Assembly: GCF_008124835.1 (NCBI RefSeq)
Contig: NZ_VNHW01000002.1
Span: forward strand, 372,001-436,000
Direction: 5' to 3'
Length of the DNA: 64,000 nucleotides
Source: Blastococcus xanthinilyticus
GTDB taxonomy: Bacteria > Actinomycetota > Actinomycetes > Mycobacteriales > Geodermatophilaceae
The number at the start of each line of letters is the position of its first letter. Positions within the stretch are counted from its first letter, which is position 1. Position numbers and translations under genes: made by a program. Below are positions 1 to 64,000 of the stretch, piece after piece. The notes beneath the pieces are model-generated. The model did no database searches, was not told the DNA's origin, and saw only the letters and a program-made list of their open reading frames with translations.

Positions 1-2
1 CG

Positions 3-1742
3 GGGGAGACCGACCGCACGCTGCTGTCGCCGGAGCGGCGGCGGGCCGACCGCGCGCGGCTGGCCACCGACGTCGTCGACGTCCTCGTCATCGGCGGCGG
101 GGTGACCGGCGCCGGAGCCGCGCTGGACGCCGCCAGCCGGGGCCTGTCGGTCGGGCTGCTGGAGGCCCGCGACTGGGCCGCCGGCACCTCGAGCCGGTCG
201 AGCAAGCTGATCCACGGCGGGCTGCGGTACCTCGAGCAGCTGGCGTTCCCGCTGGTGCGCGAGGCGCTCACCGAGCGGGCGCGGCTCGTGACCACCATCG
301 CCCCCCACCTCGTGCGGCCGCTGCCGTTCCTCCTCCCGCTGACCGCGCCGGTCTGGCAGCGGGCGTACTACGGCGCGGGGGTCGCCCTCTACGACGTGCT
401 CGGCGCGGCCTTCGCCCGCGACCGGGCGATACCGCGCCACCGGCACCTCTCCCGGCGGGCCGCGCTGCGGGCCTTCCCGGCGCTCCGGCGTGACGTCGTC
501 CGCGGCGCCATCCGCTACTGGGACGCCCAGGTCGACGACGCGCGGCACACCCTCGCCGTGGTCCGGACGGCCGCCGGCTACGGCGCGGCCGCGCTCTCGA
601 GCGCGCGGGTGGTCGGGCTGCTGCGCGACGGGGAGGCGCCGGACGCCGCCGTCACCGGCGTCCGGGTCGCCGACCTGACCGACGGCTCCTCCTTCGAGGT
701 CCGCGCCCGCAGCGTCATCGCCGCCACCGGCGTCTGGAGCGACGACGTGGGCGAGATGCTCGGGGCAGCGGCTCCCAGCCTCCGGGTGCGCGCCTCCAAG
801 GGGGTGCACCTCGTGGTGCCGCGCACGGCCATCGACGGCGGCGACCTCGGCCCGGACGGCCTGATCCTCCGGACGCCGACCAGCGTGCTGTTCGTGATCC
901 CCTGGCGGGACCGGTGGATCGTCGGCACCACCGACACCCCCTGGCGGCTGGACCGCGACCACCCGGCCGCCAGCAGCGCGGACATCGCCTACCTGCTCGA
1001 CCAGGTCAACCGGGTGCTCAGCCGGCCGCTCTCGGCCGACGACGTCGTCGGCGTGTACGCGGGGCTGCGGCCGCTGCTGGCGGGGGAGTCCGACGAGACC
1101 AGCCGGCTGTCCCGCGAGCACGCCGTCGTCACCCCGGTGCCGGGGCTGGTGCTGGTGGCCGGTGGCAAGTACACGACCTACCGGGTGATGGCCGCCGACG
1201 CCGTCGACGCCGCGGTGGAGGCGCTGCCGGGAGCGCCGGGCTCGCGCACCGCGCAGCTGCCGCTGGTCGGCGCCCGCGGCTGGGCGGGGGTGCGCGACCG
1301 GGCCGCCGGGCTCGCCGCGGAGCACGGCCTGCCCGAGGAGACGGTGACCCGGCTGCTGCACCGCCACGGCGACGAGGTGCTCGCCGTCCTCGACCTCGTG
1401 CGCGGCGACCCGGCGCTGGGCCGGCCCCTGGACGGCGCCCCCGAGCACCTGGCGGCGGAGGTGGTGCACGCGGTGACCGCCGAGGGGGCGCTGCACGTCG
1501 ACGACGTGCTGACCCGCCGCACCCGCATCTCGATCGAGACGCCGCACCGGGGGGTGGAGTCGGCGCCGCAGGTGGCGGCGCTGATGGGCGGGGTCCTCGG
1601 CTGGGACGACGAGCGCACCGCCCGCGAGGTCCGGCACTACACGGCGCGGGTCGAGGCGGAGCGGGAGTCGCAGCGGATGCTCGACGACCGGACCGCCGAC
1701 GCCGCGCGCCTGGGCGCCCCGGACGTGCGGGCAGCGGTCTGA
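3..1742 (+). CDS. glpD: Aerobic glycerol-3-phosphate dehydrogenase, 5' end outside window
   Basis: FAD-dependent oxidation of sn-glycerol-3-phosphate to dihydroxyacetone phosphate at the membrane, feeding electrons to the quinone pool. The frame is open from base 3 with no start, so the N-terminus lies upstream of the window. Seen: the N-terminal FAD dinucleotide motif GGGVTGAG (about nt 93-116), followed by GTSSRSSKLIHGGLRYLEQ, the GlpD/GlpA signature; a middle FAD-domain segment with GTTDTPW; and the C-terminal DAO-C helical domain ending in the LxxRRTR segment. The codon at 102 is an internal GTG inside the FAD motif and cannot be the start. No glpK or glpF is visible downstream. Family assignment is secure; the exact start is not visible. 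Confidence 0.93.
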   Translation, partial: GETDRTLLSPERRRADRARLATDVVDVLVIGGGVTGAGAALDAASRGLSVGLLEARDWAAGTSSRSSKLIHGGLRYLEQLAFPLVREALTERARLVTTIAPHLVRPLPFLLPLTAPVWQRAYYGAGVALYDVLGAAFARDRAIPRHRHLSRRAALRAFPALRRDVVRGAIRYWDAQVDDARHTLAVVRTAAGYGAAALSSARVVGLLRDGEAPDAAVTGVRVADLTDGSSFEVRARSVIAATGVWSDDVGEMLGAAAPSLRVRASKGVHLVVPRTAIDGGDLGPDGLILRTPTSVLFVIPWRDRWIVGTTDTPWRLDRDHPAASSADIAYLLDQVNRVLSRPLSADDVVGVYAGLRPLLAGESDETSRLSREHAVVTPVPGLVLVAGGKYTTYRVMAADAVDAAVEALPGAPGSRTAQLPLVGARGWAGVRDRAAGLAAEHGLPEETVTRLLHRHGDEVLAVLDLVRGDPALGRPLDGAPEHLAAEVVHAVTAEGALHVDDVLTRRTRISIETPHRGVESAPQVAALMGGVLGWDDERTAREVRHYTARVEAERESQRMLDDRTADAARLGAPDVRAAV

Positions 1743-1832
1743 GCAGCCGGGATCCCCGGATCCGCCGTTGGGGGGAGGGCGGGGGCGCCGTCGGGGTCCG
1801 GGGCTCCCGCGGGCGGGTAGCCTGCGATCCCG

Positions 1833-3008
1833 ATGTGGCTTCTGACGAACACCGTGCGTCACTACCCGTGGGGCTCGCGCACGGTCATCCCCGAACTGCT
1901 CGGTGAGCCCAGCCCGGCCGAGCAGCCCTACGCCGAGCTCTGGATGGGTGCGCACCCGGACGAGCCGAGCGTGCTCTCCGACGGGACCCCGCTGGACGAG
2001 GCGATCGAGGCCCGGCCCGGCCTGCTGCTCGGCGAGCCGGTGCGCGCGCGGTTCGGGGACCGGCTGCCCTTCCTCATGAAGGTGCTCGCCGCCGACACCC
2101 CGCTGTCGCTGCAGGCCCACCCCACCATCGAGCAGGCGCAGGCCGGCTACGCGGCCGAGGAGGCCGCCGGCATCCCGCGGGACGACCCGACGCGCACCTT
2201 CAAGGACGCCTCGCACAAGCCCGAGCTGCTGCTGGCGCTCACCACCTTCGAGGCGCTGTGCGGCTTCCGCCCGGTCGAGGAGTCCCTGCACTGCCTGGCC
2301 AAGCTCCAGGTGCCCGAGCTCAAGCCGACGATCGCCGCCCTCGCCCGTGGCGGGCTGCGGGCCGCGATCCCGCAGCTGCTCGCCCTGCCCCCGGAGGGCC
2401 GGACCACGCTGGTCGAGGCGGTCGCCGTCGCCGCCCGGCGGTTCGTGGCCGCCCACGACCCGGAGTTCATCAACACCTACCGCTGGGCCGCCACTCTCGC
2501 CGAGTCCTACCCCGGTGACCCCGGCGTCGTCATCTCGCTGATGTGCAACCACCTGAAGCTGGCGCCGGGGGAGGCGGTGTACCTCCCCGCGGGCAACCTG
2601 CACGCCTACCTGTCCGGCGCCGGCGTCGAGGTGATGGCCAGCTCGGACAACGTGCTGCGCGGCGGGCTCACGGCCAAGCACGTCGACCTGGCGGCGCTGA
2701 TCGAGGTGCTCGACTTCAGCGACGGGCGGGTGCCGGTGATCCACCCGGTGCTCGGGCCCGGCGGCCTGCGCTACCCGGTGCCGGTGGCCGACTTCGACCT
2801 CACCCGGTGCCAGCTCGACGACGGCTCCGGCGTCCTCACCACGCGCGGTCCGCAGGTGCTGCTGTGCACCGAGGGCACCGCCGTGCTCGCCTCCGCCGAC
2901 GGGGAACTGACCCTGGAGAAGGGGCGGTCGGCGTTCATCCCCGCAGGGGCCCCGGTCAGCGCCCGCGGCCCCGCCGTCCTCTACCGGGCCACCACGAACC
3001 TGAGCTGA
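1833..3008 (+). CDS. manA: Mannose-6-phosphate isomerase, class I
   Basis: Zinc-dependent interconversion of mannose-6-phosphate and fructose-6-phosphate, supplying GDP-mannose for glycans. 391 residues, normal for class I enzymes. Seen: N-terminal NTVRHYPWGS, the substrate/zinc segment LPFLMKVLAADTPLSLQAHP (Gln and His ligands), the DASHKPELLLAL motif with its Glu ligand, and YLPAGNLHAYLSGAGVEVMA with the downstream His ligand. Start ATG at 1833 lies 9 nt after a TAGCCT -10-like hexamer (1818-1823) and has no clear Shine-Dalgarno, so the message is probably leaderless or nearly so. Monocistronic between glpD and a lipoprotein gene. Confidence 0.95.
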   Translation: MWLLTNTVRHYPWGSRTVIPELLGEPSPAEQPYAELWMGAHPDEPSVLSDGTPLDEAIEARPGLLLGEPVRARFGDRLPFLMKVLAADTPLSLQAHPTIEQAQAGYAAEEAAGIPRDDPTRTFKDASHKPELLLALTTFEALCGFRPVEESLHCLAKLQVPELKPTIAALARGGLRAAIPQLLALPPEGRTTLVEAVAVAARRFVAAHDPEFINTYRWAATLAESYPGDPGVVISLMCNHLKLAPGEAVYLPAGNLHAYLSGAGVEVMASSDNVLRGGLTAKHVDLAALIEVLDFSDGRVPVIHPVLGPGGLRYPVPVADFDLTRCQLDDGSGVLTTRGPQVLLCTEGTAVLASADGELTLEKGRSAFIPAGAPVSARGPAVLYRATTNLS

Positions 3009-3097
3009 CCGGCCGCGGCCCGGCGTTGCGCCGCCGGAGCGGCCGCGGACCGGCCTAGCGTCGGGGCCGAGTGGTTCCGGCTGGGTGGGGGAGTTCC

Positions 3098-4006
3098 GTG
3101 CACGTCCGTCCCGGCTCCTGGCCGCGCCGTCTCGGGGGCGCGGTCCTCGTGCTGGGCCTCGCGAGCGCCCCGGCCGGCTGCGGCGAGCTCGACCCGGCCG
3201 GGAGCAGCGGGGCCCCGCAGCCCGCGGCCGCCACCGCCGGCGGCACCCCGGTGGCCGGCTCGGCCCTGGCCGCACTGGACGGCGTCGCGGTCAAGGGCCG
3301 GGCGCCGCGCACCGGCTACGAGCGGGACCGCTTCGGCGACGGCTGGGTGGACACCGACCGCAACGGCTGCGACACCCGCAACGACATCCTCGCGCGCGAC
3401 CTCACCGGCGAGACGTTCCGGCCCGGCACCCGGGACTGCGTCGTGCTCACCGGCACCCTCGCCGACCCGTACTCCGGCCGCACGATCGAGTTCCGCCGCG
3501 GTGAGGGCACCAGCGACGACGTGCAGATCGACCACGTGGTCGCGCTGTCCGACGCCTGGCAGAAGGGCGCCCAGGGCTGGGACGAGGCCGAACGGGTCCG
3601 GTTCGCCAACGACCCGGTGAACCTCCTGGCCGCCGACGGCCCGCTCAACATGCAGAAGGGCGACGGCGACGCCGCGACCTGGCTGCCGCCGGACACCTCG
3701 TTCCGCTGCGCCTACGTCGCCCGGCAGGTCGCGGTGAAGGCCGGCTACGGGTTGTGGGTGACGCAGGCCGAGCACGACGCGATGGCCGGCGTCCTGGCCG
3801 GCTGCCCCGACGAGCCGCTGCCCGGCCCCGGCCCGGACGCCGCGGGCCCCGCTCCGGAGGTCGCCACGACCCCCGGGCCCGCCGCGCCGGTCTACGCCGA
3901 CTGCGCCGCCGTCCGGGCGGCCGGGGCCGCTCCCATCCGGCGCGCCGACCCCGGCTTCTCGCCCGCCTTCGACGGCGACGGCGACGGGGTCGGCTGCGAG
4001 TCCTGA
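3098..4006 (+). CDS. Secreted HNH (DUF1524-type) nuclease-like lipoprotein with Excalibur domain
   Basis: Probable exported nuclease. The N-terminus has Arg residues, a hydrophobic stretch ([19 protein letters not shown]) and a lipobox-like PAGC, suggesting lipidation. The middle contains [12 protein letters not shown] with the His-Val and downstream [15 protein letters not shown] pattern of the DUF1524/HNH group. The C-terminal 40 residues form an Excalibur domain, ending in [11 protein letters not shown] with the typical Asp-rich calcium loop and paired Cys. Start GTG 3098 was chosen because GGGGGAG lies 6 nt upstream and it places the signal peptide at residue 1. An in-frame GTG at 3071 is the alternative, and a TAGCGT -10 at about 3056-3061 would make that one leaderless. 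Nuclease activity is inferred. Confidence 0.82.
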
Positions 4007-4092
4007 CTCCAGCCGCCGTCGGCGCGTGCCGATGCAGATCGTGCACGACCGAATTCTCGAGCCGGGAGTCACGACGTCCCGGGCCGCCGTCC

Positions 4093-4194
4093 TATCCTGG
4101 ACGACGGCACGAGCCCCGCCGAAGCCTCGGCATGCTCGCTCTCCTTCTGACCCCGAGCGCCCGCCGACGAGTGCGGGCGCGGACCTGGAGCGAC
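4093..4194 (+). promoter_or_regulatory. Structured 5' leader of ahcY with two hairpins
   Basis: A TATCCT -10-like hexamer at 4093-4098 is followed by about 90 nt of leader. Hairpin 1: outer stem CGAGC 4110-4114 with GCTCG 4134-4138, inner stem GCCGA 4118-4122 with TCGGC 4127-4131. Hairpin 2: perfect 8-bp stem GCGCCCGC 4157-4164 with GCGGGCGC 4173-4180, 8-nt loop. The ahcY SD (CTGGAG, 4185-4190) follows immediately. The sequence does not show the conserved core of the SAH riboswitch as far as I can judge, so a regulatory role is only inferred from position and structure. Confidence 0.4.
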
Positions 4195-5691
4195 ATGACC
4201 GCCAGCACTGGCACCCGTGGACTGACCACCCCGACCGGCGAGGCCGACTTCAAGGTCGCCGACCTCTCCCTCGCCGGCTTCGGCCGCAAGGAGATCCAGC
4301 TCGCCGAGCACGAGATGCCCGGCCTGATGGCGCTGCGCGCCGAGTACGGCGACGCGCAGCCGCTGGCCGGCGCCCGCATCGCCGGCTCCCTGCACATGAC
4401 GGTGCAGACCGCCGTGCTGATCGAGACGCTGACCGCGCTGGGCGCCGACGTGCGCTGGGTCAGCTGCAACATCTTCTCCACGCAGGACCACGCGGCCGCC
4501 GCGATCGTCGTCGGCGACGGCACCCCGGAGCAGCCCGCCGGTGTCCCGGTGTTCGCCTGGAAGGGCGAGACGCTGCCCGAGTACTGGTGGTGCACCCAGC
4601 GGCTGTTCGAGTTCCGGGACTCCTCCGGTGAGGTCGTCGGGCCGAACATGCTGCTCGACGACGGCGGCGACGCCACCCTGCTGATCCACCTGGGCACCCG
4701 CTTCGAGGCCGACGGCGTCGTCCCCGACACCACCGAGGCCGACTCCGAGGAGTACGGCGTGATCCTCGACGTGCTGCGCGGCACGCTCGCCGAGGACGGC
4801 GGCTACTGGACCCGCATCGGCCAGGGCATCGCGGGCGTCACCGAGGAGACCACCACCGGGGTCATGCGGCTCTACGAGCTCGCCCGCGAGGAGCGGCTGC
4901 TCTTCCCGGCGATCAACGTCAACGACTCGGTGACCAAGAGCAAGTTCGACAACCTCTACGGCTGCCGGCATTCGCTGATCGACGGGATCAACCGCGCCAC
5001 CGACGTGATGATCGGCGGCAAGGTGGCCGTGGTGTGCGGCTACGGCGACGTGGGCAAGGGCTGTGCGGAGTCCCTCCGCGGCCAGGGTGCCCGCGTGATC
5101 GTCACCGAGATCGACCCGATCAACGCCCTGCAGGCGGCGATGCACGGGTACGAGGTGACCACGCTGGACGAGGTCATCGGCAAGGCCGACATCATCATCA
5201 CCGCGACCGGCAACAAGGACATCATCTCGGCCGACCAGCTCGGCCGGACCAAGCACCAGGCGATCATCGGGAACATCGGCCACTTCGACAACGAGATCGA
5301 CGTGGCCGGGCTCGCCCGCACCCCGGGCATCGAGCGGACCACGATCAAGCCGCAGGTCGACGAGTGGCGGTTCGCCGACGGCCACACGATCATCCTGCTG
5401 TCCGAGGGCCGGCTGCTGAACCTCGGCAACGCCACCGGGCACCCCAGCTTCGTCATGAGCGCCTCGTTCTCCAACCAGGTGCTCGCCCAGATCGAGCTGT
5501 GGACCAACCGGGCCGCCTACGAGGGCCGGACCCCCGGCGTGACCGTGCTGCCCAAGAAGCTCGACGAGCACGTGGCCCGGCTGCACCTCGACGCGCTCGG
5601 GGTGAAGCTCACCGAGCTGTCCAAGGTGCAGGCCGACTACATCGGCGTGCCGGTCGAGGGGCCCTACAAGAGCGACCACTACCGCTACTGA
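4195..5691 (+). CDS. ahcY: Adenosylhomocysteinase (S-adenosylhomocysteine hydrolase)
   Basis: Cytosolic NAD-dependent enzyme splitting S-adenosylhomocysteine into adenosine and homocysteine, which removes product inhibition from methyltransferases. 498 residues, the long actinobacterial/mycobacterial SahH form. Seen: [12 protein letters not shown] substrate-binding helix, [14 protein letters not shown], the catalytic EYWWCTQR and [13 protein letters not shown] segments, and the NAD-binding glycine motif [13 protein letters not shown] near residues 280-292. The C-terminal KSDHYRY is the usual Lys/Tyr-bearing tail that contacts NAD of the partner subunit. The ATG at 4195 has GGAG 5-8 nt upstream; the upstream in-frame extension overlaps the preceding gene and the structured leader and was rejected. 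Confidence 0.97.
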
Positions 5692-5702
5692 TCGTCGCCA
5701 TC

Positions 5703-5766
5703 CAGGCACAGGAAGCTCCACCTGCGGGTCCGGCGCCCCGGACGTAGGTAGAGCTTCCTGTGCCTG
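5703..5766 (+). terminator. Long nested inverted repeat, probable ahcY terminator
   Basis: Outer arms CAGGCACAGGAAGCTC (5703-5718) and GAGCTTCCTGTGCCTG (5751-5766) are a perfect 16-bp match. Inside, ACCT/AGGT (5720-5723, 5746-5749) and GTCCGG/CCGGAC (5728-5733, 5738-5743) continue the stem to a CGCC loop. It begins 11 nt after the ahcY stop. There is no U-tract, as is common in high-GC actinobacteria, so termination is inferred from structure and position. Confidence 0.7.
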
Positions 5767-5853
5767 ATCCCTCGGGCGGAGGAGGGCGCCGGGCGACCCG
5801 CCGTGGCATCTCACCCGGGTGGGTGGGCGCCCTTTTCGCCTGATCAGCGCAGA

Positions 5854-6570
5854 ATGGGCCCCGTGCCACCCACTGCGCCCCAGAACGGACCCTCCCGCGG
5901 CCGCGTCCTGGTCGTCGACGACGACGCCGCGCTCGCCGAGATGCTCGGCATCGTGCTGCGCCGGGAGGGCTACGAGCCGGCCTTCGTCTCCGACGGCAAC
6001 CGCGCCGTCGGCGTCTTCCAGCAGACCCGGCCCGACCTCGTGCTGCTGGACCTGATGCTGCCCGGGCGCAACGGCCTGCAGATCTGCCAGGACATCCGCA
6101 CCCAGTCGACGGTGCCGATCGTCATGCTCACCGCCAAGGGCGACACGATCGACGTCGTCCAGGGCCTCGAGGCCGGCGCGGACGACTACGTGACCAAGCC
6201 GTTCAAGCCGGTGGAGCTGGTCGCCCGCGTGCGCGCCCAGCTGCGGCGCGGGGAGACCGGGCAGGCGGAGAGCCTGAGCATCGGCGACGTGCAGATCGAC
6301 GTCCCCGCGCACCAGGTGACCCGGGACGGCGTCCCCATCGCGCTCACCCCCCTGGAGTTCGACCTGCTGGTGGCGCTGGCCCGCAAGCCCCGGCAGGTGT
6401 TCACCCGGGAGCTGCTCCTCGAGCAGGTGTGGGGCTACCGGCACGCGGCCGACACCCGGCTGGTGAACGTGCACGTGCAGCGGCTCCGGGCGAAGGTCGA
6501 GCGCGACCCGGAGCGGCCCGAGGTGGTGCTGACGGTGCGCGGGGTGGGTTACAAGGCCGGGCCGCCGTGA
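5854..6570 (+). CDS. mtrA: Response regulator MtrA
   Basis: OmpR-family response regulator of the MtrAB system, which controls cell division, wall metabolism and osmotic response in actinobacteria. Receiver domain: VLVVDDDAALAEML supplies the acidic pocket, Asp66 in LLLDLMLPG is the phosphoacceptor, then VPIVMLTAKGD (Thr switch) and DDYVTKPF (Lys). The C-terminal winged helix contains LTPLEFDLLVALARKP and the recognition helix region VWGYRHAADTRLVNVHVQRLRAKVE. 238 residues from ATG 5854; GTG 5863 is an equally possible start, while the track-longest start at 5803 would add an atypical tail. Followed after 124 bp by its kinase mtrB and then lpqB. Confidence 0.95.
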   Translation: MGPVPPTAPQNGPSRGRVLVVDDDAALAEMLGIVLRREGYEPAFVSDGNRAVGVFQQTRPDLVLLDLMLPGRNGLQICQDIRTQSTVPIVMLTAKGDTIDVVQGLEAGADDYVTKPFKPVELVARVRAQLRRGETGQAESLSIGDVQIDVPAHQVTRDGVPIALTPLEFDLLVALARKPRQVFTRELLLEQVWGYRHAADTRLVNVHVQRLRAKVERDPERPEVVLTVRGVGYKAGPP

Positions 6571-6694
6571 GCGGACAGGCCCGTGAGCATCGCAGCGAGG
6601 GACGAGCGAGGAGCGGAGCGGGCCGCGGCAGCGAACCAGGGTGCGCCGTGAGTCGCCCCGCCGCTGCGGCCGCCGGCTGAGGGACACTGGTCCG
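6571..6694 (+). repeat. mtrA-mtrB spacer with purine-rich GAGCG-type repeat
   Basis: The spacer contains, at about 6584-6623, a run of imperfect GAGCG/GCGAG words (GCGAGGGACGAGCGAGGAGC and neighbours). Such purine-rich runs are common intergenic filler in high-GC actinobacteria; I see no second copy in this window. The downstream part holds a GACACT hexamer 6 nt before the mtrB GTG, a possible internal promoter. Confidence 0.4.
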
Positions 6695-8419
6695 GTGACC
6701 GCCACCCGGACCGCCGAGGCGGGCACCGCGCCGGGTGAACCGCCGCCGGGTTCCCGACCGTCGTGGCGCAGCCGCGACGAGCGCTCCGCCGGCCTGCGGC
6801 GGCTGCGCCGGCGAGCCGGACGGGCCCGCCGGAGGGCGCTGCTGAGCGGCCGGCGACTGGCCGGCCGGGCACTGCACACCTGGCGCTCGTCGCTGCAGGT
6901 CCGCATCGGCGCGATCACGATGCTCGTCGCCGGCACGGTCGTGGTGATCGTCAGCATGGTGCTGTTCAGCCAGATCCGGGACCAGCTGCTGGACGTGAAG
7001 CGCAAGGCCGCGATCGACCAGGTCCAGGCCGGGGTCGTCTACGCGCAGAGCGAGGTGGCCGGCATCGCGACCGGCGACGCCGCCAGCGTGCGGTCCACCC
7101 TCGCCCGCACGGTGAACCAGCTGCTCGACCGCGGCGGAGCGGCCGGTGACTTCGACGTCGTCATGGTCTACACCGGCTCGCGGGAGACCCCGGCGGTCAG
7201 CCGCCGTTTCCTCCTCGACGCGCTGCCCGAGGACCTGCGCGCGACGGTGGACTCCGGCAGCCAGGCGTGGAAGTTCGACACCATCCCGACCGAGGACACC
7301 GGCGAACCGCAGTCGAGCCTGCTCGTGGGCGCGCCGGTCACCGGCGACGCCCAGGGCCCGGACCAGCTGGAGCTGTACTACGCGTTCCCGCTGCAGCAGG
7401 AGCAGGAGAGCCTCTCCCTGATCCGCAGCACCGTCGTGATCAGCGGCGTGGCCCTCACCCTGCTCGTCGTGGGCATCGGCGTCCTGGTGACCCGGCTGGT
7501 GGTCGACCCGGTGCGGCAGGCCGCGGGCACCGCGCAGCGGCTGGCGGAGGGCCAGCTGGAGGAGCGGATGGCCGTCCGCGGCGAGGACGACCTGGCGCGC
7601 CTGGCCACGAGCTTCAACGCCATGGCCGACAGCCTGCAGCGGCAGATCACCCAGCTGGAGGGGCTCTCGCAGCTGCAGCAGCGGTTCACCTCCGACGTGT
7701 CGCACGAGCTGCGCACGCCGTTGACGACCGTGCAGATGGCCGCCGACGTGATCTACGAGACGCGCAGTGAGTTCCCGCCGCACGTCTCCCGGTCCGCCGA
7801 GCTGCTGCGCGCGGAGCTCGACCGGTTCGAGGCGCTGCTCAGCGACCTGCTCGAGATCAGCCGCTACGACGCCGGGGCGGCGGTCCTCGACTGGGCCCCG
7901 ACCGACCTCGGCGTGCTGGTGAACCGGGTCGTGGACGGCATGGAGTCCCTCGCGGAGCGGCACCAGTGCGAGCTGAAGGTGACCCGGCCGCCCGACGGCG
8001 TCCTGGCCGAGGTCGACGCCCGCCGGGTCGAGCGGATCCTCCGCAACCTGGTCGGCAACGCCATCGAGCACGGCTCGGGGCACCCCGTGGAGATCACCCT
8101 CGCCGCCAACCGCTCCGCGGCCGCGGTCGCCGTCCGCGACCACGGCGTGGGGCTCAGTGCGGGGGAGGCCCAGCACGTGTTCGACCGGTTCTGGCGGGCC
8201 GACCCCTCCCGGGTGCGCACCGTCGGCGGCAGCGGGCTGGGGCTGTCGATCAGCCTCGAGGACGCCCGGCTGCACGGGGGATGGCTGCAGGTCTGGGGTC
8301 AGCCCGGCGCCGGCGCACAGTTCCGGCTGACCGTGCCGCTGGTGGCCGGGGCCGAGCTCACCAGCTCCCCGCTCCCGCTGCGCCCCGTCCGGCTGCACCG
8401 TCCGCGGACGGCGCGATGA
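6695..8419 (+). CDS. mtrB: Sensor histidine kinase MtrB
   Basis: Membrane sensor kinase partner of MtrA. 574 residues from GTG 6695. A basic, Arg-rich cytoplasmic N-terminus of about 65 residues precedes TM1 (about 72-92). An extracytoplasmic sensor region follows, then TM2 at about 245-268 (VVISGVALTLLVVGIGVLV), a HAMP linker, the HisKA dimerisation helix FTSDVSHELRTPLTT with the phosphoacceptor His337, and a HATPase_c domain with NLVGNAIEHG (N box), DHGVGLS (G1) and GGSGLGLSI (G2). A GACACT hexamer lies 6 nt upstream of the start. The stop overlaps the lpqB start (ATGA), so the two are translationally coupled. Confidence 0.94.
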   Translation: MTATRTAEAGTAPGEPPPGSRPSWRSRDERSAGLRRLRRRAGRARRRALLSGRRLAGRALHTWRSSLQVRIGAITMLVAGTVVVIVSMVLFSQIRDQLLDVKRKAAIDQVQAGVVYAQSEVAGIATGDAASVRSTLARTVNQLLDRGGAAGDFDVVMVYTGSRETPAVSRRFLLDALPEDLRATVDSGSQAWKFDTIPTEDTGEPQSSLLVGAPVTGDAQGPDQLELYYAFPLQQEQESLSLIRSTVVISGVALTLLVVGIGVLVTRLVVDPVRQAAGTAQRLAEGQLEERMAVRGEDDLARLATSFNAMADSLQRQITQLEGLSQLQQRFTSDVSHELRTPLTTVQMAADVIYETRSEFPPHVSRSAELLRAELDRFEALLSDLLEISRYDAGAAVLDWAPTDLGVLVNRVVDGMESLAERHQCELKVTRPPDGVLAEVDARRVERILRNLVGNAIEHGSGHPVEITLAANRSAAAVAVRDHGVGLSAGEAQHVFDRFWRADPSRVRTVGGSGLGLSISLEDARLHGGWLQVWGQPGAGAQFRLTVPLVAGAELTSSPLPLRPVRLHRPRTAR

Positions 8420-10149
8420 GCGCCCGGCCGTCGTCGGTCGCCGTCCTGCTGAGCACGCTGCTCGCGCTGGTCGGCTGCTCGACGGTGCCGACCAGCTCGC
8501 CCGTCGTCGAGATCACCCAGGCGCCGACACGGGTGGTGGAGTCGGTCGGCATCGAGCCCCTGCCGCCGGCCCCCGGCGCCAGCCCCGAGGAGATCGTCAA
8601 CGACTTCATCGACGCCGCGGCCAGCACGGTGCCCCGGCACCCCGTGGCCCGCCAGTACCTGACCCCCGACGCCGCCGAGTCCTGGTCCGACGTCGGCATC
8701 AGCGTCATCGGCACGGACTTCGCGACGGTGACCACCGATCCCGGCACGGTCACCGTCACCGCCAACCTGATCGGGAAGGTCGACTCGCGCGGGGTGTTCA
8801 CCGTGGCCGACCGCGGGGTCTTCACGCGGCAGTTCCGCCTCGAGCAGATCGACGGCGAGTGGCGGATCACCGACCCGCAGGAGGGCCTGATCATGCTGGA
8901 GCCGGACTTCCGGCGGCTCTACGACCAGGTCGACGCCTACTTCCTGGACCCCACCCGGCAACGGGTGGTGCCCGACCCCCGGTACCTGATCACCGGCGGG
9001 TCCCAGGCGACCACGATCGTCGAGAGGGTGATCGAGGGCCCGTCGGCGCCGCTGGCCGCCGGCGTCCAGAACCCGCTGGCGGGCGTGGAGCTGGAGGGCA
9101 GCGTCACCGTGCAGGGGCAGACGGCGACGGTCGAGCTGACCGGGCTGCCCGCCGAGCCCTCCCCGCTGCTCGCGCAGATCAGCGCGCAGCTGGTGTGGAC
9201 CCTCCAGCAGCTCGACCAGCCGCAGATCCGGGACGTCATCGTGCTGCTGGACGGCGAGCCGGTGGTCCCCGACGGCGTCCCGGCGCGCCAGACCGTCGAG
9301 GACTGGGCCTCCTACGACCCGGACGCGGTGCCGGTCGACGGCGTCGGGCACTACCTCCTGGACGGCGCGCTCCGCACCGTGCCGGACGGCGAGCCGGCAC
9401 CGGGCCCGGCCGGCGAGGGCGCCTACGGGCTGAGCAGCGCGGCGATCGGGGCCGAGACCCCGACCGGTGCGCTGTCCTTCCTCACCGGAACGCGGAACGA
9501 GCCCGCCGGCGGCGCCACCCTGCTCGCCGGCCAGTACGGCGGGGAGCTCACCCCCGTGCTGAGCGCGGACTCGCTGAGCGCCCCGACGGTGGCCGCCACG
9601 CGCACCGAGGCGTGGGTGGTGCGCAACGGCTCCGAGGTGGTGCGCGTGCCGGCGGGCGGCCCGCCCCAGCCGGTGGCGGCCCCGACCCTCGGCGGCCTCG
9701 GCCGCGCCGACCTCATCCAGCTCTCACCGGACGGCGTGCGCGCCGCGGTGGTCATCGAGGGCCCGCAGGGCAGGCGGCTGTACGTGGGCACCGTCGTGCG
9801 GTCGGAGGACGACGGCTCGGTGGTGCTGCGCGACCTGCGGGCCGTCGCGCCGACGCTCGCCCAGGTGATCGACGTGGGCTGGCGGGACAGCGGCAGCCTG
9901 CTGGTGCTGGCCGGCGACGAGGGCGAGGAGCGGATCGTCCCCTACTCCGTGGGCGTGGACGGCTGGGGGCTGTCGCGGGTGCCGACGTCGGGGCTGCCCA
10001 GCCAGCCGACGTCCCTGGGCGTCGCCCCCACCCGCCAACCGCTGGTCACCGCGGACGACGCCATCTGGCAGCTGACCGGGGGCACCTGGTCGACCCTCGT
10101 GCGGGGTGCGGAGTCGCTGCCGGGAACGGCGCCGTTCTACCCGCTCTGA
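8416..10149 (+). CDS. lpqB: Lipoprotein LpqB
   Basis: Membrane-anchored accessory lipoprotein of MtrAB that modulates MtrB in mycobacteria. 577 residues. Signal peptide VAVLLSTLLALVGCS with lipobox LVGC places the lipidated Cys near residue 20. The first part carries the GerMN-like segment (PDPRYLITGGSQATTIVERVIEGPS), followed by an LpqB-type beta-propeller with repeated LSPDGVRAAVV and LVLAGDEG blades. The ATG at 8416 overlaps the mtrB stop by 4 nt, and the mtrA-mtrB-lpqB order is the usual actinobacterial arrangement. Confidence 0.94.
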   Translation: MSARPSSVAVLLSTLLALVGCSTVPTSSPVVEITQAPTRVVESVGIEPLPPAPGASPEEIVNDFIDAAASTVPRHPVARQYLTPDAAESWSDVGISVIGTDFATVTTDPGTVTVTANLIGKVDSRGVFTVADRGVFTRQFRLEQIDGEWRITDPQEGLIMLEPDFRRLYDQVDAYFLDPTRQRVVPDPRYLITGGSQATTIVERVIEGPSAPLAAGVQNPLAGVELEGSVTVQGQTATVELTGLPAEPSPLLAQISAQLVWTLQQLDQPQIRDVIVLLDGEPVVPDGVPARQTVEDWASYDPDAVPVDGVGHYLLDGALRTVPDGEPAPGPAGEGAYGLSSAAIGAETPTGALSFLTGTRNEPAGGATLLAGQYGGELTPVLSADSLSAPTVAATRTEAWVVRNGSEVVRVPAGGPPQPVAAPTLGGLGRADLIQLSPDGVRAAVVIEGPQGRRLYVGTVVRSEDDGSVVLRDLRAVAPTLAQVIDVGWRDSGSLLVLAGDEGEERIVPYSVGVDGWGLSRVPTSGLPSQPTSLGVAPTRQPLVTADDAIWQLTGGTWSTLVRGAESLPGTAPFYPL

Positions 10150-10232
10150 GCACGGCATCCACAGGCGAAGGCCCCGTCCACCGCACGCCTCGCGAGCCCG
10201 GCGCGCCCCGGGGACGGCGCCTACCGTGCCGT

Positions 10233-11024
10233 GTGGCCGGAGCACTGCTGCGCGAGGTGGGCGCGGCGCTGGCCGACCTGGTGCTGCCGCGCACCTGCGC
10301 GGGCTGCGGGCGGCCCGGCGCGGTGCTGTGCCCGCGGTGCGCCCGGTGCCTCGCCGCGCCCCGCCCGGCCCAGCCCCGCCGGTTTCCCGACGGCTTCCCG
10401 CCGACGGTGGCGGCCGGCGCCTACGCCGGTCCGGTCCGCCCGGCGGTCAACGCCTTCAAGGAGCAGGGGCGGGCGGAGCTGGCCACTCCGCTGGGTGCCG
10501 CGCTCGCCCTGGCGGTCGCCGCCGTCCGGCTGGGCGCCGGGGACCGGTCCCGGCCGGTCCTGCTGGTCCCGGTGCCCACGTCCCCGGCCGCCGTGCGGGA
10601 CCGCGGGCGGGACCACGTGCGGGAGCTGACCGGACGGGCGGTCGGCGAGCTCCGGGCCGCGGGCCTGCCGGCCGCCGAGTGCCGGGCGCTGCGGCGCCAG
10701 GGCCGGGTGCGCGACTCCGCCGGCCTCTCCGCGCCCGAGCGCCGCGCCAACCTCGCCGGCACGTTCGCGCTCGACGCCCGGCGCCGTCCGGCGGGTGCGC
10801 TGCTCGTGCTGGTCGACGACGTGGTGACCAGCGGCGCGACCCTGAGCGAGGCGGCGTCGGTGCTGGCCGCGGGCCGCGGGCCGCACGAGCTGCCGGTGCT
10901 CGCCGCCGTCGTGGCCGCCACCCCCCGGGCCCCCGCGGGCCCCGGTGGCGCCGGTCGGTGGCGGCCCGCGAACGGCCCCGCGGCCGACCTCGATCGACTG
11001 TCGCCCCCCGGGAGGAGGGACTAG
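10233..11024 (+). CDS. comF: ComF family phosphoribosyltransferase-like protein
   Basis: 263 residues. N-terminal zinc-ribbon type Cys pairs (RTCAGCGRPG and LCPRCAR), then a type I phosphoribosyltransferase domain with the PRPP loop LVLVDDVVTSGATLSEA. ComF proteins are linked to DNA uptake and recombination in competent bacteria; in actinobacteria the role is unclear and a nucleotide-salvage or repair role is possible. GTG 10233 lies 5 nt after TACCGT (10222-10227) and has no SD, so translation is probably from a leaderless message. It matches the conserved place between lpqB and hpf. Confidence 0.88.
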   Translation: MAGALLREVGAALADLVLPRTCAGCGRPGAVLCPRCARCLAAPRPAQPRRFPDGFPPTVAAGAYAGPVRPAVNAFKEQGRAELATPLGAALALAVAAVRLGAGDRSRPVLLVPVPTSPAAVRDRGRDHVRELTGRAVGELRAAGLPAAECRALRRQGRVRDSAGLSAPERRANLAGTFALDARRRPAGALLVLVDDVVTSGATLSEAASVLAAGRGPHELPVLAAVVAATPRAPAGPGGAGRWRPANGPAADLDRLSPPGRRD

Positions 11025-11063
11025 CGTCGATGCGACCAACGCACGTCCCTACCGGGAGGTCTC

Positions 11064-11750
11064 ATGGAGATCGTGGTCCGTGGTCGCAACGTCGAGGTGC
11101 CGGAGCACTACCGCCAACACGTGGAGGACAAGGTCGGTCAGCTGGAGCGGTTCGACACCAAGCTCTCGCGCATCGACGTCGAGCTCTTCCACGAGAAGAA
11201 CCCCCGCCAGGCGGCCAACTGCCAGCGGGTGGAGATCACGCTGCGGGGCAAGGGGCCGGTGGTCCGCGCGGAAGCGGCCGGGCCCGACTTCTACGCCGCT
11301 CTCGACCTGGCCAGCGCGAAGCTGGACAACCGGCTGCGCCGCGCCGCCGACCGCCGCCGGGTGCACCACGGGAGGCGCACGCCGGCGAGCGTCCGGCTGA
11401 CCGGGGCCCCCCTGGATGCCGGCCACCCCGAGCTGCCCATCGAGGAGCAGCTGGAACTCGACCGCGCGCTGGCCGCCGGGCCGCACGTCACCGAGCTGGA
11501 CGAGCACCTGCCCGGGCAGATCGTGCGCGAGAAGCACCACCCCGCCACGCCCATGACCGTCGATCAGGCCCTCCACGAGATGGAGCTGGTCGGGCACGAC
11601 TTCTTCCTGTTCCAGTGCGCCGACACCGGGCAGCCGACGGTGGTCTACCGGCGGCACGCCTACGACTACGGCCTCATCCGGCTGGCGCCGGTGAGCCAGG
11701 ACGGCGCGGCGGCCCCGGCCGTCCAGCAGGCCACGACCGCCGGCGTGTGA
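11064..11750 (+). CDS. hpf: Long-form ribosome hibernation promoting factor
   Basis: Binds the decoding region of 30S subunits and dimerises ribosomes into inactive 100S particles in stationary phase or stress. 228 residues. N-terminal HPF/RaiA domain (MEIVVRGRNVEVPEHYRQHV through AALDLASAKLDNRLRRAADR), a linker, and the C-terminal dimerisation domain (VREKHHPATPMTVDQAL, QCADTGQPTVVYRRHAYDYG). Strong SD GGGAGG 5 nt upstream of the ATG. A TAGCGT hexamer at 11022-11027 could give a short-leader promoter. Followed by a strong terminator. Confidence 0.95.
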   Translation: MEIVVRGRNVEVPEHYRQHVEDKVGQLERFDTKLSRIDVELFHEKNPRQAANCQRVEITLRGKGPVVRAEAAGPDFYAALDLASAKLDNRLRRAADRRRVHHGRRTPASVRLTGAPLDAGHPELPIEEQLELDRALAAGPHVTELDEHLPGQIVREKHHPATPMTVDQALHEMELVGHDFFLFQCADTGQPTVVYRRHAYDYGLIRLAPVSQDGAAAPAVQQATTAGV

Positions 11751-11755
11751 CCGGA

Positions 11756-11788
11756 GGGCGGGGGCGCGTGCCCGCCGCGCCCCCGCCC
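11756..11788 (+). terminator. Terminator between hpf and the convergent PPOX gene
   Basis: Perfect 13-bp stem GGGCGGGGGCGCG (11756-11768) with CGCGCCCCCGCCC (11776-11788), 7-nt loop, 5 nt after the hpf stop. It lies between convergent genes and could serve both strands. Confidence 0.75.
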
Positions 11789-11822
11789 CTCGCCGCCCCC
11801 ACCCGTCCCCGGGGCGGGCGCG

Positions 11823-12215
11823 TCAGGCGTTGCCGAGGATCCGGTCCACCGCGATCTCGATGACCACCCGCGCCGGGTTCTCCCGGGGCTGCCGGTAGCG
11901 GCGGGCGTACCGCTCGACGGCGTCGGCGACCGAGGCGTCGTCCTCGCGCACCACCGCCGTCCCCTCCAGGGTGGTCCAGCGCCGGCCGTCCACCTGGCAC
12001 ACCGCGGCGCGCCCCTGCCCGTCCCGCACGTGCCGCGCCTTGGCCGAGCTCCCGGAGGTGATCACCCGGGCGACCCGGGTGGCCGGGTCGTAGGTGATGC
12101 CCACCGGGACCACGTGCGGCGTCCCGTCGGGACGGAGCGTGGTGAGGGTCGCCAGGTGCCGCTCGGTGAGGAAGTCGAGCAGGCTCTGGCCGGGGTCGGA
12201 GAGGTCGCGGGCCAC
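11823..12215 (-). CDS. PPOX-class F420-dependent or FMN-binding oxidoreductase
   Basis: 130-residue split beta-barrel protein. Seen: [24 protein letters not shown], the strand pattern typical of pyridoxamine-5'-phosphate-oxidase-like flavin/deazaflavin enzymes, followed by [22 protein letters not shown] and [10 protein letters not shown]. Substrate unknown; members of this group in actinobacteria often use F420. The start GTG at 12215 is chosen because it sits exactly 6 nt after a TACGCT hexamer (12227-12222 on this strand); the longer reading frame on this strand is an antisense shadow of secA. Divergent from secA. Confidence 0.85.
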
Positions 12216-12311
12216 CGGCGCAGCGTACGGATGGGGCACCTGGTGCGCCGGGTCGCGGTTCGGCGTGGTCGGGGCGACCGGAGTCCGGACCGGGCCGCCT
12301 ACGCTGGGGCC
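12216..12311. promoter_or_regulatory. Divergent leaderless-type promoter pair, PPOX gene / secA
   Basis: Two TACGCT hexamers face outward: one at 12222-12227 read on the minus strand, 6 nt before the PPOX GTG, the other at 12300-12305 on the plus strand, 6 nt before the secA GTG at 12312. Between them are small dyads (GCACC-T-GGTGC near 12235). Promoter function is inferred from the hexamers and their spacing. Confidence 0.5.
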
Positions 12312-15386
<3,075 letters not shown>

Positions 15387-15404
15387 ACGAGGACCCCGAC
15401 AGCG

Positions 15405-15442
15405 ACGACGCCCCGCCGACCAGCCGGTCGGCGGGGCGTCGT
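15405..15442. terminator. Bidirectional terminator, secA / Rv3235-like gene
   Basis: Perfect 17-bp stem ACGACGCCCCGCCGACC (15405-15421) with GGTCGGCGGGGCGTCGT (15426-15442) and a 4-nt AGCC loop. It lies between the stops of two convergent genes. Confidence 0.85.
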
Positions 15443-15447
15443 GCTGT

Positions 15448-15984
15448 TCAGCCGATCTGCAGGGCGGTGCACCGCCAGCGGCCGTCGATCCCCTCGAGTC
15501 GCGCGGCGACGGCGTGCGCCCGGCCGTCGCGGTGCGCGACGGCGCTGACCTCCGCCACCCCGTCGACCGGCTCGGACACCCGGACCCGTCCGACGATCAC
15601 CGGCGACGTGCCCTCGGCGCACCACCGGGGCCGCCGGCCGGCGGACAGGGCGGCGTAGACCCCGGGCGAGGTCAGCGGCTGCACCTGCGCGATGGGCCGG
15701 CGACCGGTCAGGGCCTCCAGCGTGGTGGTCACCAGCCGCCGTGCCGTGCCGGACGCGGGCGGCAGGTCCGCGCGTCCGCACAGCACGGGGCCGAACTCGT
15801 CGCGCCCGGGGGTGCCCAGCACGGGGCGCGGGCCGGGGCGCGGAACGGGCCGGGGAACGGCGCGGCCGGGCTGCACGAGGCTGAGCGCGGGGCGCGGCTC
15901 CAGCGGTGGCTGGGGGGTCGGGACGACCGCCAGCCGCAGGGCGGGCCGGCCGGGGATCGGGGCGGGGCGGGACGGTGCGGTCAT
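15448..15984 (-). CDS. Rv3235-family conserved protein
   Basis: 178 residues. A Pro/Arg-rich, probably disordered N-terminal half (with repeated RPVPRPGPRPVLG-like sequence) precedes a compact C-terminal domain: RRLVTTTLEALTGRRPIAQVQPLTSPGVYAAL, then RVRVSEPVDGVAEVSAV and a terminal WRCTALQIG. This is the layout of the small actinobacterial family found next to secA in mycobacteria; its function is unknown. The domain resembles the Rv3235/DUF6459-type fold with a conserved Trp-Cys near the end. Lies 39 bp downstream of the LysM gene on the same strand, so probably co-transcribed with it. Confidence 0.78.
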   Translation of the reverse strand: MTAPSRPAPIPGRPALRLAVVPTPQPPLEPRPALSLVQPGRAVPRPVPRPGPRPVLGTPGRDEFGPVLCGRADLPPASGTARRLVTTTLEALTGRRPIAQVQPLTSPGVYAALSAGRRPRWCAEGTSPVIVGRVRVSEPVDGVAEVSAVAHRDGRAHAVAARLEGIDGRWRCTALQIG

Positions 15985-16023
15985 CGGGTGCTCCGGGGGT
16001 TCGAGGGTGCGCGGGAGGAGGGG

Positions 16024-16803
16024 TCAGGGCCGGGCGGGAGCGCGCAGCACCTGGCCGGGGAGGAGCAGGTCGGGGTCGGCGCCGATGACGTCGGCGTTGG
16101 CCTGCCACCAGGCGCTGACGGCGGTGGCCACCTCGCCCGGGGAGGGGGTGCGGCCGGTGTCCGCGGCCAGCCGGCGTTCGGCGATGTCCCAGAGGCAGTC
16201 GCCCCGGACCACCACGTGCTCGTCCGCGGCCGGCGTGCGTGGCCAGTCGGGCAGCGCGTCGTGCACCGGCACCGCGTCGTGCACCGGCACCGCGTCGTGC
16301 ACCGGCTGCGCGCGCTGCGCCGGTGGCGGGCCGGAGGGCTGGGAGGCGGCGGCCGGGGCCGGCCAGTCGGGCACGCCGGCGACAGAGGAGGGGCCTCCGG
16401 CCGGCAGCTCGGCGGCCACGGCGGGAGGAGCCGCGACCACGGAGGTGGCGATCCCGGCCACCGGGGTGGCGACCCCCAGGCCCAGACCGAGCGCGAGGGC
16501 CGCAGCCGACCGGGCGCTCCGCGGGAGCACGCCCCGCACGGCCGCCGCAGCGACCGCGCCGGCCGGCCCGGGCAGCGTCGAGATCGCGGTCAGCGCGAGC
16601 CCGAGCGCACCCCAGCACCAGACCAGCCAGGCGAGCAGGCCGGCGAGGTGCAGCGCCAGGACGTCGGCGCCGGCGGTGTCGGCGGTCTGCTGCGCGGCGG
16701 CGAGCGCGTCGAGCGCCACCGGGAGCGGCGCGGTCAGCGCGCTGAGGGCGGCCGCGATCGCCGCCATGCCCAGCCATGTCCCGAGCAGTCGTCGTGCCGA
16801 CAT
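16024..16803 (-). CDS. LysM-domain membrane protein
   Basis: 259 residues. N-terminal hydrophobic segments at about 5-30 and 50-75 (LAGLLAWLVWCWGALGLALTAIS) and another at about 95-125 suggest two or three membrane spans. A Pro/Ala-rich linker follows with a threefold VHDAVP repeat (nt 16252-16306). The C-terminal LysM domain (HVVVRGDCLWDIAERRLAAD to DPDLLLPGQVLRAP) should bind peptidoglycan GlcNAc. A related gene arrangement (LysM protein next to a BldC-like regulator and Rv3235-like protein) occurs in other actinobacteria. Start ATG 16803 has a strong SD (GGAGGAG). Divergent from the next gene, sharing an AT-rich control region. Confidence 0.8.
   Translation of the reverse strand: MSARRLLGTWLGMAAIAAALSALTAPLPVALDALAAAQQTADTAGADVLALHLAGLLAWLVWCWGALGLALTAISTLPGPAGAVAAAAVRGVLPRSARSAAALALGLGLGVATPVAGIATSVVAAPPAVAAELPAGGPSSVAGVPDWPAPAAASQPSGPPPAQRAQPVHDAVPVHDAVPVHDALPDWPRTPAADEHVVVRGDCLWDIAERRLAADTGRTPSPGEVATAVSAWWQANADVIGADPDLLLPGQVLRAPARP
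16252..16306 (-). repeat. 18-bp tandem repeat encoding VHDAVP
   Basis: Three near-identical units of the type CGTCGTGCACCGGCACCG inside the LysM gene encode a repeated VHDAVP hexapeptide in the linker between membrane and LysM domains. Confidence 0.8.
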
Positions 16804-16902
16804 CTCTCCTCCTTCGTTCGACGTCGACGTACTAAAGCAAGCAAACGCAACCAAACGCAAGTATCGATGTACATCTACGCTGAACGGGACGAAAGGTGGG
16901 AC
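16804..16902. promoter_or_regulatory. AT-rich divergent control region with palindromes and direct repeats
   Basis: Between the divergent LysM and hypothetical genes. Contains palindrome ACGTCGACGT (16821-16830), two direct repeats CAAACGCAA (16842-16850 and 16852-16860) preceded by a related AAGCAA (16835-16840), palindrome GATGTACATC (16866-16875) and a TACGCT -10-like hexamer (16876-16881). Local base composition is markedly more A+T-rich than the neighbourhood, as expected for a regulator target. Confidence 0.5.
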
Positions 16903-17472
16903 ATGCGGTGGCAACAGCTGTTCGCGGACCTGCAGGCGCAGTTCGACGCGGCGGAGGAGGCCGAGGCGCAGGCCGAGTGGGCCTCGCGCGCTCGCGCCGA
17001 GATGGGCGCGGTGCGGTTCGCCGACCGGCTCGGCGGCTCGACGGGGGAGCGGGTGACCGTGACCTGCCGCGGTGCGGGCCCGGTGACCGGGGTGCTGGTG
17101 GACCTCGGCGTCGACTGGCTGCTGCTCGGTGACGAGCGCGGCCGCGACCAGCTCGTCGCGCTCGCTGCCGTCCGGAGCGCCGCGGGGCTGGGGCGGTGGA
17201 CCGCGCCCGTGCAGGAGGAGGGGCCGGTCCGGGCCCGGCTGGACCTCCGCCGGGCGTTGCGGGGGCTGGCCCGCGACCGCAGCCCCGTCCAGGTCGTGCT
17301 CGACGACGGCTCGGTGCTGACCGGGACGATCGACCGGGTGGGCGCGGACTACCTGGAGGTGGCCGAGCACCCCGCCGACGAGCCGCGCCGGTCCGGCGCG
17401 GTGCGGCAGGTGTCCGCGGTGGTCATCGGCGCGGTCGCCGTCGTCCGGACGCTGCTGCCGGGCTGGGACTGA
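16903..17472 (+). CDS. Conserved actinobacterial hypothetical protein
   Basis: 189 residues, soluble. An N-terminal helical, Glu/Ala-rich segment (LFADLQAQFDAAEEAEAQAE, about residues 6-25) precedes two similar beta-rich units: RVTVTCRGAGPVTGVLVDLG / DWLLLGDERGRDQLVALAAV and PVQVVLDDGSVLTGTIDRVG / DYLEVAEHP. The duplicated GxxVxGxVxxVGxDxLxL pattern suggests an Sm- or PRC-like small barrel repeated twice. I do not recognise a named function. Start ATG 16903 has GAAAGGTGGG as SD and lies 21 nt downstream of the TACGCT hexamer. Not obviously in an operon with the HTH gene, which converges on it. Confidence 0.72.
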   Translation: MRWQQLFADLQAQFDAAEEAEAQAEWASRARAEMGAVRFADRLGGSTGERVTVTCRGAGPVTGVLVDLGVDWLLLGDERGRDQLVALAAVRSAAGLGRWTAPVQEEGPVRARLDLRRALRGLARDRSPVQVVLDDGSVLTGTIDRVGADYLEVAEHPADEPRRSGAVRQVSAVVIGAVAVVRTLLPGWD

Positions 17473-17517
17473 GCCCGGCGCCGGGACCGGGCCGGGAGGC
17501 CGGAGGGGTGACGCGGA

Positions 17518-17781
17518 TCAGGCGCGCTGCTCGGAGGCCTGTTCCGCCGCCTCCGAGGCCGCCTCCGCGGCGGGCTCGGGCGGCACGGCGCCGGCTCGGG
17601 CCTCGGCGTACTTCTGCTGGATGAACCGCTCGAGCTCGTCGACCTCGATCCGCCACTGGCCGCGGCCGCCGATCTGGATGGCGATCAGCTCCTTGCGCCG
17701 GACCAGTGCGTAGGCCTGCGACCAGGAGACGTTGAGGATCTCCGCGACGTCGTCGAGGGTCAGGAAGCGGGGCGTGGGCAT
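17518..17781 (-). CDS. Excisionase-family helix-turn-helix DNA-binding protein
   Basis: 87 residues. An MerR/excisionase-type winged helix fills residues 1-60: FLTLDDVAEILNVSWSQAYALVRR (HTH with Trp in the turn) then ELIAIQIGGRGQWRIEVDELERFIQQ. The C-terminal tail is Ala/Glu-rich. Related small HTH proteins of the BldC type control development or wall genes in actinobacteria; a link to the neighbouring LysM, SAF and MinD-like genes is inferred from position only. Its own upstream region carries the dyad at 17841-17860. Confidence 0.82.
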   Translation of the reverse strand: MPTPRFLTLDDVAEILNVSWSQAYALVRRKELIAIQIGGRGQWRIEVDELERFIQQKYAEARAGAVPPEPAAEAASEAAEQASEQRA

Positions 17782-17840
17782 CGGGTCTCCATCCGGTCGC
17801 GCTCCAGTCTGTCAGCCGTGCCGGTGGTCCGTGGCGGCTG

Positions 17841-17860
17841 TCCACACACGTTCGTGTGGA
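17841..17860. promoter_or_regulatory. Inverted repeat in divergent HTH / SAF-gene region
   Basis: TCCACAC (17841-17847) and GTGTGGA (17854-17860) form a perfect 7-bp dyad with a 6-nt spacer, lying between the divergent HTH gene and the SAF-domain gene. It is a candidate operator, possibly for the adjacent HTH protein. Confidence 0.4.
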
Positions 17861-17979
17861 TGACCAGTGCAGGGGAACGGGTCCGTGCCGCATCATTCGC
17901 ATCCGAACGTCGTCAACGGCCCGCATCGGCGGGTCATCGCGCCTTCCCGGGCGTCCGACGTCTGACGAGAAGAGGTGGC

Positions 17980-18816
17980 GTGACCGCCGTCCGCAACCCG
18001 GGCACCGTCCCGGACCCGGCCGACCTGCCGACCGGACCGACTCCCCGGCGGGTCAAGGCGCCCGGCTGGCTGGACCTGCGCCTGGTCCTCGGGGTCCTCC
18101 TCGTGCTCGGCTCGGTCCTCCTCGGCGCCCGGGTGGTCAGCGCGGCCGACGCGACGGTGCCGGTCTGGAGCGCCGCCGCGGATCTCGCCGCCGGCACCGA
18201 GCTCACCGCCGAGGACCTCGTCGTGGTCGACGTGCGGCTGGACGGCAGCGCGCCGGCCTACCTCTCCGCGACCACCCGGCCGGAGGGGCAGACCCTGGCG
18301 CGTGGTGTGCGGGCCGGTGAGCTGCTGCCCCGGTCCGCGCTGGAGGAACCGGCCGACGTGGTGCAGCTCGCGCTGCCGGTGCAGGCCGGCTACGTGCCCC
18401 CGGGCCTGCGCCGGGGCCAGGTGGTGGACGTGTACGCGGTCGCCGACCCCGCCGCGGGGGCCACCGGCCCCGACATCGGCAGCGTGACCCTGGTCGTCGG
18501 TGCCGCGCCGGTGCAGGCGCTCACCGGCGGCGGCGACGGCGTGCTGTCGACGCCGTCGACGACGGTGCAGGTGGTCGTGGCCGTGGCCGCCGACGAGGCC
18601 GACGACGTGCTGGCGGCGATCGCCGGCCGCCCGCTGGTGGTGGTCGCCCACCCCGCGGGAGCGGGCACTCCGGACGGTTCGGCGCCCACGGCGGGCAGGG
18701 TGCCCCCGGTGGAGGCCGCTCCCTCGTCGCCGGCGGCCGCGCCCTCGTCCGCGCCCGCGGCCGCGCCGGCCCCCGAGACGCCGGCCCCCGAGGCGCCGGC
18801 CGGACCGGTCGGCTGA
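17980..18816 (+). CDS. SAF-domain (CpaB/RcpC-like) protein
   Basis: 278 residues. One N-terminal membrane span (about 28-48, LRLVLGVLLVLGSVLLGARVV), then a SAF domain: VWSAAADLAAGTELTAEDLVVV, GQTLARGVRAGELLPRSAL, and VQLALPVQAGYVPPGLRRGQVVDVYAV. CpaB proteins help assemble Tad/Flp pili through the outer wall. The C-terminus is a long Ala/Pro/Ser tail. GTG 17980 has SD AGAGG 5 nt upstream. Its stop overlaps the start of the MinD-like gene (TGATG). No tadA, tadB/C, flp pilin or prepilin peptidase gene is present in the window, so a Tad role is uncertain. Confidence 0.82.
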   Translation: MTAVRNPGTVPDPADLPTGPTPRRVKAPGWLDLRLVLGVLLVLGSVLLGARVVSAADATVPVWSAAADLAAGTELTAEDLVVVDVRLDGSAPAYLSATTRPEGQTLARGVRAGELLPRSALEEPADVVQLALPVQAGYVPPGLRRGQVVDVYAVADPAAGATGPDIGSVTLVVGAAPVQALTGGGDGVLSTPSTTVQVVVAVAADEADDVLAAIAGRPLVVVAHPAGAGTPDGSAPTAGRVPPVEAAPSSPAAAPSSAPAAAPAPETPAPEAPAGPVG

Positions 18817-20111
18817 TGGCGCTCCAGGTCTTCACCGCCGTCACCGGCGCCGGCTGGGAGTCCGAGCTGGTCGGCGCCCTCGACCGCGACGACCACGGGG
18901 TGACGGTCGTCCGGCGCTGCGTCGACATCTCCGACCTCCTGGCGGCAGCGGCCACCGGCACCGGGCAGGCGGCGCTCCTCTCGGCGGAGCTGCGCCGGCT
19001 GGACGTCGAGGCCGTGGCCCGCCTGCACGCGGCCGGCGTCGCGGTCGTCGGTCTGGTGGAGCCGGGCGACGAGCGGGCCGCCCAGCGGCTGCGGCAGCTG
19101 GGCGTGACCCAGGTGCTGCCGGCCGACGCGGACCCGGAGCTCATCGCGCGGGCGCTGCGGGACGCCGTCTCCGGCGTCCCCGGGCCCGGCCACGACGTCG
19201 CCGACCTCCGGGCGGCGCTCCCGGTGCCCGGCGTGCCGGAGCCGGCTGCCGCCCGGCCCGGTGGCCGGGGCCGGGTGGTGGCCGTGTGGGGGCCGACCGG
19301 TGCGCCCGGGCGCACGACGGTCGCCGTCGGGCTGGCCGACGAGGCCGCGCGGCTGGGGACGTCGTCGCTGCTGGTCGACGCCGACGTCTACGGCGGGGTG
19401 GTGGCCCAGGTGCTCGGGCTGCTCGACGAGTCACCCGGCCTCGCCGGGGCCGCGCGGCAGGCCGGTGCCGGCACCCTGGACAGCCGGTCGCTCGTCGCGC
19501 TGGCCTGGGCGGTCCGGCCGGGGCTGCGGGTCCTCACCGGGCTGGCCCGCGCCGACCGCTGGCCGGAGCTGCGGCCCTCCGCGGTCGCCGCCGTCCTGGA
19601 GGAGGCGCGGCACGTGGCCGAGCTGACCGTCGTCGACTGCGCGTTCAGCGTGGAGGACGACGAGGAGCTCTCCTTCGACACCGCCGCCCCGCGGCGCAAC
19701 GGCGCGACGCTGGCGGTGCTCGAGCACGCCGACACCGTGCTCTGCGTGAGCGGGGCCGACCCGGTCGCGCTGCAGCGCTGCGTCCGCGCGCTGGACCAGC
19801 TGCGCGACGCGCTCCCGGAGGTGGAGCCCCGGCTGGTGGTCAACCAGGTGCGCCGCGGTCCGGTGCCGGGCGATCCGCGCCAGGAGGTCGGCGACGCCCT
19901 CGAGCGGTTCACCGGGCGCCGGCCGGAGACGTTCCTGCCGGCCGACCGCCGCGCCACCGACGCCGCGCTGGCGGCCGGCCGCACCCTCGCCGAGGTGGCG
20001 GCGGGATCGCCGCTGCGGGTGGAGCTGCGCGCGCTGGCCGCGGAGCTGTCGGGCGCCACCGCGTCCGCCGGGAGCCGCCGGGGGATCCGGCGGATGCGCC
20101 GGGCGGGCTGA
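18816..20111 (+). CDS. MinD/ParA-like ATPase (CpaE/TadZ type)
   Basis: 431 residues. N-terminal receiver-like domain without the usual acidic triad (about 1-130, ending VLPADADPELIARALRDAV), then a deviant Walker A, VWGPTGAPGRTTVAVGLADEAA, with Arg-Thr-Thr in place of Lys-Ser/Thr in the classical site. DADVYGGVVAQVLGL is Walker A' region and ELTVVDCAFSVE corresponds to Walker B. This is the architecture of CpaE/TadZ localisation factors for Tad pili. A 1-nt overlap with the SAF gene suggests co-translation. Whether it still hydrolyses ATP is unclear, given the altered P-loop. Confidence 0.82.
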   Translation: MALQVFTAVTGAGWESELVGALDRDDHGVTVVRRCVDISDLLAAAATGTGQAALLSAELRRLDVEAVARLHAAGVAVVGLVEPGDERAAQRLRQLGVTQVLPADADPELIARALRDAVSGVPGPGHDVADLRAALPVPGVPEPAAARPGGRGRVVAVWGPTGAPGRTTVAVGLADEAARLGTSSLLVDADVYGGVVAQVLGLLDESPGLAGAARQAGAGTLDSRSLVALAWAVRPGLRVLTGLARADRWPELRPSAVAAVLEEARHVAELTVVDCAFSVEDDEELSFDTAAPRRNGATLAVLEHADTVLCVSGADPVALQRCVRALDQLRDALPEVEPRLVVNQVRRGPVPGDPRQEVGDALERFTGRRPETFLPADRRATDAALAAGRTLAEVAAGSPLRVELRALAAELSGATASAGSRRGIRRMRRAG

Positions 20112-20177
20112 GTGCTCGACTGTCGGGATCCGCGGTCGGCGTCGTAGCGTGGGCCGCCCCGGCCCGTGAGGAGAGCG

Positions 20178-21554
20178 ATGGTCGAGCGGCTGAGCACCCT
20201 GGAGGCCTCGTTCCTCTACCTGGAGGAGCCGGGCACCCCCATGCACGTGGGCGGGGTGCTGATCCTCGAGACCCCGCCCGGGGGCCTGGACGCGCTGGCG
20301 GCGCTGGTGGAGGCCCGGCTGTCGCTGGTCCCGCGGTACCGGCAGCGGGTCGCCGAGGTGCCCGGGCACCTGGGCAACCCGGTCTGGGTCGACGACCCGG
20401 AGTTCGACATCGCCTACCACCTCCGCCGGTCCGGGCTGCCCCGGCCGGGGACCGAGGAGCAGCTGCTGGACCTGGTGTCCCGGCTGACCTCCCGCCCGCT
20501 GGACCGCCGCCGCCCGCTCTGGGAGGCGTACCTGGTCGAGGGGCTGAGCGGGAACCGGGTCGCCGTGGTGACCAAGACCCACCCCGCGCTCGTCGACGGG
20601 CTGAGCGCGATCGACATCGGGCAGGTGCTGCTCGACGTCTCGCCGGACGCGCCGGCGCCCCGGCCGGCGCCGTGGCAGCCACGCCGGCCGCCGTCCGGCC
20701 TCGAGCTGGTCTGGTCGGCGTTCGAGGAGTACCGGCAGCGCCCCTCCCTCATGGGGCTGGCGCGCTCCGCGGCGACCGACGCCCGCGCGACCGCCGTGCG
20801 CATCGGCGGGGTGGCCGGCGGGCTGGCCCGCACCGCGCGCTCGGCGCTCCTGCCCGCGCCGCACAGCCCGCTGAACGCCCCTGTCGGCCGGCAGCGCCGG
20901 GTGGCGGTGGCCTGCGCGGACCTCGACGAGCTCAAGCGGGTGCGCAAGGCGCACGGCGGGACGGTGAACGACGTGCTGCTCACCGTCGTGGCCGGCGCGC
21001 TGCGGGAGTGGCTGCTCTCGCGGGGTGAGCCCGTGGTCGGCGGCACCTCGGTGCGGGCGCTGGTGCCGGTGTCGGTGCAGGACGAGGAGGGCGCCGGGGG
21101 GAACCGGGTCTCCTCCCACCTGGTCGACCTGCCGGTGGGGGAGCCCAACCCCCGGGTGCGGCTGGCCCGGCTCACCTACGCGATGCGCGGGGTCACCCAG
21201 CACGGGCGGTCGGTCGGGGCGGACAGCCTCATCGCGCTCAGCGGCTTCGCGCCCTCGACGCTGCACGCGCTCGGCGCGCGGGCCGCCCGCGGCCTCTCCC
21301 GGCGGCTGTTCAACCTGGTGGTCACCAACGTGCCCGGCCCGCAGGTGCCCCTGTACGCGGCGGGCGGCCGCATGCTGGAGGTCTTCCCCGTGGTCCCCCT
21401 GGCCCGCGGGCAGGGCCTGTCGATCGGCATGACGTCCTACGACGGCACGGTCTTCTTCGGGCTCAACGCCGACCGGGACAGCGTCGGTGACGTGGACGTA
21501 CTGGCCGACCTGATCGAACAGGAGGTCGCCGAGCTCGTCGAGACCTCCGGCTGA
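20178..21554 (+). CDS. Wax ester synthase/diacylglycerol acyltransferase-like protein with altered HHxxxDG
   Basis: WS/DGAT family O-acyltransferases make triacylglycerol or wax esters from acyl-CoA. 458 residues, normal length. Seen: LSTLEASFLYLEEPGTPMHVGG at the N-terminus, NPVWVDDPEFDIAYHL, the PLWEAYLVEGL segment, and the NDVLLTVVAGALREWL and VVTNVPGPQVPLYAAG motifs of the C-terminal half. The catalytic HHxxxDG site reads HPALVDG (nt 20580-20600): the second His is Pro. If the second His is the general base, as in the related condensation domains, activity may be reduced or lost. ATG 20178 has GAGGAG upstream. Confidence 0.87.
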   Translation: MVERLSTLEASFLYLEEPGTPMHVGGVLILETPPGGLDALAALVEARLSLVPRYRQRVAEVPGHLGNPVWVDDPEFDIAYHLRRSGLPRPGTEEQLLDLVSRLTSRPLDRRRPLWEAYLVEGLSGNRVAVVTKTHPALVDGLSAIDIGQVLLDVSPDAPAPRPAPWQPRRPPSGLELVWSAFEEYRQRPSLMGLARSAATDARATAVRIGGVAGGLARTARSALLPAPHSPLNAPVGRQRRVAVACADLDELKRVRKAHGGTVNDVLLTVVAGALREWLLSRGEPVVGGTSVRALVPVSVQDEEGAGGNRVSSHLVDLPVGEPNPRVRLARLTYAMRGVTQHGRSVGADSLIALSGFAPSTLHALGARAARGLSRRLFNLVVTNVPGPQVPLYAAGGRMLEVFPVVPLARGQGLSIGMTSYDGTVFFGLNADRDSVGDVDVLADLIEQEVAELVETSG

Positions 21555-21622
21555 GCCGCGTCCGGGTGCCGCGCCCCGGGCGGCTACCGTCGGGCATTCC
21601 GACGACGAAGGGGGTCGACCGG

Positions 21623-22135
21623 GTGCGCGTGTACCTGCCGGCGACGACGACCGTGCTGCGGGCTCTCGTGGACGAGGGGCGGCTGCCCGAGCCGCAGACC
21701 GTCTTCGCGGTCACCCCGCAACTGCGCGAGTACTACGCCCTGAGCGCGGCCGACGCCGACACCGAGGAGCTGGAGTACGCGGCGCTGCTGGCCGCGGCAC
21801 GGGCCAGCCTGCGGCTGCTCGACGTCGATCCGCTGGCCGCCCGCCGCCGGGCGGTGCTCGCGGCCGACGTGCCGGACGACGCGGTGACGCCCATGGACGA
21901 CCCGCACGTGGACCCGGGGGCCGCCCGGCTGGCGTACGCGGTCCGGCTGCAGGACGTCGCCAGCGCGCACCTCGACGGCGCCGAGGCCGAGGACGACGTC
22001 CGCGCCGCGGTGAACGTCGTCCTCGAGGCCGACCTCGGCAGCGACGACGCCCAGTTCGTCGTCGACCAGGCGGAGGGGCACGAGCTGGCCTGGTACGCCT
22101 CGCAGGAGATCGGGTCGGCGCTCGAGCTGCTCTGA
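21623..22135 (+). CDS. DUF6912-type conserved actinobacterial protein
   Basis: 170 residues, acidic, no membrane span or signal peptide. Starts VRVYLPATTTVLRALVDEGRLP, then VTPQLREYYALSAADADTEELEYAALLAAARASLRLLD, and ends DLGSDDAQFVVDQAEGHELAWYASQEIG. This pattern is a small family widespread in actinobacteria with unknown function. The GTG at 21623 has the weak SD GGGGG upstream and a TACCGT hexamer at 21585-21590, giving a leader of about 25-30 nt. Stands alone between the acyltransferase and MaoC genes. Confidence 0.75.
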   Translation: MRVYLPATTTVLRALVDEGRLPEPQTVFAVTPQLREYYALSAADADTEELEYAALLAAARASLRLLDVDPLAARRRAVLAADVPDDAVTPMDDPHVDPGAARLAYAVRLQDVASAHLDGAEAEDDVRAAVNVVLEADLGSDDAQFVVDQAEGHELAWYASQEIGSALELL

Positions 22136-22208
22136 ACCGGCCGGTCGGGCGGCCTCCGGGCCCGGCCGTAGGATCACCAGCCGTCCACGCGGGTCGACGT
22201 CGGGAGCC

Positions 22209-22724
22209 ATGACGATGCAGTTCGGTCGGTACTACGAGGAGTTCGAGGTCGGGGCCGTCTACAAGCACTGGCCGGGGAAGACCGTCACCGAGTACGACGA
22301 CCACCTCTTCTGCCTGCTCACGATGAACCACCACCCGCTGCACATGGACGTGAACTACGCGGAGAAGACCACCGACTTCGGCAAGAACGTCGTCGTCGGC
22401 AACTACATCTACTCGCTGCTGCTCGGCATGAGCGTCCCGGACGTCTCCGGCAAGGCGATCGCGAACCTGGAGATCGAGTCGCTGCGGCACGTCGCGCCGA
22501 CCTTCCACGGCGACACCATCTACGGCGAGACGACCGTCCTGGACAAGACGCCCTCGAAGTCGAAGGACGACCGCGGCATCGTGTACGTCGAGACGATCGG
22601 CTACAAGCAGGACGGCACGGTCGTCTGCATCTTCCGCCGCAAGGTGATGGTGCCCAAGCAGTCCTACGGGGAGGCCCGCGGCGGCGAGCAGCCGGGCCGC
22701 CCGGAGCCCACACCCCGGGGCTGA
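22209..22724 (+). CDS. MaoC-family (R)-hydratase/dehydratase
   Basis: 171-residue hot-dog protein. Seen: GRYYEEFEVGAVYKHWPGKTVTEYDDHLF, the catalytic region LTMNHHPLHMDVNYAEKT (Asn-His-His-Pro replacing the usual Asp..His arrangement) and NYIYSLLLGMSV, SLRHVAPTFHGDTIYGETTVLDK. Members hydrate or dehydrate acyl-CoA or beta-methylmalyl-CoA type substrates; the exact substrate cannot be read. The Asn in place of Asp in the hydratase dyad deserves attention. ATG 22209 has GGGAG upstream and TAGGAT at 22169-22174. Confidence 0.85.
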   Translation: MTMQFGRYYEEFEVGAVYKHWPGKTVTEYDDHLFCLLTMNHHPLHMDVNYAEKTTDFGKNVVVGNYIYSLLLGMSVPDVSGKAIANLEIESLRHVAPTFHGDTIYGETTVLDKTPSKSKDDRGIVYVETIGYKQDGTVVCIFRRKVMVPKQSYGEARGGEQPGRPEPTPRG

Positions 22725-22752
22725 CCCGCGCGCGGCGGGGCGGGCCGGCCGG

Positions 22753-23181
22753 TCAGCCGGGCAGCACGCCCCAGCCGCCGAGCGTCGCCACCAGCCCCGG
22801 CGTGCACGGGAGACCGGCCAGCGTCCGGGCGTCGGCGAAGAGCACGTCGGCGGCGTCGTCCCCCGCGACCGGGGAGGCGTCGTCGTCCACGAGCGAGCAG
22901 GCCAGGTCGGTGACCTCGTAGACCACCGGGCCGGAGTCGATCCGCACCCGGCCGACCTCGGCGCCGGCGCGCACGCGCAGGCCGGTCTCCTCGAGCACCT
23001 CGCGCTCCACCGCGGCCGCCACCGTCTCCCCGGGCTCCACCCGGCCGCCCGGCACCGACCACAGGCCGCGGCCCGGGTCGTTGCGCCGGCGGACCAGGAG
23101 CAGGCGCCCGGCGCGGTCGTGCACCAGCGCGCCGACGCAGGGCACCACGGGGCGCGGCGGAGGGAGCGGCGCGGCGGTCAC
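22753..23181 (-). CDS. Nudix hydrolase
   Basis: 142 residues. Complete Nudix box [23 protein letters not shown] (GX5EX7REUXEEXGU) about residues 50-72, preceded by [20 protein letters not shown] and GLWSVPGG. Acts on nucleoside diphosphates linked to another moiety; substrate not determinable. GTG 23181 lies 6 nt after a TACCCT hexamer (23193-23188 on this strand), consistent with a leaderless start. Divergent from the zinc-ribbon gene. Confidence 0.88.
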
Positions 23182-23257
23182 GCCGGGAGGGTACGCACGG
23201 CCGCGGCCGGCTCTGCTGCGCTTGACGATCGCGGCGACTGCGGCGACGGTGTCCCGG

Positions 23258-23881
23258 ATGAGCGCGTCGCCGGTCTGCCCTCGTTGCGGAGAACCACTGG
23301 TCGTCCGCCACGGGTCCGAGGCGCAGGCCTGGTGCCACCTGCACGGCGCCGTCACCCCGCTGCACCACACCGCCCTCGTCGCGCACGACGCCATCGCCGC
23401 GGTGACCGCCGACGCGCGCGTCCCCGCCTGGGTGCCGGACCCGGTGCCGCCGGGGTGGGCGGTGACCGGGCTGGCCTGGGGCGGCGAGCCGGGGGCCCGG
23501 GCCATCGTCGTCGACTGCGCGGGGCCGGCTCCACTGGGCGGCTCGGCCGAGCTCGTCCTGGTGGCGGAGGAGCCCGGCACGGGCGTGGGCTGCGGCTACG
23601 CCGGCCTCCCCGGCCTGGACCCGGGTGACGTGATCTCCGGGCCCAGCTCCGTGGACGTGAAGGCGGCGGGGCAGCACGCGCCGCTGTGGGCGGTGCCCAC
23701 GAGCGACGACCGGGCCGCCTTCGTGGGGGAGGCCTACGGGGTGTGGCTCTGGCTCGTGATGTGGCCCATGGACGCCGCCTGGCTGCTCGTCGAGCAGCTG
23801 GAGCTGCTGGACCTGCGCGACCGGATCTACCCCGACCTGCCCCTCGGCCCGCCCGGGGAGCACCTCGTCCCGGGCCGCTGA
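23258..23881 (+). CDS. Zinc-ribbon conserved protein (DUF6758-like)
   Basis: 207 residues. N-terminal metal-binding pattern CPRCGEPL ... WCHLHGAV (Cys-x2-Cys ... Cys-x2-His), followed by a globular domain: [42 protein letters not shown], then [17 protein letters not shown] and a C-terminal [19 protein letters not shown] hydrophobic helix. No catalytic signature seen. The family is widespread in actinobacteria near membrane-stress genes. An in-frame GTG at 23249 is an alternative start; TTGACG at 23222-23227 is a possible -35. Confidence 0.75.
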
Positions 23882-24053
23882 CGGGGCGGGCCGCTCCGGA
23901 ACGACACCGGCCGCCCGGCAACCGGCGCGTCGGGAGGGGGAGCCCCTGGGGCCTGTGTTACTCATGGGACGAACGCGTCCGCCGCATCCGGCGGACTCCC
24001 CGTGCCGCTCCGTCGCCGGAGCTGCGCCCTGCACTCACACCACGGAGGTGGCG
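23882..24053 (+). promoter_or_regulatory. Leader with hairpin before small membrane protein
   Basis: 172-bp gap. Contains a perfect 7-bp hairpin GTCCGCC (23977-23983) / GGCGGAC (23990-23996) with a 6-nt loop, and upstream a slightly A+T-rich stretch GTGTTACTCAT (23955-23965). The hairpin may end the preceding gene or structure the leader; no clear promoter consensus. Confidence 0.35.
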
Positions 24054-24212
24054 GTGAACCTGAAGAAGGTCCTCACCTGGGTGGTCGTCGCCTTCGTCGT
24101 CTTCTACGTCATCCAGGCCCCGGAGTCCTCCGCGGAGCTGGTCCGCAACGCGGGCGAGGCGCTGGGCGACGCGGCCTCCTCCCTGGCCACGTTCGTCGGC
24201 TCCCTCGTCTGA
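24054..24212 (+). CDS. Small single-span membrane protein
   Basis: 52 residues: VNLKKVLTWVVVAFVVFYVIQ supplies one membrane segment (about 5-22) and the rest is a short amphipathic segment (SSAELVRNAGEALGDAASSLATFVGSL). GGAGG 5 nt upstream of GTG 24054 is a strong SD. Lies 4 bp before the PH-domain gene, so the two are probably one operon acting at the membrane. Function unknown. Confidence 0.7.
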   Translation: MNLKKVLTWVVVAFVVFYVIQAPESSAELVRNAGEALGDAASSLATFVGSLV

Positions 24213-24216
24213 CGCG

Positions 24217-24849
24217 GTGGCCGACCCCGGCGGGCTGCCCACCCGCGCCGCGAAGGACGTCGGCAAGTACCTGCTCGACGACGAGGAGGCGGTCGTCGCG
24301 ACCCGCCGGCACTGGGCGGTGCTCGTCGTCCCGACCGCCAAGTTCCTGCCGGTGTTCCTCGCCGGTGGCTGGCTGCTGGTGCTCGATCCCGACAACCGGG
24401 TCACCAGCACCGCCGGGATGCTGGTCGTCCTCGGCGCCCTCGTGCTGTACGCGGTGCGCATCGGCGAGTGGTGGATGCGGCACTTCATCGTCAGCCGCCG
24501 CCGGGTGCTGCTGACCTCCGGCCTGGTCGTCCGCACCGTCACGCTGCTCCCGCTGCGCCGGATCACCGACCTGACGTGGAAGGAGACGCTGTTCGGCCAG
24601 CTGCTCGGCTACGGCACCTTCCGCTTCGAGTCGGCCGGCCAGCAGCAGGCCCTGTCGGAGATCACCTTCCTGCCGCACGCCGGCGACCTGTACCGCCAGG
24701 TCAGCGGCCTGCTGTTCAGCAGCGACTGGGGCGCCGCGTCCGGTGGCGACGACGAGGGGAACCCCGAGTCGTCCTCGGGCGGGCCGGTCGCGACCGGTGG
24801 GCGCCGCGACACCGAGCCGATCCCCGGGCTGCCCCCGCGCACCCCGTGA
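24217..24849 (+). CDS. PH domain (YdbS-like) membrane protein
   Basis: 210 residues. Two N-terminal membrane spans (about 40-56 and 67-83: LVVPTAKFLPVFLAGGWLLVL, GMLVVLGALVLYAVRIGEWW), then a bacterial PH domain: FIVSRRRVLLTSGLVVRTVTLLPLRRITDLTW, FGQLLGYGTFRFESAG and ALSEITFLPHAGDLYRQV. The tail is Gly/Ser/Pro-rich and probably disordered. GTG 24217 follows the small membrane gene by 4 bp. Role unknown. Confidence 0.83.
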   Translation: MADPGGLPTRAAKDVGKYLLDDEEAVVATRRHWAVLVVPTAKFLPVFLAGGWLLVLDPDNRVTSTAGMLVVLGALVLYAVRIGEWWMRHFIVSRRRVLLTSGLVVRTVTLLPLRRITDLTWKETLFGQLLGYGTFRFESAGQQQALSEITFLPHAGDLYRQVSGLLFSSDWGAASGGDDEGNPESSSGGPVATGGRRDTEPIPGLPPRTP

Positions 24850-24898
24850 GCCCGGGTCGCCGGGTGGCCGGCGGCCCGGTGCGGCAGGCTGACCGGTG

Positions 24899-25756
24899 AT
24901 GCGGATCGACCTGCACACCCACTCCTCGGTGTCCGACGGCACCGACACCCCGGCCCAGCTGCTGACGGCGGCGCGCGCGGCCGGGCTCGACGTCGTCGCG
25001 CTCACCGACCACGACACGACGGCGGGCTGGGCGCAGGCGGCCGACGCGCGGCCCGCCGGCCTCACCGTGGTGCCCGGCATGGAGCTGTCCTGCCGGTGGT
25101 TCCCCGCCGACGCGCCGCCGATCAGCGTGCACCTGCTGGCCTACCTGTTCGACCCCCTGCACCCGGCCTTCGCCGCGGAGCGGGCCCGGCTGCGCGACGA
25201 GCGCCTCGGCCGCGCGGAGCGCATCGTCGCCGCCCTGGCCGCCGACGGGTACCCGGTGCTGTGGGAGGAGCTGGTCGCCCGCGCGGCCGGTGGGGTGGTG
25301 GGCCGCCCGCACGTGGCCGGGGCGCTGGTCCGAGCCGGCGTCGTCGGGTCGGTGGAGGAGGCGTTCGCCACCCTGCTGCACCACCGGAGCCCCTACTACG
25401 TCGCCAAGGCCGACACCGACGTCCGGGAGGGGATCGCCCTCGTGCGGGCCGCCGGAGGCGTGCCGGTGTTCGCCCACGGCCTGGCCACCGCCCGCGGCCG
25501 GACCGTGGGGGACGAGGCGCTCGCCGCGATGGCCACCGCGGGCATGCTCGGGCTGGAGGTCGACCACCCCGACCACACCGACGCGCAGCGGGCGCACCTG
25601 CGGGCGCTGGCGGCCGACCTCGGCCTGCTGGTCACCGGCTCCAGCGACTACCACGGCACGAACAAGCGGACGCCGATCGGCGCCTGCACCACCGACCCGG
25701 AGCAGTTCGAGCGGCTGCTCGCCGCCGGCACCGGGACGCCGGCGCTGCGGGGCTGA
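24899..25756 (+). CDS. PHP-domain metallophosphoesterase
   Basis: 285 residues. Metal-binding motifs of the PHP family: MRIDLHTHSSVSDGTDTPAQL (HxH), LTDHDTTAGW, VPGMELSC, GRPHVAGALV, and GLEVDHPDHTDAQRAHL with SSDYHGTNK near the C-terminus. This matches the group of 3',5'-nucleoside bisphosphate phosphatases/5'-3' exoribonucleases (RNase AM/YciV/TrpH type). The GTG at 24896 is an alternative start 3 nt upstream. Confidence 0.9.
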   Translation: MRIDLHTHSSVSDGTDTPAQLLTAARAAGLDVVALTDHDTTAGWAQAADARPAGLTVVPGMELSCRWFPADAPPISVHLLAYLFDPLHPAFAAERARLRDERLGRAERIVAALAADGYPVLWEELVARAAGGVVGRPHVAGALVRAGVVGSVEEAFATLLHHRSPYYVAKADTDVREGIALVRAAGGVPVFAHGLATARGRTVGDEALAAMATAGMLGLEVDHPDHTDAQRAHLRALAADLGLLVTGSSDYHGTNKRTPIGACTTDPEQFERLLAAGTGTPALRG

Positions 25757-25783
25757 GCCGGCACCCCTCGGGGCGGCGCGGGG

Positions 25784-26659
25784 TCAGGCGGCCGACGCGT
25801 CGGCGACCCGCGCGAACCCGGCGCGCACGATCGGCGACCGGTACGCCCGCTCCGGCAGGGCCAGCAGCCCGGCCCGGAACGCCCGCAGACCGGCGGTCGC
25901 CGCGGCGTCGGTGAGCGCCAGCCCGGGCAGGGAGTACATCCGCCGGGCCCAGGCCGGCAGGGAGGCGAAGCAGAGACCCGCCAGCGAGCCCCACAGCGGG
26001 CGGGCGGGCGTCACCACCTGCAACCACCCGGGCATGGGCGGGAGGAACAGGTCGCGCACCCCCTTGATGGCCGCGGGCGTGACGGCGAGCGTCGGGCGGA
26101 TCCGCTCCAGATAGGCGTCCAGCTCGGCCACCGACCTCGGCACCGACTCCAGCGGCACCCCCACGAGGTGGGCGAAGGCCAGCTGCTCGTCGACGTACCG
26201 GTCGGCGTCCTCGTCCGACAGCGCCAGGCCGGCGCGGCGCGCCGTCGACAGGATCGACTCGACCGCGCAGACGTGCACCCAGAGCAGCAGGTCCGGATCG
26301 TCGACCCGGTAGGCCCGCCCGGTCGTCTCCTCGACCCCCGACAGCTTCCGGTGGTAGCCGCGCACCCGGGCGGCCATGCGGCGGGCCTCGGTCCGGGTGC
26401 CGAAGACGACGGTCTCCATGTACTGGCCGGTGCGGGTCATCCGCATCCACCAGTCGTTCTTGAAGCCTTCGGAGTTGCGCGCCACGCCGTCCATGGCCAC
26501 CGGGTGGAGGGCCTGGACCATGAGCGACCGCATCGCACCGAGGTGGTAGGCGGGATCGCCGTGGATCCGCCAGGTCACGCTGCCGGGGCCGAAGAAGCCG
26601 AGCCGGTCCTCCTCGGCGGTCCAGTCGTCGGGCGAGGGCAGCGGGGCCAGCCGGCTCAT
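25784..26659 (-). CDS. MpaB/latex-clearing-protein-like oxygenase-family protein
   Basis: 291 residues. Seen: FFGPGSVTWRIHGDPAYHLGAMRSLMVQALHPVAMDGVARNS in segments, with the conserved His residues, R-x-R-T-x-x-Y-M-E-T-V-V-F, YRVDDPDLLLWVHVCAVES, and LFLPPMPGWLQ. This is the ER-bound oxygenase MpaB/Rubber-oxygenase Lcp domain; heme b binding by a conserved His is known for Lcp. Substrate unknown. Its start overlaps the stop of the upstream hydrolase (ATGA), so the two are translationally coupled. Confidence 0.85.
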   Translation of the reverse strand: MSRLAPLPSPDDWTAEEDRLGFFGPGSVTWRIHGDPAYHLGAMRSLMVQALHPVAMDGVARNSEGFKNDWWMRMTRTGQYMETVVFGTRTEARRMAARVRGYHRKLSGVEETTGRAYRVDDPDLLLWVHVCAVESILSTARRAGLALSDEDADRYVDEQLAFAHLVGVPLESVPRSVAELDAYLERIRPTLAVTPAAIKGVRDLFLPPMPGWLQVVTPARPLWGSLAGLCFASLPAWARRMYSLPGLALTDAAATAGLRAFRAGLLALPERAYRSPIVRAGFARVADASAA

Positions 26660-27570
26660 GACCGCACCGACGTCCAGAAGTCGCAGAGCACCTCGAGGGT
26701 CCGCGGTGGGTTCTCGACGGCGGGGGAGTGGATCGAGCTGTTGATGACCTCGTGCCGGGCGCCCAGGCGCTCGGCCATGTCGGCCTGCACGTGCGGCAGC
26801 CACGCGTCGTCGGCCTCCCCGTGCGCCACCAGCACCGGGACGCCGGTCGCCTTCAGCTCGGCCACCCGGTCCGGTTCGGCGAGCATCGCGTCGGCCATGC
26901 CGCGCAGCCCCGCCGGGGAGTTGCGGAGGAAGCGCCGGCCGTAGAACTCCCGGGTCGGGGCGGGCACGGCCTGGGCCGTGGGGTCGGTCATCGCCACCTG
27001 CTCGAGGGTCTGGTGCACCAGGGGCACCCCGCCGGCATCGAGCAGCGGGCCGAGGTGGTCCAGCAGGTCCGCGCGGCGGCCGGTCAGCCGGGACGGCCCG
27101 GAGCCCAGCAGGGTGAAGGTCGCGAACAGCTCCGGGTCGATGAGCACCGCCGCGCGGGTGACCAGCCCGCCGAAGCTGTGGCCGACCAGGTGCAGCGGCG
27201 TCCCGGACTCCTCGCGGAGCGCCCGGGCGACCGCGATGACGTCGCCGGCGAGGATCTCGACCGAGTACTCCGCCGGGTCGTCGGGGCCGGGGGACTCGTA
27301 CTGCCCGCGCTGGTCCAGCGCCACGACCCGGTAACCGGCCTCGCACAGCGGCCGCAGCAGGGGCGCGAAGTCCTCCTTGCTGCCGGTGTAGCCGGCCACC
27401 ATGAGCACCGTGCCGCTGCCGGCGTCGCCCCCGGTGTCGAGGGTGGACAGCGGTCCGGCGCCACCGGCGAAGGTGCGCGACCGGGCGTCGTGGTGGGCCA
27501 GCTGGCGCAGGTCGTCGGGAGCGATGGCGAGCGTCACGGACACGGCATCGGAGCCGCCGGGCAGGACCAT
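26656..27570 (-). CDS. Alpha/beta hydrolase
   Basis: 304 residues. VLMVAGYTGSKEDFAPLLRPL (oxyanion region), VVALDQRGQYESPGP, the nucleophile elbow LVGHSFGG (Ser), VLVAHGEADDAWLP (acid) and INSSIHSPAVENP (catalytic His). Esterase/lipase-type; substrate unknown. ATG 27570 is the first in-frame start; GTG 27543 and GTG 27537 are alternatives that trim a non-conserved lead. Co-translated with the MpaB-like gene downstream. Confidence 0.85.
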   Translation of the reverse strand: MVLPGGSDAVSVTLAIAPDDLRQLAHHDARSRTFAGGAGPLSTLDTGGDAGSGTVLMVAGYTGSKEDFAPLLRPLCEAGYRVVALDQRGQYESPGPDDPAEYSVEILAGDVIAVARALREESGTPLHLVGHSFGGLVTRAAVLIDPELFATFTLLGSGPSRLTGRRADLLDHLGPLLDAGGVPLVHQTLEQVAMTDPTAQAVPAPTREFYGRRFLRNSPAGLRGMADAMLAEPDRVAELKATGVPVLVAHGEADDAWLPHVQADMAERLGARHEVINSSIHSPAVENPPRTLEVLCDFWTSVRS

Positions 27571-27620
27571 GGTCCCCAGTGAACCTCGATCGTCGCGGAC
27601 GTGCCGCGCCGGGGCGTCCC

Positions 27621-28760
27621 TCACCGGTAGCCGGTCACCCGATCGGCCAGGCGGAGCACCACCGCGGGGCCGAGGGCGGTCGCCGTCCCGCCCTCGGGGA
27701 GTCCCGGGACCGACCAGGTCGCGAGCTCGTCCCCGGAGCCGGCGTCCCGCTGCACGAACCCGGCGTCCGTCGGCACGGTGAGGGCCGGAGGGCCGTTCCC
27801 GTCCACCGGCTCGCCGGGCAGCCCGGTCGCCGGTGCGGTCCACCGCCGCTGCCCGGTGGCGGGGTCCAGCGCGGTCAGCGTGCCGTCGGCGGTGACGAGG
27901 ACGGTGCCGCCGACGGCCGTCTGCTGCGCCGGCCGGCCGGCGTCGGCGGGCAGCGTCGTCAGCAGGGTGCCGTCCGCGGCGGTGACCAGCTGCACCTCGT
28001 CGCCGGCCTGCACCCCGACGAGGAGGTCGGCGTCCAGCAGCCGCACCTCGGCGCCGTCGGGCACCGGCAGCTCCCGGGTCCAGAGCTCGCCGCCGTCGGG
28101 GCTGTCCAGCAGCCGCAGCTGCGGATCGGGCGAGCCCGCGCACTGCTGCAGCAGCGCGACACCGGTGTCCCCGGGGGCGGAGGCCAGGAGCTCGCACCCC
28201 GACGGCGGGGCGTGCCGCCAGCGGGTGTTGTTGCCGACCGGGTCGAGCGCCACCAGCCCCGTGGGGCTGTGCGCGAGCACGGTGCCGCCGGTGGAGGAGA
28301 GCGTCGCATCGGGGCGGAAGTTCACGTTCCGCGTCCAGGAACGGACCCCGGTGCCGGCGTCGAGCCCGATCGCCTCGTCGCAGCGGTCCTCGGTGCGGAA
28401 CACCGCGACCGCCACCCCGTCGCTGACGGTGAGCCCGCACAACCGGGCGTTGGCGCGCGTGTAGTGCCACGCCTCCTCGCCGGTCAGGGGGTCCAGCGCG
28501 CGCACCCCGTTCGCCGACCCGACCAGCACCCGGCTCGCCGCGACGACGTCGCCGGGAACCGGGTCGCCGGGCGCGGACCAGGCTGCGGAGACCGTTCCGG
28601 CCGGCGTCCCCGTGGGGACGCCGGTCGGAGGTGGTGCGGTGGTGCTGTCGGTGGCGGCCGCGTCGGAGCCACGCCAGAGCAGGGCGGCGACGACGGCCAG
28701 CGCGAGGGTGGCCGCCGTCCAGACCCAGACCCGCAGGGGCGGGCGCGACGCGACGGCCAC
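27621..28760 (-). CDS. Membrane-anchored PQQ-type beta-propeller protein
   Basis: 379 residues. N-terminal signal-anchor (about 10-30, VWVWTAATLALAVVAALLW), a Thr/Pro linker, then PQQ/YVTN-like repeats of the form SANGVRALDPLTGEEAWHY, GLVALDPVGNNTRWRH, GTLTALDPATGQRRWTAP and similar. Six to seven blades make a propeller on the outer face. No quinone ligand set is obvious, so it is likely a structural or binding scaffold. GTG 28760 is 5 bp from the end of the upstream DEAD-box gene, in the same transcription direction. Confidence 0.82.
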   Translation of the reverse strand: MAVASRPPLRVWVWTAATLALAVVAALLWRGSDAAATDSTTAPPPTGVPTGTPAGTVSAAWSAPGDPVPGDVVAASRVLVGSANGVRALDPLTGEEAWHYTRANARLCGLTVSDGVAVAVFRTEDRCDEAIGLDAGTGVRSWTRNVNFRPDATLSSTGGTVLAHSPTGLVALDPVGNNTRWRHAPPSGCELLASAPGDTGVALLQQCAGSPDPQLRLLDSPDGGELWTRELPVPDGAEVRLLDADLLVGVQAGDEVQLVTAADGTLLTTLPADAGRPAQQTAVGGTVLVTADGTLTALDPATGQRRWTAPATGLPGEPVDGNGPPALTVPTDAGFVQRDAGSGDELATWSVPGLPEGGTATALGPAVVLRLADRVTGYR

Positions 28761-28765
28761 CGGGG

Positions 28766-30523
28766 CTAGTCGGTGGCCGCGGCGCCGGCGTCCGAGGCGG
28801 GGGCACCGCCGCCGGAGTCCGAGCCGCCGCGACCGGCACCGCCGCGACGGCGACGACGGCGCGGCCTGCTGCCGCCGCCCTCGGGTGCCCCCTCGGCACC
28901 GGCCGGCGCCTCGGCGGACCCCGGCGAGGCCAGGCTGCCCTCGGCGGCCTGGCCGGAGCCGGCACCGCTCCGGGTGCGACGGCGGGGACGGCTCTTGCCG
29001 CCACCGGCTGCCTTCTCCTCGGTGGCGCCGCGGCCCTCGGCGGGGCCGCGGGAGTCGCGCCCGCCCGAGTCACCCCGGCCGGCCGGGCGGTTCCGCTTGC
29101 CGGTCTCGCCGAGGTCCTCGAGGGTCTCGGCCTCCAGCCCCTCGCGGGTGCGCTGGGAGCGGGGCAGCCGGCCCTTGGCGCCCTCGGGCACGTCCAGGTC
29201 GCTGTAGACCCACGGCGAGGTGGAGTAGGTCTCCGGCGGGTCGTCGAAGCCCAGGCCGAGCGCCTTGTTGATCAGCTGCCACCGGGGGATGTCGTCCCAG
29301 TCCACCAGGGTGACGGCGACGCCGGTGCTGCCGGCGCGGCCGGTGCGGCCGATCCGGTGCACGTAGGTCTTCTCGTCCTCGGGGCACTGGTAGTTCACGA
29401 CGTGGCTGACGCCGGTCACGTCGATGCCGCGGGCGGCGACGTCGGTGGCGACGAGGACGTCGACCTTGCCGCTGCGGAAGGCGCGCAGCGCCTGCTCGCG
29501 CGCGCCCTGGCCGAGGTCGCCGTGCACGGCGGCGGCGGCGAAGCCGCGGTCGACCAGCTCGTCGGCGACCTTCTGCGCGGTGCGCTTGGTGCGGCAGAAG
29601 ACCATGACCAGGCCGCGGTCGCGGGACTGCAGCACCCGGGACAGCAGCTCGGGCTTGTCCAGGTTGTGCGCCCGGTAGATGAACTGGGTGGTCTGCGGAA
29701 CCGTCGAGCCCTCGTCGTTGCCGTGCGCCCGGATGTGCGTCGGCTGGGTCATGAACGACCGCGACAGGGTGACGATCGGGCCCGGCATCGTCGCCGAGAA
29801 GAGCATCGTCTGCCGCTTCTCCGGGACCATCGCGAGGATCCGCTCGATGTCGGGCAGGAAGCCCAGGTCGAGCATCTCGTCGGCCTCGTCCAGGACCAGG
29901 GCCTTGACCTTGCCCAGGATGAGGTCGCCGCGCTGCGCCAGGTCCAGCAGCCGGCCCGGGGTGCCGACGACGACCTCGACGCCGGCCTGCAGGGCGGCGA
30001 TCTGCGGCTCGAAGGCGCGGCCGCCGTAGATGGCCTCCACGCGGATGCCGCGCTTCGTGCCGGCGGCGGCGAGGTCGCGGGCCACCTGCACGCAGAGCTC
30101 ACGGGTGGGGACGACGACCAGCGCCTGCGGGACGCCGTCGCCACCTTCGGCCGGCGGCGTGACCCGCTGCAGCATCGGGACGCCGAAGCCCAGGGTCTTG
30201 CCGGTGCCGGTGCGCGCCTGGCCGATGAGGTCGTTGCCGGCCAGCGCGAGGGGGAGCGTGAGCTCCTGGATGGCGAAGGTGCGGTGGATGCCCACCTCGG
30301 CCAGCGCCGCGACGATGTCCGGGTGGACGTCGAAGTCGCTGAACAGCGGGCTGTCCGGCGCCACGGGCGCGCCGCCGAGCTCCTCGACGGACTGCTCGAG
30401 CTCCTCGGGGGCGGGCGCGCCGGTCTCCGCGCGGTCCAGCTCGGCGGCGGGGGCCGCGGCCGGGTCGACGGGGTTCGCGTCGGCGGGGTTCGGGTCGGTG
30501 GTGTTCGTGTCGGTGGAGGTCAG
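28766..30523 (-). CDS. rhlE: DEAD-box RNA helicase (RhlE type), probable CTG start
   Basis: ATP-dependent RNA unwinding, in cold adaptation or ribosome/RNA turnover. 585 residues from CTG 30523. Core: FAIQELTLPLALAGNDLIGQARTGTGKT (Q motif and motif I), VVPTRELCVQVA (Ia), VDEADEMLDLG, i.e. DEAD (II), FSATM (III), MVFCRTKRTAQKVADEL (IV), VLVATDVAARGIDV (V) and HRIGRTGRAGSTG (VI). A long basic/Arg-Gly-rich C-terminal tail ([17 protein letters not shown]) binds RNA. There is no ATG/GTG/TTG near the domain N-terminus; CTG 30523 gives LTSTDTN, like the MTSTDT start of relatives, with GAGGCGAGAG upstream. GTG 30364 is the next in-frame alternative. Confidence 0.88.
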   Translation of the reverse strand: MTSTDTNTTDPNPADANPVDPAAAPAAELDRAETGAPAPEELEQSVEELGGAPVAPDSPLFSDFDVHPDIVAALAEVGIHRTFAIQELTLPLALAGNDLIGQARTGTGKTLGFGVPMLQRVTPPAEGGDGVPQALVVVPTRELCVQVARDLAAAGTKRGIRVEAIYGGRAFEPQIAALQAGVEVVVGTPGRLLDLAQRGDLILGKVKALVLDEADEMLDLGFLPDIERILAMVPEKRQTMLFSATMPGPIVTLSRSFMTQPTHIRAHGNDEGSTVPQTTQFIYRAHNLDKPELLSRVLQSRDRGLVMVFCRTKRTAQKVADELVDRGFAAAAVHGDLGQGAREQALRAFRSGKVDVLVATDVAARGIDVTGVSHVVNYQCPEDEKTYVHRIGRTGRAGSTGVAVTLVDWDDIPRWQLINKALGLGFDDPPETYSTSPWVYSDLDVPEGAKGRLPRSQRTREGLEAETLEDLGETGKRNRPAGRGDSGGRDSRGPAEGRGATEEKAAGGGKSRPRRRTRSGAGSGQAAEGSLASPGSAEAPAGAEGAPEGGGSRPRRRRRRGGAGRGGSDSGGGAPASDAGAAATD

Positions 30524-30840
30524 TGCTCTCGCCTCTGGTCGGCTGGGGGACCGGCGCCGGCGGCGGCGGTGCCGCCTCGCGCCTGTCCGCGGTCGGATGT
30601 CGCGGGATGAGTTCCAGCGCCGACGCGGCCAGCGGACCGGACGTCGAACTCGCCCGGGGGACGGCCACGGGGGCGTCGTCCAGCGATCGTCAGCGCACAG
30701 ATACACGAGCGTGCCCGGAGGCTCGCCGGGTCCCATGCTAGCGCGGGTACCGGTTAGCCTCTCCGCGCCGCGCTCCCCGCTGTCGGCTGGATCACTCGTC
30801 AGGGGCACGCGCGCCCCGCTCCCGAGCGTCAGGAGATGCC
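30524..30840. promoter_or_regulatory. 317-bp divergent region, rhlE / ferritin-like gene
   Basis: Two divergent -10-like hexamers: TAGCAT on the minus strand (30740-30735) and TAGCCT on the plus strand (30755-30760). The rhlE side would have a leader of about 200 nt with long GC-rich stretches and no ORF with a good SD; the plus-strand leader is about 75 nt and ends in AGGAG before GTG 30841. The rest of the region shows no gene. Confidence 0.5.
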
Positions 30841-31491
30841 GTGCCCCCGGTCGAGACCCCGGCCGTCGCCGACCTGCTCGGCGTGCTCGCGTACGCCGAG
30901 CTGACCGCCTTCGACCGGCTGGCCGAGGACGCCCGGATGGCGCCGACGCTGGCCGGTCACGCGGCCCTGGCCCGCATGGCCGCGGCCGAGATCGGCCACC
31001 ACGCGCAGCTCGTCGCCCGGCTCACCGAGCTGGGCGTCGACCCGGCCGCCGCCATGGCGCCGTTCGTCTCGGCGCTGGACACCTTCCACGAGAGCACCCG
31101 GCCCAGCACCTGGCTGGAGGGGCTCGTCAAGGCCTACGTCGGCGACGGGCTGGCCACCGACTTCTACCGCGAGATCGCCGGCTTCCTCCCGGAGCCCGAC
31201 CGCGGCCTCGTGCTCGGCGTGCTCGCCGACACCGGCTACGCCGACTTCGCCGTCCGGGAGGTCAGGGGGGCGATCGCGGCGGACCGGAAGGTCGCCGGAC
31301 GGCTGGCGCTGTGGGGCCGCCGGCTGGTCGGGGAGGCGATGACCCGCTCCCAGGCGGTCATCGCCGAGCACGACCGGCTGGCCGAGCTGATCGTCTCGGG
31401 CACCGGCGACCTCTCGGGCATCGGGCGACTGATCGAGCGGATCACCCGGGCGCACACCGAGCGGATGAGGACCCTGGGCCTGAACCCGTGA
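30841..31491 (+). CDS. Ferritin-like fold protein (tRNA hydroxylase MiaE-related)
   Basis: 216 residues, all-helical. Helices carry LGVLAYAELTAFDRLAEDAR and RMAAAEIGHHAQLVARL, giving the Glu and Glu-x-x-His pattern of a diiron four-helix bundle, followed by DFYREIAGFLPEPDRGLVLGVL and AVREVRGAIAADRK. It corresponds to the ferritin-like protein encoded beside rhlE and DUF3107 in mycobacteria. Activity (tRNA hydroxylation or other) is unproven. GTG 30841 has AGGAG 8 nt upstream. Followed by the repeat block, then a terminator. Confidence 0.82.
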   Translation: MPPVETPAVADLLGVLAYAELTAFDRLAEDARMAPTLAGHAALARMAAAEIGHHAQLVARLTELGVDPAAAMAPFVSALDTFHESTRPSTWLEGLVKAYVGDGLATDFYREIAGFLPEPDRGLVLGVLADTGYADFAVREVRGAIAADRKVAGRLALWGRRLVGEAMTRSQAVIAEHDRLAELIVSGTGDLSGIGRLIERITRAHTERMRTLGLNP

Positions 31492-31496
31492 CGCGA

Positions 31497-31610
31497 TGAC
31501 ATGGCGATCCTCCGGATCGCACCGCGGCCACGTGCCGTGCCCCTGCTGCGTGGAGCGCGTCCGTCCTGCCTGCGCGGGACCCTCCGGGCCCCACTCGGCA
31601 CGACCGTGCG
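31497..31610 (+). repeat. TCC-hairpin repeat, locus A copy 1
   Basis: Unit of about 114 bp. Begins TGACATGGC, then hairpin GCGATCC-TCC-GGATCGC (31504-31520), the core CACCGCGGCCACGTGCCGTG, then GGACCCTCCGGGCCCCACTC and the end GGCACGACC. It starts just after the ferritin-like stop. Shares this full organisation with copies A2, A4 and C1 and, inverted, with B1 and B2. Confidence 0.9.
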
Positions 31611-31720
31611 GTGACACTGCGATCCTCCGGATCGCACCGCGGCCAGGTGCCGTACCCCCGGTGCGTCGAGCGCGTCCGTCCTGCCTGCGCGGGACCCTCC
31701 GGGCCCCACTCGGCACGACC
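31611..31720 (+). repeat. TCC-hairpin repeat, locus A copy 2
   Basis: Second tandem unit, beginning GTGACACTGCGATCC; hairpin GCGATCC-TCC-GGATCGC, then core CACCGCGGCCAGGTGCCGTA, and the same right end as copy 1. It differs from copy 1 at a handful of positions. Confidence 0.9.
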
Positions 31721-31770
31721 GAGCAGGTTCGTTCCCCCCGGTGCGCGAGCGCGTTCGTCGTGCCTGCGCG
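31721..31770 (+). repeat. TCC-hairpin repeat, locus A degraded copy 3
   Basis: About 50 bp of partial unit between copies 2 and 4: CCCCGGTGCG, then the core-like GCGAGCGCGTTCGTCGTGCC and TGCGCG. It lacks both hairpins. Confidence 0.7.
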
Positions 31771-31884
31771 ATGACATCGCGATCCTCCGGATCGCACCGC
31801 GGCCACGTGCCGTGCCCCTGTTGCGCGGAGCCCTTCCGTCGCGCCTGCGCGGACCCCTCCGGGGCCCACTCGGCACGACCGTGC
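31771..31884 (+). repeat. TCC-hairpin repeat, locus A copy 4
   Basis: Full unit: ATGACATCGCGATCCTCCGG..., left hairpin GCGATCC-TCC-GGATCGC, right hairpin GGACCCC-TCC-GGGGCCC, end CACTCGGCACGACC. Directly followed by the terminator at 31886. Confidence 0.9.
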
Positions 31885-31885
31885 A

Positions 31886-31922
31886 GAAAGGGGCGCTCCG
31901 CGCATCGCGGAACGCCCCTTTC
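31886..31922. terminator. Strong intrinsic terminator between convergent genes
   Basis: Stem GAAAGGGGCG (31886-31895) with CGCCCCTTTC (31913-31922), inner stem TCCGC (31897-31901) with GCGGA (31907-31911). A-rich on one side and T-rich on the other, so it can act for both the upstream plus-strand gene and the DUF3107 gene on the minus strand. Confidence 0.85.
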
Positions 31923-31936
31923 CTTGGATCCTGGGT

Positions 31937-32185
31937 TCAGCTGCCGGTGCTGGCTCCGGCGATGAAGCCGACGCGGCGCTGGTCGGCCTGCGCGATCTCC
32001 ACGTAGGCGATGCGGTCGACGGGGACGAGGACCTGGCGGCCCCGCTCGTCGATGAGGGTGAGCAGGCCGTCCTTGGTCGAGCCCGACATGGCCTTGGCCA
32101 CCTCGGCCGCGATCTCGTCAGGTGTCTTGGGGCTGTCGATGACCAGCTCCCGTGGCGAGTGCTGGACGCCGATCTTTACTTCCAC
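31937..32185 (-). CDS. DUF3107 small protein
   Basis: 82 residues, compact alpha/beta: MEVKIGVQHSPRELVIDSPKTP, then EIAAEVAKAMSGSTKDGLLTLIDERGRQVLVPVDRIAYVEI in segments. It is the conserved small protein lying between TetR and ferritin-like genes in mycobacteria and other actinobacteria. Function unknown. The upstream region is A+T-richer with an SD-like GGAGGC. Convergent with the ferritin-like gene. Confidence 0.85.
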   Translation of the reverse strand: MEVKIGVQHSPRELVIDSPKTPDEIAAEVAKAMSGSTKDGLLTLIDERGRQVLVPVDRIAYVEIAQADQRRVGFIAGASTGS

Positions 32186-32300
32186 GTGGGCGATGCCTCC
32201 TCGGTTCGCGCGACTGGACCCAACGCTAGTCCAGGAGCGCCGGCGCGGTCCGGTCGAGCCGGTGCGCCGTCAGCGAACGCGGCCGGGGCGGGCCGGTGCC

Positions 32301-32945
32301 TCAGGAGGGCAGGGGGTCGCCGTCGACCCGGGGGAAGCCGGAGATGCCCCGCCAGGACAGCGCCGACATGAGGGAGACCGCCTCGTCACGGGAGACCGTG
32401 CCCTTGCGAGGCAGCCACCAACGGGCGCTCCGCTCGGCCAGCCCGGTCAGGCCCGAGGCCAGCAGCAGTGCCCGCTCGCGGTCCGCGCCGGTGTCGGCGG
32501 CGATGACGTCGGCGATCGCCTCGACGCAGAGCCGGGCGCCCCGGTCGACGATCGCCCGGACGTCCTCGTCGTTGCGCAGGTCGGACTCGAAGACCAGCCG
32601 GAACGCCTGGCCCTCGGCGTCGATGAAGTCGAAGTAGGCCCCGACGGCGCCGTCCACCCGGGTCCGGTTGTCGTCCGTGCCGCCCATCGCCTCGGCCACC
32701 CGGTCGGCCAGCCCGGAGACGTGCTCCTCCAGCAGCGCCAGGTACAGCTCGCGCTTGCCCGGGAAGTGCTGGTAGAGCACCGGCTTGCTCACCCCGGCGC
32801 GGACCGCGATGTCGTCCATGGCGGCGGCGTGGAAACCCTGCGCGACGAAGACGTCCTGGGCGGCGCGCAGCAGCTGCAGCCGGCGGGCGCTCCGGGGCAG
32901 TCGGGACGTGCGCCGGGTGGCTGCGGCGGGGCGTGAGGGCTGCAT
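32301..32945 (-). CDS. TetR-family transcriptional regulator
   Basis: 214 residues. HTH domain RRLQLLRAAQDVFVAQGFHAAAMDDIAVRAGVSKPVLYQHFPGKRELYLALLEE in segments (about 20-75), with the recognition helix VSKPVLYQHFPGK. The C-terminal ligand domain includes AYFDFIDAEGQAFRLVFES. Homologous to the TetR of the mycobacterial moeZ/rhlE cluster; its operator is unknown. Divergent from a hydrolase gene, which is its most likely target, with a shared 71-bp control region. Confidence 0.9.
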   Translation of the reverse strand: MQPSRPAAATRRTSRLPRSARRLQLLRAAQDVFVAQGFHAAAMDDIAVRAGVSKPVLYQHFPGKRELYLALLEEHVSGLADRVAEAMGGTDDNRTRVDGAVGAYFDFIDAEGQAFRLVFESDLRNDEDVRAIVDRGARLCVEAIADVIAADTGADRERALLLASGLTGLAERSARWWLPRKGTVSRDEAVSLMSALSWRGISGFPRVDGDPLPS

Positions 32946-33016
32946 GGCACGGAGCACATTACCGGCGAGTTCCCGGCGAGCCGGACCTGCGCCGCCCGGC
33001 GTTACCGTCGACGACG

Positions 33017-34063
33017 ATGTCCGACGCCCCGCTGTCCCCGACCCCCCTCCCGCCGCTGGCGGGTCCGCTGCCCCCGTGGCCGGGTGCCGACGTGCCGATC
33101 CGCAGCGGGACCGTCTTCGTCCGCCGCACTCCCTGGACCGGGCCGGCCGACGGTCAAGAGGTCGCCGGGGCACCGCGCGAGCGGGCGCTGTACGTGCACG
33201 GGCTCGGGGGCGCCTCGACCAACTGGACCGACCTGGCCGCCCTGCTCGCGGTCCGGTTCGACGGCTGGGCGGTGGACCTGCCCGGGTTCGGCCGGTCCGC
33301 CCCGCCCGCACGCGGGGGCTACTCCATCCGGAGCCACGTGCGCGCCGTCGTCGACGTCCTGGCGCACGTCGCGGACCAGCCGGGCGAGGGCGCGGGCCGG
33401 CCGGTGCACCTCGTCGGCAACTCCCTCGGCGGCCTGGTCAGCCTGCTCGTGGCCGCCCAGCGGCCCGACCTTGTCGCCACGCTGACGCTGGTGTCCCCGG
33501 CCATGCCGGTGTACCGGGTGCCCCCGGCGTTCAGCCGGGCGCTGCTGCTGCTCCTGGTGCCCGGCGTGCCGACGCTCGCCGAGCGACGGCTGGCCGCCGT
33601 GACCCCGGAGGCCAGCGTCCGGAACATGATCCGAGTCTGCTTCGGCGACCCCGCCGCGGTGCCGCCCGAGCGCATCGAGCAGGCCGTCCGGGAGATGCGC
33701 GAGCGCGCCGGGCAGCCCTGGGCCGACCGCGCGCTCGCCCGCAGCATGCGCGGACTGATCACCTCCTACCTGCGGCTCGGCCCGGCGAACGCCTGGCGGG
33801 CCGCCCGGAGCCTCCGCATGCCGACGCTGGTCCTGTGGGGCAGCCGGGACCGGCTCGTGGACCCGGCTCTCGCGCCGCGGCTGGCCGCCGCCGTGCCGGA
33901 CGGCCGGTTGCTGCTCCTCGACGGCGTCGGGCACGTCGCGATGCTGGAGGCGGCAGAGCCGACGGCCCGGGCGGTGCTCGCGCTCGCGGAGGGCCGCACC
34001 GGCGACGAGCTCGTGGCGTTCCCGCCGGCTGTCGCCGACACGCCACGCAGCGTGAGACCCTGA
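33017..34063 (+). CDS. Alpha/beta hydrolase
   Basis: 348 residues. Seen: ALYVHGLGGASTNWTDLAALL (oxyanion HG), WAVDLPGFGRSAPP, nucleophile LVGNSLGGLVSLLVAAQRP (Asn-Ser-Leu-Gly), LVLWGSRDRLVDP (acid) and VGHVAMLEAAEP (His). Probably an esterase or C-C hydrolase; substrate unknown. ATG 33017 is 8 nt after TACCGT (33003-33008). Divergent from the TetR gene, so possibly TetR-regulated. Confidence 0.87.
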   Translation: MSDAPLSPTPLPPLAGPLPPWPGADVPIRSGTVFVRRTPWTGPADGQEVAGAPRERALYVHGLGGASTNWTDLAALLAVRFDGWAVDLPGFGRSAPPARGGYSIRSHVRAVVDVLAHVADQPGEGAGRPVHLVGNSLGGLVSLLVAAQRPDLVATLTLVSPAMPVYRVPPAFSRALLLLLVPGVPTLAERRLAAVTPEASVRNMIRVCFGDPAAVPPERIEQAVREMRERAGQPWADRALARSMRGLITSYLRLGPANAWRAARSLRMPTLVLWGSRDRLVDPALAPRLAAAVPDGRLLLLDGVGHVAMLEAAEPTARAVLALAEGRTGDELVAFPPAVADTPRSVRP

Positions 34064-34100
34064 GCCACCGGGGCTGGATGACGAGTCAGGAGGGGGACCG

Positions 34101-34994
34101 GTGAGCGGACGCCCGGCCGATGGCCGCCCGACGGCGCCGCCGCGTCCCCTGGTCGCCCGCGTCGAGCCCCGCCCGCCGGTCCGCCCGCGCCAGATCCGGC
34201 CGCCGGAGGGGCGGGTCCGCCGGTTCACCCGGCGCTACGGCTGGCGGGCGTACGCCATTCCCTTGCTGACCCTCGCCACCATCGCCGTACTGGTGGACCT
34301 GGTGCTGCACCGGCCCGTCCCGTCGGCGACGGCCGAGCCGGCTCCGGCGTCGGCTCCCGCACCGGTGACCTCCGAACCCGAACCGGCACCGACCGGCACC
34401 GTCCCGCCCGCCGAGGGGGACGCCGGCCCGTCCGAGCCGGCCGCGCCGGCGGCGGTCGCCGAGCAGTACGTCGAGCAGGGGGCCGGCACCCTGTCGGTCG
34501 TCGACAGCACCTCCGACGTGCTGGGCAGCGGCCCGCTGCAGCGCTTCGCCGTCGAGGTGGAGGACGGCATCGGCGTCGACGGCGCGGCCTTCGCCGACGC
34601 GGTGACCGCGACGCTGGGGGATCCGCGGTCGTGGGGCAGCGGCGGCCGGATGTCCTTCCAGCGCGTGGGGGCCGGCGCGGAGTACGACTTCAAGGTCAGC
34701 CTGGTCAGCCCGGGCAGCATGGAGACCTACTGCCCCGGTGTGGGCACGGGGGGCTACACCTCCTGCCGGTACGGCGAGCGGGCGGTCATCAACCTCGCCC
34801 GCTGGGCCACCGCCGTCCCGCACTACGACGGCGACATCGCGACCTACCGCCAGTACGTGGTGAACCACGAGGTCGGTCACGCGCTGGGCAACGGCCACGT
34901 CGGCTGTCCGGGGCCGGGGCAGCCGGCACCGGTCATGGTCCAGCAGACGCTGGGCCTGGACGGCTGCGTCAAGAACGCCTGGCCGTATCCCTGA
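34101..34994 (+). CDS. Membrane-anchored DUF3152 metzincin-like protein
   Basis: 297 residues. Arg/Pro-rich cytoplasmic N-terminus, one membrane span (about 50-70, YAIPLLTLATIAVLVDLVL), a Pro/Ala/Glu-rich linker, then the DUF3152 domain outside the cell. It contains VVNHEVGHALGNGHVGCPG, an HExxHxxGxxH zinc site, which supports a metalloprotease. Two Cys pairs (TYCPGVGTGGYTSC, CPGPG...GCVKN) may form disulphides. GTG 34101 has AGGAGGGGGA upstream. Substrate unknown. Confidence 0.85.
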   Translation: MSGRPADGRPTAPPRPLVARVEPRPPVRPRQIRPPEGRVRRFTRRYGWRAYAIPLLTLATIAVLVDLVLHRPVPSATAEPAPASAPAPVTSEPEPAPTGTVPPAEGDAGPSEPAAPAAVAEQYVEQGAGTLSVVDSTSDVLGSGPLQRFAVEVEDGIGVDGAAFADAVTATLGDPRSWGSGGRMSFQRVGAGAEYDFKVSLVSPGSMETYCPGVGTGGYTSCRYGERAVINLARWATAVPHYDGDIATYRQYVVNHEVGHALGNGHVGCPGPGQPAPVMVQQTLGLDGCVKNAWPYP

Positions 34995-35138
34995 CGGTGC
35001 GGCGGCGCCCGACCCCGGGCGTCCCCGGCCGAGGGGGGCGCGGACCGCGCGGGGCGGGAACAGCCCGGGCTGGCACGCTGTTGTCGCACACGATCGCCGG
35101 CCTCGCGGGGCCGCCGTCCGCGACGTGAAGGAGCAAGC

Positions 35139-36299
35139 GTGACCCTGCCACCCCTGGTGGAGCCCGCCGCCGACCTCTCCATCGAGGAGGTCCGCCGGTA
35201 CAGCCGCCACTTGATCATCCCCGACGTCGGGATGGACGGTCAGAAGCGGCTGAAGAACGCCAAGGTGCTCGCCGTGGGCGCCGGCGGCCTCGGCTCGCCC
35301 GTGCTCATGTACCTGGCCGCGGCCGGCGTCGGCACGCTGGGCATCGTCGAGTTCGACACCGTCGACGAGTCGAACCTGCAGCGCCAGATCATCCACGGGC
35401 AGTCCGACGTCGGCCGGTCCAAGGCCGAGAGCGCGCGCGACTCCATCAAGGAGATCAACCCGCTCATCGACGTCCGGCTGCACGAGACGCGGCTGGACAG
35501 CGAGAACGTGCTGGACATCTTCCGCGAGTACGACCTGATCGTCGACGGCACCGACAACTTCGCCACGCGCTACCTGGTCAACGACGCCTGCGTGCTGCTC
35601 GACAAGCCTTACGTGTGGGGCTCGATCTACCGGTTCGACGGCCAGGTGTCGGTCTTCTGGAACGAGCACGGCCCGAACTACCGCGATCTCTACCCGGTGC
35701 CCCCGCCGCCCGGCATGGTCCCGAGCTGCGCCGAGGGCGGCGTGCTCGGCGTCCTGTGCGCCACGGCCGGCGCCATCCAGGCCACCGAGGCGGTCAAGCT
35801 GATCACCGGCATCGGCGAGACCCTGCTGGGCCGGCTGATGGTCTACGACGCCCTGGAGATGACCTTCCGCACGATCAAGGTGCGCAAGGACCCCGAGGGC
35901 GAGCCGATCACCGGGCTCATCGACTACGAGGCGTTCTGCGGCGTGGTCTCCGAGGAGGCCCAGGAGGCGGCCGCGGGCTCGACGATCACCGTCGACGAGC
36001 TCAAGGACATGATGGACGCCGGCAAGGACTTCGAGCTGATCGACGTCCGCGAGCCCAACGAGTACGAGATCGTCTCGATCCCGGGCGCGAAGCTGATCCC
36101 CAAGGACGAGATCCTCTCCGGCCGCAAGCTCTCGGAGCTGCCGCAGGACAGGCCGATCGTGCTGCACTGCAAGACCGGTGTGCGCTCGGCCGAGGTCCTC
36201 GCCGCGGTCAAGAACGCCGGCTTCAAGGACGCCGTGCACGTGCAGGGCGGCGTCACGGCGTGGGCCACCCGCATCGACAAGGCGCTGCCCACGTACTGA
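35139..36299 (+). CDS. moeZ: Adenylyltransferase/sulfurtransferase MoeZ
   Basis: Activates the C-terminus of small sulfur-carrier proteins (MoaD, CysO, ThiS type) with ATP and transfers sulfur. 386 residues. MoeB/E1-like domain: RYSRHLIIPDVGMDGQKRL, the nucleotide motif VGAGGLGSPVLMYLAAAGVG, ESNLQRQIIHG, VDGTDNFATRYLVND. The C-terminal rhodanese domain carries FELIDVREPNEYEI and the active-site loop LHCKTGVRSAEV with Cys344. GTG 35139 has GAAGGAG upstream. Ends in a strong terminator. Confidence 0.94.
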   Translation: MTLPPLVEPAADLSIEEVRRYSRHLIIPDVGMDGQKRLKNAKVLAVGAGGLGSPVLMYLAAAGVGTLGIVEFDTVDESNLQRQIIHGQSDVGRSKAESARDSIKEINPLIDVRLHETRLDSENVLDIFREYDLIVDGTDNFATRYLVNDACVLLDKPYVWGSIYRFDGQVSVFWNEHGPNYRDLYPVPPPPGMVPSCAEGGVLGVLCATAGAIQATEAVKLITGIGETLLGRLMVYDALEMTFRTIKVRKDPEGEPITGLIDYEAFCGVVSEEAQEAAAGSTITVDELKDMMDAGKDFELIDVREPNEYEIVSIPGAKLIPKDEILSGRKLSELPQDRPIVLHCKTGVRSAEVLAAVKNAGFKDAVHVQGGVTAWATRIDKALPTY

Positions 36300-36329
36300 G
36301 CAGGGACCTCGTCCCTCGAGTGCCTCACC

Positions 36330-36371
36330 AGGGCCCGGCCCGTCTCTCCTCGGGGAGGCGGGCCGGGCCCT
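36330..36371 (+). terminator. moeZ terminator
   Basis: Stem AGGGCCCGGCCCG (36330-36342) with CGGGCCGGGCCCT (36359-36371), further paired inside by CTCTCC/GGGGAG. It ends 5 nt before ATG 36376, which disfavours that codon as the start of the next gene. Confidence 0.8.
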
Positions 36372-36390
36372 CGGCATGTTCACTTCTCCC

Positions 36391-36972
36391 ATGTCCGACT
36401 TCTCGCCCGTGGAGCTGCTCGAGCTCTTCCAGCGGGCCCAGAACCAGTTCACCGACCGGGTCGACGCGGTGGAGCCCGACCGCTGGGAGGACCAGGCCCT
36501 CCCCGAGTGGACGGTCGCCGATCTGGTGGCGCACCTGGTCAGCGAACAGCTGTGGGTGCCGCCGCTGATGGCCGGCGAGCCCTACGCCGAGGGCCGCTTC
36601 CCGGACGAGACCAGCGACCTGCTCGGCAACGACCCGCTGCTCGGCTGGGAGTCCGCGGCCGACGGCGCGCTCTCGGCGTTCGCCGAGGACGAGGGCCTGG
36701 TCCGGACGGTGCACCTGTCCCGGGGGCCCACGCCCAGCGCCGAGTACATCTTCGAGATGACCACCGATCTCACCGTGCACGCCTGGGACCTGGCGCACGC
36801 CACCGGCGGTGACACCGAGCTCGACGGCGAGCTGGTGACGGCGGCGCTGGTCTACGCCGAACGGCTGCCGGAGGACGGCGTGCCCGGCGTGTTCGGCCCG
36901 CCGCTGGACGTCTCCGCCGCAGCGGATCCGCAGACCCGGCTGCTGGCGCGGTTCGGCCGCAAGGCCACCTGA
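36391..36972 (+). CDS. Mycothiol-dependent maleylpyruvate-isomerase-family (TIGR03086/DinB fold) protein
   Basis: 193 residues. DinB-like four-helix bundle: AVEPDRWEDQALPEWTVADLVAHLVSEQLWV (His metal ligand), FEMTTDLTVHAWDLAHATGG (His-x-x-x-His ligands) and a C-terminal GVFGPPLDVSAAADPQTRLLARFGR. These proteins often use mycothiol or bacillithiol as cofactor; substrate unknown. ATG 36391 is preferred over 36376 because the terminator stem ends just before the latter. Fits the mycoredoxin content of the window. Confidence 0.85.
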   Translation: MSDFSPVELLELFQRAQNQFTDRVDAVEPDRWEDQALPEWTVADLVAHLVSEQLWVPPLMAGEPYAEGRFPDETSDLLGNDPLLGWESAADGALSAFAEDEGLVRTVHLSRGPTPSAEYIFEMTTDLTVHAWDLAHATGGDTELDGELVTAALVYAERLPEDGVPGVFGPPLDVSAAADPQTRLLARFGRKAT

Positions 36973-37052
36973 CCGCCGCGGTCCTCGTCCCGCAGGCGGA
37001 CGTCCGCGCCACGGATGCCCGCCCGGCGGCCGGCGCTTGCCATGATCTGCCG

Positions 37053-37376
37053 GTGGCCGGCACCCCCTCCGCCAGCGATCCCGCCCTCGACGTCGACGAG
37101 GCGGTGTTCGACGTGGTCGAGCAGATCCCGCCGGGCCGGGTGAGCACCTACGGGGCGATCGGCCGGATCGTGGGCGTCGGCCCGCGCCGGGTCGCCCGCG
37201 CGCTGGCGCAGGGTGGGGCCGCGGTGCCCTGGCACCGGGTCCTGCGGGCGGACGGCTCGGCGGCCGAGCCCGTGCGGGTGCGGCAGCTGGAGCTGCTGGC
37301 CGGCGAGGGCGTGCCCGTGCGCAACGGGAGGGTCGTGCTGGCGGCGGTCGGCTGGCCGGACCGCGCCGGGGAGTAG
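37053..37376 (+). CDS. Alkyltransferase-like (ATL) DNA-damage recognition protein
   Basis: 107 residues. Matches the MGMT DNA-binding domain (VFDVVEQIPPGRVSTYGAIGRIVG with RRVARALAQGG), but the active-site PCHR is VPWHRVLRADG (nt 37227-37240 region): Trp replaces the alkyl-acceptor Cys. ATL proteins flip out O6-alkylguanine and hand it to nucleotide excision repair rather than reverse it. Its place just upstream of adnAB matches the mycobacterial homologue. GTG 37053. Confidence 0.88.
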   Translation: MAGTPSASDPALDVDEAVFDVVEQIPPGRVSTYGAIGRIVGVGPRRVARALAQGGAAVPWHRVLRADGSAAEPVRVRQLELLAGEGVPVRNGRVVLAAVGWPDRAGE

Positions 37377-37485
37377 CACCGCGGGATGACGCCGGCGCCG
37401 CCCAGGATCGACCCGTGGGGCGATGTGCGGGGTGACCTCGGCGGCGTGGACTGACAGGGTGCTGACGTCGACCCCGGAGAGATCC

Positions 37486-38232
37486 GTGCCCCCTGTCGGA
37501 GAACCCGCCCGCCGAAGGCCCCGCCGAGCCGTCCGGTGGCTCCGCCGCGGTGGCCGCGTGCTGGCCGTCCTGCTGATCGTGCTGACGGCCGGCGTCGCCG
37601 TCCTCTGGGCGGCGACGCCCGGGGTGGACGACGCCCGGCAGCGGGTGGCCGAGCGGGTGGCCGAGCACGGCGGCATCCCGCTGGCGGGCGATGCGCCACC
37701 CCGGATCGCCGCCGCCCTGCTGGCCACCGAGGACAGCCACTTCCACGACCACCCCGGCGTCGACTGGCGCGGCGTCCTGCGGGCGCCCCTCGGCCTGCTG
37801 ACGGGTGAGGACCAGGGCGGGTCGACCCTGCACCAGCAGCTGGCCCGGATCCTGTACGAGGACGGCGCGACCGACCCGGCGGCCAAGGCCCGCGCGGTGG
37901 TCCTGGCCGTCAAGGTGGACCGGGAGTGGAGCGACACGGAGATCCTGCGGATGTACCTCGACGCCGCCTACTTCGGGCACGGCTTCTACGGCGTCGGCAG
38001 CGCGGCGCAGGGCTACTTCGGGCTGCCCCCGGAGGAGCTGGACTGGGCGCAGGCGACGGTGCTCGTCGGCCTCGTGCAGGCGCCCAGTGCCTACGACCCG
38101 TTCCGCTCTCCCGACCTGGCCGCGGCCCGCCAGGAGCACGTCCTCGGCCGCCTGGTCGCGGTCGGCGTCCTCGACCGGGCGGAGGCCGACGACATCGCGG
38201 CCCGGCCGTGGGGACTGGTCGGGGGGAGCTGA
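37486..38232 (+). CDS. GT51 monofunctional peptidoglycan glycosyltransferase
   Basis: 248 residues. Basic N-terminus, one membrane span (about 23-43), then the GT51 domain: AALLATEDSHFHDHPGVDWRGVL with catalytic Glu82, GGSTLHQQLARILY, AVKVDREWSDTEILRMYLDAAYFGHGFYGVGSAAQGYFG (motifs 3-5), and LVGLVQAPSAYDP. No transpeptidase domain follows, so it polymerises lipid II without cross-linking, like MtgA. The GTG at 37486 has GGAGAG 4-5 nt upstream; GTG 37459 is an alternative. Confidence 0.85.
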   Translation: MPPVGEPARRRPRRAVRWLRRGGRVLAVLLIVLTAGVAVLWAATPGVDDARQRVAERVAEHGGIPLAGDAPPRIAAALLATEDSHFHDHPGVDWRGVLRAPLGLLTGEDQGGSTLHQQLARILYEDGATDPAAKARAVVLAVKVDREWSDTEILRMYLDAAYFGHGFYGVGSAAQGYFGLPPEELDWAQATVLVGLVQAPSAYDPFRSPDLAAARQEHVLGRLVAVGVLDRAEADDIAARPWGLVGGS

Positions 38233-38329
38233 CCGCCGGCCCGCATTGCCGGCACGTGTCCGGCAACCCCGTGCGAACCAGTTCGCCGCGCCACCTTCAG
38301 TTCCCGGCCGTCCGTGCCGATCCGAGGGC

Positions 38330-38491
38330 ATGAACACGATGGCGTGCCGGGCGGTCGCCCAGGCCGGGCTGATGGCTGGAACCGCGTCGCTGGACCGCGA
38401 GCAGGCGTGGCCGCTGCTCCTCGTCGCCGGCTGGCTGACCACCGCGACCGATCTGATGCTCGAGCAGTCGCTGCTGGACTCGCTGGCCTGA
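38330..38491 (+). CDS. Possible 53-residue small protein
   Basis: ATG 38330 after CGAGGGC, 53 codons, Ala/Leu-rich with one mildly hydrophobic segment (WPLLLVAGWLTTATDLML). Immediately after its stop lies a 9-bp hairpin (38498-38519), which suggests a real transcript ends here. No homologue is recognised. Low certainty; it could be a chance ORF in a 320-bp gap. Confidence 0.35.
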   Translation: MNTMACRAVAQAGLMAGTASLDREQAWPLLLVAGWLTTATDLMLEQSLLDSLA

Positions 38492-38497
38492 TCCCGG

Positions 38498-38519
38498 GCG
38501 GGCGCGCCCACGCGCCCGC
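38498..38519 (+). terminator. Hairpin after small ORF, before adnA
   Basis: GCGGGCGCG (38498-38506) pairs perfectly with CGCGCCCGC (38511-38519), CCCA loop, starting 6 nt after the small ORF stop. Confidence 0.5.
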
Positions 38520-38554
38520 GCCGGATCGTCGTACCCCCGTGCTTCCATCGGGGG

Positions 38555-41500
38555 GTGGCACAGCACGGCGGTGAGAGCGGTCCGGTCTACCGGCTGCTGC
38601 CGGGGGAGCCGCCGCGCACCACGGCGCCGCGGCTCGACCCGACGCAGCAGGCGGTCGTCGACCACGCCGGGGGGCCGCTGCTGGTGCTCGCCGGCCCCGG
38701 CACCGGGAAGACCACCACGATCGTCGAGGCCGTCGCCCGCCGGATCGACACCGGGATCGATCCCGAGCAGATCCTGGTCCTGACCTTCAGCCGCAAGGCC
38801 GCTGCCGAGCTGCGCACCCGAATCACCGCCCGGGTGGCCCGCACCATCCGTGAGCCGCTGGCCCGCACCTTCCACTCCTACGCCTACGGCGTGCTGCGCC
38901 GCGCCGCCGTGCTGCGCGGCGACCCGCCGCCGCGCCTGCTCACCGCCGCCGAGCAGGACGCGGTCGTCGCCGAGCTGCTGCGCGGCGACGCCGAGGGCGT
39001 GGGCACCGTGCGCTGGCCCGCCGACCTCGCGCCGGCGCTGGGCACCGAGGGGTTCCGGGCGGAGCTGCGCGAGCTGCTGCTGCGCGCGACGGAGCGGGGG
39101 GTCGGCCCCGCGCGGCTGGCCGCCTGGGGCCGCGAGACCGGCCGCGAGCACTGGGTGCACGCCGCCGCGTTCCAGCAGCAGTACGAGAACGTCAGCGACT
39201 TCTGGGTCGCCTCCCGCGGGGACGCCTCCGGGTACGACCCGGCGGAGCTGGTCCGCCAGGCCATCCTCGAGCTGAGCGAGGACCCGGAGCTGCTCCGCCA
39301 GGAGCGCGAGCGGGCCAGCTGGCTGTTCGTCGACGAGTACCAGGACACCGATCCGGCGCAGGTCGAGCTGCTGGCGCTGCTCGCCGGGGGCGGCGGCAAC
39401 CTGGTCGCGGTCGGCGACCCGGACCAGTCCATCTACGCCTTCCGCGGGGCCGAGCCCCGCGGCATCGTGGAGTTCCCCGACCGGTTCCGGCACACCGACG
39501 GCCGCGCGGCCGACCGGGTCTCGCTGGGCGTCTGCCGGCGGTCGGGGGAGGAGCTGCTGCGGATCAGCCGGCGGGTGGCCGAGGGGCTGCCCGGCCCCTG
39601 GGAGCACCGCCGGTTGGCGGCGGGGGAGTCGACGCCCCCCGGCGAGGCGGAGGTGCACGTCTTCGGTTCGGCCGCGGTCGAGGCGGTCTACGTCGCCGAC
39701 GTGCTGCGCCGGGCGCACCTGCTCGACGGCGTGCCGTGGTCGCAGATGGCGGTGGTCGTGCGGACGGCCGGGGTGCTCGGGCCGTTCCGCCGGGCGCTGG
39801 CGTCCGCCGGCGTGCCGGTCACCGTCTCCACCGACGACCTGCCGCTGGCCGCGCAGCCCGCGGTGGCCCCGTTGCTGCACGCGCTCACGGCGCTGCTCCC
39901 GCGTCCCGACGGCGAGCCGACCGGTCTCGACGAGCCGGGAGCCGAGGCGCTGCTGGCCTCTCCGCTGGGCGGCGCCACCGTCCTGGACCTCCGCCGGCTG
40001 CGCCGTGCGGTACGGGTGGCCCAGGCCCAGCGGGGCGTCGACGCCGCCGAGCGGGGAACTCCGCTGGCCGACGCGCTCACCGACGAGGCGCTGCTCGAGG
40101 CGCTGCCCGAGCAGCTGGCCCGGCCGGCCGCGCGGGTGGCGGCGGTGATGGCCGCCGGCCGGCTAGCGCTGGCGCAGGACGGCACCGCGGAGGACGTGCT
40201 GTGGGCGATGTGGCAGCGCAGCGGGCTGGGCGCCCGCTGGGCGCGGGCCAGCGCCGCCGGCGGTCCGCCGGGAGCCGTCGCCGACCGCGACCTGGACGCC
40301 GTCGTCGCGCTGTTCGACGCCGCCGCGGGGTTCGTCGACCGGCTGCCGTCGGCCGACGTCCGGGCGTTCGTCGCCCACCTGTCGGCACAGGAGCTGCCCG
40401 GTGACACCGGCGCCGCCCGGGGGGCCGCCGGCGAGACGGTCCGGCTGCTCACCGCGCACGCCGCGAAGGGCCTGGAGTGGGACGTGGTGTGCGTCTCCGG
40501 CGTGCAGGAGGGCGTGTGGCCCGACCTCCGCGAGCGGGCGTCGCTGCTCGGCGCGGAGGTGCTGGTCGAGAAGGCCGCAGGGCTCGACGCCGCGGGCACC
40601 GACCGCCGCACGCTGGCCCTGGCCGAGGAGCGCCGGCTGTTCTACGTCGCCACCACCCGCGCCCGGCGGCGGCTCGTCGTCACCGCCATCGAGGGGGCGC
40701 TGGACAGCGCGGACGCCGGCGCCACCGCCTCCCGGTTCCTCGACCTGGTCGAGCCACCCTCCGCCGACGGCCGTCCGCTCACCGAGCTGCCCCGGGCGCT
40801 CACCCTGCCCGCGCTGGTCGCCGAGCTGCGCCGGGCGGTCACCGATCCGCAGACGCCCCCGGCCCGCCGTGCCCCGGCTGCGGCGCTGCTCCGCCGGCTG
40901 GCCGACGAGGGCGTGGCCGGCGCCGCGCCCGCCCGCTGGTGGGGCCTCGCCCCGCTGTCGGACGACGCGCCGCTGGTGCCGGAGGAGGAGCCGGTGCGCG
41001 TGCGTCCCTCGGCCATCGAGACCTTCCAGCGCTGCCCGCTGCGCTGGGTGCTGGGCGCGGTCGGCGCCGAGGCCTCGCCGGACGCCACCCGCACCGTCGG
41101 GACGGCGGTGCACGCGGTCGCCCAGCAGGTCGCCGAGGGGCTGCCGCCGGCCGACGCGCGGGCGGTGCTGGACGGCGAGCTGGACCAGCTCGACCTCGGC
41201 CCCGGCTGGGCCGACCAGCGGCAGCGCGTCCAGGCCCAGGACATGCTCGACCGCTTCCTCCGCTGGCACGCCGCCAACGGCCGGGAGCTGCTCAGCGCCG
41301 AGGGGAACGTCGACGTCGTGATCGGCCGGGCGCGCATCCGTGGGCAGGTGGACCGGCTCGAGCGGGACGCCGAGGGGCGGCTGGTCGTCGTCGACCTCAA
41401 GACCGGGAAGACGGCGGCCAAGAACACCGAGGAGCACGGCCAGCTCGCCGCCTACCAGGTGGCGATCGCCGCCGGCGGGTTCGCCGAGCACGGCACCGTG

Positions 41501-41737
41501 CCCGGCGGCGCCGCGCTGCTCCAGGTCGGCACCGGCGCCAAGGCCAAGGAGCAGCACCAGGAGCCGCTGCCCGCCGACGTGCCGCTGGACCAGACCTGGG
41601 CCGGGCAGCTGGTGGCCGAGGTCGGCGAGGGGATGGGCGCCGGCACGTTCGAGGTGCGCACCGGCAGCCACTGCGCGCGGTGCCCCGCCCGGCGCAGCTG
41701 CCCGCTGCAGGAGCGCGGACGGCAGGTGACCGGATGA
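38555..41737 (+). CDS. adnA: AdnA subunit of the AdnAB helicase-nuclease
   Basis: Dual motor-nuclease that resects DNA double-strand breaks for homologous recombination. 1060 residues, as in mycobacteria. UvrD-type helicase: LDPTQQAVVDHAGGPLLVLAGPGTGKTTT in segments (Q motif, Walker A about 47-53), FTFSRKAA-like LTFSRKAAAELRTRI, VDEYQDTDPAQVELL about residue 260, GDPDQSIYAFRGAEP, LTAHAAKGLEWDVVCV near 636, and VATTRARRRL. The C-terminal RecB-like nuclease has RARIRGQVDRLE, VVVDLKTGKT and QLAAYQVAI. Four Cys (RCPLRW about 827; CARCPARRSC at 1041-1050) should hold a 4Fe-4S cluster. GTG start 38555; stop overlaps adnB by 4 nt. Confidence 0.95.
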   Translation: MAQHGGESGPVYRLLPGEPPRTTAPRLDPTQQAVVDHAGGPLLVLAGPGTGKTTTIVEAVARRIDTGIDPEQILVLTFSRKAAAELRTRITARVARTIREPLARTFHSYAYGVLRRAAVLRGDPPPRLLTAAEQDAVVAELLRGDAEGVGTVRWPADLAPALGTEGFRAELRELLLRATERGVGPARLAAWGRETGREHWVHAAAFQQQYENVSDFWVASRGDASGYDPAELVRQAILELSEDPELLRQERERASWLFVDEYQDTDPAQVELLALLAGGGGNLVAVGDPDQSIYAFRGAEPRGIVEFPDRFRHTDGRAADRVSLGVCRRSGEELLRISRRVAEGLPGPWEHRRLAAGESTPPGEAEVHVFGSAAVEAVYVADVLRRAHLLDGVPWSQMAVVVRTAGVLGPFRRALASAGVPVTVSTDDLPLAAQPAVAPLLHALTALLPRPDGEPTGLDEPGAEALLASPLGGATVLDLRRLRRAVRVAQAQRGVDAAERGTPLADALTDEALLEALPEQLARPAARVAAVMAAGRLALAQDGTAEDVLWAMWQRSGLGARWARASAAGGPPGAVADRDLDAVVALFDAAAGFVDRLPSADVRAFVAHLSAQELPGDTGAARGAAGETVRLLTAHAAKGLEWDVVCVSGVQEGVWPDLRERASLLGAEVLVEKAAGLDAAGTDRRTLALAEERRLFYVATTRARRRLVVTAIEGALDSADAGATASRFLDLVEPPSADGRPLTELPRALTLPALVAELRRAVTDPQTPPARRAPAAALLRRLADEGVAGAAPARWWGLAPLSDDAPLVPEEEPVRVRPSAIETFQRCPLRWVLGAVGAEASPDATRTVGTAVHAVAQQVAEGLPPADARAVLDGELDQLDLGPGWADQRQRVQAQDMLDRFLRWHAANGRELLSAEGNVDVVIGRARIRGQVDRLERDAEGRLVVVDLKTGKTAAKNTEEHGQLAAYQVAIAAGGFAEHGTVPGGAALLQVGTGAKAKEQHQEPLPADVPLDQTWAGQLVAEVGEGMGAGTFEVRTGSHCARCPARRSCPLQERGRQVTG

Positions 41738-44700
41738 CCCACGACGGGCAGCTGTCCTTCGACGACCTGCTGGCGGAGGCCCCGGCGGCGCCGCAGGAGC
41801 CCCGCCGGCTGCTGACGCCGGCAGAGGTGGCCGAGCGCTGCGGGCTCTCCTACGCGCCGTCGGACGAGCAGGCCGGCGTCGTCCGCGCGCCCACCGACCG
41901 GCCGCTGGTGGTCGTCGCCGGCGCCGGCTCGGGCAAGACCGAGACCATGGCAGCGCGGGTGTCCTACCTGGTCGCCAACCGGATCGTGGAGCCCGAGGCG
42001 ATCCTCGGCCTCACCTTCACCCGCAAGGCCGCCAGCGAGCTCAACGAGCGGATCCGGCTCCGCCTGGGGGCGCTGGCCCGGCACCCGTCCACCGAGGACG
42101 ACCTCCGCGAGCGCCTGGCCATCGCCCAGCCGACGGTCTCGACCTACCACGGGTACGCGGCGTCGCTCGTGGCCGAGCACGGGCTGCGGATCGGGGTGGA
42201 GCCCGGCGCCGGCGTCCTCGGGCCGGCCATGTGCTGGGGCCAGGCGACGACGGCGGTGGCCGCCTGGACCGGCGACATGTCCGACGTGCCGCTGTCGCTG
42301 CTCACCACGGTCGAGGACGTGCTGGCACTGGCCGCCGAGATGGGGGAGCACGACGTCACCCCGGCGGCGCTGCGCGCCTGGACGGCGCGGCTGGAGGCGC
42401 AGATCGCGGGATACGCGGACGCGCCGAAGAAGAAGGGGCCCTACGCCGCGGTGACCGAGCTGCTGGCCCGCCAGCGGGCCCGCGTGGCGCTGCTGCCGCT
42501 GGTCGAGGCGTTCGAGGCCCGCAAGCGGGCGATGGGCTCCATCGACTACGCCGACCAGGTGTCCTACGCCGCGCGGATCGCCGTCGCCTCGCCCGAGGTG
42601 GGGCGCCGCGAGCGCGCGCGCTGGCAGGTGGTGCTGCTGGACGAGTACCAGGACACCAGCGTCGGGCAGCTCCGGATGCTCGAAGCGCTCTTCGGCGGGG
42701 ACAGCGGCCATCCGGTGCTGGCCGTCGGCGACCCCCGCCAGTCGATCTACGGCTGGCGCGGCGCGTCCGCGGGCACGATCGAGCGGTTCGCCCGCACCTT
42801 TCCCGGGCGCCCCGGCCGGGGCGCGCAGCGGCTGACGCTGGCCACCAGCTGGCGCAACGACGAGGCGGTGCTCGCCGTGGCCAACGCCGTCTCGGCGATG
42901 CTGCCGGAGCCGGCCCAGCCACTGCCCGACCTGGCGCCTGCACCGACGGCGGGCCGCGGCGCGGTCACCGTCGGGCTGTACGACACCGTGGCCGACGAGA
43001 CGGCGGCGCTGGCCGACCGGTTCGCGCGTGCGTGGTACTCGGGTGTGGAAGCCGCTCGTCCCGAGTGGGCCCCGGAGGGGTCCGCGCAGGGGCGACGCAG
43101 CGGCTCCACGCAATCAGGGGACGGCACCTGGCCGCGGTGCGGTCCGGAGGACCGCGATGTCATGGCCCCGGAGGGGTCCGCGCAGGGACGACGCAGTGGC
43201 TCCGCCGAGCAGGGGGACGGCACCTGGCCGCGGTGCGGTCCGGAGGACCGCGATGCAATGCAGCACCCGTCGATGGCTGTCCTGGTGCGCACCCGGAAGC
43301 AGCTGCCGGGCATCGCCGCCGCGCTGCGCGAGCGCGGCCTGCCCGTCGAGGTGGTGGGGCTGGGCGGGCTGCTCGAGGTGCCCGAGGTGTCCGACGTGGT
43401 GGCCACGCTGACGGTGCTGGTCGACCCCACCGCCGGGGACGCGATGGGCCGGCTGCTCACCGGTGCCCGGTGGCGGATCGGGCCGCGCGACCTCGCTGCG
43501 CTGGAGGCGCGCGCCCGGGCGCTGGTGCGCTCCCGCCGCCCCGCCCGCCCGGACGAGGGCGGGCAGCCGACAGAGGGGCCGGGGGCCGTCGAGCCGCCGC
43601 AGGAGCGCGGCAGCATCGTCGAGGCGCTGGACGACCTCGGCGACGCCGCGCAGTACTCGCCCACCGGCTACCGGCGGCTGCGCCGGCTGGGCGGCGAACT
43701 GGCCCACCTCCGCACGCGGATCGGCGACTCGCTGCCCGACCTGGTCGACGAGGTGGCCCGCACGCTCGGGCTGGAGACCGAGCTGGCCAGCGCGCCCGGA
43801 GTCAGCCCGGCCGGTGCGCGGGCGCACCTGGACGCCCTCCACGGCGTCGCCGCGGAGTTCACCGAGCTGGCCGAGCTGCCCTCGCTGCCGGCGTTCCTGG
43901 GCTACCTGCGGGACGCCGAGGAGCGCGAGCGGGGGCTGGAACCCGGCGAGGTCGCGGTCAACCGGGAGGCGGTGCAGCTGCTCACCGGCCACTCGGCCAA
44001 GGGGCTGGAGTGGGACGTCGTCGCCGTGCCCGGGATGACCGTCGACCAGTTCCCCGCGCGCAGCAACGCCAGCGACTCCTGGATCAAGGACCCGGGCGCC
44101 GTCCCGGTCGACCTCCGTCTCACCGACCGCGCCGAGCTGCCGCAGCTGCGGCTGCCGGTGCCCGGCTCGGGTGACCAGGCAGCGGTGCGCGACGCCCTGG
44201 AGGACTACGTCCAGGAGTGGAAGGACTTCGGCCGCGACGAGGAGATCCGGCTCGGCTACGTCGCCGTCACCCGCGCCAAGCGGCTGCTGCTGTGCTCGGG
44301 CAGCTGGTGGCGCGACGGGGTCCGGCCGTGCGGGCCGTCGTCCCTGCTGCACACCGCGAAGGAGGCGTGCGAGGCCGGTGCCGGCACCGTCGTGCAGTGG
44401 GCAGCCGCACCGGAGGACGGCGCCACCAACCCGGCGCTGGAGGAGTGGCCGGTCGGGGTGTGGCCGGCCGACCCGCTGTCGGAGCCGCGCCGTCGGGCGC
44501 TGACCGCCGCCGCCCAGCTGGTCGAGGGCGCTGCCCCGCACCCGCTGGACCCCGACCTGGTGCTCGGCGAGCCGGACGAGCTGGTGGCCTCGTGGGTGCG
44601 CGACGCCGACCTGCTGCTCCGCGAGCGCGCCGCCGCGGCCCGCCCGACCGTCGAGGTGCCGCTGCCCTCGCACCTGTCGGTGTCGGCGCTGGTCACGCTG

Positions 44701-45252
44701 CGCCGGGATCCGGGCGAGCTGGCCCGGAGGCTGCGCCGGCCGATGCCCGCCGCGCCCGCTCCGCAGGCGCGCCGGGGCACCGCCTTCCACGCCTGGCTGG
44801 AGGAGCGGTTCGGCGCGGCGCGGCTGGTCGACCTCGACGAGCTGCCCGGCTCCGGTGACGAGCTGGCCGCGCCCGACGACCAGCTCGACGAGCTGCGGGA
44901 GGCGTTCCTGGCCAGCGAGTGGGCCGACCGGCAGCCCACCGAGGTGGAGGTGCCGTTCGAGACACCGCTGGGTCCGCTGACCCTCCGGGGGCGCATCGAC
45001 GCGGTGTTCCAGCGCGAGGACGGCGGCTACGAGGTCATCGACTGGAAGACCGGCCCGCCGCCGTCCGGAGCGGAGCTGGCCGCGGTCGGCGTGCAGCTGG
45101 CCGCCTACCGGCTGGGCTGGTCCCGGCTGACCGGGGTGCCGGTGGAGCAGGTCAGCGCCGGCTTCCACCACGTGGCCGCCGAGGAGACGATCCGCCCCGT
45201 CGACCTGCTCGACGAGGCCGGCCTGCTGGCCCTGGTGACCGGGACCGGCTGA
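41734..45252 (+). CDS. adnB: AdnB subunit of AdnAB, with in-frame repeat insertion
   Basis: Partner motor-nuclease of AdnA; in mycobacteria AdnB is the leading motor. 1172 residues, about 70 longer than the mycobacterial protein. Seen: VVVAGAGSGKTETMAARVSYL (Walker A about 63), LTFTRKAASELNERI, LLDEYQDTSVGQLRML near 303, GDPRQSIYGWRGASAG, TSWRNDEAVL, SAKGLEWDVVAVPGM about 757, GYVAVTRAKRLLL, and a RecB-like nuclease LRGRIDAVFQRE / VIDWKTG near 1103. Between AWYSGVEAA and MAVLVRTRKQLPG, residues 444-510 are the translated repeat (APEGSAQGRRSGS, GTWPRCGPEDRD, twice). The frame is preserved, so the protein is likely functional with an extra surface loop. Starts ATG 41734 overlapping the adnA stop. 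Confidence 0.93.
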   Translation: MTHDGQLSFDDLLAEAPAAPQEPRRLLTPAEVAERCGLSYAPSDEQAGVVRAPTDRPLVVVAGAGSGKTETMAARVSYLVANRIVEPEAILGLTFTRKAASELNERIRLRLGALARHPSTEDDLRERLAIAQPTVSTYHGYAASLVAEHGLRIGVEPGAGVLGPAMCWGQATTAVAAWTGDMSDVPLSLLTTVEDVLALAAEMGEHDVTPAALRAWTARLEAQIAGYADAPKKKGPYAAVTELLARQRARVALLPLVEAFEARKRAMGSIDYADQVSYAARIAVASPEVGRRERARWQVVLLDEYQDTSVGQLRMLEALFGGDSGHPVLAVGDPRQSIYGWRGASAGTIERFARTFPGRPGRGAQRLTLATSWRNDEAVLAVANAVSAMLPEPAQPLPDLAPAPTAGRGAVTVGLYDTVADETAALADRFARAWYSGVEAARPEWAPEGSAQGRRSGSTQSGDGTWPRCGPEDRDVMAPEGSAQGRRSGSAEQGDGTWPRCGPEDRDAMQHPSMAVLVRTRKQLPGIAAALRERGLPVEVVGLGGLLEVPEVSDVVATLTVLVDPTAGDAMGRLLTGARWRIGPRDLAALEARARALVRSRRPARPDEGGQPTEGPGAVEPPQERGSIVEALDDLGDAAQYSPTGYRRLRRLGGELAHLRTRIGDSLPDLVDEVARTLGLETELASAPGVSPAGARAHLDALHGVAAEFTELAELPSLPAFLGYLRDAEERERGLEPGEVAVNREAVQLLTGHSAKGLEWDVVAVPGMTVDQFPARSNASDSWIKDPGAVPVDLRLTDRAELPQLRLPVPGSGDQAAVRDALEDYVQEWKDFGRDEEIRLGYVAVTRAKRLLLCSGSWWRDGVRPCGPSSLLHTAKEACEAGAGTVVQWAAAPEDGATNPALEEWPVGVWPADPLSEPRRRALTAAAQLVEGAAPHPLDPDLVLGEPDELVASWVRDADLLLRERAAAARPTVEVPLPSHLSVSALVTLRRDPGELARRLRRPMPAAPAPQARRGTAFHAWLEERFGAARLVDLDELPGSGDELAAPDDQLDELREAFLASEWADRQPTEVEVPFETPLGPLTLRGRIDAVFQREDGGYEVIDWKTGPPPSGAELAAVGVQLAAYRLGWSRLTGVPVEQVSAGFHHVAAEETIRPVDLLDEAGLLALVTGTG
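43058..43164 (-). repeat. TCC-hairpin repeat, locus B copy 1, inside adnB
   Basis: Inverted relative to loci A and C. In the plus sense it reads CCGAGTGGGCCCCGGAGGGG, core GCACCTGGCCGCGGTGC, hairpin GCGGTCC-GGA-GGACCGC (43139-43155), then GATGTCATGG. The hairpin stem matches locus C exactly and differs from locus A by a base-pair-preserving change. Confidence 0.9.
43165..43261 (-). repeat. TCC-hairpin repeat, locus B copy 2, inside adnB
   Basis: Tandem with copy 1 at a period of 96 bp (32 codons). Begins at the GCCCCGGAGGGGTCC hairpin, lacks the CACTCGGCACGA end, and finishes with GCGGTCC-GGA-GGACCGC at 43235-43251 and GATGCAATG. Both units read APEGSAQGRRSGS in the adnB frame. Confidence 0.9.
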
Positions 45253-45268
45253 CCGGCCCCCGCGCGCC

Positions 45269-46180
45269 TCAGTCCTGCGGCGGCGCCGACGGAGCCGGCA
45301 CCGCGGCGGCCGCCCGCCGGTGTCGCGCCCGGCGGACCGGCACCAGCACCGCCCCGGCCACCAGCGCGGCGACCGCCAGCCACGGCAGCAGCACACCGAG
45401 GACGACGACGCCCCCGCCGAGGGCCGACACCAGGGCGCGCCAGCCGGTGCCCAGCCCGTCGAGGAAGCCGTCCGGTCCGCCGGCCGGTGCCAGGCCGAAC
45501 GGCTCCAGGTGCACGTGCAGCGTCGTCAGCTCCACCTGGTCGGCCAGCAGCGCGCGTCGGGACCGCAGCGCCTCCAGCTCCTGCTGGCGCTCGGCCAGGG
45601 CCTCCTCGGCGGCCAGCAGGGCCTCGGTGGTCGCCGCGCCGTCCATCAGGGCCAGCAGCCGCGCCACCGAGGTCTCCAGCGCCGCGATCCGCGCGTCCAG
45701 GTCCACCGCGGTCGACGTCACGTCGGTGCGGGACACCGACACGTCCTCGACGTCGCCGAGGTCCTCCAGGTCCGCCAGGACGCCGGTCAGCTCCGACGCG
45801 GGCACCCGCACCTCCAGGTCGGCGACCGAACCCTCGCCCCCTTCCCCGGACGCCGCGTGCACGGTGCGCTGCTCCACCCGCCCGCCGACCGACTCCACCA
45901 GTTCGCTGACCTGCTGGGCGGCCTCGGCCGGGTCGTCGACGGCGAGCGCGGTGGTGGCGGTGGTGACCACCTGCCGGTCGGAGTCGGCGTCGGCCGGGGT
46001 GGCCGGTGCGGTCCCGGGATCGCCCGGAACGGCGAACTCCGGAACGGTCGCACCGCCGCCGACGACATCGGCCGCGCTGTCGGACTCCCCGCCGGAGGAA
46101 CCGGTGCAGCCGGCGAGCAGGGCCCCGGCGAGCAGGGCTGCGGCGAGCAGGAGCCTCGCGGGTGTGCGTCGTCCGACCAT
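45269..46180 (-). CDS. DUF4349 lipoprotein
   Basis: 303 residues. Signal peptide ARLLLAAALLAGALLAGCTGSS with lipobox LLAGC. DUF4349 follows: QVVTTATTALAVDDPAEAAQQVSELVESVGGRV, LEVRVPASELTGVLADLEDLG, VDLDARIAALETSVARLLALMD, then a coiled coil (EEALAERQQELEALRSRRALLADQVE) and a C-terminal membrane span (VVVLGVLLPWLAVAALVAGAVLV). Family role unknown. ATG 46180 has AAGGAG upstream. Confidence 0.85.
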   Translation of the reverse strand: MVGRRTPARLLLAAALLAGALLAGCTGSSGGESDSAADVVGGGATVPEFAVPGDPGTAPATPADADSDRQVVTTATTALAVDDPAEAAQQVSELVESVGGRVEQRTVHAASGEGGEGSVADLEVRVPASELTGVLADLEDLGDVEDVSVSRTDVTSTAVDLDARIAALETSVARLLALMDGAATTEALLAAEEALAERQQELEALRSRRALLADQVELTTLHVHLEPFGLAPAGGPDGFLDGLGTGWRALVSALGGGVVVLGVLLPWLAVAALVAGAVLVPVRRARHRRAAAAVPAPSAPPQD

Positions 46181-46370
46181 GCCGTGTGCTCCTTCTGGGA
46201 GAGGGCCTTCCTGGGCATGACGGCACGAGGCACCGGATGCGTTCCCGCGGGAACGTGCCGGGACGGGGCCGGACGGCTGTCGACACGTCGGCTCGTCGAC
46301 TCCTCGACTTGTCGGCGGCTCGCGGGACGGGCCGGGCCGGACTCCCGTGCAGATGGCAGAGGATGGCGCG
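46181..46370. promoter_or_regulatory. Divergent region with 16-bp palindrome
   Basis: 190-bp region between the DUF4349 and VOC genes. Contains a perfect palindrome CGTTCCCGCGGGAACG at 46240-46255, and further right several GTCGAC/CGTCG words (46276-46320). No good -10 hexamer; the palindrome is a candidate operator. Confidence 0.45.
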
Positions 46371-46754
46371 ATGGACATCCTGAGCAGCCGCATCCTGCTC
46401 CGGCCATCGGATGCGCGACGGTCCCAGGCGTTCTACCGGGACGTCCTCGGGCTGGCGGTCTACCGCGAGTTCGGTCCCGAGGAGCACCCCGGCGTGGTGT
46501 TCTTCCTGGGCAACGGGCTGCTGGAGGTCTCCGGTCGGTCGACAGGGAGCCCGACGGGCCTGGCGCTCTGGCTCCAGGTGCGGGACGTCGCCGCGGAGCA
46601 CCATCGGCTGGCGGCCGCGCACGTGACGATCGGGCAGCCGCCCCGGCTGGAGCCGTGGGGGCTGGTCGAGATGTGGATCGAGGACCCCGACGGCGTCCGC
46701 ATCGCGGTGGTCGAGGTCCCCGACGACCACCCCCTGCGCCGCGACCAGCGTTGA
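46371..46754 (+). CDS. VOC-family (glyoxalase/bleomycin-resistance fold) protein
   Basis: 127 residues, one VOC module pair: ILLRPSDARRSQAFYRDVLGLAVYREFG, GVVFFLGNGLLEVSG, LALWLQVRDVAAEHHRL, WGLVEMWIEDPDGVRIAVVEV. The terminal Glu in metal-binding position suggests a dioxygenase or lyase activity, otherwise unspecified. ATG 46371 has AGAGGA upstream. Confidence 0.85.
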   Translation: MDILSSRILLRPSDARRSQAFYRDVLGLAVYREFGPEEHPGVVFFLGNGLLEVSGRSTGSPTGLALWLQVRDVAAEHHRLAAAHVTIGQPPRLEPWGLVEMWIEDPDGVRIAVVEVPDDHPLRRDQR

Positions 46755-46817
46755 GCCGGCGCGGCGGAGGCGGCGGGCACGCGCCGGGGCAGGGTGCTCG
46801 CCCCCAGCGTTCCGGGG

Positions 46818-47669
46818 TCAGCTCGTCGCGACGCGGTCCAGGATCGCGGCGGCCAGCTGCTCCGGCGCCTGCTCCGGGATCCAGTGCGTGATGCCGGGCA
46901 GCTCCACGAACCGGTAGTCGCCGGTGACGAACTCCGCGCACGCCTCCGCGGCGGTGCGGCCGATGGCGACGTCGGCGTCGCTCCACACGTAGGTGGTGGG
47001 CACGTCGACCTTGTCCACGCGGGTGTCGGAGCTCATCGCCCGGTACCAGTTCAGCGCTGCGGTGAGGGCGCCCGGGGCGGAGAGCACCGCCACGTACTGG
47101 TCCACCGCCTCCGGGGAGACGCCGGTCCCGCCGTCGGCGCCCAGCAGCATCCGGCGCAGCCGCCGCGCGTCGTCGGCGAGCAGCACCTCCTCGGCCTTGC
47201 CCGGCTGCCAGAACAGCCGGATGTAGGCCGAGCGCTCCTTCTGCTCCGGGTCGATGCGGAAGGCCGCGGTGTAGGCGGCCGGGTGCGGCACGGAGACGGC
47301 GGTCAGCGTCCGCACCCGGTCGCTGTGCCAGGCGGCCAGCGTCCAGGCGACGTTGGCGCCCCAGTCGTGCCCGACCACGTCGGCGACCGGGATCTCCAGC
47401 GCCGTCATGAGGTCGGCGGTCACCTGCGCCAGGTTCTGCATCGCGTAGGCCTCGACCTCGGCCGGCCGCGCGCCGGGGGAGTAGCCGAGCTGGTCGGGGG
47501 CGTACGTGCGCAGCCCGGCCTGGGTCAGCAGCGGCGTCACCGCGGCCCAGGACGCCGACGTCTGGGGGAAACCGTGCAGGAGCAGCACCGGCCGGCCGTC
47601 CTCGGGTCCGTCGACGCGCACGTCGAAGGTCAGGTCGCCGACATCGGTGCGCAGCAGCTCTCCAGGCAT
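46818..47669 (-). CDS. Alpha/beta hydrolase, epoxide-hydrolase type
   Basis: 283 residues. LLLHGFPQTSASWAAVTPLL (HGxP oxyanion), APDQLGYSPGARP, nucleophile VVGHDWGANVAWTLA (Asp), cap domain, YVWSDADVAIG (acid) and LPGITHWIPEQAPEQL (catalytic His). The Asp nucleophile and HGFPQ favour epoxide hydrolase or haloalkane dehalogenase type over an esterase. Divergent from the metallophosphoesterase gene. Confidence 0.87.
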   Translation of the reverse strand: MPGELLRTDVGDLTFDVRVDGPEDGRPVLLLHGFPQTSASWAAVTPLLTQAGLRTYAPDQLGYSPGARPAEVEAYAMQNLAQVTADLMTALEIPVADVVGHDWGANVAWTLAAWHSDRVRTLTAVSVPHPAAYTAAFRIDPEQKERSAYIRLFWQPGKAEEVLLADDARRLRRMLLGADGGTGVSPEAVDQYVAVLSAPGALTAALNWYRAMSSDTRVDKVDVPTTYVWSDADVAIGRTAAEACAEFVTGDYRFVELPGITHWIPEQAPEQLAAAILDRVATS

Positions 47670-47747
47670 GCCCCGGACGCTAACGGTCCCGGGGGAGCGC
47701 CGCCCCGCCCGGGAACGTCGGGCACCCGCCGCCGCGTTGAACCCTTC

Positions 47748-48713
47748 ATGTCGCTGACCAGACGGCAGTTCCTCGCCGCGGCCGCCGGCGTCGGGGGCGC
47801 AGCCCTCACCGGCGGGGTGCTCGCCGACCAGGTGTGGCCGCTGCTGAGCCGCGAGGACCTCGTCCCCGGCCGGACCCCGGAGCTGGTCCTGCCCGCACGC
47901 GCCTGGGAGACCACACCCGACCGGCTCACCTTCGCGGCCGTCGGCGACACCGGCACCGGTGGGCGGCAGGCGGTCGCGGTCGCGGCCCGGATGGCCCAGG
48001 GGTACGAGCAGAACCCCTACGGGCTGATCACCCACCTCGGCGACATCTGCTACTACGGCAAGATCGATGACCGCTTCGAGGACGTCTTCCTCCGCCCCTA
48101 CGGTCCGCTGGTCCAGGCGGGGGTCGACGTGGAGCTGGCCATCGGAAACCACGACGGCGAGGTCTACTTCAGCGACGCCCGGCTCGAGGAGATCGAGACC
48201 GAGCTGCGGCTGCTCGGCACGCCGGCGCGGTACTACCGGAGCACGCACGGGCCGGTCGACTTCTTCTACCTGGACTCCAGCACGCCCGGCCTGTTCGGGC
48301 CGGACGCCTCCGCGCAGCTGGACTGGCTGGACGACGCCCTGGCCACCTCGACGAGCCAGTGGAAGATCGTCTGCCTGCACCACCCGCCCTACTCCTCGGG
48401 TCGGCACGGGGCGACGCCGGGCGCCGAGGACCTGCTGATCCCGGTGCTCGAGCGGCACGCCGTCGACCTGGTGCTCGCCGGGCACGACCACAATTACGAG
48501 CGCACCATCCCGCTCGACGGGATCACCTACGTCGTGAGCGGCGGCGGTGCCAAGCTCACCCCCGTGCGGCCCAGCCGGATCACCGCGGCCGCGGCGTCCG
48601 TGCTGCAGTACCTGCACGTCGAGGTCGACGGCGACCGGCTGACCGGCCGCTGCATCCGGCCCGACGGCGGGCTGGTCGACCGGTTCACCCTGCGGGCGCG
48701 CGAGGGCCGATGA
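47748..48713 (+). CDS. Tat-exported metallophosphoesterase
   Basis: 321 residues. Twin-arginine signal TRRQFLAAAAGVGGAAL at the N-terminus directs export. Metallophosphatase signature: FAAVGDTGTGG (Asp), LITHLGDICYYGKIDDRFED (Asp), IGNHDGE (Asn-His), LHHPPYSSG (His) and LAGHDHNYERT (His-x-His). A purple-acid/3',5'-phosphodiesterase-like enzyme; substrate unknown. Start ATG 47748; overlaps the next gene's ATG by 4 nt. Confidence 0.88.
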   Translation: MSLTRRQFLAAAAGVGGAALTGGVLADQVWPLLSREDLVPGRTPELVLPARAWETTPDRLTFAAVGDTGTGGRQAVAVAARMAQGYEQNPYGLITHLGDICYYGKIDDRFEDVFLRPYGPLVQAGVDVELAIGNHDGEVYFSDARLEEIETELRLLGTPARYYRSTHGPVDFFYLDSSTPGLFGPDASAQLDWLDDALATSTSQWKIVCLHHPPYSSGRHGATPGAEDLLIPVLERHAVDLVLAGHDHNYERTIPLDGITYVVSGGGAKLTPVRPSRITAAAASVLQYLHVEVDGDRLTGRCIRPDGGLVDRFTLRAREGR

Positions 48714-49237
48714 GCACGCGGGTACGCGCGCGGCGGACCGTGCGGGAGGGCGCGGCGGCGGCCTACGGGCTGGCCGCGCTCGGCGTCGTCGTCGCCCCGG
48801 CACTGATCCTCGACTCGACGGCGACCGGCGGCGGCGTGGCCCCGTCGTGGCAGGCCTGGGACCTGGTCGCGGTCAGCGCGGTGCTGGGGCTGGGCTACGG
48901 GGTCGTCTGCTACCGGCGGCTGCGCCGGCAGTCGACGATGACGCGGTCGCGGCCGAACGTGTGGATCGCCGCCGTGCACGCCCTGGTGGCGCTGGCCCTG
49001 CTCTCCTCGGTGCTGCTCGCCGTCGTCCTGCACCAGCTGGGGAACATGCAGGCGCCGCTGGCCGGTCAGGAGTGGTCGCTGCTCGCGCTGTGGGGCGGCG
49101 TGCAGCTGCTGGCGATCGCGGCCGCGGAGGCCGTCGAGCGCGGGGTGTTCCGCTGGCTGACCAGCCCGGAGCGGCGGGCGGCGGCCGGACACGGCGGACG
49201 GCCCGTCCCGGCCCGGCACTACCGTCGGGGACCGTGA
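48710..49237 (+). CDS. Four-span membrane protein of unknown function
   Basis: 175 residues. Hydrophobic spans at about 15-35 (AYGLAALGVVVAPALIL), 45-65 (AWDLVAVSAVLGLGYGVV), 85-105 (AVHALVALALLSSVLLAVVL) and 118-138 (LLALWGGVQLLAIAAAEAVE). No family recognised. It overlaps the metallophosphoesterase upstream (ATGA) and the M20 gene downstream (GTGA), so the three are translationally coupled. Confidence 0.75.
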   Translation: MSTRVRARRTVREGAAAAYGLAALGVVVAPALILDSTATGGGVAPSWQAWDLVAVSAVLGLGYGVVCYRRLRRQSTMTRSRPNVWIAAVHALVALALLSSVLLAVVLHQLGNMQAPLAGQEWSLLALWGGVQLLAIAAAEAVERGVFRWLTSPERRAAAGHGGRPVPARHYRRGP

Positions 49238-50646
49238 CCAGCGCCGAACGCGACTTCGTCCTCGACCACCTCGACGACCTGCACGCCGACCTGGACGCCT
49301 GGCTGCGCATCCCGTCGATCTCCGCCGATCCGGCGCACTCCCGCGACGTCGCCGCCAGCGCCACCTGGCTGGCCGACGCGCTGCGCCGCGTCGGCTTCCC
49401 GACCGTCGAGATCTGGCCGACCGACGGCGCGCCCGCCGTCTTCGCCGAGTGGCCCTCGGCCGACGCCGGCGCGCCGGTCGCCCTCGTCTACGGCCACCAC
49501 GACGTGCAGCCGGTCGACCCGCTGGAGCTGTGGGAGCACCCGCCGTTCGAGCCGACCCGGGTCGAGGGCCCCGACGGCCCCGAGCTGCACGCCCGCGGCG
49601 CGATCGACGACAAGGGGAACGTCGCGTTCCACCTGATCGGCATCCGCGCGCACCTCGCCGCCACCGGCCGGGACACCCCGGCCGTCACGGTGAAGCTGCT
49701 CATCGAGGGCGAGGAGGAGTCGGGGTCGCCGCACTTCCGCCGGCTGCTGGAGGAGCGGCGGGACCGGCTGGTGTGCGACGTCGTCGTGGTCAGCGACACC
49801 GGCATGGCCGCCCCCGACGTGCCCAGCGCCGTGACGGCGATGCGTGGCCTGGCCGACGCCGAGATCACCCTGCGCGGCCCGGCGGTCGACCTGCACTCCG
49901 GCTCGTTCGGCGGCGCGGTGCCCAACCCGCTGCACGCGCTGGCCGAGCTCGTCGCGGCGCTGCACGACGACCAGGGCCGGGTCACCATCCCCGGCTTCTA
50001 CGACCGGGTGCGGCCGCTGACCGACCGCGAGCGCGAGCTGATGAGCCGCGTGCCGTTCGACGAGCAGGCGTGGCTGGCCGGCCCGGCCGCGTCGCGCGCC
50101 ACCTACGGCGAGGCGGGCTTCAGCACGCTGGAGCGCACCGGCGCCCGGCCGACCGCCGAGGTCAACGGCATGTGGGGCGGCTACACCGGCCCCGGGCACA
50201 AGACGATCATCCCGGCCGACGCGCACGCCAAGCTCACCTTCCGGCTGGTCTCCGACCAGCGGCCGGAGGACGTCGGCCCGCTGCTGGAGGCGTGGGTGCG
50301 GGCGAACCTCCCCGCCGGCATCGAGGCCGAGGTGCACACCCCGCCCGGCGGGGTCGCCCCATGCGCCAGCGACCTGGACTCCCCGGCGATGGACGCGCTG
50401 CTGTCGGCCATCGGCCAGGCGTTCGACACCGCGCCGGAGGACGTCCTCTTCACCCGCGAGGGCGGCAGCGGCCCGGAGGCAGACCTCGTCGAGGTGCTGG
50501 GGGCGCCGCTGCTGTTCCTCGGCGCCGGGCTGCCCACCGACCGCATCCACTCGCCGAACGAGCGGGTGCTCCTGTCGATGCTGCACCGCGGCGCCGAGGC
50601 GGCGGCGCACCTGTGGCGGGAGCTGGCGGCCGCGCGGCTGCGGTAG
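49234..50646 (+). CDS. M20-family metallopeptidase (dipeptidase)
   Basis: 470 residues. Two-zinc M20 site: YGHHDVQPVDPLELWEHPPFEP, ARGAIDDKGNVAFHL (bridging Asp), LLIEGEEESGSPHF (Glu catalytic), VVVSDTGMAAPDVPSAVTAMRG and a distal His near SGPEADLVEVLG region. The RxxDxxSGSFGG dimerisation segment is present (AVDLHSGSFGGAVPNPLHAL). Carnosinase/dipeptidase-type. GTG 49234 is 8 nt after TACCGT (49220-49225), besides overlapping the upstream stop. Confidence 0.92.
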   Translation: MTSAERDFVLDHLDDLHADLDAWLRIPSISADPAHSRDVAASATWLADALRRVGFPTVEIWPTDGAPAVFAEWPSADAGAPVALVYGHHDVQPVDPLELWEHPPFEPTRVEGPDGPELHARGAIDDKGNVAFHLIGIRAHLAATGRDTPAVTVKLLIEGEEESGSPHFRRLLEERRDRLVCDVVVVSDTGMAAPDVPSAVTAMRGLADAEITLRGPAVDLHSGSFGGAVPNPLHALAELVAALHDDQGRVTIPGFYDRVRPLTDRERELMSRVPFDEQAWLAGPAASRATYGEAGFSTLERTGARPTAEVNGMWGGYTGPGHKTIIPADAHAKLTFRLVSDQRPEDVGPLLEAWVRANLPAGIEAEVHTPPGGVAPCASDLDSPAMDALLSAIGQAFDTAPEDVLFTREGGSGPEADLVEVLGAPLLFLGAGLPTDRIHSPNERVLLSMLHRGAEAAAHLWRELAAARLR

Positions 50647-50648
50647 GG

Positions 50649-51392
50649 CTAGGGCCGGGTGCCGACGACGACGGTCGCGCCCAGCTCGTCGGCGACCACG
50701 AGCCGCGCGGTAAGGCCGGCCGCGGCCACGACGTCGAGCGCCGCGGCCGCCTGCTCCCCGCCGCACTCGAAGAGCAGCGCACCGCCGGGTGCCAGCCACG
50801 CCGGCGCGCCGGCGGCCACCCGTCGCGCGACGTCCAGGCCGTCGCTCCCGCCGTCGAGGGCCGACCGCGGCTCGTGGTCGCGCGCCTCCGGCGGCAGGAG
50901 CGCGATCGCCGCCGTCGGCACGTACGGCACGTTGGCGGCGAGCACCCGCACCCGGCCGGCCAGCCCGGCGGGCAGGGCGGCGAAGAGGTCCCCCTCGTGC
51001 ACCGGGACCCCCGGGAGGTTGCCGCGCGCGCAGCGGACCGCGGCCGGGTCCACGTCGGCGGCGTGCAGGTCGATCCCCGGCACGGCCGCGGCCACCGCCG
51101 CTCCCACGGCTCCGCTGCCGCAGCACAGGTCGACCACGACCGCCCCGGGGACGGCGAGCGCCGCCGCCTCGCGGACCACCAGCCCGGTCCGCCGGCGGGG
51201 CACGAAGACCCCGGGCGCGACGGCGATCCGGAGCCCGCAGAACTCCACCCACCCCAGGACCTGCTCCAGCGGCTCCCCGGCCACCCGCCGGTCGACCAGC
51301 CGGGTGAGCTCGGCCGGGCCGCCCGCGGCGGCGACCAGCAGCCGGGCCTCGTCCTCGGCGAACACGCACCCGGCGGCGCGCAGCCGGCCCAC
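50649..51392 (-). CDS. PrmC/HemK-related N5-glutamine methyltransferase-like protein
   Basis: 247 residues. SAM domain: VVVDLCCGSGAVGAAVAAAVPG (motif I), LHAADVDPAAVRCARGNL, RVRVLAANVPYVPTAAI, where NVPY replaces the canonical NPPY, and LAPGGALLFECGGEQ. This NVPY subgroup is a paralogue of PrmC with unproven substrate. The frame has no ATG; GTG 51392 is used, and no better start exists upstream within the open frame. Divergent from the DUF2510 gene. Confidence 0.85.
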   Translation of the reverse strand: MGRLRAAGCVFAEDEARLLVAAAGGPAELTRLVDRRVAGEPLEQVLGWVEFCGLRIAVAPGVFVPRRRTGLVVREAAALAVPGAVVVDLCCGSGAVGAAVAAAVPGIDLHAADVDPAAVRCARGNLPGVPVHEGDLFAALPAGLAGRVRVLAANVPYVPTAAIALLPPEARDHEPRSALDGGSDGLDVARRVAAGAPAWLAPGGALLFECGGEQAAAALDVVAAAGLTARLVVADELGATVVVGTRP

Positions 51393-51489
51393 GACGGCGG
51401 ACCCGTCGGCGGCGGGAAGGTCCAGGTGGTGCCTCCGGGTGGGGTGTGTGCGGCGGTCCGGCCGCCGGTCTCGGCTCTAGTCTGCTGCC

Positions 51490-52377
51490 GTGACCGGGGG
51501 AGCGAAGGACGCGGGGCCGGGCTGGTACCCGGATCCGAGTGGCGCCCCCGGCATGGTCCGGTGGTGGGACGGGTCCGGCTGGTCCGACGTGCTCCTGCCC
51601 GCCGGCCCGGGCGTCGCCGTCAGGAGCACGCCGTCCCGGCCTCCGGCGCCGGCTCCCGTGGACGCCGGTGCCTCCGCGGCGCCCGGCCGGCGGTCGAGGG
51701 CCGGGGTGTGGATCGCGGCCGGGTCGGTCCTGGTGCTGGTCCTCGCCGTCCTCGGCTCGGTGCTCCTGCTCCGGCCCGACACCGCCGCGCCCGGGGCCGC
51801 GCTCGCCGCACAGCCCCCGGCTCCGTCCCCGCCGCAGGCCGCCGCACCGGCGTTCCCGCCCGGCACCGTGCGCATCGTCGACGCCGAGGCCGGCATCTCC
51901 TACCCCTACCTCGGCGAGGGCTGGCGGGAGTTCGACCTGGGCGTCCAGCTGGAGACGACCACGACCGCCGGCCAGTACTTCACCACCCAGGAGGACACCC
52001 CCGACGGCGGGATCTTCATCTCGCAGTGCACCTCCGGCCCGGTGGCCGAGGGGTACGGCTGGGCCGGCCCGGCCACGCTGGCCACCACCACCCGGGTGCT
52101 CGCCGACAGCGTCCGGGCCAACTACTACCCCCGCCCGAACGAGCGGGAGGTGCTGCGCGACGAGGCCCGCACCGTCGACGGGCACGCCGCGCACCTCGTC
52201 GAGTTCGCGCTCACCTGGGACGTCGCCGGCTACGAGGCCTCGGGGGAGCGGGCGGCGTTGCTGCTCATCGACGTCGGCCGGCCGGCGCCGGCGCTGCTGT
52301 ACGTCTCGATCCCGAACACGCACGCGGAGCTGTACGGCGTCATCGACCGGGTGCTCGGCTCGGTCGACGTGCTGTGA
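51490..52377 (+). CDS. DUF2510 membrane protein
   Basis: 295 residues. N-terminal DUF2510 motif (GPGWYPDPSGAPGMVRWWDGSGWSD), a Pro/Ala linker, one membrane span (about 75-95, VWIAAGSVLVLVLAVLGSVLLL), a second Pro/Ala linker, and a globular extracytoplasmic domain (VDAEAGISYPYLGEGWREFDLG to NTHAELYGVIDRVLGSVDV). Function unknown. GTG 51490 lies 6 nt after TAGTCT (51478-51483), consistent with a leaderless mRNA. Confidence 0.83.
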   Translation: MTGGAKDAGPGWYPDPSGAPGMVRWWDGSGWSDVLLPAGPGVAVRSTPSRPPAPAPVDAGASAAPGRRSRAGVWIAAGSVLVLVLAVLGSVLLLRPDTAAPGAALAAQPPAPSPPQAAAPAFPPGTVRIVDAEAGISYPYLGEGWREFDLGVQLETTTTAGQYFTTQEDTPDGGIFISQCTSGPVAEGYGWAGPATLATTTRVLADSVRANYYPRPNEREVLRDEARTVDGHAAHLVEFALTWDVAGYEASGERAALLLIDVGRPAPALLYVSIPNTHAELYGVIDRVLGSVDVL

Positions 52378-52381
52378 CGGC

Positions 52382-52867
52382 TCAGCGCTCGAGGAGCAAC
52401 CGCATCGCCGGGTAGCGGGTCTCGGTGAAACCCAGCGCCCGGTAGATGCCGAAGCCGGGGGGAGTGGCCGACAGCCGCACCGTGCCCACGGTCGTCTCCT
52501 CCCGCACCCAGGCGAGCACCTCGGCGACGCACGCACGCGCGTACCCGCGCCCCTGGGAGCCGGGCAGCGAGCTGACGTTGAACAGCTCGGCGCGGGCGCC
52601 CCCCGGGTTCCACGGGTTCGGGGTGTGCTGCTCGACCTCGGCCGCCGCGCCGCTGACCACCCGGCCGCTCGCGGGATCGTCGACGACGCAGGCCGCGAAC
52701 CGGTCGGGCCGGGCCAGGCGCTCGCCGAACCAGTCGAGGGCGGCGGCCCGCCAGGGCGCGTCCGGTGGCCCGGGATCGGTTCCCATCGCGGCGAACATCG
52801 CCGCCCGCAGCTCCACCAGCGCCGCCGCGTCCGCGGGGCCCGCCCGCCGCACCCGTCCGTCGTCCAC
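52382..52867 (-). CDS. GNAT-family N-acetyltransferase
   Basis: 161 residues. Acetyl-CoA-binding pattern VSSLPGSQGRGYARACVAEVLAWV (Q/R-x-x-G-x-G/A), with VRRAGPADAAALVELRAAMFAAMG at the N-terminus and IYRALGFTETRYPAMRLLL at the C-terminus. Substrate unknown. GTG 52867 is the first in-frame start consistent with the fold; it ends 4 bp from the convergent DUF2510 stop. Confidence 0.85.
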   Translation of the reverse strand: MDDGRVRRAGPADAAALVELRAAMFAAMGTDPGPPDAPWRAAALDWFGERLARPDRFAACVVDDPASGRVVSGAAAEVEQHTPNPWNPGGARAELFNVSSLPGSQGRGYARACVAEVLAWVREETTVGTVRLSATPPGFGIYRALGFTETRYPAMRLLLER

Positions 52868-52939
52868 GCACCCATGCTGCTCATCCGCCCGAGCTAGCCG
52901 CACGGCGGCCCGCCCGCCGCCGCGGTTACTGTCGAGCGC

Positions 52940-54250
52940 GTGACTGCAGCCGCTCCCGAACTGACCCTGCGGCACCCGATCGAACGGTTCACGCTGGACA
53001 ACGGCCTGCGGGTCGTCCTCGCCCCCGACCGCAGCGTGCCGGTGGTGGCGGTGAGCGTCTACTACGACGTCGGGATGCGCAACGAGCCCGAAGGCCGCAC
53101 CGGCTTCGCCCACCTCTTCGAGCACCTGATGTTCCAGGGGTCGGCGAACGTCGCGAAGATGGAGCACGCGCGGCTCGTGCAGGCCGCCGGCGGCACGTTC
53201 AACGGCTCGACCCACCAGGACTACACGAACTACTTCGAGGCGCTCCCGAGCGAGGCGCTCGAGCGGGCCCTCTTCCTCGAGGCCGACCGCATGGCCGCCC
53301 CGGCCATCACCGAGGAGAACCTCCGCAACCAGATCGACGTGGTGAAGGAGGAGATCCGGGTCAACGTGCTCAACCGGCCCTACGGCGCCTTCCCGTGGCT
53401 GCAGCTGCCCCAGGTCGCTTTCGAGACCTTCGCCAACACCCACGACGGCTACGGCTCCTTCGTCGACCTGGAGTCCTCCACGGTCGACGACGCCACGGAC
53501 TTCTTCTCCCGGTACTACGCGCCGGGCAACGCCGTCCTGTGCATCGGGGGCGACCTCGACGTCGCCGAGACCGAGAAGCTCGTCCGCCGCTGGTTCGGGC
53601 CGGTGCCGGCCCGGCACGTCCCGCCGCTGCCGCACACCGGGGAGCCCTCGCCCACCACCGTGCGCACCGCCGTGGTCGAGGACGCGCTGGCCCCGGCCCC
53701 GGCGCTGGCCATCGGCTGGCGGGTGCCCGACCCGGTCGGCGACTTCGACTCCTACCTCGGCACGGTGCTCCTGGCCGAGCTGCTCAGCGAGGGCGACGCC
53801 TCCCGGCTGGAGCGCCGGCTGATCCACGACGACCGGATCGCCATCGCCCAGAGCAGCTACGTGGGGCTCTTCGGTGACCCCTTCGACGTCCGGGACGCGA
53901 CGCTGCTCACCACCCAGGTGCACCACCCGGCCGCCGTGCCCGCCGACCGGGTCATGGCCGCGGTGCACGAGGAGATCGGCCGGATCGCCCAGGACGGCGT
54001 CGACCCGGCCGAGCTGAGCCGGGTGCAGGCCCGCATCGAGGCGCAGCTGCTCCAGCAGGCCGACTCGGTGCTCGGCCGCACCCTCGCCTTCGCCGCCGCC
54101 GAGCTCGTCCACGGCCGCGCCGAGCTGGCCGGCGAGTTGGCCGCCCGGCTCGCCGCGGTGTCGCCGGAGGCGGTGCGGACGGCGGCCCGCGGGCTGGATC
54201 CGGGCACCGCCGCGGTGCTCGAGCTGCGACCGGCAGGAGGCGCCCGATGA
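52940..54250 (+). CDS. M16-family zinc peptidase, catalytic subunit
   Basis: 436 residues. Zinc motif GFAHLFEHLMFQGSANV, i.e. HxxEH, with the downstream Glu near EEIRVNVLNRPYG. Insulinase/processing-peptidase-like, cutting small peptides inside a closed chamber formed with a non-catalytic partner. GTG 52940 is 7 nt after TACTGT (52927-52932). Overlaps the second M16 gene by 4 nt (ATGA). Confidence 0.93.
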   Translation: MTAAAPELTLRHPIERFTLDNGLRVVLAPDRSVPVVAVSVYYDVGMRNEPEGRTGFAHLFEHLMFQGSANVAKMEHARLVQAAGGTFNGSTHQDYTNYFEALPSEALERALFLEADRMAAPAITEENLRNQIDVVKEEIRVNVLNRPYGAFPWLQLPQVAFETFANTHDGYGSFVDLESSTVDDATDFFSRYYAPGNAVLCIGGDLDVAETEKLVRRWFGPVPARHVPPLPHTGEPSPTTVRTAVVEDALAPAPALAIGWRVPDPVGDFDSYLGTVLLAELLSEGDASRLERRLIHDDRIAIAQSSYVGLFGDPFDVRDATLLTTQVHHPAAVPADRVMAAVHEEIGRIAQDGVDPAELSRVQARIEAQLLQQADSVLGRTLAFAAAELVHGRAELAGELAARLAAVSPEAVRTAARGLDPGTAAVLELRPAGGAR

Positions 54251-55611
54251 CCGCGGTCCAGGAGCCGACCCTGATCCCGCCGTTGGGCGAGCCACGCCCG
54301 CACCCGACACCGGTGGCCGCGGAGACCACGCTGCCCAACGGGCTGCGCGTCGTCGTGGTGCCCCGGCCGGGTGTGCCGCTGGTGGAGCTGCGGCTGCGGG
54401 TGCCCTTCGCGGCGTCCAACGCGCGCAACGCCGGCGTGCACGCCGCCCGCGGCGCCGTCCTGTCCGGCGCGGTGCTGCTGGGCACCCAGCGGCACGACCA
54501 GACCGACATCGCCCAGCTGCTGCAGGGCCACGGCGCCGAGCTGTCGGTCAGCACCGACGCCGACCGGCTGGTCTTCGGCACGACGCTGCTGCCCGGCGGC
54601 CTCGGGCCGGTCCTGGAGCTGCTCGCCGAACTGCTCACCGGCGCCAGCTACCCGGCCGGTCAGGTCGACGGCGAGCGCGACCGGCTGGCCGAGCGGATCG
54701 CCATCGCGCGCAGCCAGCCGGGCATGATCGCCCGCTCGGCGCTGGCCGCCCGCCGCTTCGGGGCGCACCCGTACGCCATCGGGCTCCCCGACGCCGACCT
54801 GGTGTCCGCGGTCCGCGCCCCGGCCCTGCGCCGGCTGCACCGGGAACGGGTGGTGCCGGCGGGCAGCATCCTGGTCCTGGTCGGCGACCTCGACCCGCGC
54901 GCGGCCGCCGACACCGTGGCCGCCGCGCTCGAGGGCTGGACGGCGACCGGCAAGGCCGTGGAGACCCCGCCGGTCGGCGAGCAGCGGGTGCCGGGCATCG
55001 AGCTGGTCGACCGGCCCGGGGCGGTGCAGTCCAACCTCCGGCTGGGCGGGCTGGCTCCCAGCCGCACCGATCCCGAACTGCCCGCGCTGCGCCTCGCCGC
55101 CATGATCTTCGGCGGTTACTTCTCCTCGCGGCTGGTCGAGAACATCCGCGAGCGCCGCGGGTACAGCTACAGCCCGCGCAGCGCGGTCGAGCACCAGCGC
55201 GCCGCCTCGTCCTTCCTGGTGGAGGCCGACGTCGCCACCGAGGTGACCGGCCCGGCGCTGCTGGAGACGCTCTACGAGCTGGGGCGCATGAGCCTGACCC
55301 CGGTCACGGAGGCCGAGCTGGACGCCGCCCGCCGGTACATCCTGGGCAGCATGGCGCTGTCGACCTCCACCCACGCCGGGCTGGCCAGCACCCTGTCCGC
55401 GCTGCTCGGCGTGGGTCTGCCGGCCGACTGGCTGACCACCCATCAGCGCGACCTCACCGAGGTGACCGTCGAGCAGGTGCAGGCCGCGGCGGCCCGCTAC
55501 CTGGCGCCCGAGGCCCTCACCGCGGTCGTCGTCGGCGACGCCGGCCGGGTCGCCGCCGAGCTGGGCACGCTGGCCCCGGTCACCGTCTCCGGGGGCGGCG
55601 ACCCGGCATGA
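54247..55611 (+). CDS. M16-family peptidase, non-catalytic subunit
   Basis: 454 residues, homologous to the preceding gene but lacking HxxEH (the region reads NAGVHAARGAVLSGAVLLG). It keeps the R/Y substrate-binding pair, ERRGYSYSPRSAVEH, so it probably forms the inactive half of an M16B heterodimer. Overlaps both neighbours by 4 nt, so the M16 pair and nudC are coupled. Confidence 0.92.
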   Translation: MTAVQEPTLIPPLGEPRPHPTPVAAETTLPNGLRVVVVPRPGVPLVELRLRVPFAASNARNAGVHAARGAVLSGAVLLGTQRHDQTDIAQLLQGHGAELSVSTDADRLVFGTTLLPGGLGPVLELLAELLTGASYPAGQVDGERDRLAERIAIARSQPGMIARSALAARRFGAHPYAIGLPDADLVSAVRAPALRRLHRERVVPAGSILVLVGDLDPRAAADTVAAALEGWTATGKAVETPPVGEQRVPGIELVDRPGAVQSNLRLGGLAPSRTDPELPALRLAAMIFGGYFSSRLVENIRERRGYSYSPRSAVEHQRAASSFLVEADVATEVTGPALLETLYELGRMSLTPVTEAELDAARRYILGSMALSTSTHAGLASTLSALLGVGLPADWLTTHQRDLTEVTVEQVQAAAARYLAPEALTAVVVGDAGRVAAELGTLAPVTVSGGGDPA

Positions 55612-56501
55612 CCGGCGCGCCGGGCGGGAACGGGTGGCCGCTGCTCTCGCGGACCGCGCACGACCGGGCGCACCTGGCCCGGCTGCTGCCCGACCCCGCC
55701 GGTGGCCGCCCGGTGCGGGTGCTGACCGTCGACCCCCAGCGCACCGTGCCGGTGCAGGAGGGCCCGTCGGGTCCGGTCCTGGTGTGGGACGAGCGCCCGG
55801 AGCTGCCCGCGGGAGCGGTGTACCTCGGGGAGGACGGGGGCGTGCCGTACGCCGCCGTCCGCGGGGAGCGGGCGCTCACGGTGAACGGCCGCCCGGTGGA
55901 CCGCTGGGCCGGGCTGCGGGATCTCGGCGCCGACCTCGGCGACCTGGACGCCGGCCTGCTGGTCGAGGCCGTCGGCATCCTGGAGTGGCACGAGCGGCAC
56001 CGGTTCAGCCCCCTCACCGGGGTGCCGACCACCGTGGAGCGGGCCGGCTGGACGCAGCGCGACCCGACGACGGGGGTCGAGTTCTTCCCGCGCGTCGACC
56101 CCGCGGTGATCATGCTCGTCCACGACGGCGCCGACCGTGTGGTGCTCGGCCGGCAGGCGGTCTGGCCACCCGGGCGGTTCTCCATCCTGGCCGGCTTCGT
56201 CGAGCCGGGGGAGTCCGCCGAGGCGGCGGTGGCGCGCGAGGTCGAGGAGGAGGTCGGGCTGCGGGTCACCGACGTCCGGTACGTCGCCAGCCAGCCCTGG
56301 CCGTTCCCGCAGTCGCTGATGCTCGGCTTCGTGGCGCGCGTCGACGGCGCCGAGGAGATCCGCGTCGACCCGACCGAGATCGAGGAGGCGCGCTGGTTCA
56401 CCCGCGACGAGCTGCGCGCACCCGACGAGCGGCTCGCCATCCCGCCGTCGATCTCGATCGCGCGGCACATCCTCGACCGGTGGGTGGCCGGCGAGCTCTA
56501 G
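55608..56501 (+). CDS. nudC: NAD(+) diphosphatase NudC, without zinc Cys residues
   Basis: Hydrolyses NADH/NAD+ to NMN(H) and AMP, and in other bacteria removes NAD caps from RNA. 297 residues. C-terminal Nudix box GFVEPGESAEAAVAREVEEEVGL and the family tag SQPWPFPQSLM. The zinc-ribbon region reads RHRFSPLTGVPTTVERAGWTQRD: all four Cys are replaced, and the protein has no Cys at all. The start overlaps the M16 stop. Convergent with the uridine-kinase-like gene; the two stop codons overlap at CTCTAG. Confidence 0.92.
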   Translation: MTGAPGGNGWPLLSRTAHDRAHLARLLPDPAGGRPVRVLTVDPQRTVPVQEGPSGPVLVWDERPELPAGAVYLGEDGGVPYAAVRGERALTVNGRPVDRWAGLRDLGADLGDLDAGLLVEAVGILEWHERHRFSPLTGVPTTVERAGWTQRDPTTGVEFFPRVDPAVIMLVHDGADRVVLGRQAVWPPGRFSILAGFVEPGESAEAAVAREVEEEVGLRVTDVRYVASQPWPFPQSLMLGFVARVDGAEEIRVDPTEIEEARWFTRDELRAPDERLAIPPSISIARHILDRWVAGEL

Positions 56502-56546
56502 GACGGCGAGTTCTGGGACGACGAGTTCTGGGACGAGCTCTGGGAC
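56490..56546. repeat. 15-bp tandem repeat spanning two convergent stop codons
   Basis: Four units: GGCGAGCTCTAGGAC, GGCGAGTTCTGGGAC, GACGAGTTCTGGGAC and a 12-bp GAGCTCTGGGAC. The first unit holds the nudC stop and the opposite-strand stop of the kinase-like gene; the rest encode its SQNSS-rich tail. Confidence 0.85.
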
Positions 56547-57196
56547 GGGGCCCAGCGGCCGCCGAGGACGAGAGCCGGGCGGTCGGGGTGATCGGCCAGC
56601 ACCACCGCGTCGGCGAGCGCCACCGGGTCGACCTCGGTGTCGTAGCGGTCGAACGCCGGCAGCGCCCACGCGTCCCCGGCCGCGGTCCGGCGCCGCCGGG
56701 CGGCCGGTGACACCCGCAGGTGCACCACGGCGTCCAGGGCCAGCCCCAGCCCCTGCAGCATCGTCCCGGCGAGCAGCAGCACGGCGCCGGCTGGCGCGGG
56801 CTGCCGGGGCAGGCGGGCGGCCCGGTCGCGGGTGAGGTCCCACAGCACCGGCAGGTACACCCCGGAGCCACCCGGGCCGAGGGGCCCCAGCACCTCACGG
56901 GTCAGCGCGCCGGCGTCCAGCCAGTCGGTGTAGCGGGCGTCGGGGTCGGTGCGGCCGTGCTCCAGCCGCAGCGAGGCCGGCCGGTAGAAGCCCGTGGCCG
57001 GCACCACCACGGCGCCGCGCCCCAGCGCCGGGAGCCGCTCGGCGATGGCGGCGGCGAGGGCCTCGGGGCCGGCCAGCTCGGGGCCGTCGACGGCCACCCG
57101 CAGCGCGGCCGCCCCCGGCTCGGCGGGCGTGCCGGACAGCAGTGCGGCGAGACGGTCGGCGAGGGCGTCGGGGGAGAGCGGCTCCGGCCGGCTCAG
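56498..57196 (-). CDS. Uridine-kinase-like protein with degenerate P-loop
   Basis: 232 residues if begun at CTG 57196; the conservative GTG 57097 gives 199. Nucleoside-kinase-like segments: LRVAVDGPELAGPEALAAAI, AVVVPATGFYRP, DWLDAGALTREVLGPL, LLAGTMLQGLGLAL. The P-loop position reads GPELAGPEA, without the Walker Lys, so kinase activity is doubtful. CTG 57196 overlaps the ANTAR gene stop (CTGA) exactly as the preceding pair overlaps (GTGA), and it puts strand 1 before the P-loop, so I favour it. The tail is Ser/Gln/Asn-rich from the 15-bp repeat. Confidence 0.7.
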   Translation of the reverse strand: MSRPEPLSPDALADRLAALLSGTPAEPGAAALRVAVDGPELAGPEALAAAIAERLPALGRGAVVVPATGFYRPASLRLEHGRTDPDARYTDWLDAGALTREVLGPLGPGGSGVYLPVLWDLTRDRAARLPRQPAPAGAVLLLAGTMLQGLGLALDAVVHLRVSPAARRRRTAAGDAWALPAFDRYDTEVDPVALADAVVLADHPDRPALVLGGRWAPSQSSSQNSSSQNSPS

Positions 57197-57819
57197 GAGC
57201 GGCCGTCCGCCGTCGCGACCACGGCGCCGCGCACCGGGCGGGGAGCGGGCGCCGCCGGAGCGGCGGCCGGCACGGGCACGGGCACGGCCGGCTCCGGCGC
57301 GTCGACGGCCAGGCCGTCGAGCACCTCGCGGGCGAGGTCGACGACGGGCCGGCCCTGCGTGCGGGCCTCCCGGCGCAGCGCCTCGAACGCCGCCCGCGGG
57401 CTGGACCCGTGCCGCTCGGCGAGGACGCCGATCGCGCGCTCGGTGCTGACCCGGGCGGCGAGCGCGTGCTCCAGCTGGGCGACGGTGCGCTCCAGCCCGG
57501 CGATCCGCGCGTCCGTGCCGTTCGTCTCCTCCGGGTCACCGACCGGGCCGCGCGCCGCGCGCCGGGCGGAGCGGTCGGGCTCGGGCAGCCCACCCCACTC
57601 GTCGGCGACCAGGTCGGCCAGCGTCATCCCCTCGACGAGGCTCTCGACGTGGTCGCCCGGCAGCCCGCCACCCGGCAGCGGGACGACGACCCACCCCCGG
57701 GCTCCGCGGGTGATCGCGACGCGGGGTGCGTCGGAGCGCGGGCACCCGGTGCCCTCCGGGCGACCGGCGGGCTCGTCGAGCCGGTCGGAGGGCCGGGGGC
57801 CGGGGACCACGGGTCTCAC
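57193..57819 (-). CDS. ANTAR-domain protein
   Basis: 208 residues. N-terminal part (about 1-95) has no recognised sensor domain but contains VAITRGARGWVVVPLPGGGLPGDHVESLVEGMTLADLVADEW in segments. A coiled segment ARIAGLERTVAQLEHALAARV precedes the ANTAR helices RVSTERAIGVLAERHGSSPRAAFEALRREARTQGRPVVDLAREVLDG (split), which bind double-hairpin RNA and prevent termination. Overlaps the mycoredoxin stop by GTGA. Its RNA target is unknown. Confidence 0.8.
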   Translation of the reverse strand: MRPVVPGPRPSDRLDEPAGRPEGTGCPRSDAPRVAITRGARGWVVVPLPGGGLPGDHVESLVEGMTLADLVADEWGGLPEPDRSARRAARGPVGDPEETNGTDARIAGLERTVAQLEHALAARVSTERAIGVLAERHGSSPRAAFEALRREARTQGRPVVDLAREVLDGLAVDAPEPAVPVPVPAAAPAAPAPRPVRGAVVATADGRS

Positions 57820-58082
57820 GCCTCCGGGAGCTGTGCGAGCTGGGCCTTGACCGCCTCGATGCCCGGGTTGGTCAGCGCGCTCCCGTCCGTGAAGATCAGG
57901 GTGGGCACGGTGCGGTTGCCCCCGTTGGCCGACATGACCAGCTCCGCCGCCTGCGGGTCGGTCTCGATGTCGACCTCGGCGAACTGGATCCCCTCGCGCT
58001 GCATCAGCTTCTTCAGCCGCACGCAGTAGCCGCACCACGTGGTGGTGTACATCGTGACGGGGGCGCCGGGGGTCGTGGTCAT
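57816..58082 (-). CDS. mrx1: Mycoredoxin
   Basis: 88-residue glutaredoxin-fold oxidoreductase that uses mycothiol to reduce mixed disulphides. Active site TTWCGYCVRLKKLM (CxxC). Also MYTTT and the cis-Pro region NRTVPTLIF, then TNPGIEAVKAQL. In mycobacteria it sits by uvrD2, as here. ATG 58082 has GGGAG upstream. First gene of a tightly overlapped set mrx1, ANTAR, kinase-like. Confidence 0.94.
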   Translation of the reverse strand: MTTTPGAPVTMYTTTWCGYCVRLKKLMQREGIQFAEVDIETDPQAAELVMSANGGNRTVPTLIFTDGSALTNPGIEAVKAQLAQLPEA

Positions 58083-58267
58083 CGCGGGGGAGTCTCCCTG
58101 TTCGTGCCGAGCGGGTCCAGCCCCGGGACGGGGGTGGTGTGCGTGCATGCCAACGTGCGCCCCCTGGGGATGCTTCCCACCGCCCGTCGGTGCCGGCTGG
58201 GAGGATCGTCCCCGGAGCCGGACCGGCTCCGGCGGGCAGGACGAGGGATGGGAAAGGCGGACCGGGC

Positions 58268-60262
58268 GTGGCACGAGCGGACGCGGAGGCCGTGCTGGCG
58301 GGTCTGGACGACGAGCAGCGTGCGGCCGCGCAGGCGGTCTCCGGACCGGTGTGCATCCTCGCGGGTGCCGGCACGGGGAAGACCCGGACGATCACCCACC
58401 GGATCGCCTACGGCGTGCACACCGGCACCTACGTGCCCGAGCAGGTGCTGGCGGTGACCTTCACCGCGCGGGCCGCGGGAGAGCTGCGGGGCCGGCTGGC
58501 CGCGCTCGACGTCGGCGGGGTCCAGGCGCGCACGTTCCACGCCGCGGCCATGCGCCAGCTCCGGTACTTCGCCCCCCGCGTGCTCGGTGGGCCGATGCCC
58601 GGGCTGATCGAGAACAAGCTGCGCGTGGTCGCCTCGGCGGCGGCCCGCAACCGGCTCACCACCGACCGCACCAGCCTGCGCGACCTCGCCAGCGAGATCG
58701 AGTGGGCCAAGACCACGCTGGCCACGCCGGAGGACTACCCGGCCCGCGCGAAGGCCGCCGGGCGCGAGGCGCCGTTCGAGCCGGCCGCCGTGGCCGCGGT
58801 GTACGCCAGCTACGAGCAGGCGAAGCAGCGCGACGGCGCCCTGGACTTCGAGGACCTGCTGCTGGTCACCGCCTACGCCATCGAGGAGCACCAGGACGTC
58901 GCGCGGCAGGTGCGCGCGCAGTACCGGCACTTCGTCGTCGACGAGTACCAGGACGTCAACCCGCTGCAGCAGCGGCTGCTCGACGCGTGGCTGGGCGGCC
59001 GGGCCGAGATCTGCGTGGTCGGTGACCCGAACCAGACGATCTACTCCTTCACCGGCGCCGACCCCGACTACCTGCTCGGCTTCGCCGACCGCTACGCGGA
59101 CTCGGCGGTCGTGAAGCTCGAGCGCGACTACCGGTCCACGCCGCAGGTCGTCGGGCTGGCCAACCGGCTGATCGGCCAGGCGCCGCCGCGCAAGGGCCTG
59201 CCCGGGCTGCGCCTGCTCGGCCAGCGGGCGGGGGGCCCCGAGCCGACGTTCGTCGAGCACCCCGACGAGCCGGCCGAGGCCGCGGCGGTCGCGGCGCGGT
59301 GCAAGGCGCTGGTCGACGACGGCACGCCCGCCGCCGAGATCGCCGTGCTGTTCCGCATCAACGCCCAGTCGCAGGTGTACGAGTCCGCGCTGGCCGACGC
59401 CGGCGTCCCGTACGTGCTCAAGGGCGGCGAACGCTTCTTCGAGCGCCCCGAGGTCCGCGAGGCGGTGATCCTGCTGCGCGGGGCGGCGGCAGGTGGCAAC
59501 GAGCCGGGCATGCTCGTGCCCGCCGTCCGCGACGTGCTCGCCTCCACCGGGTGGGTGGAGCACCGGCCGCCGCCGGGAGGCGCGGCGCGGGATCGCTGGC
59601 AGTCGCTCGCGGCGCTGGTCGACCTCGCGGTCGACCTGGTGGCCGAGCACCCCTCGCTGGACCTGGCGGGCTTCGTCACGCACCTCGCCGAGCGCGCCGA
59701 CGCCCAGCACGCCCCGACCGTCCAGGGCGTCACGCTCGCGTCCATGCACGCGGCCAAGGGCCTGGAGTGGGACGTCGTCTTCGTGGTCGGCCTGGTCGAC
59801 GGCGTGCTGCCGATCGCGCAGTCGCTGAGTCGGCCCGAGGCGGTGGACGAGGAGCGCCGGCTGCTCTACGTGGCGATCACCCGCGCCCGCGAGCAGCTCA
59901 CCCTCTCCTGGTCCCTGGCCCGCAACCCCGGTGGCCGGCGGTCCCGCCCGCGCAGCCGGTTCCTCGACGGGCTGGCCCCCGACTCCGGCCCGACCGCGCC
60001 GCCGGCCCGCCGGTCCGCCAAGCGACCCAAGGTGGTGCTCGAGGGCGAGGCGGGCGAGCTGTTCGAGCGGCTCCGGGCCTGGCGCAGCCAGGCCGCGCAA
60101 TCCGCGTCGGTGCCGGCCTACGTCGTCTTCACCGACGCGACCCTGCAGGCGATCGCCGAGACCCGCCCCGCCAGTCTGCGGGAGCTCTCCGGCCTGCCCG
60201 GGATCGGTGCCCGGAAGCTGGAGCTCTACGGCGAGGACGTGCTGGCCGCCGTCACCGGCTGA
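58268..60262 (+). CDS. uvrD2: ATP-dependent DNA helicase UvrD2 with HRDC domain
   Basis: 3'-5' DNA helicase, essential in mycobacteria. 664 residues. Helicase motifs: LDDEQRAAAQAVSGPVCILAGAGTGKTRTI split (Q motif, Walker A), VTFTARAAGELRGRL, VVDEYQDVNPLQQRLL, GDPNQTIYSFTGADP, ASMHAAKGLEWDVVFVVGL, and YVAITRAREQLTLSW. The C-terminus has RRSAKRPKVVLEGEAGELFERLRAWRSQAA and an HRDC domain. Start GTG 58268 keeps the Q motif near the N-terminus. Synteny with mrx1 and whiB7 supports the name. Confidence 0.94.
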   Translation: MARADAEAVLAGLDDEQRAAAQAVSGPVCILAGAGTGKTRTITHRIAYGVHTGTYVPEQVLAVTFTARAAGELRGRLAALDVGGVQARTFHAAAMRQLRYFAPRVLGGPMPGLIENKLRVVASAAARNRLTTDRTSLRDLASEIEWAKTTLATPEDYPARAKAAGREAPFEPAAVAAVYASYEQAKQRDGALDFEDLLLVTAYAIEEHQDVARQVRAQYRHFVVDEYQDVNPLQQRLLDAWLGGRAEICVVGDPNQTIYSFTGADPDYLLGFADRYADSAVVKLERDYRSTPQVVGLANRLIGQAPPRKGLPGLRLLGQRAGGPEPTFVEHPDEPAEAAAVAARCKALVDDGTPAAEIAVLFRINAQSQVYESALADAGVPYVLKGGERFFERPEVREAVILLRGAAAGGNEPGMLVPAVRDVLASTGWVEHRPPPGGAARDRWQSLAALVDLAVDLVAEHPSLDLAGFVTHLAERADAQHAPTVQGVTLASMHAAKGLEWDVVFVVGLVDGVLPIAQSLSRPEAVDEERRLLYVAITRAREQLTLSWSLARNPGGRRSRPRSRFLDGLAPDSGPTAPPARRSAKRPKVVLEGEAGELFERLRAWRSQAAQSASVPAYVVFTDATLQAIAETRPASLRELSGLPGIGARKLELYGEDVLAAVTG

Positions 60263-60337
60263 CGGGTGAGGGCGCCGTCGCCGAGGGCGACGGCAGGCGG
60301 CTCCGGGACCGGCGCGGGCCCCGTCCGGAGGAAACCG

Positions 60338-60379
60338 GATTTAATTCGATTGACCCCGTCTCCGGCGGGGTCATAGTGT
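60338..60379 (+). promoter_or_regulatory. WhiB7-type promoter for the whiB7 leader
   Basis: TTGACC (60350-60355), 18-bp spacer, TAGTGT (60374-60379), with an A+T-rich block GGATTTAATTCGA just upstream of the -35 (60338-60349). WhiB7-activated promoters in actinobacteria have such an A+T block next to the -35. The spacer holds a dyad GACCCCG-N7-CGGGGTC (60352-60372), which may be a regulator site or the uvrD2 terminator. Confidence 0.65.
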
Positions 60380-60456
60380 CCCGTCGCACACCAGCTGCGC
60401 CCCCCAGCGCGCCCGGCCGACCGGCCGGCGCAGAACGAGGAAGGAGGGGACCTTCG

Positions 60457-60747
60457 ATGATCAGCACCACGTGGACCACCGCGGCCTCCGACCTCCTCGT
60501 CCGGGGCGGCGTCGACGTGCGCGAGCGCGGCCCGGTCATGGCTGCGTCCGCCGCTCCGATCCAGGGCACCGGTCTGCCCCTCGCCGCCTGCACCGGCGGT
60601 GCCGTGGCCACCGGCCTGATCGGGTCGACCGCCGGCCGGCGCCGGACGTCGCTGCGCATCGTCGAGCGCTTCCTCGCGCCCACCTACCTGCCCCAGAACG
60701 ACAACACCACCCTCGGGCTCCCAGCCCCGGGGAGATCGCTGAGCTAG
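60457..60747 (+). CDS. Leader ORF upstream of whiB7
   Basis: 96 codons, preceded by GGAAGGAGGGG, one of the strongest SDs in the window. Basic/hydrophilic with no recognised domain: MISTTWTTAASDLLVRGG at the start, and RRRTSLRIVERFLAPTYLP near the end. The TAG stop (60745-60747) lies inside a small hairpin TGAGCT-AGC-AGCTCA and 20 nt before the terminator stem. Likely a regulatory uORF, as in mycobacterial and streptomycete whiB7 leaders, though longer than those usually described. Could also be a genuine small protein. Confidence 0.55.
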   Translation: MISTTWTTAASDLLVRGGVDVRERGPVMAASAAPIQGTGLPLAACTGGAVATGLIGSTAGRRRTSLRIVERFLAPTYLPQNDNTTLGLPAPGRSLS

Positions 60748-60766
60748 CAGCTCACCGGTCCTCCTC

Positions 60767-60811
60767 GAGGCCGCGGAACCCGAACCCCGGGATCCGCGGC
60801 CTCTTCGTTTC
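60767..60811 (+). terminator. Attenuator-type terminator in whiB7 leader
   Basis: Perfect 11-bp stem GAGGCCGCGGA (60767-60777) with TCCGCGGCCTC (60793-60803), 15-nt loop, followed by TTCGTTTCT. It lies between the leader ORF and the whiB7 GTG, so read-through is needed to express whiB7. Confidence 0.75.
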
Positions 60812-60886
60812 TCCGCGGCACCCGGCCCCGACTTCGGTCGGCGGACCCCCGCCGGCCGTACCTGACGAGTACGAGGAGGAGCGGCA

Positions 60887-61252
60887 GTGCAGCAGACGAT
60901 CGACCGCCCGACGTCCCACCGCCGGCCCGGGCTCCCCTGGACCGACGGCGCCACGCCCCGGAACAGCCCGCACCCACGCCGGCGGTCACGCCCGCCGGTG
61001 GCACCCGCCCCGGCGCGGCGCCCCCTGCCCTGCCGGGTGGAGGACCCGGAGCTGTGGTTCGCCGAGACCCCGGCGCAGCTGGAGCTCGCCAAGAGCTTCT
61101 GCGGGGACTGCCCGGTCCGGGACGCCTGCCTGGCCGGTGCGCTCTCGCGCGGCGAGCCCTGGGGCGTCTGGGGCGGCGAGATCTTCGAGCGGGGGGCGGT
61201 CATCGCCCGGAAGCGGCCCCGCGGCCGTCCCCGCAAGGTGGTCGCCGCATGA
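60887..61252 (+). CDS. whiB7: WhiB-family regulator WhiB7
   Basis: Redox-sensitive 4Fe-4S transcription factor that, with the primary sigma factor, activates intrinsic antibiotic resistance genes and itself. 121 residues. Cluster Cys at 49, 72, 75 and 81 (PCRVEDPELWFAE, FCGDCPVRDAC), the beta-turn GVWGGE, and a C-terminal AT-hook RPRGRPRK, which is the WhiB7 subtype signature. GTG 60887 has GAGGAGG upstream. The long leader with ORF and terminator suggests attenuation by translation stress. It overlaps the next ORF (ATGA). Confidence 0.93.
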   Translation: MQQTIDRPTSHRRPGLPWTDGATPRNSPHPRRRSRPPVAPAPARRPLPCRVEDPELWFAETPAQLELAKSFCGDCPVRDACLAGALSRGEPWGVWGGEIFERGAVIARKRPRGRPRKVVAA

Positions 61253-61554
61253 GCCCGGCGGCGTCCGTCCCGACCACCGGTGGAGCCGGCACCAGCGGAT
61301 CCACCACCACCAGATCCAGCACCACCGAATCCAGCACGACATCCAGCATCCCGGCGGCCCGGCCGCCGACCACGTCGAAGGAACCCGCCATGTACATGCT
61401 CGAGCACGAGATGGCCAGCAGCCGCATGAACGAGCTGCGAGCCGAGGCGATGGCTGCCAGCCGCGCCCGACGTCTCTACGTGGCGCGACGGGCCGCCCGT
61501 CGCGCCGAGCGTGCGGTCCGCCGGGCCGCGCGCGCCAGCGCATCCGTCTACTGA
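61249..61554 (+). CDS. Small basic protein downstream of whiB7
   Basis: 101 residues from ATG 61249, overlapping the whiB7 stop. The N-terminal part is Ser/Thr-rich low complexity (STTTRSSTTESSTTSS), and the C-terminal 54 residues from ATG 61390 are basic helical (MYMLEHEMASSRMNELR, then ARRLYVARRAARRAERAVRR). GAAGGA 6 nt before 61390 suggests the shorter form may be the real product. No family recognised. Probably co-transcribed with whiB7. Confidence 0.5.
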   Translation: MSPAASVPTTGGAGTSGSTTTRSSTTESSTTSSIPAARPPTTSKEPAMYMLEHEMASSRMNELRAEAMAASRARRLYVARRAARRAERAVRRAARASASVY

Positions 61555-61582
61555 GCACATCGCGGTCCTCCGGACCGCAGCT
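61553..61582 (+). repeat. TCC-hairpin repeat, locus C left fragment
   Basis: GAGCACATC, then hairpin GCGGTCC-TCC-GGACCGC (61562-61578). Only the left hairpin and flank are present; the rest of the unit is missing. Confidence 0.85.
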
Positions 61583-61693
61583 GTGCACATCGCGGTCCTC
61601 CGGACCGCACCGCGACCACGTGCCGTACCCAGGGTGGCGTGGAGCGGGTCAGTCGCGCCTGCGCGGAGCCCTCCGGGCCCCACTCGGCACGAC
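61583..61693 (+). repeat. TCC-hairpin repeat, locus C copy 1
   Basis: Full unit: TGCACATC, hairpin GCGGTCC-TCC-GGACCGC (61592-61608), core CACCGCGACCACGTGCCGTA, right part GGAGCCCTCCGGGCCCCACTC, end GGCACGAC. Lies between the convergent whiB7 operon and ABC1 kinase gene. Confidence 0.9.
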
Positions 61694-61723
61694 ACCGCCG
61701 CCCCTGATCCTGGGGGCGGCGGT
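61694..61723. terminator. Terminator between whiB7 operon and ABC1 kinase
   Basis: Perfect 11-bp stem ACCGCCGCCCC (61694-61704) with GGGGCGGCGGT (61713-61723), 8-nt loop, between convergent genes. Confidence 0.8.
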
Positions 61724-61738
61724 CCGGAGGGCCGCGTC

Positions 61739-63061
61739 CTAATCCGCGAAGCCGGGGAGCCACTCCTCGAGGATGGCCCGCCAGTCGGCCGCCGCGTCGA
61801 GCTGGCAGAGCACGCCGATGGAGCCCATCGAGACCCGGTGGATGAGCAGGTAGGCCGGCGGCAGGTTCAGCTGCCGGCCCAGCCGGTTGGCCTCGGTCCG
61901 CGGATCGCCGAGCCGCATCGCCTGCTCCTGCATCCACGCGCGGGTGAAGTGGAAGCGGTGGCCGGCGACCGGCTCCAGCAGCGGGCGCAGGTACTCGAGG
62001 ACCGCCTCGGGGTCGACGTCGAACCCCGGCCGCACGAACCCCTCGGCGCGCAGGTCGGCCAGGACCTCGGCCGCGCGTCCGGCCAGCGCCCAGTTCAGCA
62101 ACCGCCCGATGGGTTCGGGGTGGCCGTCGGGCAGCCGGGCGATCGCGCCGAAGTCGATGACGCCCAGCCGGCCGTCGGGCAGGATCCGGAAGTTGCCCGG
62201 GTGCGGATCGGCGTGCAGCAGCCGGGCGCGCTCGGGTGCGGAGAAGTGCAGCGTGGCCAGCAGCCGACCGGCGCGGTCGCGCTCCTCCCGGCTGCCCGAG
62301 GTGATGATCCGGGAGAGCGGCACGCCCTCGATCCACTCCGAGACCACCACCTTGGGGGCGCTGGCCACCACCCGGGGGACGGAGATCTCGGCGTCCCCGG
62401 CGTAGGCCGCGGCGAACGCCCGCTGCGCGTCGGCCTCCAGCCCGTAGTCCAGCTCCTCGACCACGCGGGCCTTCAGCTCGGCGATCAGCGGCTTGACGTC
62501 CAGACCGGGGAAGACCGCCGCGAACAGCCGGGCGAACCGGGCCAGCTGGTTCAGGTCGCTCATCAGCGCCGTGGCCGCGCCGGGGTACTGGATCTTCACC
62601 GCCACGTCGCGCCCGTCGCGCCAGGTGGCCCGGTGCACCTGCCCGATGCTGGCGGCCGCGGCCGGGGCGTCGTCGAACTCGCGGAACCGCTGCCGCCACG
62701 TGCCGCCCAGCTGCTGGGCGAGGACCGCGTGCACCGTGCGCACCGGCATCGGTGGCGCCGCCTCCTGGAGCTTGGTCAGCGCCTCCCGGTAGGGGGCCGC
62801 CATCTCCTCGGGCACGGCCGCCTCGAACACCGACAGGGTCTGGCCCAGCTTCATGGCCCCGCCCTTGAGCTGGCCGAGCACGGCGAACAGCTGTTCGGCG
62901 GTGCGCTGCTGCAGCTCGGCGTTCACCGCGTCGGCCGACTGGCCCGACAGCCGCTTGCCGATCCCCAGGGTCGCCCGTCCGGCCGCGCCCAGCGGCAGGG
63001 AGGCCAGCCTGGCCGTCCGTGCGACCGACCCCCGCGGCATGACCGGTCGCTCGTCGCTCAC
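61739..63061 (-). CDS. ABC1/UbiB-family atypical kinase
   Basis: 440 residues. KxGQ motif GGAMKLGQTLSVFE, the Ala-rich loop AAAASIGQVHRATWRDG in place of a glycine loop, VAVKIQYPGAA (Lys), HADPHPGNFRI (catalytic) and LGVIDFGAIARLP (DFG). ADCK/UbiB proteins use ATP in lipid or quinone metabolism rather than as ordinary protein kinases; here, quinone biosynthesis or a membrane lipid role is inferred. Corresponds to the ABC1 gene next to whiB7 in mycobacteria. GTG 63061 has GAGGAGGAC upstream. Confidence 0.92.
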   Translation of the reverse strand: MSDERPVMPRGSVARTARLASLPLGAAGRATLGIGKRLSGQSADAVNAELQQRTAEQLFAVLGQLKGGAMKLGQTLSVFEAAVPEEMAAPYREALTKLQEAAPPMPVRTVHAVLAQQLGGTWRQRFREFDDAPAAAASIGQVHRATWRDGRDVAVKIQYPGAATALMSDLNQLARFARLFAAVFPGLDVKPLIAELKARVVEELDYGLEADAQRAFAAAYAGDAEISVPRVVASAPKVVVSEWIEGVPLSRIITSGSREERDRAGRLLATLHFSAPERARLLHADPHPGNFRILPDGRLGVIDFGAIARLPDGHPEPIGRLLNWALAGRAAEVLADLRAEGFVRPGFDVDPEAVLEYLRPLLEPVAGHRFHFTRAWMQEQAMRLGDPRTEANRLGRQLNLPPAYLLIHRVSMGSIGVLCQLDAAADWRAILEEWLPGFAD

Positions 63062-63129
63062 GCGTCCTCCTCGCCGGCGCCCGGTCGGGGAGACGCCGTG
63101 TGTCGTGCCCGGTGAGCCCGGAAGCTCGT

Positions 63130-64000
63130 TCAGCGGCCCATTGTGGCCTGCCGGGACGGGTGCCCGCCGGGAGGAGCCTCGACGCCGGAGGCCGGACGGG
63201 TCCCGTCGTCCTCGGCCACGCCGCACCCGCAGGCGGGATGACGGGGCCATCTGCGCAGGCGGGGCAGCAGATCCGGGGGCCGCAGCTCGACCGTGCCCTC
63301 CAGCGTGACCGGCGCGCCGGCACCGTCCAGGTAGGACAGCACCTGGCCGGCGGCGACGAGCGCGGTGAGCAGGCAGGTGATCGTCGCGCCGCTGGCGGGG
63401 GCCTCGGTCGCGGTCAGCTGGGCGGCCAGGCGGGGCCAGCGCGCGTCGGCGTCCCGGCGGTGCAGGTCGGCGCAGAGCAGGCAGCTGGTGCCGCCGGGCA
63501 CCACCAGCGGCCCGACGACGCCCGTCTCGCCGCGCACGGTCGCGACCAGGTGCGGGCGGTCGGTGCCGGGCAGCAGCGGGTCGGAGGCGTCCCAGGCGCG
63601 GGTGAACACCGTCAGGTCGGCCGCCAGACCGGCCGGGAGCGGGCCGAGGTCGGTCAGCGGGCTCGCCCGGCGGACCGCGTCGGCCGCGGCCGCGGCGCGG
63701 GGGCGGCCCTCGTCGGCGGCGCTCAGCCCGCCCACGACGGCGTCGGCGGCGGCCACCACGCCGGTGTCGCGCACGACCACGCGGCCGATCCCGCTGGCGG
63801 CCAGCACCGCGGCGAGCGGGGTGCCCACCCGGGTGGCCCCCTCGACCACCACGGTCGCCAGCCGCCGGGCCCGCCAGCCCGCCGGCCGGTCGCCGGTGGG
63901 GGGGCCGGCGACCGCGGGGAGTTCGACCGCCGCCCGTGCCACCGCGGCCGGGCCGGCTCCGGTCGCGAGCAGGTCGGCGGCGTCGAGATCGGTCAGCAGC
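63130..64000 (-). CDS. ThiF/YcaO-leader-binding-like protein, 5' end outside window
   Basis: The frame stays open to base 64000, so the N-terminus lies beyond the window; at least 289 residues. Rossmann-like segment TRVGTPLAAVLAASGIGRVVVRDTGVV, then SCLLCADLHRRDADARWPRLAAQL with a CxxC, and a C-terminal CGCGVAEDDG. This resembles the ThiF/E1-like or TOMM precursor-binding group found beside ABC1/whiB7 in mycobacteria. No ATP-loop signature is fully seen within the window. Confidence 0.75.
   Translation of the reverse strand, partial: LLTDLDAADLLATGAGPAAVARAAVELPAVAGPPTGDRPAGWRARRLATVVVEGATRVGTPLAAVLAASGIGRVVVRDTGVVAAADAVVGGLSAADEGRPRAAAAADAVRRASPLTDLGPLPAGLAADLTVFTRAWDASDPLLPGTDRPHLVATVRGETGVVGPLVVPGGTSCLLCADLHRRDADARWPRLAAQLTATEAPASGATITCLLTALVAAGQVLSYLDGAGAPVTLEGTVELRPPDLLPRLRRWPRHPACGCGVAEDDGTRPASGVEAPPGGHPSRQATMGR

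Follow-up and report, generated by a model that had tools for sequence, protein, structure and literature searches.

A gene-end repeat of Geodermatophilaceae within a variable loop of the repair motor AdnB

Two copies of a palindromic repeat lie in frame within adnB, the gene for a double-strand break (DSB) resection motor, in the 64,000 nucleotides of Blastococcus xanthinilyticus DNA analysed here (the window). How does a structured repeat come to sit in the reading frame of such an enzyme, and does its presence there mark it as an element that invades proteins? A first-pass annotation of the sequence took the latter view and proposed an undescribed class of protein-invading repeat. Below, we consider the two units, the normal placement of the repeat to which they belong, and the corresponding part of AdnB in related genomes.

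Two repeat units in an intact adnB

The adnB gene (41734..45252, forward strand) is intact and codes for 1172 aa. Its start overlaps by 4 nt the end of an adnA-like gene (38555..41737, forward strand) for a helicase of the UvrD/PcrA/AddA/RecB type; the NCBIfam matches of this gene are all under the equivalog cut-offs, and we take it to be AdnA, the upstream partner of adnB. Identification of adnB comes from the open reading frame, from Pfam matches (UvrD-helicase, UvrD_C and PDDEXK_1) and from a phmmer match (E 3.9e-202) to the 1095-aa chain 6ppu_B, which we take to be mycobacterial AdnB, the database entry itself reading UvrD/REP helicase. The helicase and nuclease motifs expected of AdnB were located in the 1172-aa frame. 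At the domain level, UvrD-helicase spans residues 45-357 and is followed by the insert and then by UvrD_C and the nuclease domain; the insert lies beyond the stretch after helicase motif IV. Two further features of the window may be recorded: a region at 58940-59908 that is similar to the helicase motif regions of adnA and adnB (repeat families D4-D6) and is probably a further UvrD-type helicase gene, and a run of short GC-rich units, spaced by 9 and 18 nt, at 14947-15088 (family D1).

The two copies are direct (43068-43163 and 43164-43259), with a period of 96 nt and differences at 11 of 96 bases. Reading along the forward strand, the left remainder of a variable AdnB loop (43036..43056, YSGVEAA) is followed by unit B1 (43056..43163), a full-length copy of a 108-nt element that scores 122.2 bits against a covariance model, and then by unit B2 (43164..43259; model match 43160-43259, 74.6 bits), which is without about 12 nt of the 5' end; the right remainder of the loop (43260..43272) leads into the conserved strand MAVLVRTRKQ. 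The alignment fold and its pair counts give B1 three hairpins, all on the forward strand: a long one at the 5' side (43056..43095; outer stem 43056-43062/43089-43095, inner stem 43065-43073/43077-43085), a short one in the middle (43122..43134; 43122-43125 with 43131-43134) and a REP-like 3' hairpin (43138..43156; 43138-43145 with 43149-43156), which is also found solo elsewhere. From 43057 onward the encoded B1 and B2 peptides are RPEWAPEGSAQGRRSGSTQSGDGTWPRCGPEDRDVM and APEGSAQGRRSGSAEQGDGTWPRCGPEDRDAM, and the insert, which occupies residues 442-509 of AdnB, includes APEGSAQGRRSGS...GTWPR. Third-position GC is 0.82 in the repeat stretch versus 0.97 in the rest of adnB. The initial description of these units as a repeat lying in frame within adnB at a 96-bp period, with no stop through either unit, is borne out: both are in the adnB frame and open within the 1172-aa ORF of an intact gene.

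Whether the repeat inserted twice, as the same annotation claimed, is less straightforward. B1 has its nearest sampled copy in its own genome (C13:91983, 94% over 96 nt), whereas B2 is nearest to the AdnB insert of another genome (G008, 92% over 96 nt), its best own-genome copy being 88% identical. This difference in nearest kin rules out a simple tandem duplication of a single insert and means that 'twice' may be literal, but B2 is not full-length. The pair may instead have arisen by duplication and then conversion; a dimer with the same junction exists elsewhere in the B. xanthinilyticus genome (C8:91771-91972, recognised by eye).

Two near-identical units in a draft assembly could be the product of misassembly, and an inserted gene could be a pseudogene; the first-pass annotation had named both as findings that would count against its reading. 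The same site is, however, occupied in 11 other assemblies and the two units differ in sequence, while adnB is open with the expected motifs and the flanks of the insert in carrier genes have dN/dS values of 0.11-0.27, indicative of purifying selection. We give practically no credence to either explanation.

Placement of the 108-nt element at gene ends

We built the covariance model from 28 B. xanthinilyticus copies, B1 included. Searching the 4.6-Mb genome with it yielded at least 110 matches in 68 clusters; as 150 of 14,283 candidates were scored in this search, and 34 per genome in the family search, copy numbers are lower bounds. The consensus of the 28 copies folds into three hairpins, the 5' one long, the middle one small and the 3' one of 8 bp; 97.6% of cells pair, 10 of 28 base pairs show changes on both sides, and the covariation score was reached by 0 of 500 shuffles. 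Given the number of genome matches and the pairs changed on both sides, the repeat is far beyond chance. Rfam gave 0 matches at threshold in the whole window, with two chance-level matches far below it.

The element is present in 101 of 112 genomes of Geodermatophilaceae, a family of stone- and soil-dwelling bacteria. In an order-level sample, 15 of 121 genomes were positive and all 15 belong to this family, 86 of the negatives being of unrecorded family; as far as tested, the element thus appears confined to Geodermatophilaceae. What we describe is a structured, family-specific gene-end repeat, for which no earlier description was found in a search of mainly open-access literature; the accessible text of PMC5378121 is silent on such a repeat family.

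Besides the units in adnB, the covariance model identified four copies in the window, all intergenic and on the reverse strand. Three form an array, the first directly after a stop codon (31496..31603), the second at 31611..31718 and the third before a terminator-like hairpin (31771..31878); the fourth (61584..61692) has a solo 3' hairpin beside it. Tandem arrays with periods of about 81-115 nt also occur elsewhere in the genome (C2:81553, C5:317935, C9:23003, C10:152727 and C19:13179). By eye, solo 3' hairpins were seen near stop codons with the full element missing, at about 61560-61583 and at the orthologous sites L246, L247, L250 and L256, which might mean that the 3' hairpin is either a basic unit of REP type or a leftover of the element.

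Where, then, does the element normally lie? Gene neighbours were called with a crude GC3-based ORF caller that misses genes, and orientation counts omit nine of the 68 own clusters and seven of 51 loci elsewhere that had no neighbour or were flagged inside an ORF. The 59 own-genome clusters that could be placed, among which the adnB cluster is itself counted through a miscall, comprise 33 in convergent, 26 in co-directional and 0 in divergent gaps. At 52 of the 59, the gene on the 3' side is on the opposite strand and runs towards the element. Measured from the element end (...GATGTCA), the stop codon of that gene is at most 6 nt away in 26 cases, within 60 nt in 11 and more than 60 nt away in 15. 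A similar picture emerges from four other genomes (G005, G008, G011 and G016), with 21 convergent, 21 co-directional and 2 divergent placements among 44 loci, though these loci are mainly best matches to an AdnB insert and so a biased, non-random set. The background in the window, from equally crude calls, is 7 convergent, 25 co-directional and 6 divergent among 38 gene pairs. The element is normally antisense to the gene on its 3' side; in adnB it is in sense orientation. It is a family-wide gene-3'-end element that avoids divergent (promoter) gaps, with a possible role in mRNA stability or in the formation of 3' ends.

Occupancy of gene ends varies within the genus. For two intergenic sites of the window, we scored by eye the orthologous gaps in 21 other genomes. 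The first is filled in 8 of 21, with the element placed after the stop codon and ahead of a terminator-like hairpin that has been kept; the second is filled in 7 of 19 resolved gaps, and there four genomes hold the 3' hairpin alone. Comparing filled with empty sites at these two loci by eye, we saw no constant target duplication. Across 36 orthologous locus pairs, best-matching copies are 77-85% identical (means per genome pair), with a single pair at 94%.

This placement bears directly on the proposal that the repeat is specialised for invading proteins in the manner of Rickettsia palindromic elements (RPEs), with an open frame of its own for translated entry. In its favour, the element is in frame in AdnB at 12 of 83 loci, and the nine full-length inserts are each exactly 36 codons. 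The family, however, sits at gene ends, and coding hosts are scarce. A strict coding test flagged 3 of the 68 own clusters, adnB included; a looser caller, which missed adnB, flagged four own clusters (two shared with the strict test) and 4 of 51 loci elsewhere. In all eight looser-flagged cases the main Pfam domain begins after the element (for C10:152727 the domain check covered one of two overlapping ORFs), and at L205 a short CDGP match (E 1.1e-6) overlaps the element array itself. Most simply, the element in these eight cases lies upstream of the true start, although it may extend the N-terminus. This leaves adnB as the sole cluster of the 68 found to be flanked, left and right, by recognised domains of a single protein. 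Nor does the element appear built for reading in the AdnB frame: of 38 genomic 108-nt copies, 25 have it open, which ranks it fifth among the six frames (range 24-38). We therefore consider a specialised protein invader very improbable, and the proposed class gives way to a gene-3'-end element with one in-gene host among 68 clusters. A repeat that lies in frame within an important enzyme is not by itself the sign of a protein-invading element.

The AdnB loop and the history of its inserts

We assembled 83 AdnB loci, made up of 80 records, nearly all with titles naming Geodermatophilaceae genera, and three genomes including B. xanthinilyticus. Twelve carry the element, all in the same loop, and titled carriers are found in Blastococcus, Trujillonella, Modestobacter and Geodermatophilus. 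The other 71 are without the element, although the gap that an alignment was predicted to reveal is not clean: in these relatives the loop itself spans 8-70 codons (median 15), against 40-98 codons in loops with the element. In alignment, the insert site falls between residues 426 and 428 of 6ppu_B. Comparison of Blastococcus pairs indicates that about 4-6 loop codons are missing beside the 36-codon element (135-138 versus 42-45 nt, for example). Loop length is a multiple of three at all 83 loci. Nine inserts are full length, each exactly 108 nt; the matches of the other three, which are partial or mosaic, measure 109, 109 and 89 nt. Among 86 near-full-length genomic copies, 42 have a length divisible by three. 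The suggestion that the site might be a surface loop agrees with this variability in length; the exposure of the loop is something we infer from the length variation and from alignment to solved chains.

The loop has also taken up another repeat. In Geodermatophilus sp. TF02-6 (L069), one pairwise alignment indicates that a second dispersed repeat, unrelated to the first, interrupts the insert and keeps the frame; a 114-nt query from this genome (the 5' half of the insert) finds matches in 93 of the 108 genomes of the family, mostly to positions 24-105 among those listed. With this second family in place, the AdnB loop has received repeats at least twice, or three times if B1 entered separately. 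Other loops are of interest in their own right. That of Klenkia marina (L085), 70 codons in total and without the element, consists in part of a low-complexity GPGDAG/GPGGTG repeat. A tandem unit in the insert of a Modestobacter metagenome-assembled genome (MAG; L067) had matches in 0 of 108 family genomes, in a search run without a positive control. We considered whether the loop of Modestobacter sp. Leaf380 might be a decayed insert, and rejected this, because 7 of 500 shuffles and two other loops aligned with as high a score. The AdnB of SPQJ01000008.1 (L086), titled Bacillus sp. AZ43 (unverified), groups inside Blastococcus, and the record is probably mislabelled.

Do the inserts descend from a single entry? 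Trees of AdnB and of the element were obtained by quick searches with one short row (L128) left out. On the AdnB tree the 12 carriers amount to 10 changes, all forced by well-supported branches, and since 58 of 500 shuffles are as low, the carriers appear hardly clustered. Approximately unbiased (AU) tests, also run without L049-L053, L086 and L125, reject one clade of carriers (7.8e-6), and likewise for five carriers of the main Blastococcus clade (1.5e-7). The nine full inserts nevertheless cluster among 95 copies (4 changes against a shuffled mean of 8.8, 0 of 500 as low), and one clade of inserts is not rejected (AU 0.45) on a tree in which only 4 of 92 branches are starred. They are 84.0% alike mutually and 76.7% alike to 86 genomic copies. 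That inserts cluster while their carriers scatter on the host-gene tree suggests exchange over short tracts, loss against empty alleles, conversion by copies resident in the genome, or more than one entry. We rejected a transfer of long adnB stretches from carrier to carrier, as flank windows mostly follow species neighbours; we detected no long shared tract in the flanks of carriers.

If repeated entry is taken to the limit, the loop would be a physical hot spot for many fully independent insertions, each from a resident copy of the genome concerned. The scatter of carriers fits this, as do the proximity of B1 to a copy in its own genome, the landing of a second repeat family in the same loop, and the canonical TGTCA end kept, by eye, in the inserts of CT_GayMR19 and two Modestobacter MAGs; for the G011 insert, the second nearest sequence (88%) is a genomic copy of another genome. 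Against it, the inserts found in G005, G008 and G011 resemble one another (87-92%) more than they do any sampled copy of their own genomes (40 candidates per genome scored), and seven inserts share, again by eye, GTGC at the 3' end instead of TGTCA. To the insert of Blastococcus sp. DSM 46786, too, the AdnB inserts of two other genomes rank above any scored own copy. Full independence of the insertions is thus possible but, in our judgement, doubtful.

Selection provides a further line of evidence. Eight inserts, B. xanthinilyticus not included, have a dN/dS of 0.90 when read in the AdnB frame; in the other five frames the range is 0.76-1.08, and for genomic copies in the AdnB frame the value is 0.72. 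The flanking 300 nt of the same genes give 0.27 on the left and 0.11 on the right. AdnB is thus constrained while the inserted peptide looks unconstrained, although the dN/dS control is a soft one. Synonymous sites have diverged about half as much in the insert (0.162) as in the flanks (0.329 and 0.362), so that the DNA of the insert would be either younger than the split between the genes or constrained by structure. Inside the AdnB inserts, in an alignment fitted to the model, 92.0% of cells pair and 10 pairs are changed on both sides.

Taken together, these observations make it likely that the repeat is a tolerated passenger of a permissive AdnB loop that collects repeats. In outline, a 108-nt gene-end repeat has entered the variable loop that separates the stretch after helicase motif IV from the conserved strand that comes next, and lies there in sense orientation and in frame. 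It would persist because the loop tolerates very different in-frame lengths. Selection on AdnB would remove frame-breaking versions, a step that we infer because all 83 loops are multiples of three and the nine full inserts are exactly 108 nt. The encoded peptide would be an unconstrained passenger, and inserts would then be exchanged or lost by short-tract recombination, be converted by resident copies, or have entered repeatedly. This picture suggests a loop prone to receiving repeats more than a repeat specialised for entering proteins.

One observation sits uneasily with a tolerated passenger: a neutral model does not obviously predict that one repair gene would be hit again and again. Might the inserts alter AdnB activity, and be kept for doing so, for instance through weaker resection or a mutator-like state? 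That several genera share one site, and that no other in-gene site was found, could be read in this way, and there is a parallel in the main text of Di Nocera et al. (2013; PMC3733652), where recB carries a REP at about the same site in X. campestris and X. oryzae. The insert dN/dS of 0.90 speaks against such a role, however, as does the patchy presence of the insert between close relatives, which two intergenic sites match in full, and we regard it as quite improbable. A broader version, in which unrelated gene-end hairpin repeats enter the DSB resection motor repeatedly and not at random, either because the enzyme or repair acts on hairpins or because the insert tunes resection, draws on the published case of RecB in Xanthomonas and on AdnB here (one site, at least four genera and two repeat families); it strikes us as unlikely, if slightly less so. 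AdnB with and without the repeat in close relatives forms a natural series in which passenger and modulator can be directly tested against each other.

Relationship to known repeat systems

The comparison that the first-pass annotation drew was with RPEs, which one account places in 19 reading frames and another counts at 44 insertions (PMC2229807, PMC10969869). As described in those accounts, RPEs resemble the 108-nt element in being palindromic, of similar size, in frame in a conserved gene and apparently tolerated. They differ in that they enter many unrelated genes, whereas the element has one in-gene host among those examined, and in that an RPE is one long stem-loop with terminal inverted repeats, whereas the element consists of three separate hairpins with unpaired ends. 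Nor is the phenomenon new as a class, since in-frame palindromic inserts outside Rickettsia, repair genes included, already figure in the available text of PMC3733652 and PMC2229807. ERIC/RU and the 107-bp Correia elements are described as resembling MITEs, lying for the most part between genes and in some cases forming in-frame fusions (PMC2229807, PMC2759123, in part). Their hosts, however, are unrelated, and the likeness is one of descriptions, not of compared sequences. Mycobacterial interspersed repetitive units are actinobacterial, of similar size, and found at stop or start codons in operon junctions; the element differs from them in that convergent gene ends are its commonest location and its hairpins are strong.

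REPs offer a nearer comparison. According to the main text of Di Nocera et al. (2013; PMC3733652), they lie mainly between convergent or co-directional genes, near 3' ends, and REP ends often supply the stop codon; the Geodermatophilaceae element likewise lies downstream of genes and is rare in divergent gaps. Unlike GTAG and CGTC REPs, which measure 20-40 nt, it has 108 nt and three hairpins. No GTAG tag was seen at the element ends in the alignment, and RAYT-type Y1 transposase (PF01797) had 0 matches in the B. xanthinilyticus genome, with a control positive in 5 of 14 known genomes; membership of the GTAG REPs is ruled out by size, by tag and by the lack of a Y1 transposase in the element's own genome. 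CGTC REPs have an 8-9 bp stem, a 4-5 nt loop, an unpaired CGTC/TGTC tag at one end and a CCA-like tail (PMC3733652, main text); compared with this description, the 3' hairpin of the element has an 8-bp stem and a short loop, and then TGTC on its 3' side.

The closest precedent is the occurrence of REPs inside recB, uvrA and other repair genes in the same paper. There, REPs inside genes are the rarer case, many of them in replication and repair genes (uvrABCD, recBCD), which in some species are the only REP-tagged coding sequences, and the authors speculate on activity effects for REP-tagged repair genes (PMC3733652); its main text makes no mention of Actinobacteria, Geodermatophilus or Blastococcus. 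The case presented here differs in that the repeat belongs, as far as tested, to one actinobacterial family, in that the tagged gene is adnB, and in the nested second family. Even so, the recurrence of repeats in a DSB resection motor matches a pattern that is in print, unexplained, for other phyla.
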